Positions 1 through 43,592 of a stretch of 43,592 nucleotides of DNA are shown piece after piece. Source of the DNA: Deltaproteobacteria bacterium (GTDB lineage: Bacteria; Myxococcota_A; UBA796; SXON01); the NCBI GenBank assembly GCA_016875435.1, contig VGRE01000004.1, forward strand, positions 1 through 43,592, given 5' to 3'. A program made the translations under genes and the position numbers. Position 1 is the stretch's first letter, and the number at the start of each line of letters is the position of its first letter. The notes under the pieces were generated by a model. The model worked only from the letters and a program-made list of their open reading frames with translations. It had not been told where the DNA came from and did not search any database.

Positions 1-226
1 CGCCATCCTTCGGCCGCTTCCGCACGCTGCGGTTGGCCCCGGCAAACATCGCACAGTTGAGCACCGCGTCGTCGTCCTGGTCTTTCAGCGAGAAGTACCA
101 GTGACCGCTCGCGGCCACCTTGAAGCCGCCGATCTCGCCCTCCACCCACACGTCGTCGAACTCGCCGCTCAGCACGTCGTTGATCTCGCCCACCAGCCCG
201 GCAACGGTGTATTTCTCAGCTTCCAC
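1..226 (-). CDS. xseA: Exodeoxyribonuclease VII large subunit, N-terminal OB-fold part (partial, runs off left edge; GTG start)
   Basis: Reverse strand reads VEAEKYTVAGLVGEINDVLSGEFDDVWVEGEIGGFKVAASGHWYFSLKDQDDDAVLNCAMFAGANRSVRKRPKDG, typical XseA N-terminus. Not in the ORF track because it runs off the edge. Confidence 0.88.
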   Translation of the reverse strand, partial: MEAEKYTVAGLVGEINDVLSGEFDDVWVEGEIGGFKVAASGHWYFSLKDQDDDAVLNCAMFAGANRSVRKRPKDG

Positions 227-338
227 GGGGCCCACCCAGCACCACCACGCTGTAACCGACGGCGGGGACCGTCCCGGGGAGCGGTCGCCAACACGGGCAA
301 GTGTGGTGTAAAGCAACCGGCGGCATAGGCGCGGCCCC

Positions 339-956
339 ATGCACCCCGCTGCCACCCCCGCCTTCTGGCACGAGCGCTGGACCAGCAACCAGATCGGCTT
401 CCACCAGGCCACTACGAATGAACTATTGTCGCGACACTGGCATCTGGACCGGGGTCGCGTGATCGTCCCCCTCTGCGGCGCCTCGCGCGACCTCGCGTGG
501 CTGGCGGCGCGGGGGCACTCGGTGGTGGGCGTGGAGTTTTCCGAGCTGGCCTGCGCGAGGTTCTTCGAGGAGCACGAGCTCTTGCCCGAGCGCGAGGGCA
601 ACCGCTGGCGGGCGGGCGCCGTCACCCTGGTGCAGGGCGACTTCTTCGCCTTTTCCGAGCCCGGCGCCTTCGACGCGGTGTACGACCGTGCCGCGCTCAT
701 CGCGCTGCCGCCGGGCGTGCGTCCCCGCTACGTGGACCACCTGCGACACCTGCTTCGCGCCCCGCGGGGGCTGTTGATCGGCTTCGAGTACGACCAGCAG
801 AAGCGCGACGGCCCGCCCTTCGCGGTCATGGCGAGCGAGGTGCGCGCGCTGTGGCCGGAGGCGGTGGAGGTGGAGCGCAGGCCGGTGGACGAGGAGCGCT
901 GGCGGGCGCTTGGTGGCGCTTCTGAAGTGGCGTGGCGCATCACCGCCGCCGCGTGA
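339..956 (+). CDS. tpm: Thiopurine S-methyltransferase (TPMT) family protein
   Basis: ORF-track protein; FWHERWTSNQIGFHQ N-terminus and VPLCGASRDLAWLAARGHSVVGVEFSELA SAM-binding region. Confidence 0.9.
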   Translation: MHPAATPAFWHERWTSNQIGFHQATTNELLSRHWHLDRGRVIVPLCGASRDLAWLAARGHSVVGVEFSELACARFFEEHELLPEREGNRWRAGAVTLVQGDFFAFSEPGAFDAVYDRAALIALPPGVRPRYVDHLRHLLRAPRGLLIGFEYDQQKRDGPPFAVMASEVRALWPEAVEVERRPVDEERWRALGGASEVAWRITAAA

Positions 957-3228
957 TCACCAGCCCCGCCGTCACCACCAGCGACAGCCCGAGGAGCCCG
1001 TAGAACCACGCGGGACGGTAGCTGAACACCACGGTGTGCTCCCCCGGCGGCAACTGCACCCCGCGGAACACGAGATCCACGCGTTCCACCGGCACCTCGG
1101 TGCCGTCGAGGGTGGCCGTCCAGCCGGGGAACCACAGGTCGGCGAGCACCAGCGTGCCCGCGCCGCTCGTCGCGATCTGCACGCGGGTGTCGGCGTAGTC
1201 CACGATCGTGGCCGTCCCGCCGGGCTCGCAGGCGGGGTCGCCGGCCTCCACGATGGCGGTGGTCTCGGGGTCGGCGGCGAGCAGCGCGGCGAAGGCCTCG
1301 TCGCCGTCTGTTTTGACATCGCGACAGGGAACCACGCGGGCGCGGGGGAGCGCGTCGCGGTCCTCGTACACGTTGTAGTGGCCCCGCACCACCGGGAGCA
1401 GGCCGGGGATCTCGTGGATGGTCGCGATCCAGCGCACCGCCATCCGGCGGGCCACGTCGTGATGCTCCAGGAATCGCGCGACTTTCTGCGGGCCCTTGTC
1501 GCCCACGTCGAGGCCGGCCGAGGCGAGCAGGGCCTCGTTGCGCACGATGAACAGGGGCGACGGGATGATCACGTCGCTGGTGCCGAGCGGGAGGCCGGTG
1601 CTGGCGGTGAGCAATTCGTCGTCGAGCGCGATGGGGACACGACGGTCGAGCACGGTGGTGCGGTAGCCACCCGGCTCGGTCATCCGCTCGGACAGCCAGC
1701 GGGGGACGGGCTCATCGTCGGCGACGGGGTGGTAGTCGCGACCGAAACCGAGCAGGTCGACGGCAACCAGCGCCGCGAGCAGCCGGGGACGGCGCAGCGC
1801 CGCCAGCGTGGCCAGCAGCAGGAGCACGGGCACGATCACCCGCGGCGAGCGCGGGTCCACGCTGCGATGGAGGTCGCCCATGATGCGGGCCACCTTCGCC
1901 GGGATCTCGGCGGCCACCTCGGGCTCGGGTTCGGGGAGGGCCGCGCGGAGCATGGCCCCCATCGACGGCGGCGGCGGCAAGTCGGCCTGCCGCCGGAAGT
2001 GCGCGTCGAGCCACGACGCGATCTCCCCGCCGCGGGTGCTCAGGCCGAGGCGAGCCACGCCAGTGCTGAGAGTGAACAGGGCGAGGAACACCAGCAGTCG
2101 CGACCGGCTCTGTTCCCGTCGCCACGCGAAACGCAAGGACTCGGTGCCGGCCGCGGCCAGCACCGCCACCGCGAGGGTGAGCCAGAGTCCAAAACGCGCC
2201 GGAAACCGGAAGTATCCGAAGCCGGGGAGCAGCCGCAGCAGCGACCACAGGGGGCCGCCGAGCATCAACAGCGCCGCGAGCGCCGCCAGCGCCGCCCAGC
2301 CCTTGCGACGGCGAGCGCCGAGCAGCGCCAGCACCGCCGCGGGCACCCCCACGTAGGTACAGGTCTCCCAGCTGTTGACGCCCTGTCCCCAGTAGCCGGC
2401 GCCCCGGTGGTAGTAGGTCTCGGCAATGTCGGCCGGGCGGTCGAAACCGAAGGCGTAGGGCAACACCAGGCCCACCAGCTCCTGCGGCGGCAAGGCGCCC
2501 ACCTGCGCGAAGGCCGCGCCCACGCCCCCGTCGCGCATCGAGAACTGGGCCAGTTGAAGGCTCGCCACCACCTGGGGCAGGGCCACCAGCGCGCCGAGCG
2601 CCGCGAAGGCGATCCAGCGCCGCCGCTCGCGCGGCGAGAGCACCCCCATCGCGTGGCCGGCGGCGAGCAGCCCGCCAAACGCGGCCGCTTGCGGGTGCCC
2701 GGCGAGGCCCATGGCGCCGATGCCGATCGCGGTGAGCCACCCCTGTCGCGACAGCGTAGCGCCGAGCACCCAGGGCAACCACGCCGCCGCGTTCTGCATC
2801 CCGAGGTAGAGACTGTGCGACACCATGAAGCCGGAAAAGCCGTAGATGATCCCCGCCAGTACCGGGCCCACCCCTCGCATCCCGAGCTTCTGGCAAAGCC
2901 ACCACGCGCCCATCGCCGCGAGCACGTGGTGGCCGAGCACCGCCCAGTCGAGCGCCAGGCCGTCGGGCAGGATCACGAACAACAGCATCGTGGGCAGGTA
3001 GAGAAAGCCGCCCTGTCCCTCGGCGAGGAGCGGGAAGCCGTTGGCGGCGCCGCTGGCCCAGAGCGGGAACTCGCCGGCCAGGTACTTCGCCGCCGCCCAG
3101 GCCCGCCAGGGCAGGTGGTGGTGCCGGAAGTCGTGGTACGCGAAGTGGCCCAGGCCGACCGACGCGCTCGGCGCGAGCAGCACCGCCAGCGCGACGTAGA
3201 GCGCCAGCACCGGGAGCCAGCGTTTCAC
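940..3228 (-). CDS. YfhO-family multi-pass membrane protein (GTG start, VKRWLPVLALYVALAV...)
   Basis: Right part of the 940..5040 ORF; hydrophobic segments, GxGHFAYHDFRHHHLPW, C-terminal YfhO-like region. GTG overlaps the upstream sulfatase TGA (GTGA). Confidence 0.82.
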   Translation of the reverse strand: MKRWLPVLALYVALAVLLAPSASVGLGHFAYHDFRHHHLPWRAWAAAKYLAGEFPLWASGAANGFPLLAEGQGGFLYLPTMLLFVILPDGLALDWAVLGHHVLAAMGAWWLCQKLGMRGVGPVLAGIIYGFSGFMVSHSLYLGMQNAAAWLPWVLGATLSRQGWLTAIGIGAMGLAGHPQAAAFGGLLAAGHAMGVLSPRERRRWIAFAALGALVALPQVVASLQLAQFSMRDGGVGAAFAQVGALPPQELVGLVLPYAFGFDRPADIAETYYHRGAGYWGQGVNSWETCTYVGVPAAVLALLGARRRKGWAALAALAALLMLGGPLWSLLRLLPGFGYFRFPARFGLWLTLAVAVLAAAGTESLRFAWRREQSRSRLLVFLALFTLSTGVARLGLSTRGGEIASWLDAHFRRQADLPPPPSMGAMLRAALPEPEPEVAAEIPAKVARIMGDLHRSVDPRSPRVIVPVLLLLATLAALRRPRLLAALVAVDLLGFGRDYHPVADDEPVPRWLSERMTEPGGYRTTVLDRRVPIALDDELLTASTGLPLGTSDVIIPSPLFIVRNEALLASAGLDVGDKGPQKVARFLEHHDVARRMAVRWIATIHEIPGLLPVVRGHYNVYEDRDALPRARVVPCRDVKTDGDEAFAALLAADPETTAIVEAGDPACEPGGTATIVDYADTRVQIATSGAGTLVLADLWFPGWTATLDGTEVPVERVDLVFRGVQLPPGEHTVVFSYRPAWFYGLLGLSLVVTAGLVITRRR

Positions 3229-5120
3229 GGGGCCTTCGCGGCCTCGGGCTCCACGTAGCCGAGGGCCTCCAGGAGGCTGCGCTGCTCGTCGCTCTGGGGC
3301 GCGGCGCGATCGACGTGCCCCTTGAGCATCTGCACGCTCAGCCGCCCGTTTTCCACGGCGGCTGGCTCCTCGTCGGCGAGGTTGTGCAGCTCGGCCGGGT
3401 CGGTGGCGAGGTCGTAGAGTTCTTCCGTCCCGAGGCCCTGGATGTACTTCACGCCGCTCGGCGACCGCACGCCGTAGAGCCAGCTCTGGGTGGAGCGACC
3501 CATCAACAACATGGGATCGGGGGGGATCTCTCGGCCGGTGAGACGGTAGGTCAGGGGCACCGAGCGCGTCTGCTGCAACAGCGGCAAGCCGGCGTGGTCG
3601 AGCAGGCTGTTGGCCACGTCGGCCACCGTCACCTGTTGCGACGCGCGGGTGCCCGCCCACGCCATCGGCGGCGAGGCCCAGGCCAGCATCGGCACGCGCA
3701 GCACCTCGTCGTAGAGCCCGTGGTGGGTGAACATGATGTCGTGCTCGCCGAGCGACTCGCCGTGGTCGGCGAGCACGATCACCAGCGCGTTGTCGAGGCG
3801 CCCCAGCGCACGCAGGCCATCGAGGTAGGCGCCGAGCTGCTGGTCGGCCCGTTCCACCTCGGCGCCGTACTGCTGGCGCAGGCCCTCGATCTCGGCCGCG
3901 TCGTAGTCGTAGCCGGGCTCCTGCTTGAGGATGGCGGCGTGGTCGAGCGGGCCCTCGTAGGGGGAGTGGGGCTCGAACACGTGGGTCCACAAGAACACCG
4001 GCTCGGTGGCAGGTACCGTCGCGGTCCATCGCAAGGCGCGCTCGTAGGTACGGGGGCCCTCTCGCTCCAGCAGGAACGGGAAATCCGCAGGGTTGCCGAA
4101 GCGCATGAGCAGGCGGAGCGCCGCGTAGCCGGCCCGGAACTCCGACAGGCCGCGGAAGGCCGGCAGGAAGTCGTCGTCGTACACCTCGAAGCCCTGGTCG
4201 AGCCCGGTGGCGGAGTCGACCGCGAAGGCCGACACGAAGGCGCCCGCGCGCCAGCCGAGGAACTGGAGCTGCTCGGCCACGGTGAGCGCGTTGCGCGGCA
4301 GGGACATGCCGTTCTGCTCGAGTCCATGCTCGGCGGGGTGCAGCCCGGTGAGCATCGACGCGTGGGCGGGCGCGGTTTCCGGGAGCGGGGTGATGGCGTT
4401 GTCGAAGGCCGCGCCCTCGGCGGCGAGGCGATCCATCACCGGCGTGGCGAAGCGGCCCCCGTAGGTGCCCAGGTGGTCGCGACGCAGGGTGTCGATGGTG
4501 ACCAGCACGAGGTTCGGCGCGCCCGGCGGCGCCGGGTCGATCTGCGGCGGCGACGGCTGCACCATCGAGGCCGAGGCGGCCGCGAGCACCGAGACAACGA
4601 AAGCAGGCAGGCGGAAACCCACCCGGGGGACCATGCCGATCATCTCGCGACGATACCAATACCCAGCGTTGTACCAGCCGAAGGCGAAGAGCGAGAGCAC
4701 CAGCGCGAGCATGCCGAAGGCGCCCTTGAGATCGCCCCGGTGAAACAGCTCCACGCCCATCGGGAAGAAAAAGAACGCCGCGAACCCGGCCACGCCGAGG
4801 GCGAAGCCCGCGCGGTAGCGCGCCCAGCGGCGTGACTGTCGCGCCAGCAGCGGACCCAGGAGGCCGCCCGCCACGCCAAAGGCAAAGGCCACGGCGGCGT
4901 CGGCCAGCACCGCGCCCACCGCCAGCTCGGCGCGCTCCCAGGGCGAGAGGACGAGCTTCACCCGGAGCGCGAGCGCCACCCCCTCCACCGCGCCGATCAC
5001 CGCCCCGGCGGCGGCCACGTGACCGGCGATGCGCAGCCACGCGCGACCGTCGGGCACCGGCGCGATGTCGTCGAAGCTCTCGTCGGGGCTGTCGGCGTAG
5101 GGGGGCTGGTCCTGGCTCAC
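3225..5120 (-). CDS. Membrane-anchored sulfatase-family (alkaline phosphatase superfamily) protein
   Basis: NLVLVTIDTLRRDHLGTYGG, TAPAHASMLTGLHP, ADHGESLGEH motifs; N-terminal TM segments. Confidence 0.88.
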   Translation of the reverse strand: MSQDQPPYADSPDESFDDIAPVPDGRAWLRIAGHVAAAGAVIGAVEGVALALRVKLVLSPWERAELAVGAVLADAAVAFAFGVAGGLLGPLLARQSRRWARYRAGFALGVAGFAAFFFFPMGVELFHRGDLKGAFGMLALVLSLFAFGWYNAGYWYRREMIGMVPRVGFRLPAFVVSVLAAASASMVQPSPPQIDPAPPGAPNLVLVTIDTLRRDHLGTYGGRFATPVMDRLAAEGAAFDNAITPLPETAPAHASMLTGLHPAEHGLEQNGMSLPRNALTVAEQLQFLGWRAGAFVSAFAVDSATGLDQGFEVYDDDFLPAFRGLSEFRAGYAALRLLMRFGNPADFPFLLEREGPRTYERALRWTATVPATEPVFLWTHVFEPHSPYEGPLDHAAILKQEPGYDYDAAEIEGLRQQYGAEVERADQQLGAYLDGLRALGRLDNALVIVLADHGESLGEHDIMFTHHGLYDEVLRVPMLAWASPPMAWAGTRASQQVTVADVANSLLDHAGLPLLQQTRSVPLTYRLTGREIPPDPMLLMGRSTQSWLYGVRSPSGVKYIQGLGTEELYDLATDPAELHNLADEEPAAVENGRLSVQMLKGHVDRAAPQSDEQRSLLEALGYVEPEAAKAP

Positions 5121-6826
5121 CCGCCCTCCACGTAGCCGAGCGCCTCCAGCGCCTGCCGCGTGGCGTCGTCCATCTCGGGGCCGACGGTGGCGGCCTTGTC
5201 GCGCAGCAACAAGCGGAGAAGCTCCTCGCGCGCTTTCGACGCCTCGCCCGGCGCGAGGTTCCGCATTTCGCCGGGGTCCGTCGCGAGCTCGTAATACTCC
5301 ACCGCGCCCGACTCCTTGGCGATCAGCTTGGTGCCCGCGCCGCGCAGGGCGTGGTCGACGGGCGGGTTGGCCACGAAGCGGCCCGCGGTCGTGGATGCCA
5401 CCACGGGCGTGTCGCGACAGGCCTCCCCGCGAAGCTCCGGCACTCGCGACAGCCCGTCACGCGCGTGCCCGTCGTCGATGCCCACGAGGTCGAGGATGGT
5501 GGGCGCGAGGTCGACGCCCGACACCTGGCAGTCCTGGACCAGGCCGGCGACAACGGCGGCCGGGTAGCGCACCACCAGGGGCACGCGCAGCGAGGGGTCG
5601 TAGAGATCGTCGCCGTGATCGAAGAGGTAGCCGTGCTCGTCGAGGCTCTCGCCATGGTCGGCGGTGACGACGACGATGGTGTTGTCGAGCCGGTCGCCCA
5701 GCGCATCGAGCAGGGCGCCCATGGCACCGTCGACGTAGGCCACCTCGTCGTCGTAGGCGTCCTTGAGGTAGTCGACGCTGGTGATCGCGCGGTGCCGGGC
5801 TGGCCAGTAGGCCGGGAGGGGGAGGATCGCGCCGCTGGTGGGCGGATCCGCCGCCGCCGCCCCGGGACGAACCGGCGCCTCGTAGGGCCCGTGCGCGTCG
5901 TAGAAGTGGACGAAGGCGAAGAAAGTCTCCTCGCGATGGGCACGCAACCAGCGGGCGGCGCGGTCGATCACCCGGTGGGCGGGGCGCTCCCGGAGCGCGT
6001 GTTCCTTCACGAAAAACTGGTTGTAAAGCTTCACGATCGACAACGACTCGGCGCCGGGCCAGGCGCCGAAGTCATCGTCCCAGGCGTCCATGCCCTGGGC
6101 CCAGCCATACTTGCTGTGCAGGGGAAAGCCGGCCACGAAGCCGCCGGTGAGGTAGCCCCGCTCGCCAAGGGCCCGCCACACCAGCGCCTCGCGCTCGCCG
6201 AGGTCGGTGCCGTTGCTCACGATGCCGCTCTTGTAGGGGGCAAGGCCGGTGAACATCGCGAGATGCGAGGGCTCGGTGATCGGGGCGGCGGCGATGGCCT
6301 GGGAGAAGCTCGTCCCCTCGCGGGCAAGTCGCGACCACACCGGCTTGTCGCCCACCGCGTCGGCTCGCGTGGTGTCGAGGCTCACCACCAGCACGCTCGG
6401 CAAGTCACTCGGGGTGCCACGGGTAGGGGTGGAGCGCGCCACCGCCGCGATCGTCGCGAGCGCTGCCAGCACGAGAAGTCGCCTCACGGTGAGCAGTCGC
6501 GACAGGAACCATCCCCCGGCGGCGCCGAGTACGAAAGTACCGATCATCCCGCCCCACACGCGCGGGTCGCGGACAAACTCGTTGAGCACCAGCTCGTAGC
6601 GGTAGTTGATCGACACCAGGAGCCCGGACAGGCCGGCCGCCACCACCGGGCAGCGCCGCGAGAGCGCAAGCGGGACCGTCACCGCGCACGCGCAGAGCGC
6701 GCTCAAGAGCGCCCACTGGCCCACCTGCGCAAGATCAAAGGCACGAAGCGGGCTTGCACGGAGCGCCACCTCGGCGAGCCCGGCGGCCACGCCCAGCGCC
6801 GTCGCGAAGCTGAGTGTCGGTCGCAC
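5117..6826 (-). CDS. Membrane-anchored sulfatase-family protein (second copy)
   Basis: VLVVSLDTTRADAVG, TEPSHLAMFTGLAP, TADHGESLDEHGYLFDHG; 4-nt ATGA overlap with the next gene. Confidence 0.88.
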   Translation of the reverse strand: MRPTLSFATALGVAAGLAEVALRASPLRAFDLAQVGQWALLSALCACAVTVPLALSRRCPVVAAGLSGLLVSINYRYELVLNEFVRDPRVWGGMIGTFVLGAAGGWFLSRLLTVRRLLVLAALATIAAVARSTPTRGTPSDLPSVLVVSLDTTRADAVGDKPVWSRLAREGTSFSQAIAAAPITEPSHLAMFTGLAPYKSGIVSNGTDLGEREALVWRALGERGYLTGGFVAGFPLHSKYGWAQGMDAWDDDFGAWPGAESLSIVKLYNQFFVKEHALRERPAHRVIDRAARWLRAHREETFFAFVHFYDAHGPYEAPVRPGAAAADPPTSGAILPLPAYWPARHRAITSVDYLKDAYDDEVAYVDGAMGALLDALGDRLDNTIVVVTADHGESLDEHGYLFDHGDDLYDPSLRVPLVVRYPAAVVAGLVQDCQVSGVDLAPTILDLVGIDDGHARDGLSRVPELRGEACRDTPVVASTTAGRFVANPPVDHALRGAGTKLIAKESGAVEYYELATDPGEMRNLAPGEASKAREELLRLLLRDKAATVGPEMDDATRQALEALGYVEGG

Positions 6827-6850
6827 CGCCGGCTGCTATCCTGTCTCGCC

Positions 6851-7516
6851 GTGCGCCTCGCCACCCGCCTGCTCCTGCTCTGCACCCCCGCCGCGGCCGT
6901 GGCCTGCACCGCGAGCAGCCCGGCCAACGCCGCGCCGAGCGTGTCGATCACCGAGCCCGAGAACGACGCGGAGTACCGCGCGGGCGAGCCCTTCAGCGTG
7001 GTGGTGGCCGCCTCCGACGACGGCGGCGTGGCCGGCCTCGATTTCGACTGGGCGCTGAGCCCCGACGCCGGCGTGGAGGGCCACACCTTCGTGTCGGACA
7101 CCGAGGCCGAGCTGTACGTCGACGCGGGGCTCCCCGAGGGCGAGTTCGACATCACCGTGCTGGCCACTGACTACGCCGGGGAAACCGACAGCGACGAAGT
7201 TCACGTGGTGGTGGAGGCCAACGACGCCCCCAACGTGAAGATCCAGCAGCCGGAAGATGGGGAAACCTACGAGCTCGGCAGTCCGATCATCGTGGAGGTG
7301 AAGGTGAAGGCGAAAGACGACGACATGAGCGCCATCACCATGGTGTGGGGCGGCATCGCCGAGGGGGTCGACGACGCGCCGAGCACGCCCCCCGACGACG
7401 GGATCATCATCTTCTACGTGGAAGACGTGCCCGAGGGGAAACAGGAGCTGATCGTCACCGGGCGCGACAGCGGCGGGGCCGCCGAGACGGAGACGGTGGA
7501 GTTCAGGGTGCGTTAG
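6851..7516 (+). CDS. Putative lipoprotein with tandem Ig/cadherin-like domains (GTG start)
   Basis: VRLATRLLLLCTPAAAVACTASS lipobox followed by two APSVSITEPENDAEY / APNVKIQQPEDGETY repeats; C-terminal part of ORF 4832..7516. Confidence 0.75.
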   Translation: MRLATRLLLLCTPAAAVACTASSPANAAPSVSITEPENDAEYRAGEPFSVVVAASDDGGVAGLDFDWALSPDAGVEGHTFVSDTEAELYVDAGLPEGEFDITVLATDYAGETDSDEVHVVVEANDAPNVKIQQPEDGETYELGSPIIVEVKVKAKDDDMSAITMVWGGIAEGVDDAPSTPPDDGIIIFYVEDVPEGKQELIVTGRDSGGAAETETVEFRVR

Positions 7517-7528
7517 CGACGGCGCGCC

Positions 7529-9106
7529 ATGGACGCCGCCGAACTCGACACGCTCCACCGCGAGGCCGCGCGTCGCCGCACCTTCGCCATCATCTCCCAC
7601 CCCGACGCGGGCAAGACCACGCTCACCGAGAAGCTGTTGCTCTACGGCGGCGCCATCCACATCGCCGGCGCGGTCAAGTCGCGCAAGGCATCGCGACACG
7701 CGGTGTCGGACTGGATGAAGATGGAGCAGGAGCGCGGCATCTCGATCACGTCGAGCGTCTTGCAGTTCGACCACCGCGGCAAGCGGCTGAACTTGCTCGA
7801 CACGCCCGGCCACGCCGACTTCTCCGAGGACACCTACCGGGTTCTCGCGGCGGTGGACTGCGCGGTGATGCTCATCGACAACGCCAAGGGTGTCGAGGAT
7901 CGAACCCGCAAGTTGTTCGACGTGTGTCGCCTTCGCGGCATCCCGGTGCTCACCTTCGTCAACAAGTGCGACCGCGAGGGCATCGACCCGCTCACGCTGC
8001 TCGACGACGTGGGCAAGGCCCTCGGCATCGAGTGCGCGCCGGTGAACTGGCCGGTGGGCTCCGGTCGCGACTTCGTCGGCGTCTACGACCGCGCCTCGCG
8101 ACAGGTGATGCGCTTCGGCGAGGGCAAGGGCACCGAGCTGGTGGAGTTCGAGCGCATCGACCCGGGCGAGGTCGACGAGGGCCTCCGCGCCAAGCTGCAC
8201 GACGACGTCGAGCTGCTCGACGTGGCGGGCGAGGGCTACGACCCCGAGCGTTTCCTCGCCGGCAGACAGACTCCGGTGTTCTTCGGCTCGGCGCTCACCA
8301 ACTTCGGCGTGGAGCCCTTCCTCGACGCGATGGTCGACATGGCGCCCGGCCCGCGCATGCGCCCCTGCACCGGGCTCCCGCGCCCGCCGGACGACCCGCG
8401 CTTCTCCGGCTTCGTGTTCAAGATCCAGGCCAACATGAATCCCCGCCACCGCGACCGCGTGGCCTTCCTCCGGGTACAAAGCGGCAAGTTCGAGCGGGGC
8501 ATGGAGGTGAGCATCCACCGCAGCGGCGAGACGATCAAGCTCGCCAAGCCCCACACCTTCCTCGGCAGCGAGCGCGAGCTGCTCGACGAGGCCTGGCCGG
8601 GCGACGTGATCGGCCTCTTCGACCCCGGCGCCCTGCGCATCGGCGACTCGCTCTACGTGAAAGACCGGGTGGAGTACCAGGGCATTCCCCGCTTCGCCCC
8701 CGAGCACTTCGCGCGGGTGAAGCTGAAAGACCCGATGCGTCGTAAGCACTTGACGACTGGCTTGCAGCAACTCTCGCAGGAGGGCGCGATCCAGCTCTTT
8801 TTCCGCCCGGAGCTCGGCGAGCAGGACCCCTACCTCGGCGCCGTGGGACAGCTCCAGTTCGAGGTGCTGCTCCACCGCCTGGAGACCGAGTACGGCGTGA
8901 AGGCGGTGCTCGACTCGTCGCCCTTCCGCCTCGCTCGCTGGGCGCGGGGGGAGAAGGGCGTGACGTGGATGAAGGCTCGTCGCGACTACACCGTGGTGGA
9001 AGACCGCCACGGCAACCCGGTGGTGCTCAGCGAGAGCCCCTGGCCCTTGCAGTACGCCCAGCGGGAGAACCCGGGGCTGGAGTTGTTCGAGGTGGAGCCG
9101 GTTTGA
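7529..9106 (+). CDS. prfC: Peptide chain release factor 3
   Basis: FAIISHPDAGKTTLTEKLLLYGGAI...KSRKASRHAVSDWMKMEQERGISITSSV and LLDTPGHADFSEDTYR. Confidence 0.98.
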   Translation: MDAAELDTLHREAARRRTFAIISHPDAGKTTLTEKLLLYGGAIHIAGAVKSRKASRHAVSDWMKMEQERGISITSSVLQFDHRGKRLNLLDTPGHADFSEDTYRVLAAVDCAVMLIDNAKGVEDRTRKLFDVCRLRGIPVLTFVNKCDREGIDPLTLLDDVGKALGIECAPVNWPVGSGRDFVGVYDRASRQVMRFGEGKGTELVEFERIDPGEVDEGLRAKLHDDVELLDVAGEGYDPERFLAGRQTPVFFGSALTNFGVEPFLDAMVDMAPGPRMRPCTGLPRPPDDPRFSGFVFKIQANMNPRHRDRVAFLRVQSGKFERGMEVSIHRSGETIKLAKPHTFLGSERELLDEAWPGDVIGLFDPGALRIGDSLYVKDRVEYQGIPRFAPEHFARVKLKDPMRRKHLTTGLQQLSQEGAIQLFFRPELGEQDPYLGAVGQLQFEVLLHRLETEYGVKAVLDSSPFRLARWARGEKGVTWMKARRDYTVVEDRHGNPVVLSESPWPLQYAQRENPGLELFEVEPV

Positions 9107-9121
9107 GGTAGGCTGCAGCCC

Positions 9122-10036
9122 ATGCGCCGCCGCCTCTGGGTCATGGTCGTCCTCGGGCTCCTCGCGGCCGCCCTGTTCGTGGGCATGCGGCAGGTCGACC
9201 ATGTCCGGACCGCCCACATGCGCAAGCCGCGCGTGCCGGAGATTCGCATCGGTCGCGACACGCCCACGCGCGCGGCCGGGGCCTCCGTGGAACGGGACTA
9301 CGCCACTGTGCACTGCGTGGGACCGGAGGGCGCCAGCGGCACGGTGTGGGCGCGCGAGGCGGGGGGCGAGGCCCGCACCGCCGCGAGCGACGACGGGCAA
9401 TACAACCTCGCGCTCGCGCCGGGCACCTGGTCGTTGTCCTGGCAACACGACGAGCGCTGGACCAACCTGGGCACCCTCGACCTCGACGCGGGCGACGTGG
9501 CCGAGTGCCAGCTCAAGACACGCTGGGCCCTGGCCGGGAAGGTCGTCAACCTGCTCGACGAGCCCCTTGCCGGCGTGGAGGTGTGGGGCTGCGGCGACAC
9601 CGTGGAGACCGACGAGCGCGGCGAGTTCACCCTGAATCCCCGCAAGGGCGAGTGCCTCGTGCGCGCCCGGGTGCGCGACGGTGCCCTGTCGCGACACTCC
9701 GAGGGTGCGTACTTCTCCGTTTTCGACCCGGTCGAGTCGGTGAAGCTCACCCTCGACGACTCCCCCGTGGCCGGCATCGGCGTGCTGATCGCCCAGGTCG
9801 ACGAGGGTATCAGGGTAGACGGCGTGCGACCGGAGAGCCCCGCCGAGGAGGCCGGCCTCGAGAACGGCGACATGATCGTGGCGATCGACGGTCACGACAC
9901 CGAGGGCTGGAGCAGCTACGAGGCGATGGACGAGATCACCGGCGACGAGGGCACGGTGGTGAAGCTGGAGATCCGTCGCGAGGGGCGCACGCTCGACGTC
10001 ACGGTGCGGCGGGAGCGATTCGAGGCGGACGACTAG
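9122..10036 (+). CDS. Membrane-anchored protein with carboxypeptidase-regulatory-like and C-terminal PDZ domain
   Basis: N-terminal TM; GVRPESPAEEAGLENGDMIVAIDGHDTEGWSSYEAMDEI PDZ pattern. Confidence 0.75.
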   Translation: MRRRLWVMVVLGLLAAALFVGMRQVDHVRTAHMRKPRVPEIRIGRDTPTRAAGASVERDYATVHCVGPEGASGTVWAREAGGEARTAASDDGQYNLALAPGTWSLSWQHDERWTNLGTLDLDAGDVAECQLKTRWALAGKVVNLLDEPLAGVEVWGCGDTVETDERGEFTLNPRKGECLVRARVRDGALSRHSEGAYFSVFDPVESVKLTLDDSPVAGIGVLIAQVDEGIRVDGVRPESPAEEAGLENGDMIVAIDGHDTEGWSSYEAMDEITGDEGTVVKLEIRREGRTLDVTVRRERFEADD

Positions 10037-10119
10037 CGGGAGAAGCTGACGTCGAGCGCGTGGGTGATCACCACCGGGGCCGAATCGGCGACCACCCCGA
10101 CGGACAAACGAAAGCTATC
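10033..10119 (-). pseudogene. Possible 3' remnant of a minus-strand gene (DSFRLSVGVVADSAPVVITHALDVSFSR*)
   Basis: 28 open codons with coding-like composition ending at a TAG sharing CTAG with the convergent PDZ gene; no start before an upstream stop. Confidence 0.3.
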
Positions 10120-10262
10120 TCAGGCAGCCTGGGCGCCAGGGCGGCCCGGAGCGACACATTCGTCCTATTTCCTGTTGGATGGCTCGGGGCAGTGTCTCGA
10201 GTTCGCCCGACGACCTCTGTGACCCGTGTCGCGACAAGACTCGTGTTGCCTGATCCGCGCCC

Positions 10263-10280
10263 ACGGCGCTCTCGCGCCGT
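10263..10280 (-). terminator. Terminator-like hairpin ACGGCGC-TCTC-GCGCCGT immediately after the 10281 stop
   Basis: Perfect 7-bp inverted repeat with 4-nt loop directly 3' of the minus-strand TGA; no T tract. Confidence 0.4.
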
Positions 10281-10925
10281 TCAATGGATGGGGACCAGCA
10301 TCACGCCCGCGCTCGCCGGCGCGCGGAACTCCAGCGCGAGGAAGAAGCGCGTGTCGATGTCGCCGTTGCCGCGGATGCTAGCGCCGCCGTCGATGGCGAA
10401 GGCCACGCCCCACTCCCCGTACGCCACGCCCACCCCGCCCGAGGCGCCGCCCGGCCCGGCCGAGAAGCCCGCGCCCAGCTCGCCGTTCGACCAGCCGCCG
10501 AGGCGGACGAGGCCCCCCACGAGCAAGCCCGGCGACACCGCCGGCGTGGTGTCCTCCAGGTCCTCCGCCATGACATCGACGGTGATGCGCGGCTCGAAGG
10601 CGGCGAAGGTGTTGCCCCCGAGCTTGTCGTTCCAGGTGCGGATCGCCAGCCGGCCGTAGCCTCCAGCGTCGAGCGTACTGTCGTAGAACGACGGTCGCTG
10701 GATGCTCAGCACCGCGCCGAAGGTAGGATCGACCACGCGATCGCGCATCGACGCCACCACGCCGAGGGGAACGAGCCCGGCGCGGATGTCGACCGACGTG
10801 GGGCCGGTCGACACGTTGCCGCGGCTGTCTTCGAGCGCCGCCGGGATGGGGTTGATCGCGACCGTGAAGTCAGCGGGCGGCGAGATGTACGGGATGGGGA
10901 TGCAGGCAAGTAGGGCGAGCAGCAC
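10281..10925 (-). CDS. Putative lipoprotein / outer-membrane-like protein of unknown function
   Basis: MLLALLACIPIPYISPP lipobox; Gly-rich beta-strand-like body. Confidence 0.6.
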   Translation of the reverse strand: MLLALLACIPIPYISPPADFTVAINPIPAALEDSRGNVSTGPTSVDIRAGLVPLGVVASMRDRVVDPTFGAVLSIQRPSFYDSTLDAGGYGRLAIRTWNDKLGGNTFAAFEPRITVDVMAEDLEDTTPAVSPGLLVGGLVRLGGWSNGELGAGFSAGPGGASGGVGVAYGEWGVAFAIDGGASIRGNGDIDTRFFLALEFRAPASAGVMLVPIH

Positions 10926-10943
10926 GGGGGGACGGTAGCACAG

Positions 10944-11987
10944 CTACCCCTCCCGCCACTCCCCCGCGCGCCGTAGCCGTTCCTCGGCCTCCGCCAGATC
11001 GAGCTGCATCGCCGCCCTGGGGTAGTCGTCAAAGAAGGGCTGCACGTCGGTGCCGCGCACCCGGCGGCGCATCGACAGGAAGTGCAGGTACTGCTCCGGC
11101 CACCGGTACACCCACTCCTCGAAGCGCCGCACGAAGGCCTGGTAGCTGGCCTCGGGCGTGCCCTGCCAGGCCAGCTCCGGTGTGATCACCACCCGGTGAC
11201 GACGCTCGCCGGGGGCGCGGAAGACGTACGTGGGCAACATCGCCGCCCCCGACTTCTTCCAGATCTGCGCGGGCTGGAGCGAGAGGTTCGCCTTGCGACC
11301 GAGGAAGTCGACCTTCACCCACTTCTTGCCACCGCCACCGTCGAAGGCGAGACCCAGCACCCCGTTCTGCTGCAACATCTCGAAGGCCGGGCGCAGGAAG
11401 CGGAACACGTTGACGTGCTCCACCGGCAGCCGCTTCTCCAGCTGCCAGCGACGCGCCAGCACCTTCGACCACAAGGGCGTGGTACGGCTGTCGCGGAGGA
11501 TCTCCGCCCACACCGGCGGCGGCGCCGAGAGCTGGGCCATGCGGTAGCCCACGTGCCCGAGCGCCGGCATGATCATCTGGTTGGCGCCGAAGTGCCCGAT
11601 GAGCACGATGGCACCCTTGCCGCGGGCCAGCGCCGCGTCGAGGTGTTCGCGACCTTCCACCACGCAGGTGTCGGCGACGGTGGCGGGGTTGAGGTGCGGG
11701 TACTTCAGCACCTCCAGCTCGTTGTAGAGAGTGAGCCGGTAGGCGTCGGCGAGGATCGCGGCCTCGGCGCGCGGCATCGAACGCGAGGCGTAGATCGCTC
11801 GCAGCTCCTCGCGCATGTCGCCGTCGCCCAGCCAGCGCACGAGTCGCCCGCCAGCGCCCGAGAAGGCGTCGAGCGCCGGGCCGGGCACCCGGTTCACCAG
11901 CGCCTGTCCCGGGTAGTACAGGAACATCGCGCCGAGATCCTTTACGAGGAAGCTCGGCTTGAGTCCCCGACGCCAGGTTTCATCCAC
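10944..11987 (-). CDS. LpxL/HtrB-like lysophospholipid acyltransferase (347 aa, GTG start)
   Basis: GAIVLIGHFGANQMIMPAL, GVLGLAFDGGGGKKWVKVDFLGRKANLS; start inferred inside ORF 10944..12341 because the upstream part of that ORF is antisense-phase low-quality sequence. Confidence 0.78.
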   Translation of the reverse strand: MDETWRRGLKPSFLVKDLGAMFLYYPGQALVNRVPGPALDAFSGAGGRLVRWLGDGDMREELRAIYASRSMPRAEAAILADAYRLTLYNELEVLKYPHLNPATVADTCVVEGREHLDAALARGKGAIVLIGHFGANQMIMPALGHVGYRMAQLSAPPPVWAEILRDSRTTPLWSKVLARRWQLEKRLPVEHVNVFRFLRPAFEMLQQNGVLGLAFDGGGGKKWVKVDFLGRKANLSLQPAQIWKKSGAAMLPTYVFRAPGERRHRVVITPELAWQGTPEASYQAFVRRFEEWVYRWPEQYLHFLSMRRRVRGTDVQPFFDDYPRAAMQLDLAEAEERLRRAGEWREG

Positions 11988-13518
11988 GCTCGTCGCGCCC
12001 CGGGTCGACCGGCACGGAAGCCGCCGCCTTCTTGTCGATCTTGCCGTTGGGCAACTTCGGGATCTCGCGCCAGAACTCCACGATGCGGGGAACCTTGTAG
12101 TTGGCCATGCGCTCGCGACAGTAGGCCTGCACCTTGCGCACGGTGAGCGACGACCCCGGCGCCGCCTGCACGATCGCCCGCGCCACCTCGCCGCGCAGCC
12201 GCTCCTCGGCGCGCACCACCAGCACCCCGCGCACGTCGGGGTGCTGCGCCAGCACCTGCTCGATCTCCAGCGGGAACACGCGGATCCCGCCGATCTTGAG
12301 CATCTCCGAGCGCCGACCGGCGAAGAATACGAAACCGTCATCGTCGAGGCGCACCAGGTCCCGCGTCTGGTACCAGCCGTCCACGAACTGCGCCGCCGTT
12401 TCCTCGGGCTGGCCCACGTAGCCGCTCACGACGGCCTCGCCCTTCATCCACAGCTCGCCCACCTCGCCGGTGGGTGCGTCCGTGCCGTCCTCGCGGACCA
12501 CCCGGATGGCGTAGCCCGGGATGGGCTTCCCGCTGGATCCCGGTCGCCGCGCGCCGTGGGCGAGCATGCCCAGGCCCACGCCGGTCGTTTCCGTGGACCC
12601 CCACACCGGGAGGAAACGCGCCGAGAAGGCTGCCTCCATGCGCTCCAGCGTCTCCGGCGACACGTAGGCGCCGCCGGCTTCGAGCACCCGGAGCGACGAG
12701 TAGTCGCCGCCGTGTGCATCGCGGAAGTCGAGCAACATCTCGTAGAAGCTCGGCACGCCCATCGTCCAGGTGATGCGATACCGGGCGATGAGCTCGGCGG
12801 CCACACGCGGGTTGAGCGTCTCGGCCACCACGAAGGCGCCGCCGGTGAGGATGCTGCGGTGGAACAGCTCGTGGGGGTGCGCGAACACCGAAAACATGCC
12901 GAGGTAGACGTCGTCAGTCTCGAAACCGAGACCGTTCGCCGTCGCGATGCCGTTGACGTTGATCTGGCGGTGGGTGGTGACGGCCCCCTTCGGCCGCCCG
13001 GTCGAGCCCGAGGTGTAGTTGTAGTACACCACCGAGTCGGGATGGGCGACGAAGTTACCCTTCCATGCGGGCAGTTCCGCGTCCCATCGTCCCTCGCCGC
13101 GGCGGCCCTCGTCCACGTAGATGATGCGACGGGGGTCGGGCAGCATCGGCAAGAGGTGCTTCAGCAGAGAATCGAACTGCACCTCGGTGACGACGGCGCG
13201 CACGCCCGCGGTGCGGAACTGGTCGGCCACCTGGTCGGGGTGGAGCTTGAAGTTGACCGGCACGTGGATGGCGCCAACCCGCGCGCAGGCGAGGAAGCCG
13301 ATGGCCACCTCGGGACGCTTCACCAGCAGGAAGCCCACCGCGTCGCCCTCGCCGATGCCCGCGCGTGCGAACACGCTCGCGACCCGATCCACCTCGGCGT
13401 CGAGCTGCGCCCAGGTGTAGGTGCGCTCGTCGCCAAGCAGGGCCGACTTGCCGGGCCAGTTCGCGGCGCAGCGACGGAGCAAGTCGCCGAGCGGGACATC
13501 CACGAGCGCGTCGAGCAA
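11980..13518 (-). CDS. AMP-dependent acyl-CoA synthetase/ligase
   Basis: YYNYTSGSTGRPKGAVTTHRQ AMP-binding signature; GELWMKGEAVVSGYVG; C-terminal NGKIDKK. Confidence 0.93.
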   Translation of the reverse strand: MLDALVDVPLGDLLRRCAANWPGKSALLGDERTYTWAQLDAEVDRVASVFARAGIGEGDAVGFLLVKRPEVAIGFLACARVGAIHVPVNFKLHPDQVADQFRTAGVRAVVTEVQFDSLLKHLLPMLPDPRRIIYVDEGRRGEGRWDAELPAWKGNFVAHPDSVVYYNYTSGSTGRPKGAVTTHRQINVNGIATANGLGFETDDVYLGMFSVFAHPHELFHRSILTGGAFVVAETLNPRVAAELIARYRITWTMGVPSFYEMLLDFRDAHGGDYSSLRVLEAGGAYVSPETLERMEAAFSARFLPVWGSTETTGVGLGMLAHGARRPGSSGKPIPGYAIRVVREDGTDAPTGEVGELWMKGEAVVSGYVGQPEETAAQFVDGWYQTRDLVRLDDDGFVFFAGRRSEMLKIGGIRVFPLEIEQVLAQHPDVRGVLVVRAEERLRGEVARAIVQAAPGSSLTVRKVQAYCRERMANYKVPRIVEFWREIPKLPNGKIDKKAAASVPVDPGRDERG

Positions 13519-13615
13519 GGGGGTTCCGGGAGGGGCGCGGGTCTAGCTCCGGGGGGGAGGATCGTCTAGCTGTTGGCTAGTCGACCTCGAAAGCGCCCGC
13601 CCTGCGGTCGGCTGC

Positions 13616-14353
13616 CTACGGCGTTCTCGCGGGCTCGTTGCCGTACAAGGTGTCAAGCACCGCCGCCGTGGGCACGCGCCCTTTCGCCAACACGCGCAGG
13701 GTGACGGCGCGCGCCTCGGGGTTGGTCGCGCGCGTGAGGGTGGCGCTGGCCACGAGGTGACCGAGCGGCACGCCCCGGCTCTGGAGGAAGCGCGTGGTCG
13801 CGACGGCGCGCGCGCTCGCCAGTCCCCAGTTGTCGACGTGAGGCCCGCCCGTCACCGGCACGCCGTCGGCGTGGCCGCTCACGTCGATCATGATCTCCTC
13901 CGTCTTCAGGGCCTCGGCTATGCGGGTGAGCGTGTCGAAAGCGCTCGGGTGCAACTCGGCCGATCCCGGCGTGAACAACAGCCGTTCCGGCAACTCCACG
14001 GTGAGCGTCTGGTTGTGCACGCCGATCTGCACCACGTTGTCAGACAGGGAACCGTCGAGGTGCATCTTCAGCGTTCGCAGCACCGGATCGGCCTGGGCGC
14101 TCAGGTTGAGGCTGTAATCGTCGATTGATGGGCCGGCATCGCGCTTGTGCCTCTCGTTGTCGAACATCACCACCGGCTTGCCGCCCTGGAACGCCGCCGT
14201 GAGGCCGTCCACCAACGCGTCGAGTTTGAGCTTGTCGGTCGATGCCGTGGCGTAAAGCACTACGAAGAAGGCGAACAAGAGCGTGATGAAGTCGGCATAA
14301 GATATGAGCCAGCGCTCGTGATTCTCGTGCTCCTCGTGTTTCTTGCGCGCCAT
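13616..14353 (-). CDS. motB: Flagellar motor stator protein MotB (OmpA-family C-terminus)
   Basis: MARKKHEEHENHERWLISYADFITLLFAFFVVLYATAS plus OmpA-like domain; ATG internal to ORF 13616..14446. Confidence 0.92.
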   Translation of the reverse strand: MARKKHEEHENHERWLISYADFITLLFAFFVVLYATASTDKLKLDALVDGLTAAFQGGKPVVMFDNERHKRDAGPSIDDYSLNLSAQADPVLRTLKMHLDGSLSDNVVQIGVHNQTLTVELPERLLFTPGSAELHPSAFDTLTRIAEALKTEEIMIDVSGHADGVPVTGGPHVDNWGLASARAVATTRFLQSRGVPLGHLVASATLTRATNPEARAVTLRVLAKGRVPTAAVLDTLYGNEPARTP

Positions 14354-14357
14354 CAGG

Positions 14358-15137
14358 TCAAGCCGCTTCCTGCTTAGCGGGGCCGTGGCCGCGGGTGAAG
14401 GCCGACAGCATCTCCTCCACCTGCCGGGCGTTGACGCCCGCAGCAATGCCTACCAGCCCGAGCAGCACCATCTGGCGCGTCTCGGCATCGTGACCGACGA
14501 TCTTCTTGATGCGGTTGCCTATCGGGATGAACAGCAGGTTTGCGAAGCCAACGCCGTAGATCGTCGCCACGAAGGCCACGGCGATACCGGCGCCGAGCGC
14601 GGCCGGGTCGGCGAGGTTGCTCATCACGTGGATTAGGCCGAGCACCGCGCCGAGGATGCCGATGGTGGGACAGAAGCCGCCGGCCGACTCGAACACCTTG
14701 CCGGCCTGGGTGCCGTGGTGCTCCTCCAACTCCATCTCGGGCTCGAGCACGCGCTTGACGTCCTCGGCCGAGGAACCATCCACGAGCATGCGCAGGCCGC
14801 GCACCAGGAAGGGATCGGGGATCTCGCCGAGCAGGTTCTCCACGGCGAGCATGCCCTCGCGGCGCGCCACGGTGCTCACCTTCACCATCTCGTCGAGCAG
14901 CATCTGGCGGTCGCTGTGCCCCGGGAAGAAGACACGCTTGCAGAGCTTGAAGGCGAGCTTCAGTTCCGCGTTCGGGCAGCCAAGCCAGGTGGCGCCAGCC
15001 GTGCCCCCGACCACGATCAGGAACGCCGTGGGCTGCACCAGCGAGGAGAAGTGGCCACCTTCCAGGGAGTTGCCGAGTATGACGCATCCGGTGCCGAGGA
15101 CGATGGCAAGGATGCTTGACGGGTCCATACGCGACAT
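14358..15137 (-). CDS. motA: Flagellar motor stator protein MotA
   Basis: AGKVFESAGGFCPTIGILGAVLGLIHVMSNLADPAALGAGIAVAFVATIYGVGFANLLFIPI, immediately upstream of motB. Confidence 0.93.
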   Translation of the reverse strand: MSRMDPSSILAIVLGTGCVILGNSLEGGHFSSLVQPTAFLIVVGGTAGATWLGCPNAELKLAFKLCKRVFFPGHSDRQMLLDEMVKVSTVARREGMLAVENLLGEIPDPFLVRGLRMLVDGSSAEDVKRVLEPEMELEEHHGTQAGKVFESAGGFCPTIGILGAVLGLIHVMSNLADPAALGAGIAVAFVATIYGVGFANLLFIPIGNRIKKIVGHDAETRQMVLLGLVGIAAGVNARQVEEMLSAFTRGHGPAKQEAA

Positions 15138-15173
15138 GGGCGGCTCATCGGTGGCAGTGATGTGGGCTTGAGC

Positions 15174-15802
15174 CTAGCCCACGCCAGCGGGCACCGCACG
15201 CGCCTCCGCCGAACCCCAGAACAGGTGCCAGCCCGCCTTGCCGCTCACCTTGCCGATGAGCGCCTTCACGGGACCCACCGGCTCGATGCCCGCGTCGCGT
15301 CAGCCGTCGCGAGTGAAGGTGCGCTCTCCGGGCGCGGCCTCGAGCGCCACGCCGACGAACGCGTGGTTGGGCACGTACACCACGGTGGAAGCGGGCTCGG
15401 GGTGCCGGGCGTGGACCAGCGCCAGAAACAGCGTGCTCTTGCTGTCGCTGTCGCCCTTGTTCTTCGCCAGGACAGAGAGCGGGCGACGGTACCCCGCCGA
15501 GTCGCGGTTCTTCTTTCTTCTCGTTGGGGATCGCCTGCACGATGGCGAGCGAACGCGCCACGCAGGCTCGCGCGTCGGGGGCGTCGGCGGCGAGCGCCGT
15601 GGCCAGGGGAGCCACTTCGTCGGCGTAGTCGGCGGCAAGCCGCGCGTGGTCCTGGACGATCGCATCGTTGCGGAGCCGCGTGTAGCGGTGCTTGTCGAGC
15701 CAGCGCGACAGCTCGCCTTCCGCCACCTGCCTGCCGCCGTCGAGCGCGTCACCCACCTTCCCCGCCCGGAGCGGCAGAGGCAAGGGCGATGGCGAGGATC
15801 AC
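15174..15802 (-). pseudogene. Decayed secreted transglutaminase-like protein (three reading frames plus an in-frame TGA)
   Basis: Signal-peptide-like VILAIALASAAPGG in one frame, VGDALDGGRQVAEGELSRWLDKHRYTRLRNDAIVQD...IPNEKK in a second, NRDSAGYRRPLSVLAKNKGDSDSKSTLFLALVHA...GERTFTRDG*RDAGIEPVGPVKALIGKVSGKAGWHLFWGSAEARAVPAGVG* in a third. Confidence 0.65.
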
Positions 15803-16155
15803 GCGGAGCTCCCGAGCAGGCGACCGAGGTGGAACGCGGCCAGCGCGAGCGCGACGCTGGCCAGCACGTATGCGCTCCCGGCGCGGGGCCCGAGGGCCAC
15901 GGCGTCGGCGGAGAAGGCGGAGAAGGTGGTGAAGCCGCCGAGCACGCCGGCGCCGAGCAACAGCCGCGGCGCCGAGGCAGGCTCGGGGTAGCGAGCCACC
16001 AGCCACCCCATCAACCCCGACCCGATGACGTTGACTAGCACGCTCACCCAGGGACCAGCCCAGCCCGCGAGGCTCACGCCCGCGGCGAAGCGCAACGACG
16101 CGCCGAGCGCCCCGCCGATGGCGACAGAGATCAGGTCGCGGAGCACGGCTCCCAT
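15799..16155 (-). CDS. crcB: Fluoride channel CrcB/Fluc
   Basis: GGALGASLRF, VNVIGSGLMGWL, GVLGGFTTFSAFSADA. Confidence 0.94.
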   Translation of the reverse strand: MGAVLRDLISVAIGGALGASLRFAAGVSLAGWAGPWVSVLVNVIGSGLMGWLVARYPEPASAPRLLLGAGVLGGFTTFSAFSADAVALGPRAGSAYVLASVALALAAFHLGRLLGSSA

Positions 16156-16854
16156 CTAGCCGAACAGCGCGCGGGCGTTGGCGTCGAGATCGGCGTCGGG
16201 GCGCACGCGCGACACCGCGGTCGCGACATCCACCAGGAAGCGCGGCTCGTTGCGCCCGGGCCCCGGGCCCTGGTCCGGGGCGTCGGTTTCCACGAGGATG
16301 CGCTCGGCCGGGACTCGCCGCAGTGCCTCGACGGGCTTCCGCGCGCCCGGCCGGGTGACGGCCCCGGCGAAGGACAGGTGGAGTCCTAGCCGCACGTAAA
16401 CGTCCACGAGATCGGGGCCGCCGGAGTAGCTGTGCAACACGCCGCGCACCCTCCCGTGGCGGCGGAGGAGCGCCGGCAGGCGATCGTGAGCCCGCCAGCA
16501 GTGCAGGATCACTGGCAGGCGAGCGTCGCGGGCCCGGCCCAGGTGCGCCTCGAGCACGCGGGCCTGCTCGTCCATGTCCACGGGCACGCCGCCGTCCAGA
16601 CCGCACTCGCCGACCGCGCAGGCGCCATCGATGTCCTCGGGCACCTCTCGCCCATGCACGAGCGCGTGCGGGTGCGTGCCCACGGCGAACCGCCAGCCGT
16701 GCTGGCGCGACAGTTCACGAAGGCGGGCCCAACTCGATGCACGCACGCCCGGGACGATGAACTCGTCGACCCCCGCCGCCCGCGCTCGCGCCATCACCTC
16801 GGCGCGGTCGCCGTCGAAGGCGGCGGCGTCGAGGTGGACGTGGGTGTCGATCAG
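16156..16854 (-). CDS. TatD-family metal-dependent hydrolase (probable CTG start; ORF-track ATG/GTG start at about 16797 lacks the HxH motif)
   Basis: LIDTHVHLDAAAFDGDRAEVMARARAAGVDEFIVPG..., HxH near N-terminus, GECGLD, ILVETDAPD. Confidence 0.82.
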   Translation of the reverse strand: MIDTHVHLDAAAFDGDRAEVMARARAAGVDEFIVPGVRASSWARLRELSRQHGWRFAVGTHPHALVHGREVPEDIDGACAVGECGLDGGVPVDMDEQARVLEAHLGRARDARLPVILHCWRAHDRLPALLRRHGRVRGVLHSYSGGPDLVDVYVRLGLHLSFAGAVTRPGARKPVEALRRVPAERILVETDAPDQGPGPGRNEPRFLVDVATAVSRVRPDADLDANARALFG

Positions 16855-16866
16855 CTCGCCACCCGC

Positions 16867-17367
16867 CTAGTTCGACGTGCCCCGCACCGGCGCGTCGCCG
16901 CTCCAGCTCACGACGAACTCGGCGCGGCGGTTCTGCTCCCAGGCCGTCTCGGTGGCGCGGCCGTCGAGGGGGCGCTCCTCGCCGTAGGACACCGACTTCA
17001 CGCGGCTGCTGCTCACGCCGCGCTGCAGGAGGTAGCGAACCACGGCGTCGGCGCGCTTCTGGCCGAGGGCGATGTTGTACTCCGTGGTGCCGCGCTCGTC
17101 GGCGTGACCCTGAATCTCGAGGCGGATGTCGCTGTACTGGGCCATGATTTCGGCGTTGGCGTCGAGCGCCGACTTGCCATCGCTGGTGAGGTTGGCCGCG
17201 TCGAACTCGAAGAAGACGCGCGAGAAGTTCTTGGTCATCTCGACCACCGGGGGCGGAACTTCCTTGACCTTCTCCACGACCGGGGCTGAGACGACCGGCT
17301 CGTCGATGGGCTTCTTCTTGCAGCCACCGGAGAGGATCAAGGCGGCGAGAAGGGTGTAGCGCAGCAT
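16867..17367 (-). CDS. pal: Peptidoglycan-associated lipoprotein / OmpA-family protein
   Basis: MLRYTLLAALILSGGCKKK lipobox; IRLEIQGHADERGTTEYNIALGQKRADAVVRYL. Confidence 0.9.
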   Translation of the reverse strand: MLRYTLLAALILSGGCKKKPIDEPVVSAPVVEKVKEVPPPVVEMTKNFSRVFFEFDAANLTSDGKSALDANAEIMAQYSDIRLEIQGHADERGTTEYNIALGQKRADAVVRYLLQRGVSSSRVKSVSYGEERPLDGRATETAWEQNRRAEFVVSWSGDAPVRGTSN

Positions 17368-17513
17368 GTGGCGATATCCGGGTGGCAGGGCGGTACAGGC
17401 TAACGTGAACTCAGCCGAGGCGCTTCCCAAGCCCCCCCGCGCACGGCGCTTTTCACCCCCCCCCCTTGCAACACTGTGTCATCGTTATAGCATCGGCGCT
17501 CCCCGGAGCCTCT

Positions 17514-17768
17514 ATGAAGATCGCCGCTGGCTGTTTCGGTTGCCTCGCACTCGTGTTCCTCCTCCTCACCCTGCTGACGGGCACCCTCGTCGGCACCATC
17601 AGCACGATGCTGGTCGAGGCCGACCCGGGCCTTGCCGTCACCTTCGCGAGCTTCAGCGCCTACATCCAGTACCTCAACGGCACCTGCTGCTGCCTGAGCG
17701 GCGCGCTCTGCATCATCCTCTTCGCGGTCGGCATGTCGCGCGGCGGCGGCGGCGAGACCTTCGAGTAG
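17514..17768 (+). CDS. Small two-TM membrane protein (84 aa)
   Basis: MKIAAGCFGCLALVFLLLTLLTG... with GGAG upstream; second hydrophobic segment LSGALCIILFAVGM. Confidence 0.6.
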   Translation: MKIAAGCFGCLALVFLLLTLLTGTLVGTISTMLVEADPGLAVTFASFSAYIQYLNGTCCCLSGALCIILFAVGMSRGGGGETFE

Positions 17769-17771
17769 CGC

Positions 17772-18758
17772 GTGATCGATGTGCTGCGGGCGTGGGGCGG
17801 TCTCGGTCGCCTCCCGCTTAGCGACTGCGCCGACGCCGGGCTCATCAACCGCACCTTCCTCGCGGGCGATCCACCGGTGTACGTGGTGCAGCAGGTCAAC
17901 CCGCTGTTCCGCCCCGAGGTCCACGACGACATCGACGCGGTCACCACGCACCTCGCCGCCCGGGGGATGGCGACGCCGCGGCTGTTGCGTACCGACTCGG
18001 GCGCGCTCTGCGCTCTCGACGAGGAAGGCGCCGCCTGGCGCGTGATGGACTTCGTCCCCGGCGTCACCGTGCATCGCGTCGACTCGCCGTCCCGGGCCCG
18101 CGCCGCGGGCGCGCTCGTCGCCCGTTTCCACCGCGCCGTCGACGATCTCGACTGGGACTACCACCACGTGCGGCTCGGCGCGCACGACACCGCGCTGCAC
18201 ATGTCGCGCCTCGACGCGACGGTCCAAGAGGGCGAGGCCCGGGCCGTGGCCGACGGGATCCTCGACCTCTGGCGCACCTGGTCCGGGCGCCTCGACGGCC
18301 CCGCCCGGCACGCGCACGGCGATTTGAAAATCTCCAACCTCCGCTTCTCGACCGACGGCGAGGGCCTGTGCCTGCTCGACCTCGACACCCTGTCGCGACA
18401 GCCCATCGACGTGGAGCTCGGCGACGCCTGGCGAAGCTGGTGCAACCCGGTGGGCGAGGACGGGACCGACACCTTCCTCGACCTCGATCTGCTCGGCGCC
18501 GCCGTGACCGGATACCGGTCCGAGCGCCAGTTCGAGGCCGGCGACCGCATTGCCCTGGGCGGCGCCGTGGAGCGCATCGCGCTGGAGCTGGCCGCGCGCT
18601 TCTGTCGCGACGTGGTGGAGGACAGCTACTTCGGTTGGAACGCGACGAAGTTCTCGTCCCGTGCGGCGCACAACCTGTTCCGCGCGCGGGGACAGCTCAA
18701 CCTCGCGCGCTCCGCCCGGTCACACCGGGGTGACATCGAGCGCGCCCTCGGTGGATAA
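17772..18758 (+). CDS. Aminoglycoside phosphotransferase/N-acetylhexosamine kinase-like protein
   Basis: HAHGDLKISNLRF catalytic motif and CLLDLDT; GTG start. Confidence 0.8.
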   Translation: MIDVLRAWGGLGRLPLSDCADAGLINRTFLAGDPPVYVVQQVNPLFRPEVHDDIDAVTTHLAARGMATPRLLRTDSGALCALDEEGAAWRVMDFVPGVTVHRVDSPSRARAAGALVARFHRAVDDLDWDYHHVRLGAHDTALHMSRLDATVQEGEARAVADGILDLWRTWSGRLDGPARHAHGDLKISNLRFSTDGEGLCLLDLDTLSRQPIDVELGDAWRSWCNPVGEDGTDTFLDLDLLGAAVTGYRSERQFEAGDRIALGGAVERIALELAARFCRDVVEDSYFGWNATKFSSRAAHNLFRARGQLNLARSARSHRGDIERALGG

Positions 18759-18767
18759 GTTCAGCTC

Positions 18768-19514
18768 GTGATCATCACGCTCGCGCTGGCCTGGTCCCAG
18801 GACGCCCCGGCGGAGCCGCCCCCGGCCCCCATCGCGGTGGGCGACGACGAGGTCGACGAGACGGTCATCGTCACCGGCGAGGCCGCCGTGCTGCGCGCTC
18901 GCGACGAGCTGGTGCTGAAGCTGCGCGGCGAGGGCTACGTGCGCCACGAGCGCGACGGCGAATACACCGTCTTCAAGAACGACACGCCCTACTTGCCCCA
19001 GGTGTGGCTCCACGACGACGGCTGGCTCCAGCTCAAGGCCCAGCCGCCGCGGGTTCACTCGCCGGGGCACAGCTTCGCCAACCAGGGCAGCCCGCTCAAC
19101 TACCTGTGGTGCATCCCCACCCTGATGACCGCTTGCGTGTCGGTGGGCAGCGCCGCTCTCGGCCCGCGCCAGTTGCAGACGGCGAGAGAAGACGTGGTCG
19201 ACGCCACCCGCCCCGAGGTGCAGAAGCTCAACGACGCGGTGGTGCGGCAACACCTCGCGCAGCGGCTCTACAAGGACATCCCCGCCGACCTCGAACGCAT
19301 CTGGGGCGACCAGGCCGCTCCCGCGATCGACCGGCGGCGCACGCTGTTCCTATACTGGGACAGCCGCACCGAGACCGACGCCGGCATGGCCGCCAAGGAG
19401 GCCATCCGCGCCTTCATGAAAGGCGTGGTGCAGCAAAGCGCCGATCCCTACACGCCCGGGGAGCTAGAGGCGCTCAACGGCGCGCGGCAGACGGGAAACC
19501 CGCTCGTCCTCTAG
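18768..19514 (+). CDS. Hypothetical secreted/membrane protein
   Basis: Long ORF with coding-like composition; shares CTAG stop with the convergent 19511 gene. Confidence 0.6.
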   Translation: MIITLALAWSQDAPAEPPPAPIAVGDDEVDETVIVTGEAAVLRARDELVLKLRGEGYVRHERDGEYTVFKNDTPYLPQVWLHDDGWLQLKAQPPRVHSPGHSFANQGSPLNYLWCIPTLMTACVSVGSAALGPRQLQTAREDVVDATRPEVQKLNDAVVRQHLAQRLYKDIPADLERIWGDQAAPAIDRRRTLFLYWDSRTETDAGMAAKEAIRAFMKGVVQQSADPYTPGELEALNGARQTGNPLVL

Positions 19515-20530
19515 CCCTCCCACACCACGCCCACGCTGGCGAGGGTGAAGCCCGCGGCGGCGGAGTTCAGCAAGAGCTTCATGCCCGGCTTGATGGTGCC
19601 GTCGTCGACGAGGTGGCGCAGCGCGATCGGCACCGCCGATGCCTCGGTGTTGGCGTAGATCGAGTGCAGTTGCGGGACCCGCGACGCCGGGACGCCGAGG
19701 GCCAGCGCCACCTCCCGGAGAATGCGATCCGAGGGCTGGTGCGACACGAACACGTCGACCTCGTCGACCGTCCAGCCGAAGCGGGCGCAGGCCCGCCGCA
19801 CGTGGTCGGGCACCAGCTCCGCGAGCGCAAAGAGCGCCGAGCCCGCCGAGCGGAACACGCCGAAAACGGGAGCGCGGCAGAGAGGGTGGTGCTGCGGGTA
19901 GCCCTCGGAGTAACTGCCCACGATGCGGCCACCTCGCGCGTAGGGGGTGCGTCCCACGAGCATGGCGGTGGCGCCGTTGCCGATGGTCAGCCCAGCCGCG
20001 AGCTGGTCGAGGTCGGCGATGCTCTGGATGTCGAAGCCGATGAAGCCCTCCGACAGCGAGGCGGTGCTCACCAGGCCCTGGGTCCAGCTCGGTTCGATGG
20101 CGGCGCGGCCGCGAAGGGACTCGATGGCCACGAGCGGCCCGGCGCAGGCAGAGACGACGTCGTAACAGGCCGCCTGCACCACCCCGAGTCGCCAGGCGAT
20201 CTCGGTCGCGACGCTCGGCTCGAAGTATTCGCGGACGATCGACGAGTAGGTGACGCTGTCGAGCGCGTTTACGGCCACGCCCTGCTCTTCCAGCAACGAG
20301 CGCGCCACGTTGCTCGCGTGCATGCCGGCCGCGTAGCGCTCGTCCACCTGCACGTGCCGCACGACCGTGCCGCAGGTGTTGAACACGAAGCGCATGGTGC
20401 GCTCCACTCGCCGCCACTGGGCGTCGTCGCCCTTGAAGTTCTCCCGGACCAGCGCCACGATGTCGTCGTTGGTTCGGCGGGTACTCGGCAGCTGCAGCGC
20501 CGGCAGCGACAGGTAGAGCGGATGTGCCAT
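19511..20530 (-). CDS. Beta-ketoacyl-ACP synthase III-like protein
   Basis: VVSACAGPLVAIESL (Cys), VSHQPSDRIL (His), YANTEASAVPIAL (Asn). Confidence 0.85.
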   Translation of the reverse strand: MAHPLYLSLPALQLPSTRRTNDDIVALVRENFKGDDAQWRRVERTMRFVFNTCGTVVRHVQVDERYAAGMHASNVARSLLEEQGVAVNALDSVTYSSIVREYFEPSVATEIAWRLGVVQAACYDVVSACAGPLVAIESLRGRAAIEPSWTQGLVSTASLSEGFIGFDIQSIADLDQLAAGLTIGNGATAMLVGRTPYARGGRIVGSYSEGYPQHHPLCRAPVFGVFRSAGSALFALAELVPDHVRRACARFGWTVDEVDVFVSHQPSDRILREVALALGVPASRVPQLHSIYANTEASAVPIALRHLVDDGTIKPGMKLLLNSAAAGFTLASVGVVWEG

Positions 20531-21400
20531 CTAGCGGCGTTCCGCGATGAACATCGCCGCTGGGAACAGCGGCTCGCAGTGGTCGCAGTCGAGCGCCACG
20601 AGGAAACGATCTCCGGGCGTGGCCGCGGCGATGGGCAGCGGCGCGTCGACCCGCACCTCGCCGCCAGTGGGGACGGAGTCGGCGCCGTCGAGGAGGCTCG
20701 CCAGCTCGTCCCAGGTCGCGCTTCCGCCGCCCGCAAGCGGTACGGAAGCCATAAAGGTGGCGTTGGCCGAGTCGAAGCGGCCGCCCGCGCTGGAGGCGGT
20801 GAGCTGGTGCCAGTCCACCAGGTCGCCGTCACCGATCGGGACCGCAGGCACCTCGAGCGCGGCGGTGGCGGCGAGCGCGCTCATCCCGTCCACCACGTCG
20901 TAGGCCTCGTCGGACCGGTCGACGGCCTCGCTCCCCTCCACCCAGACCGCGAGCCGTATGCTGTCCTCGACGTCGCGGAGCACGAGCAAGAAGGGGCTCC
21001 CCGGCGTGAGGTGGGTCGGCTTCAAGGCGGGGGTGCGGTCCTCGAACTCCGAGACGCGCGCCGAGCTGTAGGGACCCCTGTCACTCTCCCACCCGTACAG
21101 TTGCACCATCTCCTGGGTGAGGCCGTCGCGCACGAGCGCCAGGGCGAGCTCCTCGATGGAAAGGTCTTGTGCCCGGATGAACTCGACCCCGTAGGTTTCC
21201 GTCGTGGCGCTGAAGGGGCGCCCTAGCCAGTCGGTGGTGACCCCGCTCCAATCGAAGCCAGCGTCGTACTCCGCCGCGACGTAGAGGGGCGTGAAGCTGG
21301 GCACGAGCGACAGGGCCACGACGTCGTCGTCGGATAGCAAGACCCGCTCTTCGCCGGTATCGAGGCCCGCGTCGCAGGCCAGCAGGACCAGCCCGATCAC
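20531..21400 (-). CDS. Hypothetical lipoprotein
   Basis: MIGLVLLACDAG lipobox; start overlaps upstream gene stop (ATGA). Confidence 0.6.
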   Translation of the reverse strand: MIGLVLLACDAGLDTGEERVLLSDDDVVALSLVPSFTPLYVAAEYDAGFDWSGVTTDWLGRPFSATTETYGVEFIRAQDLSIEELALALVRDGLTQEMVQLYGWESDRGPYSSARVSEFEDRTPALKPTHLTPGSPFLLVLRDVEDSIRLAVWVEGSEAVDRSDEAYDVVDGMSALAATAALEVPAVPIGDGDLVDWHQLTASSAGGRFDSANATFMASVPLAGGGSATWDELASLLDGADSVPTGGEVRVDAPLPIAAATPGDRFLVALDCDHCEPLFPAAMFIAERR

Positions 21401-22734
21401 TCGGCCGGCCCGCCGAGGCTCTCGACGCCGTCGACGAAGCCGATGATGTGCCCGAACTCCACGTCGGCGCGCCAGTTCTGCACGCCGTCGGCGTCGATCT
21501 CGTTGATGAAGCCACCCGTGCCCCAGGCGATGAGCATGCTGCCATCGTCGTAGGGGATCACGTCGCCGAGCAGGGCGATCCAGTTGCCCTCGGGGCCGGC
21601 GTAGGTCCAGTCCTCGGTGTAGGTGCCCGCGGCGTCGTCGATCGCGTAGTGGCGCACGTAGGAGCGCGAATCGCCGTCGCGATTGTCGAACACGAACAAG
21701 CCCGTGTCGTCGCGCAGCGGCGCGTGCTGGTGCTCGAAGGCCGTGCCCGAGGCCAGCGCCAGCGACGAGCCCTCGCCTCCGAGCGTCCAGAGGATCTCGC
21801 CCGTGGCGCGGTCGACCTCCATCACCATCGACTCGTTGCGCACCGACACGAGGTAGACGCCACGCTCGGCGTCGTACTCGATGGTGTTGCAGTGCAGCCA
21901 GTCCTCGCCCTGCGGGTAGAAGCCCCTAGAGAGCTCGTCGGGCGGCGTCCAATCGTCCCACGCGTTCCACACCTCCGATACCAGCGCGCCCGACTCGTCG
22001 ATCTCCACCACCGAGTCGCCCACGACCACGCGGCCGTCGCCGTACTCGCGCACGTCGATCTTGAGGTAGGCGTACCCGCCCTCGGGGAGTTCCACGAAGT
22101 CGTGGTGGGAAAGCTCGGCGGGAATTTCCTGCGCGTCGGTGCCGTCGAGGCTCACGCGGTAGATGGCGCCACGGTCTATGGAGCGATCCTCGTCGAAGCG
22201 GTTGAACAGGACGGCGGTGCCATCGAGCGAGAGGCGCGCGCGCGTGTAGACGTCATCGCTCCCGCCCTCCCACCACCAGGTGTATCGGCCCTCGCCGTCG
22301 AGACCGACCACGAAGGGGTGGTCGCTGAACACCGGCGCGATCAGGTTGCCCCCGTGCGTCCGCTTGCCGCTTGCGGTGAACGTGGGAAGGCTCGGCGACG
22401 CCGCGCCCGACTCGATCTCCACGTCGACGCTGGCGAACTCGCCGCCAGCGGTCGCGGTGACGGTGCGGAGGTGCCACACGCTCGCGGCCGGGACGCCGGC
22501 CACCACGATACGGTGCTCGGTGCCGGCCTCGGTCTCGCTGGCCGTGCGCCGCCCGTAGTCCTCGCCGGGGCCGAACTCCACCCAGCCGGTGCCCGCCTCG
22601 TCGCTCGTCCACGTGACGGTGAAGACGGTTGGCACCACCTCGGAGCGCACCACGCTGACCTCGTAGTCGCCCGCGTCACCGGGCGTGCAGGCGAGGGAGC
22701 CGAGAAGGGAGAGGGCGAGCATCAGGCCGCGCAC
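21397..22734 (-). CDS. Arylsulfotransferase (ASST)-like lipoprotein, copy 1
   Basis: LLGSLACTPGD lipobox; fibronectin-like N-terminal part; YTWWWEGG, HHDFVELPEGGYAYL, DWLHCNTIEYD, EILWTLGGEGS, FEHQHAPLRDDTGLFVFDN. Confidence 0.82.
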   Translation of the reverse strand: MRGLMLALSLLGSLACTPGDAGDYEVSVVRSEVVPTVFTVTWTSDEAGTGWVEFGPGEDYGRRTASETEAGTEHRIVVAGVPAASVWHLRTVTATAGGEFASVDVEIESGAASPSLPTFTASGKRTHGGNLIAPVFSDHPFVVGLDGEGRYTWWWEGGSDDVYTRARLSLDGTAVLFNRFDEDRSIDRGAIYRVSLDGTDAQEIPAELSHHDFVELPEGGYAYLKIDVREYGDGRVVVGDSVVEIDESGALVSEVWNAWDDWTPPDELSRGFYPQGEDWLHCNTIEYDAERGVYLVSVRNESMVMEVDRATGEILWTLGGEGSSLALASGTAFEHQHAPLRDDTGLFVFDNRDGDSRSYVRHYAIDDAAGTYTEDWTYAGPEGNWIALLGDVIPYDDGSMLIAWGTGGFINEIDADGVQNWRADVEFGHIIGFVDGVESLGGPAE

Positions 22735-22837
22735 CTTAGCGCGGGTGCGTGCGAGCCGCGCCGCCGCCGGGTCCATGTTTTGCCAGGGCCGCCCGGCGTG
22801 GTGACGGTGCCGTGACATCGGCGTGTTTCCGTAGCCC

Positions 22838-23599
22838 ATGCGCATCGTCGATTCCTGCCTTCGCTTCGCGGCGGGCCTCCTGCTGATGGCGATCGCCGTG
22901 GTGGTCTTCGCCGTGGGCTGCACCCTGCTCCTGCCCTGGCGCGTGGCGCGCATCAAGCTCTGCAACCATTTTGGACACCTCGTCGGCCGCTCGATCCTCG
23001 CCGTCACCGGCACGCGCATCGTGGGCGACCCGCAGCCCGCCGCAGCGGCCCTCGGCCCGGCCATCTACGTGTCCAACCACACGTCGCCGCTCGACATCTT
23101 CCTGGGCATCTGGCTGGCACCGCTCGGCACCTGCGGCGTGGCCAAGAAGGAGGTGGTCTACTACCCGTTCTTCGGCCAGTTGTACCTCGTGTCGGGACAC
23201 CTCCGCATCGACCGGAAGGACCGCGGCAGCGCCATCGAGGCCCTCCGCGACACCGCCCGGCTCGTGCGCGACAACGGCCTCGGCATCTGGATCTGGCCCG
23301 AGGGCACGCGGTCGGCCGACGGGAGACTACGTAGCTTCAAGAAGGGTTTTGCACATATTGCCCTGGCGACGGGCTTGCCCGTGGTGCCCATCGCGGTGGA
23401 GGGCGCGCACCAGATCTGGAAGAAAAACAGCTTCCTCCTTCATCCCGGCGAGGTGCGGGTGACGGTGCTCCCGCCGATTCCCACCACCGCCTGGAAGCTC
23501 GACACCCTCGACGAGCACATCGCCGGCGTCCAGCAGGCCCTCAACGACGCGCTGCCGGCCGAACAGCAAGCGGAGATCGTGCCCGCTGCCGCGAAGTAG
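22838..23599 (+). CDS. plsC: 1-acyl-sn-glycerol-3-phosphate acyltransferase
   Basis: VSNHTSPLDIFLG (HX4D), WIWPEGTRSADGRLRSFKKGFAHIA. Confidence 0.92.
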   Translation: MRIVDSCLRFAAGLLLMAIAVVVFAVGCTLLLPWRVARIKLCNHFGHLVGRSILAVTGTRIVGDPQPAAAALGPAIYVSNHTSPLDIFLGIWLAPLGTCGVAKKEVVYYPFFGQLYLVSGHLRIDRKDRGSAIEALRDTARLVRDNGLGIWIWPEGTRSADGRLRSFKKGFAHIALATGLPVVPIAVEGAHQIWKKNSFLLHPGEVRVTVLPPIPTTAWKLDTLDEHIAGVQQALNDALPAEQQAEIVPAAAK

Positions 23600-23602
23600 C
23601 GG

Positions 23603-24967
23603 CTACTCGGCCGGTCCGCCGGCCATCGGCACGTGGGCCGCGAAGCCCGCCGCCACGCCGATCGACGCCGAGCCGGTCCATGTGGCCCGGCCCTCCGCGT
23701 CGAGGTCTTGCCAGGCGCCGCCGAGGCCCCAGGCCACGAGGAAACCATCGTCAACCAGTTCGACGTCGCCGAGGATCACCGACGAGTAGGCCCCATCGGC
23801 GTCGAAGCTCCATGTCTGCTCGGCGGTCATCGCGGACAGGTCGAGGGTGTACGCAACCGCCCGCGACGGCGACGCGCTGCCCTGGCCGCCGTTGTCGAAG
23901 ATCCACAGCGTGCCATCGCGGTAGGTGGGCGAGTGCGCGCGGGAGAAGGCCTCGGCGCGGCTGAGCTCGAAATCGCTGGCCTCGCCGCCAAGCATCCACT
24001 CCAACTCTCCCCGCTCGCGGTCGATGCGCATCACCGTCTTGAGCGCGTACGACGACATGAAGTAGGCGCCCTCGTCGGCGTTGTAGCTCAGGCCGTTGCA
24101 GTGGATCCAGTCGAGGCCGAAGGAGTAGTAGCCAGAGTCGTCGACCTCGTTGGCCGTCATGGGAAGACTGTCCCAGGCCGTCCACACCACCACCGCGTCG
24201 GTCGCCGCGTCGCCCCCGGGCGGGATCTCGACGATCGCGTCGCCCACGATGGACCGGCCGTCCACCTCGCGGACGTCCATCATGCAGTACGCGAGGGTGC
24301 CGTCCTCGTGCTCCAGGAAGTCGTGGTGCGCGTTGGGGGTCACCGTGGTCTCGAGCAACTCCCCCGTCCACGCCACCCGGTAGATGGCGCCCAGTTCCTC
24401 CTCCCGGTCGTACGAGGCGGAGGAGTAGAGGATGCCGCGCCCATCGCGACTCAATGCCACCTGCGTCGGCATGAAGTTGGCGTTGTCGTCGCGCTGCCAC
24501 CACGTGGGGTTGCCCTTGCGGTCGTAGAGGATCACCGAGGTGTCGGAGCCCACCGTGTTGGTGAGCACGAAACCACGGCCGGCGCCCACCGGCTCCGCGC
24601 TCTCCACGCTGAGCACCGGGAGGTCGTTCGGCATCGATCCGGTCCGAATCACCCGGTCGCCGCTCGACACCGTCTCGCCGTCGATCTCGCTGATGGCGCG
24701 CCAGTGAATGGCGGTGCCCCCCGGCATGCCGGCCACGGCCACGGCGTGCTCGGTGCGCGTGCCCGCCAGCTCCACGCGCTCCCCGTAGTGGTTGCCGGTG
24801 CCCCACTCCACGCGCGAGGTGCCCGGGACGTCGGTGCTCCACCGCACCGTCATCGCGGTGGGCATCGCGTCGGAGATGCTGGCCTCGGCCTCGAAATCGA
24901 CGCTGGCAGTGTCGTCGCCGGGTTCGCAGCCCAGCGTGAAGAGGCCCAGGAGCATGGCGCCGCGCAC
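23603..24967 (-). CDS. Arylsulfotransferase (ASST)-like lipoprotein, copy 2
   Basis: LFTLGCEPGDD lipobox; NPTWWQRDDN, HHDFLEHEDGTLAYC, LDWIHCNGLSYN, ELEWMLGGEAS, RAHSPTYRDGTLWIFDNG; same ...GGPAE* end as copy 1. Confidence 0.82.
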   Translation of the reverse strand: MRGAMLLGLFTLGCEPGDDTASVDFEAEASISDAMPTAMTVRWSTDVPGTSRVEWGTGNHYGERVELAGTRTEHAVAVAGMPGGTAIHWRAISEIDGETVSSGDRVIRTGSMPNDLPVLSVESAEPVGAGRGFVLTNTVGSDTSVILYDRKGNPTWWQRDDNANFMPTQVALSRDGRGILYSSASYDREEELGAIYRVAWTGELLETTVTPNAHHDFLEHEDGTLAYCMMDVREVDGRSIVGDAIVEIPPGGDAATDAVVVWTAWDSLPMTANEVDDSGYYSFGLDWIHCNGLSYNADEGAYFMSSYALKTVMRIDRERGELEWMLGGEASDFELSRAEAFSRAHSPTYRDGTLWIFDNGGQGSASPSRAVAYTLDLSAMTAEQTWSFDADGAYSSVILGDVELVDDGFLVAWGLGGAWQDLDAEGRATWTGSASIGVAAGFAAHVPMAGGPAE

Positions 24968-25061
24968 CTTAGCCCAGGGACGCGCGACTCGCAGCGGGAC
25001 TCAACGCCCGAGAGGCCGATGGCTGCCACCTTGCCGACGCCGAGCCACCTGCCACCGATGG

Positions 25062-25073
25062 CGGTTCGAACCG
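25062..25073. promoter_or_regulatory. Candidate operator palindrome CGGTTCGAACCG
   Basis: Perfect 12-bp palindrome in the divergent intergenic region between the ASST copy 2 and GGDEF genes. Confidence 0.3.
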
Positions 25074-25181
25074 TGAGATGGCACGCGACGACCAAAATGT
25101 TTCGCGTGCGCCACCCTCCGCCGGCGTACTGGGCCGCCGCGCTCACGCCCGGCTCGCCCCTGTCCGATCTCCCGATCACCC

Positions 25182-26510
25182 ATGCCCAGGTACCAAATCA
25201 GCAGTCACCCGGGTGCGCCGCGCGTGGCCGCGCTGGATGCCGACGCGGCGAGCGCGCAGGGGCTGGTGCAGGTGCTCGAAGACGCCGGGTTCGCCGCCCG
25301 GGCGGTGCTCACCCCGGAGGGACTCGCCAACCTCGTGCTCGAGTGGCATCCGCACGTTGTGATCATCGCCGAGGCGGCCACCAGCATCCTACGGGCCGTC
25401 CGCGCCGCCGGCGGCAGCGCGCAGGTGGTCATCCTGGGCGAGACCGTTCCTGACGCCAGCATGCTCGCCGCCTTCGGCGTACACGCCTGGGGCAGCCGCT
25501 CCGATCCGCCGGCCCGCCTGCTCGCCACCATCGAGTCGGCCACTCGGCGCCAGCGCGAGGTGGCGGGTCTCCATCGCCAGCGGGCGGGCCTGCAGCGCAT
25601 CCTCGACGTGAGCCCGAGGCTGAACACCCTCCGCTCCCCGGCCGAGTTCTGCCGGGTGTCGATGGAGGCCTTCGCACGCACCGTGGATCCCGATGGCACG
25701 GAGACCAGCGGCATCTTCGCCATCCAGACACAGCACCCGCGGCACACCCAGTACTACGGCGGGGGGCGCTGGAGCCGGGTGACGGGCGAGCTCGACCTCC
25801 CCGACGACGTGGTGGACGCCATTGCGAAGGCGATGGGCGAGAAGGCGCCGATCGTCCACGGCGAGGGCTGGGTGATGATCGCGGTCAACGGTGGCGAGCA
25901 CGCGCGCGGTGCCTTGGTGATCGACGGTGCCTCAGTGCCCGTGGAGCTCGACGAGATGTGCGCCGTGTTCGGCAACCTGCTCGGCCAGGCGCTCGCCAAC
26001 ATCGTGCTGTTCAACCGCGCCACCCTCGACGGCCTCACCGGGCTATTCAACCGGGCTTTCGGCCTTCAGCGCCTGCTGGAGACGCTCTCGATGGCTGCGC
26101 GGGCCTCCTCCGACACGGCGGTGCTGTTGGTGGACGTCGATCACTTCAAGCAGGTGAACGATCGCTACGGCCACGCCACCGGCGACCGCGTGCTCGCGGG
26201 GGTGGCGCAGACCATTCGCTCTTGCTGTCGCGACACAGACATCGCCGCGCGCCTTGGCGGCGAGGAGTTCATGGTGGTGTTGCCGCGCACCGACGAGCGC
26301 TCGGCGGGCGTGGTCGCCGAGCGCCTGAGGCGGTCCATCGAGGGCTGGCGAAGTGGCACCGACGCCCACGGCCTGCACGTGTCGGTGAGCATCGGCGTGG
26401 CGGCGGCCGAGCCCGGCGAGCGCGACGCCCTGCGGCTGGTTGAGCGCGCCGACGACGCGCTCTACGTGGCCAAGCGGGAGGGTCGCAACCGCGTGATGCG
26501 CGCCGGCTAG
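25182..26510 (+). CDS. Diguanylate cyclase with degenerate receiver-like N-terminus
   Basis: ARLGGEEFMVVLP active site preceded by RDTD (I-site-like RxxD); N-terminal REC-like fold sequence lacking a clear phospho-acceptor Asp. Confidence 0.9.
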   Translation: MPRYQISSHPGAPRVAALDADAASAQGLVQVLEDAGFAARAVLTPEGLANLVLEWHPHVVIIAEAATSILRAVRAAGGSAQVVILGETVPDASMLAAFGVHAWGSRSDPPARLLATIESATRRQREVAGLHRQRAGLQRILDVSPRLNTLRSPAEFCRVSMEAFARTVDPDGTETSGIFAIQTQHPRHTQYYGGGRWSRVTGELDLPDDVVDAIAKAMGEKAPIVHGEGWVMIAVNGGEHARGALVIDGASVPVELDEMCAVFGNLLGQALANIVLFNRATLDGLTGLFNRAFGLQRLLETLSMAARASSDTAVLLVDVDHFKQVNDRYGHATGDRVLAGVAQTIRSCCRDTDIAARLGGEEFMVVLPRTDERSAGVVAERLRRSIEGWRSGTDAHGLHVSVSIGVAAAEPGERDALRLVERADDALYVAKREGRNRVMRAG

Positions 26511-28141
26511 GCGAGGAGAGCGTGTACCCTCGCGGGGAGATCGCTGTCGGCCAGCGGATCGTAGCCGCGAGCGCCGTACGCGGCGAGGTGGGCACCCGCC
26601 GCTGCCACGCGCGAATCCGTCTCGAGCGACAACAGTCGCGACTGCACCGCCACGCGAAGCTCTTCCACCACCTGCCGGAAGTACCAGCTCGCCTCGCTCT
26701 CCGGCCGCGCGACCACGGCGTCCCACCGGGCGCGGATGGCGGCGAGATCGCCGAGCTGCGCGTCCAGCACCGCGAACATCGGCGCGTGGAGTCCGAGCCG
26801 CTGGCTGTCGCGCAGGAGCTGCGCGCAGAGCACCCCGTGGCCACCCTCCCAGGCCTCGACGACGATGCTGTCGCGGAGAAGCCGCGGCAACGCGCTGAAG
26901 TCCTCGATCGCGCCGTTCCCGCCCAGCACCTCGATGGCGTCGCGCACCCCGGCGGGGCAGGTGAGCGCCGTCCAGATCTTGTTGAGGTTCAACAGCATCC
27001 GCAGGGCCCCGGGCTCGTCGGCGGCGGCGCGCCCGGAGGCCACGCGGTCGGCCATGTCGGCGAGCCAGAAGGTCGACGCGCGGGCGGCGCAGGCCTCGGT
27101 CCACAGCCGCGCGAGAATGTTGCGGATCACCGCGAAATCCCTGATGGGCCGCCCGAATGCCCCGCGGTGGCGGGCGTAGCCCTCGGCCTCGCGCCAGGCG
27201 CGCTGGAGCATCCCGCACGCCACCACCGCGTTGTAGAGGCGCGACGTGTTGAGCACGATCTCCACCGTCCGGCGGAAGTCACCCACGCGCCAGCCCTCCG
27301 CCCCCTCCAAGTCGATCTCCGCGCTTGCCATCGACCGCGTGCCCAGCTTGTACTTCAGGCGTCGAATGCGGAATTCGTTGGGCGTGCCGTCGGCCTTGAA
27401 CCGGGGCACGGCGTAGGCACCGAGCCCGGCCGTCCCGTCGCGGGCCCCCTCGGGACGCGCGGTCACCAGGAACAGGTGGGCGTCGGCCACCGAGCAGAAC
27501 CACTTCTCGCCGGTGATGCGCCAGCGGTCCCCATCAAGTCGCGACACCACAGCATTTGAGCCCACGTCGGAGCCACCCTGCACCTCGGTGAGAAACTGCG
27601 AGCCGTGAAAGTGCGTGTCGTAGTCGGGATCGTAGAGGCGCGCGAGCCAGGCCTCGGCCATCGCCGGCGACACGTCGCCCGGCGCGCTCGACCCCTCGGC
27701 CCGAGCCGCCTGCAGGATCTTGATGAGCCCGGCGGTACAAGCCCAGGGGCAGGTGTGCCCGGCCTCGCCGTCCTGGCCGAGCAGGTACACGTGTGCGAGC
27801 GTGTCGAACTCGCGACCAGGCGTGGCGTAGTTCCCCATCAGGCCGGTGGCGTAGGCCAACCTTCCGATGCGGTGATACCCGGGGTGGAAGACCACCTGCT
27901 CGGTGCGGTTGCCCGAGCCGTCGTAACGGCCGAGCCGAGGCAGGTTCTCGTCGCGGTTGGTCTCGCGGGCGAGGACGTCGATCTCGCCTGACACCAGCGC
28001 GCCGAAACGGTGCGGCGCCGTAGTGTCGCGACCGTAGCGCGCGAGGAGGGCGCGGAAGTGGGGGTCGGCGCCGAGGGCGTTGGCGCCGAGTTCGGCGTTC
28101 CAGGCATCGAAGGCGGCGCGGGCGGCGGCGGGAGCGTCCAT
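26507..28141 (-). CDS. AidB-like acyl-CoA dehydrogenase family protein
   Basis: GSQFLTEVQGGSDVGSNAV, WRITGEKWFCSVADAHLFLVTARPEGA, IEVLGGNGAIEDF, VVEAWEGGHGVL. Confidence 0.9.
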   Translation of the reverse strand: MDAPAAARAAFDAWNAELGANALGADPHFRALLARYGRDTTAPHRFGALVSGEIDVLARETNRDENLPRLGRYDGSGNRTEQVVFHPGYHRIGRLAYATGLMGNYATPGREFDTLAHVYLLGQDGEAGHTCPWACTAGLIKILQAARAEGSSAPGDVSPAMAEAWLARLYDPDYDTHFHGSQFLTEVQGGSDVGSNAVVSRLDGDRWRITGEKWFCSVADAHLFLVTARPEGARDGTAGLGAYAVPRFKADGTPNEFRIRRLKYKLGTRSMASAEIDLEGAEGWRVGDFRRTVEIVLNTSRLYNAVVACGMLQRAWREAEGYARHRGAFGRPIRDFAVIRNILARLWTEACAARASTFWLADMADRVASGRAAADEPGALRMLLNLNKIWTALTCPAGVRDAIEVLGGNGAIEDFSALPRLLRDSIVVEAWEGGHGVLCAQLLRDSQRLGLHAPMFAVLDAQLGDLAAIRARWDAVVARPESEASWYFRQVVEELRVAVQSRLLSLETDSRVAAAGAHLAAYGARGYDPLADSDLPARVHALLA

Positions 28142-28176
28142 CGCCCCGCCGCTATCCGGGTGAGATGCCCCGCGCG

Positions 28177-28734
28177 CTAGGCCGGGGGACGGACGTAGCA
28201 GATGCGCTCGCCCTCGTGGTCGCGCTCCACGCTCACGGTGCCCGAGGGCCGGGTGACGCTCACCACCTCGCGCAGCAGCTTGCCCTCGCGCTTCATGTTC
28301 ATCACCGTCACCGAGTCACCCGGCGACAGCGACACCAGCGCGCCGATCGCCGGGTTGTCCGCCACCAGCATGAAGCCGGGCGAGTTCGCCACCTCGTCCT
28401 CGCGTCCCTCGGTGGGGTCGTAGGTCATCACGTTGGCGCCGCCGCTCCACACGCCGCCGTCCACCGTGCTGGTACACAGCGAACGCTGCCCCCCCTTCTG
28501 CACCCGCAGGCGCACGTCTCCGCCCCGCAACCCGGACCAGTCCAGGCGCGTGCTCTCGTCGTCGATGTCCACGGAGAGCACGCTGGCGTCGCGCGGATCG
28601 ATGCCGTAGCGCTCGAGCGCCATCTCCGCGCCCATGAGGTCGGGAAGGGCGGCATACACCTGGCGGCCGCCCCGCGTGGCGCGTACCTCCACCTCGGGCA
28701 TCTCGATTTCAAGGGAAAGGGCGGCAAGGAACAT
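28177..28734 (-). CDS. Hypothetical protein
   Basis: ORF with coding-like composition between convergent/divergent genes. Confidence 0.55.
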   Translation of the reverse strand: MFLAALSLEIEMPEVEVRATRGGRQVYAALPDLMGAEMALERYGIDPRDASVLSVDIDDESTRLDWSGLRGGDVRLRVQKGGQRSLCTSTVDGGVWSGGANVMTYDPTEGREDEVANSPGFMLVADNPAIGALVSLSPGDSVTVMNMKREGKLLREVVSVTRPSGTVSVERDHEGERICYVRPPA

Positions 28735-28794
28735 GGGGAGCCTCTCTCACCCTCTGGATCGGATGCCGCACCCCGCGACGTTAGAGCAGCCGGC

Positions 28795-29385
28795 GTGTTC
28801 CCCTTCGACGGCGTCTTGATCCTCGGGAAGGAGCTGCGCGCCGACCCGGTGCGGGCGCGCGCCGAGCTTCGTGCGCGAGCCGCCGCCGCCGCCGCCGCCG
28901 CGCGCGCGGGTGCCGGCGTCGTGGCCACGCTGGAGGCCCGCCTGCGGGGACAAGACCGCTCGGGTTCCGACCTCGTGAGCGACATGCTCGCCGAGCTCGA
29001 CGTGCCTCCGGAGAAGCTCGTCGCCCGCTCCCAGACCCGTTCCACGCGCGAGGAGGCCGCGCTCGGGGCCGCGTTTTTCCTCGAGCGGGGCTGCCGCCGC
29101 GGGCTGGTCCTCACCGCGAGCTACCACGTGCCGCGCGCGCGGCGGCTCTTCGCCGAGGCCGGGGCGCCCGCCGAGGTCCACGCGCCCGACGCCATGTGGC
29201 GATGGGCCAACGAGCGCGAGCGCACCTGGATCGCCGCTGGCCGGCCCGGCGGCGCCGCGCTCGCTCGTGAAGCGCGCATCGAGCAGGCGCTGCGCTCGCT
29301 GGAAGCGGTGCTGCGCCCCCTGCCGGTGGCCACGAGGACGATGCTGGAGGTTGCCGCCGGGGTGCTGTGGCGGGGCTCCGCCTAG
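28795..29385 (+). CDS. YdcF/DUF218-like protein (GTG start)
   Basis: GVLILGKEL, SQTRSTREEAALGAAFFLERGCRRGLVLTASYHVPRARRLFAEAG. Confidence 0.8.
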   Translation: MFPFDGVLILGKELRADPVRARAELRARAAAAAAAARAGAGVVATLEARLRGQDRSGSDLVSDMLAELDVPPEKLVARSQTRSTREEAALGAAFFLERGCRRGLVLTASYHVPRARRLFAEAGAPAEVHAPDAMWRWANERERTWIAAGRPGGAALAREARIEQALRSLEAVLRPLPVATRTMLEVAAGVLWRGSA

Positions 29386-30671
29386 GGAACCGGCCCGAGG
29401 ACGATCGTCCCCTGGTCGGGGTCATCGGTGGAACCCTCGCCTGCGCCGTCGTTGCCGAGGACCACGGCCACGGTGACCCCCGCCCCGGCGACCACCGCGC
29501 CGGTGCCGGCCCACACCCACCACGGCACGCCCTTCTGCTCGGCGACCACGGTCGTGGTGCTCTCGCCGATCGGCGGCGGGTCGAACAACATGCCCGCGAG
29601 CACCGGGTTGGCGCCGATGTCGAGCGTGAGCACCTGCGCGCCCACGCGGTCGGCCCGGATGTCGCCGCTCTCGGCGAGGTAGCCCACCACCCTGGGCACC
29701 AGCCCGGCGATCGCCACCACCGCATTGTCGCCGGCCTCTCCCGTGACCACCCGCGAGAAGTTGCCGCTCGCCGGCGAGTACAACTGCACGCCCACCTGCC
29801 CGTCGTGCAACTGTCCTGCCAGCAACACCGTGCCCTTGTCGCCGAACTCGCCCAGCGCGCGGTACAGGTCGCGAATCTGTCGCGACCGCCCCGCGTTGTC
29901 AGGCATTGGGGTGCCCAGTCCCTGCGTCTGCAAGGCGACGTCGACCACGCGCTCCTCGCCCGGCGCCACCGTCACCACCGTGAAGCGCGCCCCGCCACCG
30001 GCGGCCCGCGCCAGCACGAAGTGCTCGCCGGGCACGAGGCTGATGGCGCCCGTGGGCGCGGCGCCGATCTCGTTGCCGTCGACGAACACGGTGGCCCCCA
30101 CCGAGGTCAGCACGCTCACCTTGGCCGGCGCCTTCTTCGCCACGTCGGCCCGCGCCCCGTCGTAGAGCTCAATCACCCGCGGCGGGTAGTTCACCCTGTC
30201 GAGTTCGCGAGCGATGTCGAGGATCGCCGCGCGCCGGAATTGCTCGGAGGCGCCGATCTCGTTGCCGGTGGCAAGGCGGGTCATGCCCGAGAGCAGCAGC
30301 GCCTCGTGCAACTCGCGGGTGTTGGTCGCCACCGCCATGCCGCGCGACAGCATCGTGATCGCCTCGTCAACCACTGGCCCGGCGTCGTCGATCTGGGCGC
30401 GATCGTAGAGCAGGCGCGCTTCCCTAAGCCGCTCCCGGCCGGGGCCGAGCGCGAAGGCTTCCAACACGATGCTCTCGCGACCGAGAATACGCTTGCTGAC
30501 CTCGACCGGCGCCACGCCCTCGGCCTTGCCCGAGGCGTCGAGCACCTCTTCCAGCTGGGCCGCCGCCTGGTTGGCGGCCTCGCCCACGAGCCCGGGAACG
30601 TGGACGCCCACCACCAGCACGTCGGGCGTGGAGGCCGCGAGCGCGCGGCCGAGGAGCAGGGGCAACAACAT
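29382..30671 (-). CDS. Secreted protein with PEGA-like segment and C-terminal TM anchor
   Basis: MLLPLLLGRALAASTPDVLVVGV signal; VLTSVGATVFVDGNEIGAAPTGAISLVPGEHFVLA; C-terminal PWWVWAGTGAVVAGAGVTVAVVLG. Confidence 0.7.
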   Translation of the reverse strand: MLLPLLLGRALAASTPDVLVVGVHVPGLVGEAANQAAAQLEEVLDASGKAEGVAPVEVSKRILGRESIVLEAFALGPGRERLREARLLYDRAQIDDAGPVVDEAITMLSRGMAVATNTRELHEALLLSGMTRLATGNEIGASEQFRRAAILDIARELDRVNYPPRVIELYDGARADVAKKAPAKVSVLTSVGATVFVDGNEIGAAPTGAISLVPGEHFVLARAAGGGARFTVVTVAPGEERVVDVALQTQGLGTPMPDNAGRSRQIRDLYRALGEFGDKGTVLLAGQLHDGQVGVQLYSPASGNFSRVVTGEAGDNAVVAIAGLVPRVVGYLAESGDIRADRVGAQVLTLDIGANPVLAGMLFDPPPIGESTTTVVAEQKGVPWWVWAGTGAVVAGAGVTVAVVLGNDGAGEGSTDDPDQGTIVLGPVP

Positions 30672-30732
30672 GGCGCGGAGCGTAGCTCGCGGCGCCCGGG
30701 GACGGCTAATCTCGGTTACTCTTGACCGGTAA

Positions 30733-31266
30733 ATGCGCGTCCTCGGCATCGACCCCGGCAGCAGGCGTACCGGCTGGGCGATCGTCGACCGGCAGGGCAG
30801 CCGCTTCGTGGTGGTGGCCTCGGGGGTGATCCAGACCGACCCCGGCGACCCGATGCCCACGCGCCTGCGCGAGATCCACGAGCGGCTGCGCGGCGTGATC
30901 GTCGAGCACGCGCCCACGGCGGCGGCGCTGGAGGAGATCTTCGCGCACAAGTCGGCGGCGAGCGCGCTGGTGCTCGGCCAGGCGCGAGGGGTGGCCATGC
31001 TCGCGGTGTCATCGTTGCCCTTGCAGACCTACAACGCCAACACCATCAAGAAGACCGTCACCGGCAGCGGCACCGCCGACAAGGCACAGGTGGGACGGAT
31101 GGTGGCGGTGCTCTGCGGGGTCGACGCGCGCGTGGCCGACGAGGCCGACGCCATCGCCATCGCCGTTACCCATCACAACCACGGCGCGAGCCCCGCGCCG
31201 ACCAGGCGCACGAGCCGTCGCGACATGTGGACCGAGATCGCGCGGCGCGCCGGCGCGATCCCGTGA
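30733..31266 (+). CDS. ruvC: Holliday junction resolvase RuvC
   Basis: MRVLGIDPGSRRTGWAIVD...LEEIFAHKSAASALVLGQARGVAMLA...DEADAIAIAVTH. Confidence 0.98.
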   Translation: MRVLGIDPGSRRTGWAIVDRQGSRFVVVASGVIQTDPGDPMPTRLREIHERLRGVIVEHAPTAAALEEIFAHKSAASALVLGQARGVAMLAVSSLPLQTYNANTIKKTVTGSGTADKAQVGRMVAVLCGVDARVADEADAIAIAVTHHNHGASPAPTRRTSRRDMWTEIARRAGAIP

Positions 31267-31844
31267 TCGCGCGGTTGCGCGGCGAGATCGTCGAGCGCGG
31301 GCCCGACCGGGTGGTGCTCGACGTGGGCGGCGTGGGCTACGAGCTGTGGTGTGCCCCCCGCACCATCCGCGAGGCGCACGACCACGCCACCTTCCACGTG
31401 CACACCCAGGTAGCGGAAGACACGCTCGAGCTCTACGGCTTCGCCACGATGGAAGAACGTGCCGCCTTCATCCGGCTCATCTCTGTCTCCGGCATCGGCC
31501 CGGCAAAAGCCCTGCCCGTGCTCGACGGCCTCACGGTCAGCCAGCTCGCCGCCGCGATCAACGGCGGCGACGTGCGCACGCTCTCGGCCGTGAAGGGCAT
31601 CGGCAAGAAGACGGCCGAGCTCATCGTGCTCGAGCTCAAGGGGAAAATCGCGCCGAGCGCCGCATCGACCCCGGCTCCCACGCCGCGCGCCGACGACAGC
31701 TTCGCCCTCGCCCTCGCCCAGCTCGGCTACCGCAAGGCGGAGATCGATCTCGCGGCGACGCACATCGCCGAGATCGGCCAGTCCGAGGCCCCGTTGCCGG
31801 AGCGGATCACGCTGGCGCTGGAGCGCCTGGCCAAGGGGCGCTGA
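31263..31844 (+). CDS. ruvA: Holliday junction DNA helicase subunit RuvA (GTG start overlapping ruvC stop)
   Basis: VIARLRGEIVERGPDRVVLDVGGVGYELWCAP; ISVSGIGPAKALPVL; VKGIGKKTAELIVLELKGK. Confidence 0.97.
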   Translation: MIARLRGEIVERGPDRVVLDVGGVGYELWCAPRTIREAHDHATFHVHTQVAEDTLELYGFATMEERAAFIRLISVSGIGPAKALPVLDGLTVSQLAAAINGGDVRTLSAVKGIGKKTAELIVLELKGKIAPSAASTPAPTPRADDSFALALAQLGYRKAEIDLAATHIAEIGQSEAPLPERITLALERLAKGR

Positions 31845-31881
31845 ACTCCCGTTCAGCTCGCCATCGGGATAGCAAGCTGCC

Positions 31882-32874
31882 GTGAGTCGCTTCGTGGATC
31901 CCACCGAGATCGACGCCCCCGACCCGGCGCTCCGCCCTCGCCGGCTGGGCGACTATGTGGGGCAGGACCGCGTGAAGGACAACCTGCGCGTGTACATCCG
32001 CGCGGCGCTCCAGCGCGGCGAATCGCTCGACCACGTGTTGCTCTCCGGGCCGCCGGGCCTCGGAAAAACCTCGCTGGCCAACATCATCGCCGAGGAACTC
32101 GGCGTCACGATGCGGGTGGCGGCCGGCCCCACCCTCGAGCGCGCGGGCGACCTCGCCGCCATCCTCACCAGCCTGCAGCCCCGTGAGGTGCTGTTCATCG
32201 ACGAGATCCACCGTCTCAACCGCGTGGTCGAGGAGATCCTCTACCCGGCGATGGAAGACTACCGCCTCGACATCATCACCGGCTCGGGCCCCGGCGCCAG
32301 CACCATCTCCGTGCCGCTGAAGCGCTTCACGCTCATCGGGGCCACCACGCGTTCCGGCCTCATCACCTCGCCCCTGCGCGCCCGCTTCGGCATCGCCGCC
32401 GTGCTCGACTTCTACTCGCCGCCCGAGCTGCGGCTCATCTTGCAGCGCAGCGCCGAGCGCCTCGGCCTGCCGGTCCACGACGACGCTCTCGACGAGCTGT
32501 CCACCCGCTGCCGCGGCACCCCGCGCATCGCCAACCGCATCCTGCGTCGCCTCCGCGACTTCGCGCAGGTGGAGCAGGGCACCGTCACCCTCGCCCTCGC
32601 CCGGCACGCCCTCGACCGCCTCGAGGTCGATGCGCGCGGCCTCGACGCGATGGATCGCAAGATCCTCCACACCATCGCCTTCCGCTTCGACGGCGGGCCG
32701 GTGGGCCTGAGCAACCTCTCGGCGGCGATCGGCGAGGAGACCGACACCATCGAGGAGGTATACGAGCCCTTCCTCATCCGCGAGGGCCTGTTGCAGCGCA
32801 CGCCGCAGGGCCGGGTGCTGACTGCGGCCGGCGCCAGGCAGGTGGGCTTCGCCCGGGGCGGGCTTTTCGAGTGA
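31882..32874 (+). CDS. ruvB: Holliday junction DNA helicase RuvB
   Basis: [63 protein letters not shown]. Confidence 0.98.
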
Positions 32875-33233
32875 AGCTGCTCTTTGCCAGCGCCACGCTC
32901 ACCGTCGCCGTGGCCGACGAGCCGAGCGAGCGGGAGCGCGGACTGATGGGCGTCACGCACTTGGGGGTAGACGACGGCATGGTCTTCGTGTACCCCGAGG
33001 CCGCCCCCCGGTACTTCTGGATGAAAGACACGCCGCTGCCGCTCTCGATCGCGTTCGTCGGCGCCGACGGGCGGATCGTTGCCATCAGCGACATGGTGCC
33101 CCTCTCCACGGCGCTCACCCCCTCGCAGAAGCCCGCGATGTACGCCATCGAGGCCAACCATGGCTGGTTTTTTGCCCATGGCGTGCGCGTGGGAGATAGC
33201 GTGACCGGCCTTCCCCCGGCGAGCCGCCAGTGA
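32871..33233 (+). CDS. DUF192 family protein
   Basis: [48 protein letters not shown]. Confidence 0.92.
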
Positions 33234-34042
33234 TCCTGCAACGCACCCTCGCGCGCGCCCATCGCGTGGCCGGTATCGGCCTTCGCACCGGGCTTCCCAC
33301 GAGCGTGGTGTTGTCGCCGGCCCCGGCCGACAGCGGTCGCCGCTTCGTGGTGGGCGGCGTGGTCGTCCCCGCCCAAATCGAGCACGTGGTGGATGCCACC
33401 CTCGCCACCACGCTCGGCGTCGGCACTGTCCGCGTGGCCCTCGTCGAGCACCTCCTCGCCGCCACGGTGGGCGCCGGCATCGACAACATCGACGTGATCG
33501 TCGAGGGCGAGGAGTTGCCCATCCTCGACGGAGCCGCGCTCGGCTGGATCGGCGCCCTGGCCCAGGCCGGCGTGCGCACGCTCCCGGTGCCAGCCCGCAC
33601 CTGGACGGTGGAGCGCCCGGTGCGCGTGGAGCACGGCGGCTCCTGGGCCGAGCTGCACCCCTGCCGCGCGCTCGAGGTCGACGTGCGGGTGGACTTCGCG
33701 CACCCGTCGATCGGCGAGCAGCGCTGGTCGGGCATCGTCGACGGCAGCTTCGCCAGCGAGCTCGGCTGGGCGCGCACCTTCGGATTCCGTCGCGACGCCG
33801 AGCGGCTGCTCGCCCTCGGCATCGCGCGCGGCGCCTCGCTGGAAAACACCGTGGTCTACGACGAGTCAGGTCCGATGAACCAGGGCGGCTCCCGCGCCGC
33901 CGACGAGGTGGCGCGCCACAAGGCCCTCGACGCCGTGGGCGACCTCGCGCTGGTGCCCGGCCGCCCGCTGGTGCGCCTCGTCGCGCATCGCGGCGGGCAC
34001 GCGCTGCACCACGCCTTGTTGCGCGCCGCCCGGCGCCGGTAG
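33230..34042 (+). CDS. lpxC: UDP-3-O-acyl-N-acetylglucosamine deacetylase
   Basis: GIGLRTG; VEHLLAATVGAGIDNIDVIVEGEELPILDGAA; HKALDAVGDLALV; GGHALHHALLRAA. Confidence 0.94.
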   Translation: MILQRTLARAHRVAGIGLRTGLPTSVVLSPAPADSGRRFVVGGVVVPAQIEHVVDATLATTLGVGTVRVALVEHLLAATVGAGIDNIDVIVEGEELPILDGAALGWIGALAQAGVRTLPVPARTWTVERPVRVEHGGSWAELHPCRALEVDVRVDFAHPSIGEQRWSGIVDGSFASELGWARTFGFRRDAERLLALGIARGASLENTVVYDESGPMNQGGSRAADEVARHKALDAVGDLALVPGRPLVRLVAHRGGHALHHALLRAARRR

Positions 34043-34059
34043 GCGGGGCCCTCCTACCG
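34037..34059. terminator. Inverted repeat CGGTAGG-N9-CCTACCG containing the stops of lpxC and the convergent remnant
   Basis: Perfect 7-bp stem spanning both TAG codons. Confidence 0.4.
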
Positions 34060-34281
34060 CCGCTCCGCCACGTGCATCACCGGCCCGTCGCGCCACCGAG
34101 GCCAGGCGTAACTGCTCTGGGCGAGCACGTCGCAGCAGGTGACCAGCAACTCGCGACCGCCCGTCACCACCACGCAGGTGTGCGGGCGGTTGTAGCCCAT
34201 GTAGTCGCCGCCGGGGACGGCCTCCCGGAGTTCGTCCTCACCGATGCCCCTACCACGACATCGGCTGCGAGGACCCTGCTT
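34054..34281 (-). pseudogene. 3' remnant of a minus-strand gene (...GIGEDELREAVPGGDYMGYNRPHTCVVVTGGRELLVTCCDVLAQSSYAWPRWRDGPVMHVAERR*)
   Basis: 75-codon frame ending convergently with lpxC; coding-like sequence but bounded upstream by a stop with no start near the front. Confidence 0.4.
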
Positions 34282-34330
34282 CTAATCGTGCGTTCCTCGT
34301 GGTCGGCCGCGGCGAGTGAGCCCCGCCCAC

Positions 34331-34360
34331 TTGCGCCCCGCCCGTGCATCGGGCTATCGT
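34331..34360 (+). promoter_or_regulatory. Candidate promoter (TTGCGC, 18-bp spacer, TATCGT) for the Cys leader/cysH operon
   Basis: -35/-10-like hexamers; -10 ends 9 nt before the leader ATG, compatible with leaderless translation. Confidence 0.4.
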
Positions 34361-34369
34361 CTCGCAGCG

Positions 34370-34456
34370 ATGCCCTCCCGTGTTGCCCCCGCCTCTGCCA
34401 CCAGCTGCACCTGTTGCTGCTGTTGTGCCCTGGCCGGGGCGAACGCGGGATCATAG
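34370..34456 (+). CDS. Cysteine-rich leader peptide MPSRVAPASATSCTCCCCCALAGANAGS (28 aa), putative attenuator uORF of cysH operon
   Basis: ATG CCC TCC CGT GTT GCC CCC GCC TCT GCC ACC AGC TGC ACC TGT TGC TGC TGT TGT GCC CTG GCC GGG GCG AAC GCG GGA TCA TAG, 72 nt upstream of the cysH ATG; too short for the ORF track. Confidence 0.7.
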   Translation: MPSRVAPASATSCTCCCCCALAGANAGS

Positions 34457-34523
34457 CCTAGATTCCCACGTTCCCCCGGCCGAGTGCCGGGGGAAAGCCT
34501 CCGGCGCGGCCATGTCCCCGGAG
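34432..34523 (+). promoter_or_regulatory. Candidate attenuator: hairpin TTCCCCCGGC-CGAGT-GCCGGGGGAA (34471-34495), alternative pairings, and SD-sequestering hairpin CTCCGG...CCGGAG (34499-34523)
   Basis: Segment 1 GGCCGGGG (34432-34439) complements segment 2 CCCCGGCC (34474-34481); segment 2 region pairs with 3 GCCGGGGG (34486-34493); 3 pairs with 4 CCCCGG (34516-34521), which overlaps the cysH GGAG (34520-34523). Confidence 0.6.
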
Positions 34524-34528
34524 ACAAG

Positions 34529-35173
34529 ATGTCGGCACCCGTTCCCCTCGCCACGGGCGACGCGCGCGAGTTGTTGCGCGCCACCGTCGCCCAGTTCGGC
34601 CCGCGCGCCGCGCTGGTTTCGGCGCTCGGTCCCCAGACCTTGTGCATCCTGCAGCTGCTCCGCCAGGAGGGACTGTCCCTGCCCACCTTCTTCCTCGACA
34701 CCGGCTGCCACTTCGCCGAGACCCTCGCCTTCCGCCAAGAGGTGGAGCGACACTTCGGCGTCGAGGTACACGCGGTGCGTCCCGCCCTCGACCCGGGACC
34801 ACTCCACGCCACCGACCCCGAGCGCTGCTGCGCGATCCGCAAGGTGCAGCCCTTGCAGCAGCTCCTCGGCGGCTTCGAGGCCTGGGTGAGCGGCATCCGC
34901 GCCGAGCAGACCGCCGACCGCGCCGAGGCCGCCGCCGTGGAGTGGGACCTGCGCTTCGGGCTGTGGAAGGTAAACCCGCTCCTGGGGTGGTCGCGGGCGA
35001 CGGTCGACGAGTTCCTCTCGCGACACGGCGTCCCCACCAACCCCCTGCTGGCAAGCGGTTACCGCTCCATCGGTTGCGCGCCCTGCACGCAACCGTCCAC
35101 CGACGAGCGCGGCGGCCGCTGGCCCGGCCTCGCGAAGACCGAGTGCGGCTTGCACCGCCGGAGTTCCGCATGA
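34529..35173 (+). CDS. cysH: Assimilatory (phospho)adenylyl-sulfate reductase, APS-type Cys motifs
   Basis: TFFLDTGCHFAETLAFRQEVE; ERCCAIRKVQPL, GCAPCT and TECGLH; GGAG 5 nt before the ATG. Confidence 0.93.
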   Translation: MSAPVPLATGDARELLRATVAQFGPRAALVSALGPQTLCILQLLRQEGLSLPTFFLDTGCHFAETLAFRQEVERHFGVEVHAVRPALDPGPLHATDPERCCAIRKVQPLQQLLGGFEAWVSGIRAEQTADRAEAAAVEWDLRFGLWKVNPLLGWSRATVDEFLSRHGVPTNPLLASGYRSIGCAPCTQPSTDERGGRWPGLAKTECGLHRRSSA

Positions 35174-37215
35174 CTTTCCGTGTCGCCGGCGAGCGCCCGG
35201 CCGTCCTCGCCGAGATCGAGGAGCTGTCCAGCCAGATCGAGCGGTACCGCCGCGGGCTGGTACCCGAGCACGTGTTCGTGGAGCGGCGCCTACGCCACGG
35301 CATCTACGGCCAGCGCCAGGACGGCGTGCACATGATGCGAAGCAAGCTGCCGCTGGGGCTCATCAGCCCGGCGCAGCTCGCCGCCTTCGCCGACATCGCG
35401 GAGACCTACGGCTCGGGGGTGGCGCACCTCACCACCCGCCAGGACATCCAGGTGCACTTCGTGCGCTTGCCGAGCACGCCGGGCCTGCTCCGCGACCTCG
35501 ACGCCGCCGACATGAGCGCGCGCGAGGCCTGCGGCAACGTGGTGCGCAATGTCACCGCCGCCGCCAACAGCGGCGTGGTGAGCGAGCCCTTCGACGTGAC
35601 CCCGCACGCGCTCCGCCTCGCCCGCTTCGCGATGCGCCACCCCGACGGGCAGGCCCTCGGCCGCAAGTTCAAGATCAGCTTCGCCAGCGTGAACGACCCC
35701 CTCTGGAACCTCGCGCGCATCCACGACCTCGGCTTCACCGCCCGGCGTCGCGACGGCGTCGATGGCTTCGAGGTGCGGGCCGGCGGCGGCCTCGGCGCGG
35801 TGCCGATGGAGGCGCAGGTGCTCCACGACTTCGTGCCGGCCGACGAGATCGCGAGCCTCACCCAAGCGGTGCTCCGCGCCTTCGCGCGGCACGGCGAGAA
35901 GAAGAACCGGGCGCGGGCGCGGCTCAAGTTCTTGCTCGCTGACTGGGGCATCGAGCGCCTCCGCGCCGAGGTGGCGGCGTTGACCGAGCCGGTCGCGACC
36001 GAGCCGCTGCCCCCGGTGGCCGACGCGCCGCTGTTCCCACCCGGGACCAGCACCGCCCACGGCCCCGATCTGCTCGCCCAGCGACAGCCCGGCTACGTCG
36101 CCGTGAAGGTACGCGTGCCCCGCGGGGATCTCACGCCAGCGCAGCTCCGCGGCCTCGCGACGCTCCTCGCCCGCGAGGTGGGCGACACCACGCGCATCAC
36201 GCCGGAGCAGGGCCTGCTGGTGCGCTTCGTGTCCACCGATCGCCTGCGCGCGGTGCGCGAGGGCCTCGCCGCCCTCGGACTCGGCGATAGCGGCGCCCAC
36301 GGCCTCGCCGACCCGGTCACCTGCCCCGGGGCCGACACCTGCAAGCTCGGGATCACGCGTCCCCGCGCGGTCGCGACCGCGATGGGCTCGGCGCTCGACG
36401 CCCTAGCCGTCGACGAGAAGCTGTCGCGACTCCGCGTCCACATCTCGGGCTGCCCCAACGGCTGCGCCCAGCACGCCATCGCCGACATCGGCTTCTACGG
36501 CGCCGCGCGCACTGTCAACGGCGTCGTGGTGCCGCACTACCTGGTCATCCTCGGCGGCGAGGCCGGGGGCCTGGCCTTCGGCGGCGCCGTGGCCAAGGTG
36601 CCCGCGGCCCGGGGCGGCGAGGCGGTCCGCGTTCTCGCCGAGGCATTCCGGCTGTCGAACGCGGCGAGTTTCGCCGAGTTCGTCCGCGCGAGCGGTCGCC
36701 CGGCGCTCAAGGCCCTGCTGGAGCCGCTGCAAGAACTCCCCGCCCTCGAGGCCGACCCTGCGGCCTACCGCGAGGCCGGGAGCGACGAACCCTTCCGCGT
36801 GGTGCGCGGCGTGGGCGAGTGCGCCGGCGAGGTGGTCGACGGCGCCGACTTCCTGCTCAGCGACGCCGACGCCGCCGTGGAGGAGGCACACGCCCGTCCA
36901 GAGCGCGCCATCGTCGCGACCGAGCGCGCCTTCCGCCTCGCCGCCCGCGCCTTGCTCGCCGTCGACCATGCCGAGCCCCGGGCCGACGCCGAGGTGCTCG
37001 CCGCCTTCAAGTCCCGTTTCTACGAGGCCGGCCGTATCTTCGAGGGCGTCGGCTACTACTACCTGCACGCCGCCACCGAGGCCGATCCTACCGGTGACCG
37101 CTTACGACGCCGCGTGGCCGAGGCCGAGTTGTTCGTGCAGGAGGCGCACGGCATCGTGGGCCGAATACGCGCGCCCGCCCCCCAGCCGCGCCACGCCGCG
37201 CCGGAGGCCACGTGA
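35170..37215 (+). CDS. Sulfite reductase (siroheme/4Fe-4S) with helical C-terminal extension
   Basis: LTTRQDIQVHFV; CPGADTC...GCPNGCAQHAIADIGFYG cluster-binding cysteines; ATGA overlap with cysH. Confidence 0.92.
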   Translation: MTFRVAGERPAVLAEIEELSSQIERYRRGLVPEHVFVERRLRHGIYGQRQDGVHMMRSKLPLGLISPAQLAAFADIAETYGSGVAHLTTRQDIQVHFVRLPSTPGLLRDLDAADMSAREACGNVVRNVTAAANSGVVSEPFDVTPHALRLARFAMRHPDGQALGRKFKISFASVNDPLWNLARIHDLGFTARRRDGVDGFEVRAGGGLGAVPMEAQVLHDFVPADEIASLTQAVLRAFARHGEKKNRARARLKFLLADWGIERLRAEVAALTEPVATEPLPPVADAPLFPPGTSTAHGPDLLAQRQPGYVAVKVRVPRGDLTPAQLRGLATLLAREVGDTTRITPEQGLLVRFVSTDRLRAVREGLAALGLGDSGAHGLADPVTCPGADTCKLGITRPRAVATAMGSALDALAVDEKLSRLRVHISGCPNGCAQHAIADIGFYGAARTVNGVVVPHYLVILGGEAGGLAFGGAVAKVPAARGGEAVRVLAEAFRLSNAASFAEFVRASGRPALKALLEPLQELPALEADPAAYREAGSDEPFRVVRGVGECAGEVVDGADFLLSDADAAVEEAHARPERAIVATERAFRLAARALLAVDHAEPRADAEVLAAFKSRFYEAGRIFEGVGYYYLHAATEADPTGDRLRRRVAEAELFVQEAHGIVGRIRAPAPQPRHAAPEAT

Positions 37216-38591
37216 GCGTTCGACAGGTCATCTCCTTCCCGGGGGCGACGCCCGACCCGGTGTCCTACATGGCCGGCCTGCGTCTCAAGCGTCGCGACGC
37301 GCTGGTGGTCGGGGGCGGGGCCGTGGCCACCCAGCGGGTCCGCGCGCTCCTGGCGGCCGGCGCGGCGGTCACCGTCGTGGCCCCGCGGATCGGCGCCGAG
37401 CTGCTGGCCCGGCTCACCGCGGGCGAGATCGTCCACCACGCGCGCCTGTTTGCCCCCGCCGATCTGCAAGGCATGGCCGTGGTCCTCGTCGCCATCGACG
37501 ACCGCGTGGTGAGCGCAGCCATCGCCCGCTACGCCCGCCAGCGCGGCGCCTGGGTGAACGTGGCCGACCGTCCCGAGCTCTGCGACTTCTACCTCCCCGC
37601 CATCCACCGCGCCGGCCCGGTGCAAGTGGCGGTCTCCACCGACGGCGCGAGCCCCGGCCTCGCCGCGCGCCTCCGCGACGAGATCCGCGACGCCCTCCCC
37701 GCCGATCTCCCCGCCGCCGTAGAGAACTTCGCCGCGCTGCGCCAGCAAGTCCGCGGCGAGGAACCCGACCCGGCGGTGCGCATGGCGAAGCTCGCGAAGA
37801 TCGCCCGCGAGACGCCGTGGTCCACCCTGGCCAACGGCCGGAAGGTCGCCGAGAATCCCCACCCTGTGACCCTCGCCAGCGCCGGCCCCGGCAACCCCCG
37901 GCTCCTCACCCTCGCCGCCCGCGACGCCCTCGCCGCCGCCGACCTCGTCGTGGCCGATCGCCTCGTCCCCGCCGAGATCCTCGCCCTCGCGGGCGGCCGC
38001 GTCATCCTCGCTGACGACAAGCACGATCCCGCCTCGGTCGCCAGCGTGCAGTCCCGCATCTACGCGCTGCTCCGCGAGGCCCACGCCCGCGGCGAGCGCT
38101 GCGTTCGGCTCTGCGCGGGCGACGTGGCCATCTTCGGCCGGCTCCACGAGACCATCGAGGCCCTGTCCCCGGTGCCCGTCGAGGTGATCCCCGGCGTGTC
38201 GGCCCTCACCGCGCCCGGCTTCCCCCTCACCGCGCGCGGCGTGGCCGATCGCTTCACCGTGGTCAGCGCCCGCGGCGCCGGGGGCGCTCCCGGCTCGCTG
38301 CCGCCCTACGATCCGCGGCAGACGCTGGTCATCTTCATGGGCGCGGGGAGCCTTCCCGCCCTGTCCAGCGCCTTGTTGTCCTTGTGCTACCCTCCCGGCG
38401 CCGCCGCGCTCGTCGTCAGCCAGGCCACCCGCCCCGGCGAGTCGCGACAGGTCGCGACGGTAGCCACGCTCGGCGATCTCGACGCGGAAGCCCCGGCGGT
38501 AATCTACGTCGGAGGTGCGGCGGTGCTCGCGATGCTACCGCCGTCGCGCGAGGAGCTTGGCGGGGGAGAACAGCGGGTCGAAGGGGGGTAG
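37212..38591 (+). CDS. cysG: Siroheme synthase (precorrin-2 dehydrogenase / uroporphyrinogen-III methyltransferase fusion)
   Basis: LVVGGGAVATQRVRALLAAGAAVTVVAP; ADRPELCDFYLPA; VTLASAGPGNPRLLTLAARDALAAADLVVADRLV; GTGA overlap with the sir gene. Confidence 0.94.
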   Translation: MSVRQVISFPGATPDPVSYMAGLRLKRRDALVVGGGAVATQRVRALLAAGAAVTVVAPRIGAELLARLTAGEIVHHARLFAPADLQGMAVVLVAIDDRVVSAAIARYARQRGAWVNVADRPELCDFYLPAIHRAGPVQVAVSTDGASPGLAARLRDEIRDALPADLPAAVENFAALRQQVRGEEPDPAVRMAKLAKIARETPWSTLANGRKVAENPHPVTLASAGPGNPRLLTLAARDALAAADLVVADRLVPAEILALAGGRVILADDKHDPASVASVQSRIYALLREAHARGERCVRLCAGDVAIFGRLHETIEALSPVPVEVIPGVSALTAPGFPLTARGVADRFTVVSARGAGGAPGSLPPYDPRQTLVIFMGAGSLPALSSALLSLCYPPGAAALVVSQATRPGESRQVATVATLGDLDAEAPAVIYVGGAAVLAMLPPSREELGGGEQRVEGG

Positions 38592-38826
38592 GGCCCACCT
38601 CCGCGTCGCCGACCGCCGCGGCCACCAGGGAGGCGGCAAAGGTGGGAAGTTTCACCGCGCGATCGCCCTCCTGGGTCGTGCGCGACAGGATCTCGCAGCC
38701 CCGGCCGGGCACCCGGAGCGCGTCGTTCTGGGCGTACAGATGGTCGTCGGTCGACAGGCGCTGGGCAACTCCCATGCGCCCGGTGCGCCCAAGCGGCGCG
38801 TCGACGATCACCCACGCCGCACTCAA
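38535..38826 (-). pseudogene. Short hypothetical gene with probable 1-nt frameshift, 3' end overlapping cysG
   Basis: LSAAWVIVDAPLGRTGRMGVAQRLSTDDHLYAQNDALRVPGRGCEILSRTTQEGDRAVKLPTFAASLVAAAVGDAEV then, one base out of frame, ALPPFDPLFSPAKLLARRR*. Confidence 0.4.
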
Positions 38827-38856
38827 GTCCCGCCGCCCCTGACCGATAGCCCCCCC

Positions 38857-40290
38857 ATGGCGCTCGCCATTCTCGCTGCCCTCGCCCTCGCCGAGTCCTC
38901 GGCCACCTCCTTCGCCACCGACGCGGGCGACTGGGAGGGCGGCAGCCTCGGCGACGGGGTGCTCGTCGTGACCGAGAGCACGACGCTCACCCTCGACAGC
39001 ATGGCCAGCTTCACGCTCACCGCGCGCGTGCGCCTCGTCGACGGCGACGGCTTCTCGCTCCTGGCGGGCGGGTCGGTCTTCGACGCTGACTACACCGGCA
39101 CCGAGCGCCTCTCGCTCGACAGCGACACCGCCCCCTTCCCCCCCTCGGAACTCGACTTCGACGCCGAGAGCACGGTGGCGGACAACCTCGCCGACCCCGA
39201 CCTCGCCCGCTTCGGCGACGAGTTCCTGCTCGGCGGCACCCGCGACGGGGGCCTCGTACTCTCGCGCGACCCGGACGCCGCCTTCGTCGACTTCGCCTCG
39301 ATTGTCGCCGACGCCGCCGAGCCCGACCTGCTGGTGGGCACCGAGTTGCACGTGTACTTCAGCCGAGACGGGGCCATTCACCGCGCCACCGCGCCCGACG
39401 GCGAGAGCTTCACGGAAGAGGGCGAGGTGCTGGCCCCCGGGGCCGACTTCGACTCCACCGGGATTGGCTCGCCCAGTGTCGTGATCGACGACGCGGGAAC
39501 CTACCACCTGTACTACAGCGTCCCCGCCACCGGCGCTACCGGCTACGCCACCAGCGCCGACGGCCTCGCGTTCACCCGGATGGGCGAGCTGAGTACCGGG
39601 AGCGACCGCCTCTGGCTGGCCGATGTCAGCTACGACAACGGCGCCTTCTCGGCGCTCTACTCGATGGGCGACGGCCTCGGCCTCGCGCTCGGCGGCTCCG
39701 ATCCCACGCTGGCCGACGACGGCACCGACATTCGCCCGCTGGTGGAGGCCGACCAGGCCTCGTGGGCCGACGATGGTTTCGGCGCACCCACGCTCCTGTT
39801 CGACAACGACGCGCTCTACGCCTACGTGGCCGCCACCGACGAGGGCGAGGCGGTGATCGGGGAGATCGGGAGCGAGCCCGAGCCCGGCACCTGGGTGACA
39901 CTCGCGCTCGACTGGGACGGCGAGAGCCTCCTGGCCCGCTGGAACGACGTCGAGTTGGCCTCGTCGGCCACCGGCATCGAGTCCTTCACCTTCACCGTCG
40001 ATGGTTCGCTCGAGATCGACGAGGTCGAGGTCGAGTACACCACCATTTCTGACACCGGCGTCTTCGACAGCGGCATTCCGAACACGGAGGACAGCGGCGT
40101 GAACGACGACACCAGCACGCCCCCCGCCGCCCTCGACAGCGCCGACACCGGCGCCGCCTTCCCCGGCTACAACGCGGGCGAGTGGCTCGGCGACCCGGGC
40201 GGCTGCAGCTGCAACAGCACCGCGCCCAACCCGGCGGTGTTCTCCCTCGGCTGGCTCCTCCTCCTCCGCCGCATCAGGGGCAACAAGTGA
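38857..40290 (+). CDS. Secreted beta-propeller/LamG-like protein with MYXO-CTERM-like C-terminus
   Basis: MALAILAALALAESSA signal; repeated FGDEFLLGGTRDGGLVLSRD / VIDDAGTYHLYYS propeller-like segments; C-terminal GGCSCNSTAPNPAVFSLGWLLLLRRIRGNK. Confidence 0.75.
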   Translation: MALAILAALALAESSATSFATDAGDWEGGSLGDGVLVVTESTTLTLDSMASFTLTARVRLVDGDGFSLLAGGSVFDADYTGTERLSLDSDTAPFPPSELDFDAESTVADNLADPDLARFGDEFLLGGTRDGGLVLSRDPDAAFVDFASIVADAAEPDLLVGTELHVYFSRDGAIHRATAPDGESFTEEGEVLAPGADFDSTGIGSPSVVIDDAGTYHLYYSVPATGATGYATSADGLAFTRMGELSTGSDRLWLADVSYDNGAFSALYSMGDGLGLALGGSDPTLADDGTDIRPLVEADQASWADDGFGAPTLLFDNDALYAYVAATDEGEAVIGEIGSEPEPGTWVTLALDWDGESLLARWNDVELASSATGIESFTFTVDGSLEIDEVEVEYTTISDTGVFDSGIPNTEDSGVNDDTSTPPAALDSADTGAAFPGYNAGEWLGDPGGCSCNSTAPNPAVFSLGWLLLLRRIRGNK

Positions 40291-40356
40291 CCCGCCGCAC
40301 CCCGCCCGAGCCCTGGCCCCCCCGCCAGGAGCCCCGGAACGGGTGAGGGACGTACG

Positions 40357-43300
40357 ATGTTCCTCCTTCTCGCCACGCGCTCGCTCGCCGCCACCCTGGA
40401 AGTGGGCACCGATTTCGCCACCATTCAGGACGCGATCGACGCCTCCACCGACGGCGACACCATCCACGTGCCCGCCGGCACCTGGCCCGAGGCCATCGAC
40501 ATCACCGGCAAGTCGATCACGGTGCTCGGCGACGGCGCCGGTGTCACCATCCTGTCCCCGGGCACCGGCGACGACGTCGTCACCATGTCATCGTTGCGCG
40601 CCGCCACCCTCGCCGACCTCACGATCGCGCCTGCGGGCGGACGCGGGGTCGCGGTCACCGACGGGCAACTCGCGCTCGAGTCCGTGGTCATCGACGGGGC
40701 CGGCAGCGCCAGCACCCGCGGCGGCGCCATCTACGTCGACGGTGGCGACCTCTCGCTCAGAGACGTGATCGTCACCGGCTCCACCGCCGCCTACGGCGCC
40801 CACCTCTACGCCACCGGCGGCGCCACGGTGTCGGCCCAGAGCCTCGACCTCACCGGCGGCACCGCTAGCTACGGCGGCGCGATCTACGCAGACGACGGCT
40901 CCACCCTCGAGCTGGTCGACGTGGTGGCCTCCGCCCCCTACGCCAGCGCCCACGGCGGCTTCGCCTACCTCGACGGCGCCGACCTGGTGGCCACCGACCT
41001 CGTCGTCGACGCGCCGAGTGGCAAGAACAGCTACGGCGCCGGCTTCTACCTGTCCGGTCACGCCAGCGCCGACATCCAGAGCGCCACCATCTCCGACGCG
41101 AGCATCGCCAGCGCCGCGTCGGGCTACAGCGGCGGCGCCTTCTACCTCCGCGATGGCTCCCGCCTCGCGCTCTCCGAGTCGACCGTCCGCGACAACGCCG
41201 CCTACCAGGGCGGCGGGATCGCGCTCTGGGATGCGTCGTCGGCCACGCTCGCGTCGGTGCTTTTCGACAGCAACAGCGCCAGCGCCGAGGGCGGCGCCAT
41301 CTACGCGGCAGACGGCTCCACCGTCGACATGGAAAACTGCGCCTTCGACCAAAATAGCGGCAGCGACGGCGGCGCGCTGTACCTGGGCGACAGCACCACC
41401 CTGGTCGACGCCGACGGCAGCTACACCGACAACGACGCCAGCCGGAGCGGCGGCGCGGTCTACGTGGAGGGCAGCGCCGAGACGAGCTTCGACGGCAGCG
41501 CCTTCAGCTCCAACACGGCATTCGACCACGGTGGCGCCATCTACACCGCCGGCGACCTCGAGATCGAGGAGGCGAGCCTCGGCACCAACCGCGCCCGCCG
41601 CGGCCACGGCGGGGCCGTCTACGCCGAGGCCGACACCGAGATCGAGGCGACTGACTTCAGCGACAACAGCGCCGACCTCGGCAACGGGGGCGCGATCTAC
41701 GCCGAGGGCGACCTCGAGGCCAACGACTGTCGTTTTGCCGGCAACGAGGCCGACGACGATGGCGGCGCGATCTTCGCGGGAGATGGCGCGCTATCGGTGT
41801 GGGAAGGCAGCTTCTTCGACAACAGCGCCGGCGCCTACGGCGGCGCCATCGCTGCCAGCGAGCCGGGCGACGCGACCCTTGCCCGCTCTTACCTGCACGG
41901 CAACGCGGCGAGGGACGGCGGCGCCATCGCGCTCCGCGAGGTCGACACCGCCGCCACCCTGTCCAACCTGCGCGTCACCGACAACGTGGCCTCGGGCGAT
42001 GGCGGCGGCCTCTACCTCGACGGCACGACAGAGATGGAGATCCTCAACAACACGTTGGCCGGCAACGACGCCAGCGGCGACGGGGGCCACCTCTACACCA
42101 CCGGCCCGCTGTCGCTGGTCAACAACATCTTCTACCAGGCGGTCGACGGCGGCGGCGCCTACGGCACCAGCGCCACCACCGACCGCTACTACAATCTCGC
42201 CTACGACAACGCCGGCGGCGACTGGGTGGGCTGGAGCGACCCGACTGGAACGAGTGGCAATCTCAACACCGACCCGATGCTCGTGGCCTACACCGCCGAC
42301 GGTTCCCGGGCCGACGACAACCTCTTTCTCGCCGAGGCTTCTCCCTGCATCGACGCCGGTCACCCCTCGATCTTCGACCTCGACGGCACCGCCTCCGACA
42401 TCGGCGCCTTCGGCGGGCCCGACGCGGACGTGGCCGACGACGACGGCGACGGCTTCTACGACAACGTGGACTGTGACGACCGCGACCCCGCGATCAACCC
42501 GTCGGCGTCCGACATCCCCTACGACGGCATCGACAACGACTGCGACGGCGCCGACCTCGTCGACGTCGATGGAGACGGCTACGCCGCGAGCATCGGTGGC
42601 GGCGATGATTGCGACGACGACGACCCGGCGGTGAATCCCGGAGCCGCCGAGACCTACTACGACGGCATCGACCAGGACTGCGGCGGCGGCTCCGACTACG
42701 ACATGGACGGCGACCACCACGACGCCGACTTCGTCGACGGGGGCGACGACTGCGACGACACCGACAACACCATCCACGGCGCCGCCCAGGAACGCTGGTA
42801 CGACGGCATCGACCAGGACTGCGACGACCGCGACGACTTCGACCGCGACAAGGACGGCTACGTGTCCGCCGACTACGGCGGCGACGACTGCGACGACTTC
42901 AACGCCGACCGCTACCCCGGTCACACCGAGATGCCCTACGACGGCATCGACCAGGACTGCGACAACAACGATCTGGTCGACGTGGACGGCGATGGCTGGA
43001 TCGCCGAGGAAGCCGGCGGCACCGACTGTAACGACGCCCAGTCCACGGTGTACCCCGGCGCCGAGGAAGACCCGGAGGACGGTTTCGACACCGACTGCGA
43101 CGGCTACTCCGAGTGGGACCGCGACGGCGACGGCTACGACGCCACCGACTACGGCGGCGGCGACTGCGACGACTTCGACGGGGCGATCAACCCCGGCGTG
43201 GCCGAGGCCTGGTACGACGGCATCGACCAGGACTGCGACGGCCGCGACGACGACCAGGACGGCGACGGCTACCCGCTGGCGCAGGACTGCGACGACGAGG

Positions 43301-43592
43301 ACCCGGGGACGAACCCCGGCGCGATGGAGAAGATCGACGGGCAAGACAACGACTGCGACGGGTGGACCGAGACCGACGACCGCGACGGCGACGGCCTCGT
43401 CGACCTGATGGAGTGGATCCTCGGTTCCGACCCGGAAGACCCCGACACCGACGGCGACACGATGACCGACGGCGATGAGATCGCCCAGGGTCCCGACCGC
43501 GACGGCGACTACATCCTCGACTGCCTCGACACCGACGACGACAACGACGGCATCGCCAGCGCCACCGAGATGAAGGCCGACCTCGACGGCGA
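40357..43592 (+). CDS. Large secreted parallel beta-helix / MopE-type Cys-repeat / calcium-binding-repeat protein (partial, runs off right edge)
   Basis: MFLLLATRSLAATLEVGTDFATIQDAIDASTDGDTIHVPAGTW...; uninterrupted to the end of the window, so absent from the closed-ORF track. Confidence 0.88.
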   Translation, partial: MFLLLATRSLAATLEVGTDFATIQDAIDASTDGDTIHVPAGTWPEAIDITGKSITVLGDGAGVTILSPGTGDDVVTMSSLRAATLADLTIAPAGGRGVAVTDGQLALESVVIDGAGSASTRGGAIYVDGGDLSLRDVIVTGSTAAYGAHLYATGGATVSAQSLDLTGGTASYGGAIYADDGSTLELVDVVASAPYASAHGGFAYLDGADLVATDLVVDAPSGKNSYGAGFYLSGHASADIQSATISDASIASAASGYSGGAFYLRDGSRLALSESTVRDNAAYQGGGIALWDASSATLASVLFDSNSASAEGGAIYAADGSTVDMENCAFDQNSGSDGGALYLGDSTTLVDADGSYTDNDASRSGGAVYVEGSAETSFDGSAFSSNTAFDHGGAIYTAGDLEIEEASLGTNRARRGHGGAVYAEADTEIEATDFSDNSADLGNGGAIYAEGDLEANDCRFAGNEADDDGGAIFAGDGALSVWEGSFFDNSAGAYGGAIAASEPGDATLARSYLHGNAARDGGAIALREVDTAATLSNLRVTDNVASGDGGGLYLDGTTEMEILNNTLAGNDASGDGGHLYTTGPLSLVNNIFYQAVDGGGAYGTSATTDRYYNLAYDNAGGDWVGWSDPTGTSGNLNTDPMLVAYTADGSRADDNLFLAEASPCIDAGHPSIFDLDGTASDIGAFGGPDADVADDDGDGFYDNVDCDDRDPAINPSASDIPYDGIDNDCDGADLVDVDGDGYAASIGGGDDCDDDDPAVNPGAAETYYDGIDQDCGGGSDYDMDGDHHDADFVDGGDDCDDTDNTIHGAAQERWYDGIDQDCDDRDDFDRDKDGYVSADYGGDDCDDFNADRYPGHTEMPYDGIDQDCDNNDLVDVDGDGWIAEEAGGTDCNDAQSTVYPGAEEDPEDGFDTDCDGYSEWDRDGDGYDATDYGGGDCDDFDGAINPGVAEAWYDGIDQDCDGRDDDQDGDGYPLAQDCDDEDPGTNPGAMEKIDGQDNDCDGWTETDDRDGDGLVDLMEWILGSDPEDPDTDGDTMTDGDEIAQGPDRDGDYILDCLDTDDDNDGIASATEMKADLDG
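40714..42110 (+). repeat. About 18 degenerate GGAIYA-type beta-helix coil repeats
   Basis: Recurring (S/D/Y/H)GGA(I/V/L)Y(A/V/L)xG pattern such as YGGAIYADDGST, EGGAIYAADGST, NGGAIYAEGDLE. Confidence 0.8.
42469..43365 (+). repeat. Seven MopE-type Cys repeats (DCDDxDPAxNPGAxExxYDGIDQDCDG)
   Basis: DCDDRDPAINPSASDIPYDGIDNDCDG, DCDDDDPAVNPGAAETYYDGIDQDCGG, and five further copies. Confidence 0.9.

Follow-up and report, generated by a model that had tools for sequence, protein, structure and literature searches.

What does a short, cysteine-rich reading frame do directly upstream of an operon that makes cysteine? The window, by which we mean the whole 43,592-nt stretch of DNA analyzed here, carries on its + strand an ORF of 28 codons, MPSRVAPASATSCTCCCCCALAGANAGS, that runs from an ATG at 34370 to a TAG at 34454-34456 (34370..34456). 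The preliminary description of this DNA had reported a closed frame with six Cys codons, five of them consecutive, ending 72 nt before cysH, and its coordinates and codons proved exact: Cys occupies codons 13, 15, 16, 17, 18, and 19 (6 of 28), and the 72-nt gap extends from the stop to the cysH ATG at 34529. Codons for an end product placed before the operon of its own pathway are a general mark of attenuators. Based on sequence comparison and RNA folding, we propose with a probability of roughly 0.85 that the leader is a cysteine-responsive ribosome-stalling attenuator that would act mainly on translation of cysH, and its presence suggests that genome annotation misses a regulatory gene here.

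The identity of the downstream operon, previously given as cysH-sir-cysG, is backed by profile matches to each of the three genes, all on the + strand. cysH (34529..35173), encoding an APS/PAPS reductase, matches PF01507 and NF002537 (phosphoadenylyl-sulfate reductase; 205.9 bits against a cut-off of 154). The start of sir (35170..37215), which encodes a sulfite/nitrite reductase hemoprotein with PF01077 and PF03460 domains, overlaps the cysH stop by ATGA, and the start of a cysG-like siroheme synthase gene (37212..38591; PF13241, PF00590, and PF14824, with NF007922 below its cut-off) overlaps sir in turn. Sulfate assimilation via the cysH operon is patchy in the genus, with a cysH match absent from eight of 11 genomes (G001-G007 and G009).

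Runs of four Cys codons are not rare in this 4.78 Mb metagenome-assembled genome (25 matches), and five in a row occur at only three places. Of these, the window locus alone was seen to combine a short ORF and a nearby ATG with a Cys-pathway gene downstream. Among the 25 four-Cys matches, no other was seen to fit a Cys leader. Codon choice in the leader is also distinct, with TGT at three of six Cys codons versus TGC at 19 of 19 in the five neighboring genes. The peptide has no Pfam match, and an Rfam scan of the leader region returned no family and one chance microRNA match (E 0.92).

We then asked how much of this arrangement is kept in relatives. A cysH of the window type is found in three of the 11 genomes of the genus, the window's own and those of loci L021 and L022, and conservation at the genus level therefore rests on three genomes. 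All three carry the leader at the same place with identical length, ATG, and TAG. The upstream alignment that the preliminary description had called for thus came out in favor of the ORF, as both cysH-bearing genus-mates keep the ATG, the Cys run, and the stop in this frame. The Cys stretch reads CTCCCCC in the window and L022 and CTCCCWC in L021, where one Cys codon has become Trp (TGG), and the sensor codons TGC ACC TGT TGC TGC TGT TGT (34406..34426, + strand) are 95-100% identical across the three species. Identity between the window and L022 amounts to 29% ahead of the promoter and 80% between promoter and ATG. Within the leader it is 67% over codons 1-12, 100% in the Cys run, and 97% from codon 20 to the stop, and it then reaches 93% for the hairpin region and 83% for the initial 300 nt of cysH. 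Comparison of all three species gave 97-100% for the codons after the Cys run and 91-94% for the helix region; the corresponding values are 29-39% for the DNA directly preceding the promoter and 83-90% for cysH. Downstream of the Cys run, third codon positions are nearly unchanged, which points to constraint on the RNA. A DNA search with the leader across the order returned only the three genus copies as real hits, the remainder being short chance matches.

Promoter-like boxes precede the leader ATG on the + strand. A -35-like TTGCGC (34331..34336) and a -10-like TATCGT (34355..34360), separated by an 18-nt spacer, are conserved in all three species, in which the DNA around the -35-like box is otherwise unrelated; the -10-like box lies at the same position (-15 from the ATG) and ends 9 nt before it in each. 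A TANNNT box at the same spacing is present in the more distant loci L005 and L006 (TAGACT/TAGAGT), a placement found at 1% of window ATGs, and boxes read by eye stand 7-8 nt before the ATG in L184 (TTGACA-17-CATCGT) and before the first leader of L201 (TTGACG-17-CATCAT). The same open frame could begin farther upstream at GTG 34316 (46 aa), but we favor 34370 because the promoter-like boxes and the ATG are conserved. The predicted transcription start falls at about 34366-34370, 5-9 nt past the -10 box, which would leave no room for a Shine-Dalgarno sequence of the leader itself, so the ORF is probably leaderless or has a 5' UTR of a few nucleotides.

Cys-run leaders are also present before cysH in four more genera, which we found by searching the class and phylum for cysH and reading the upstream DNA. 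L005 and L006 carry tandem leaders (MKTFAAIACCPCACMCTGAGACG and MRFLSSAMCCPCPCCLHRADGSVRTST), L185 and L184 single ones (MTPTRPTAPICCLCRCCGAAGVWIDVA and MSPLAPLPVFARNQACACCCLCAEAGAVTV, respectively), and L201 another tandem pair (MSHRFVCCCCCCCPGAVFASGER and MTRTARDLSQHRTTKACACCCCCCCCPCGAVAPRHGPSNGGFG), so that two of the four additional genera have leaders in tandem. Between genera the peptides show no evident similarity outside the Cys run. Scanning up to 600 nt upstream of cysH at 114 loci for short ORFs with at least five Cys in nine codons yielded 12 in sense orientation (11 distinct) and none antisense, with two in 560 kb of background strand. Mycobacterial nirA-cysH leaders were recovered by the upstream scan, providing a positive control, and leaders of the mycobacterial type were found again in Mycolicibacterium and Demequina loci. 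Mapping leader presence onto a cysH tree takes three changes of state, versus 7.6 for shuffled labels, and the leader-bearing cysH genes may have one origin.

In the +2 frame the tract reads as Leu codons, and the preliminary description had cautioned that conservation of the frame would matter. The run could have arisen by chance as a CTG/TTG-rich tract, or it could encode a poly-Leu peptide in that frame; repeats of this kind are common in the phylum. An unbiased scan of 35 phylum loci, run for each of the 20 amino acids, decided against both: Cys-run short ORFs were found upstream of cysH at eight of 35 loci versus zero expected, with none antisense and none in 146 kb of background strand, and Leu-run short ORFs at zero of 35. 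Nor was a conserved start found in the Leu frame. We therefore rejected the poly-Leu frame, the Cys frame being the one that is kept, and give chance or poly-Leu origins almost no credence. CTC is the preferred Leu codon in five window genes (126 of 221) and occurs at zero of 44 positions in the Leu frame of the runs, a comparison that is partly circular since the runs were picked by Cys and on which we do not rely. As a leader finder across the phylum, a six-Cys pattern was uninformative, being dominated by simple repeats. Matches to six consecutive TGY codons were far above those of other genomes in G309 (621/425) and G336 (83/54), an excess that probably reflects such repeats.

The RNA downstream of the Cys run is predicted to form two mutually exclusive sets of helices (34432-34523). 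Six segments on the + strand take part. Segment 1 (34376..34390) pairs with segment 2 in the minimum-energy fold when no ribosome is present. Segment 2 (34432..34452) begins 5 nt past the Cys run and can form 19 pairs with segment 3 (34461..34481), the predicted ON helix. In the OFF state, segment 3 would instead pair with segment 4 (34484..34495) in a 10-bp hairpin (34471-34480 with 34486-34495), and segment 5 (34498..34507), which contains the anti-Shine-Dalgarno CTCCGG at 34499-34504, would pair with segment 6 (34518..34523), the CCGGAG that includes the cysH Shine-Dalgarno GGAG (34520-34523). In the ON state, 34484-34493 of segment 4 would pair with 34498-34507, freeing the Shine-Dalgarno. 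Segment 6 is invariant in the three species and sequestered in the OFF folds.

To mimic ribosome position we folded the leader from different 5' ends, hiding the RNA up to the front edge of the ribosome, with ViennaRNA equilibrium folding as a stand-in for cotranscriptional folding in the presence of ribosomes. Under this model the mean unpaired probability of the Shine-Dalgarno is 0.02-0.03 for the whole leader. With the ribosome over the Cys run, modeled by a 5' end at 34379-34430, it rises to 0.5-0.64; with the ribosome at the stop, modeled by a 5' end at 34442-34472, it is 0.01-0.03. Advancing the ribosome from the Cys codons to the stop thus switches the predicted state from open to closed, and zero of 600 dinucleotide shuffles of 34427-34515 gave as large a difference. 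L021 and L022 behave in the same direction with smaller values (about 0.4 and 0.2-0.4 with the ribosome on the Cys run). The helices are nearly invariant among these three close species, so that covariation adds no proof of the pairing. In silico, then, ribosome position sets exclusive helices, a second general property of attenuators.

For the wider set of leaders we determined how ribosome position affects pairing between the segment just past the Cys run and the 5' arm of the OFF hairpin. In seven of eight leaders this segment captures the arm with the ribosome over the Cys run, and does so to a lesser extent with the ribosome at the stop. Shuffled sequences did at least as well in 2, 2, 28, 3, 32, 43, and 19 of 300 cases for the seven; the window, L022, and L184 are clearly beyond shuffles and the other four are weaker. 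The second leader of L201 fails this test, and in L185 the Shine-Dalgarno is closed at equilibrium for every ribosome position; kinetic folding or another layout is therefore needed at those two leaders. The L184 terminator is almost constantly on under equilibrium folding, the behavior that a kinetic switch should show.

These elements suggest how the leader might operate. Transcription would start at or a few nucleotides from the ATG, and a ribosome would translate the leader. When Cys-tRNA is ample, the ribosome would reach the stop and cover segment 2, allowing the strong 3:4 hairpin (34471-34495) to form; segment 5 would then pair with the cysH Shine-Dalgarno, turning off cysH and the coupled sir and cysG genes. 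When Cys-tRNA is scarce, the ribosome would stall in the Cys run and remove segment 1, leaving segment 2 free for segment 3; segment 4 would then take segment 5, and the cysH Shine-Dalgarno would be open. RNA that is not translated would form 1:2, 3:4, and 5:6 and be off by default, and it could also be lost to Rho. We infer stalling on Cys-tRNA shortage and its effect on cysH from this model, in which low cysteine means on, as suits a cysteine-making operon. The claim that the Cys-rich leader works as a cysteine attenuator is accordingly well placed, with the conserved frame, the four further genera, and the predicted RNA switch supporting it.

The same Cys sensor could instead regulate transcription, through Rho or through pausing at the 3:4 hairpin. 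Precedent for such an output lies within the phylum, since L184, L201, and the first leader of L005/L006 are followed by a hairpin and U-run, an intrinsic terminator through which the same sensor would act, and in the window the untranslated stretch past the leader stop could admit Rho. By contrast, the 3:4 hairpin of the window, L021, and L022 is followed by AAAG, AGGG, and ACAG, and the Shine-Dalgarno GGAG and its complement are invariant in all three. Because there is no U-tract, we read the output in the window as most likely initiation of cysH translation, and regard a transcriptional output there as unlikely, if worth keeping in view. Hairpins complementary to the Shine-Dalgarno can also be read from the sequence of L185 and of the second L005 leader, suggesting that the phylum has both kinds of output. 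A different proposal assigns the function to the peptide encoded by the Cys run, which would work in trans or arrest the ribosome, for instance in response to metal or redox state, with no role for Cys-tRNA charging. Cys-rich peptides can bind metals; a role for the peptide is possible. Between genera, however, the peptides lack evident similarity outside the run, and only three things are kept: a high frequency of Cys codons, the switching RNA that follows them, and the gene downstream. This is the pattern that a sensor reading codons should leave, and we consider a function of the peptide itself very improbable.

Translational control of cysH by Cys-codon stalling, the reading we prefer, has a counterpart in mycobacteria. 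Cysteine attenuation was proposed for mycobacterial Cys-rich leaders, including that of nirA, with the remark that this would make them the first bacterial case of attenuation directed by cysteine (Shell et al. 2015, PMC4633059). As far as later papers report it, cysteine-dependent attenuation by leaderless poly-Cys ORFs was found in M. smegmatis (Canestrari et al. 2020, via PMC9031893, PMC13236596, and PMC9094748). The earlier statement that poly-Cys attenuators are described in mycobacteria agrees with these papers (PMC4633059, PMC9031893). In both settings a short Cys-run ORF, leaderless in mycobacteria and probably leaderless or nearly so in the window, precedes Cys-pathway operons, there including nirA, and translation of the next gene is attenuated in a cysteine-dependent manner in mycobacteria, as we propose for the window. 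The stalled mycobacterial ribosome reportedly frees the ribosome-binding site. Unlike the mycobacterial leaders, the window leader lies in another phylum, encodes an unrelated peptide, and has cysH as the first gene of its operon. Two codons separate the Cys run from the stop in mycobacterial nirA (CSCCCLP*) versus nine in the window, and within those nine lies one of the switching segments of the predicted RNA, whose six segments make the arrangement trp-like. Relatives of the window also differ in using terminators and tandem leaders. We found no sign of common descent: peptide similarity is not evident past the Cys run, and the window cysH is not nested among actinobacterial cysH genes in the cysH tree. 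The window leader would thus work like the mycobacterial device with a different layout, nine codons from run to stop and six segments.

Other known systems share part of this design. The uORFC-8-2 motif upstream of cysS in Rhodobacterales likewise has Cys codons in a short upstream ORF, from which ribosome-mediated attenuation was inferred (PMC8632094). That motif has two tandem Cys codons and an intrinsic terminator, and it precedes an aminoacyl-tRNA synthetase gene in Alphaproteobacteria (PMC8632094), whereas the window has cysH downstream, no U-tract, and no Rfam match. Like the trp, his, leu, and ilv attenuators, the window leader has end-product codons, exclusive helices governed by ribosome position, and a default off state; unlike them, its signal would be cysteine and its output access to the Shine-Dalgarno rather than a terminator. 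In the open-access literature that we searched, we found no cysteine attenuation for Myxococcota or Deltaproteobacteria, in agreement with the preliminary description, which knew of none in this type of organism; experiments in that literature concern only mycobacteria, to which the Rhodobacterales motif prediction is added.

On balance we lean toward a recurrent device of the phylum (probably Myxococcota), independent of the mycobacterial one, in which one poly-Cys sensor on a nearly leaderless ORF is coupled to varied outputs. If this is true, those outputs comprise Shine-Dalgarno sequestration, an intrinsic terminator, and a tandem combination of the two upstream of a single operon. That one kind of sensor precedes cysH in five genera outside the mycobacterial phylum, with a readable RNA switch and with outputs that vary between translational and transcriptional, suggests either more than one origin of cysteine attenuation or an age and spread far beyond what has been assumed. 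The exact RNA segments defined here yield predictions for single mutations.

Several smaller features accompany these loci. The cysH genes of L191, L192, L195, L198, and L200 are without a Cys leader. Promoter-proximal words seem common to these loci and are perhaps the operator of a different sulfur regulator; one such word is ATTCCGACCGGTTTGGTGTGTTTATG, present in L198 and, in nearly the same form, in L192. The tandem leaders of L005, L006, and L201 each have their own hairpin or terminator, which would form a double cysteine gate, and in L005/L006 the terminator comes first and the Shine-Dalgarno-type element second. Finally, the word CCTAG occurs at or near the stop of most leaders (34456-34462 in the window, and in L184, the second leader of L005, and both leaders of L201), where it lies within or close to the 2:3 helix loop.
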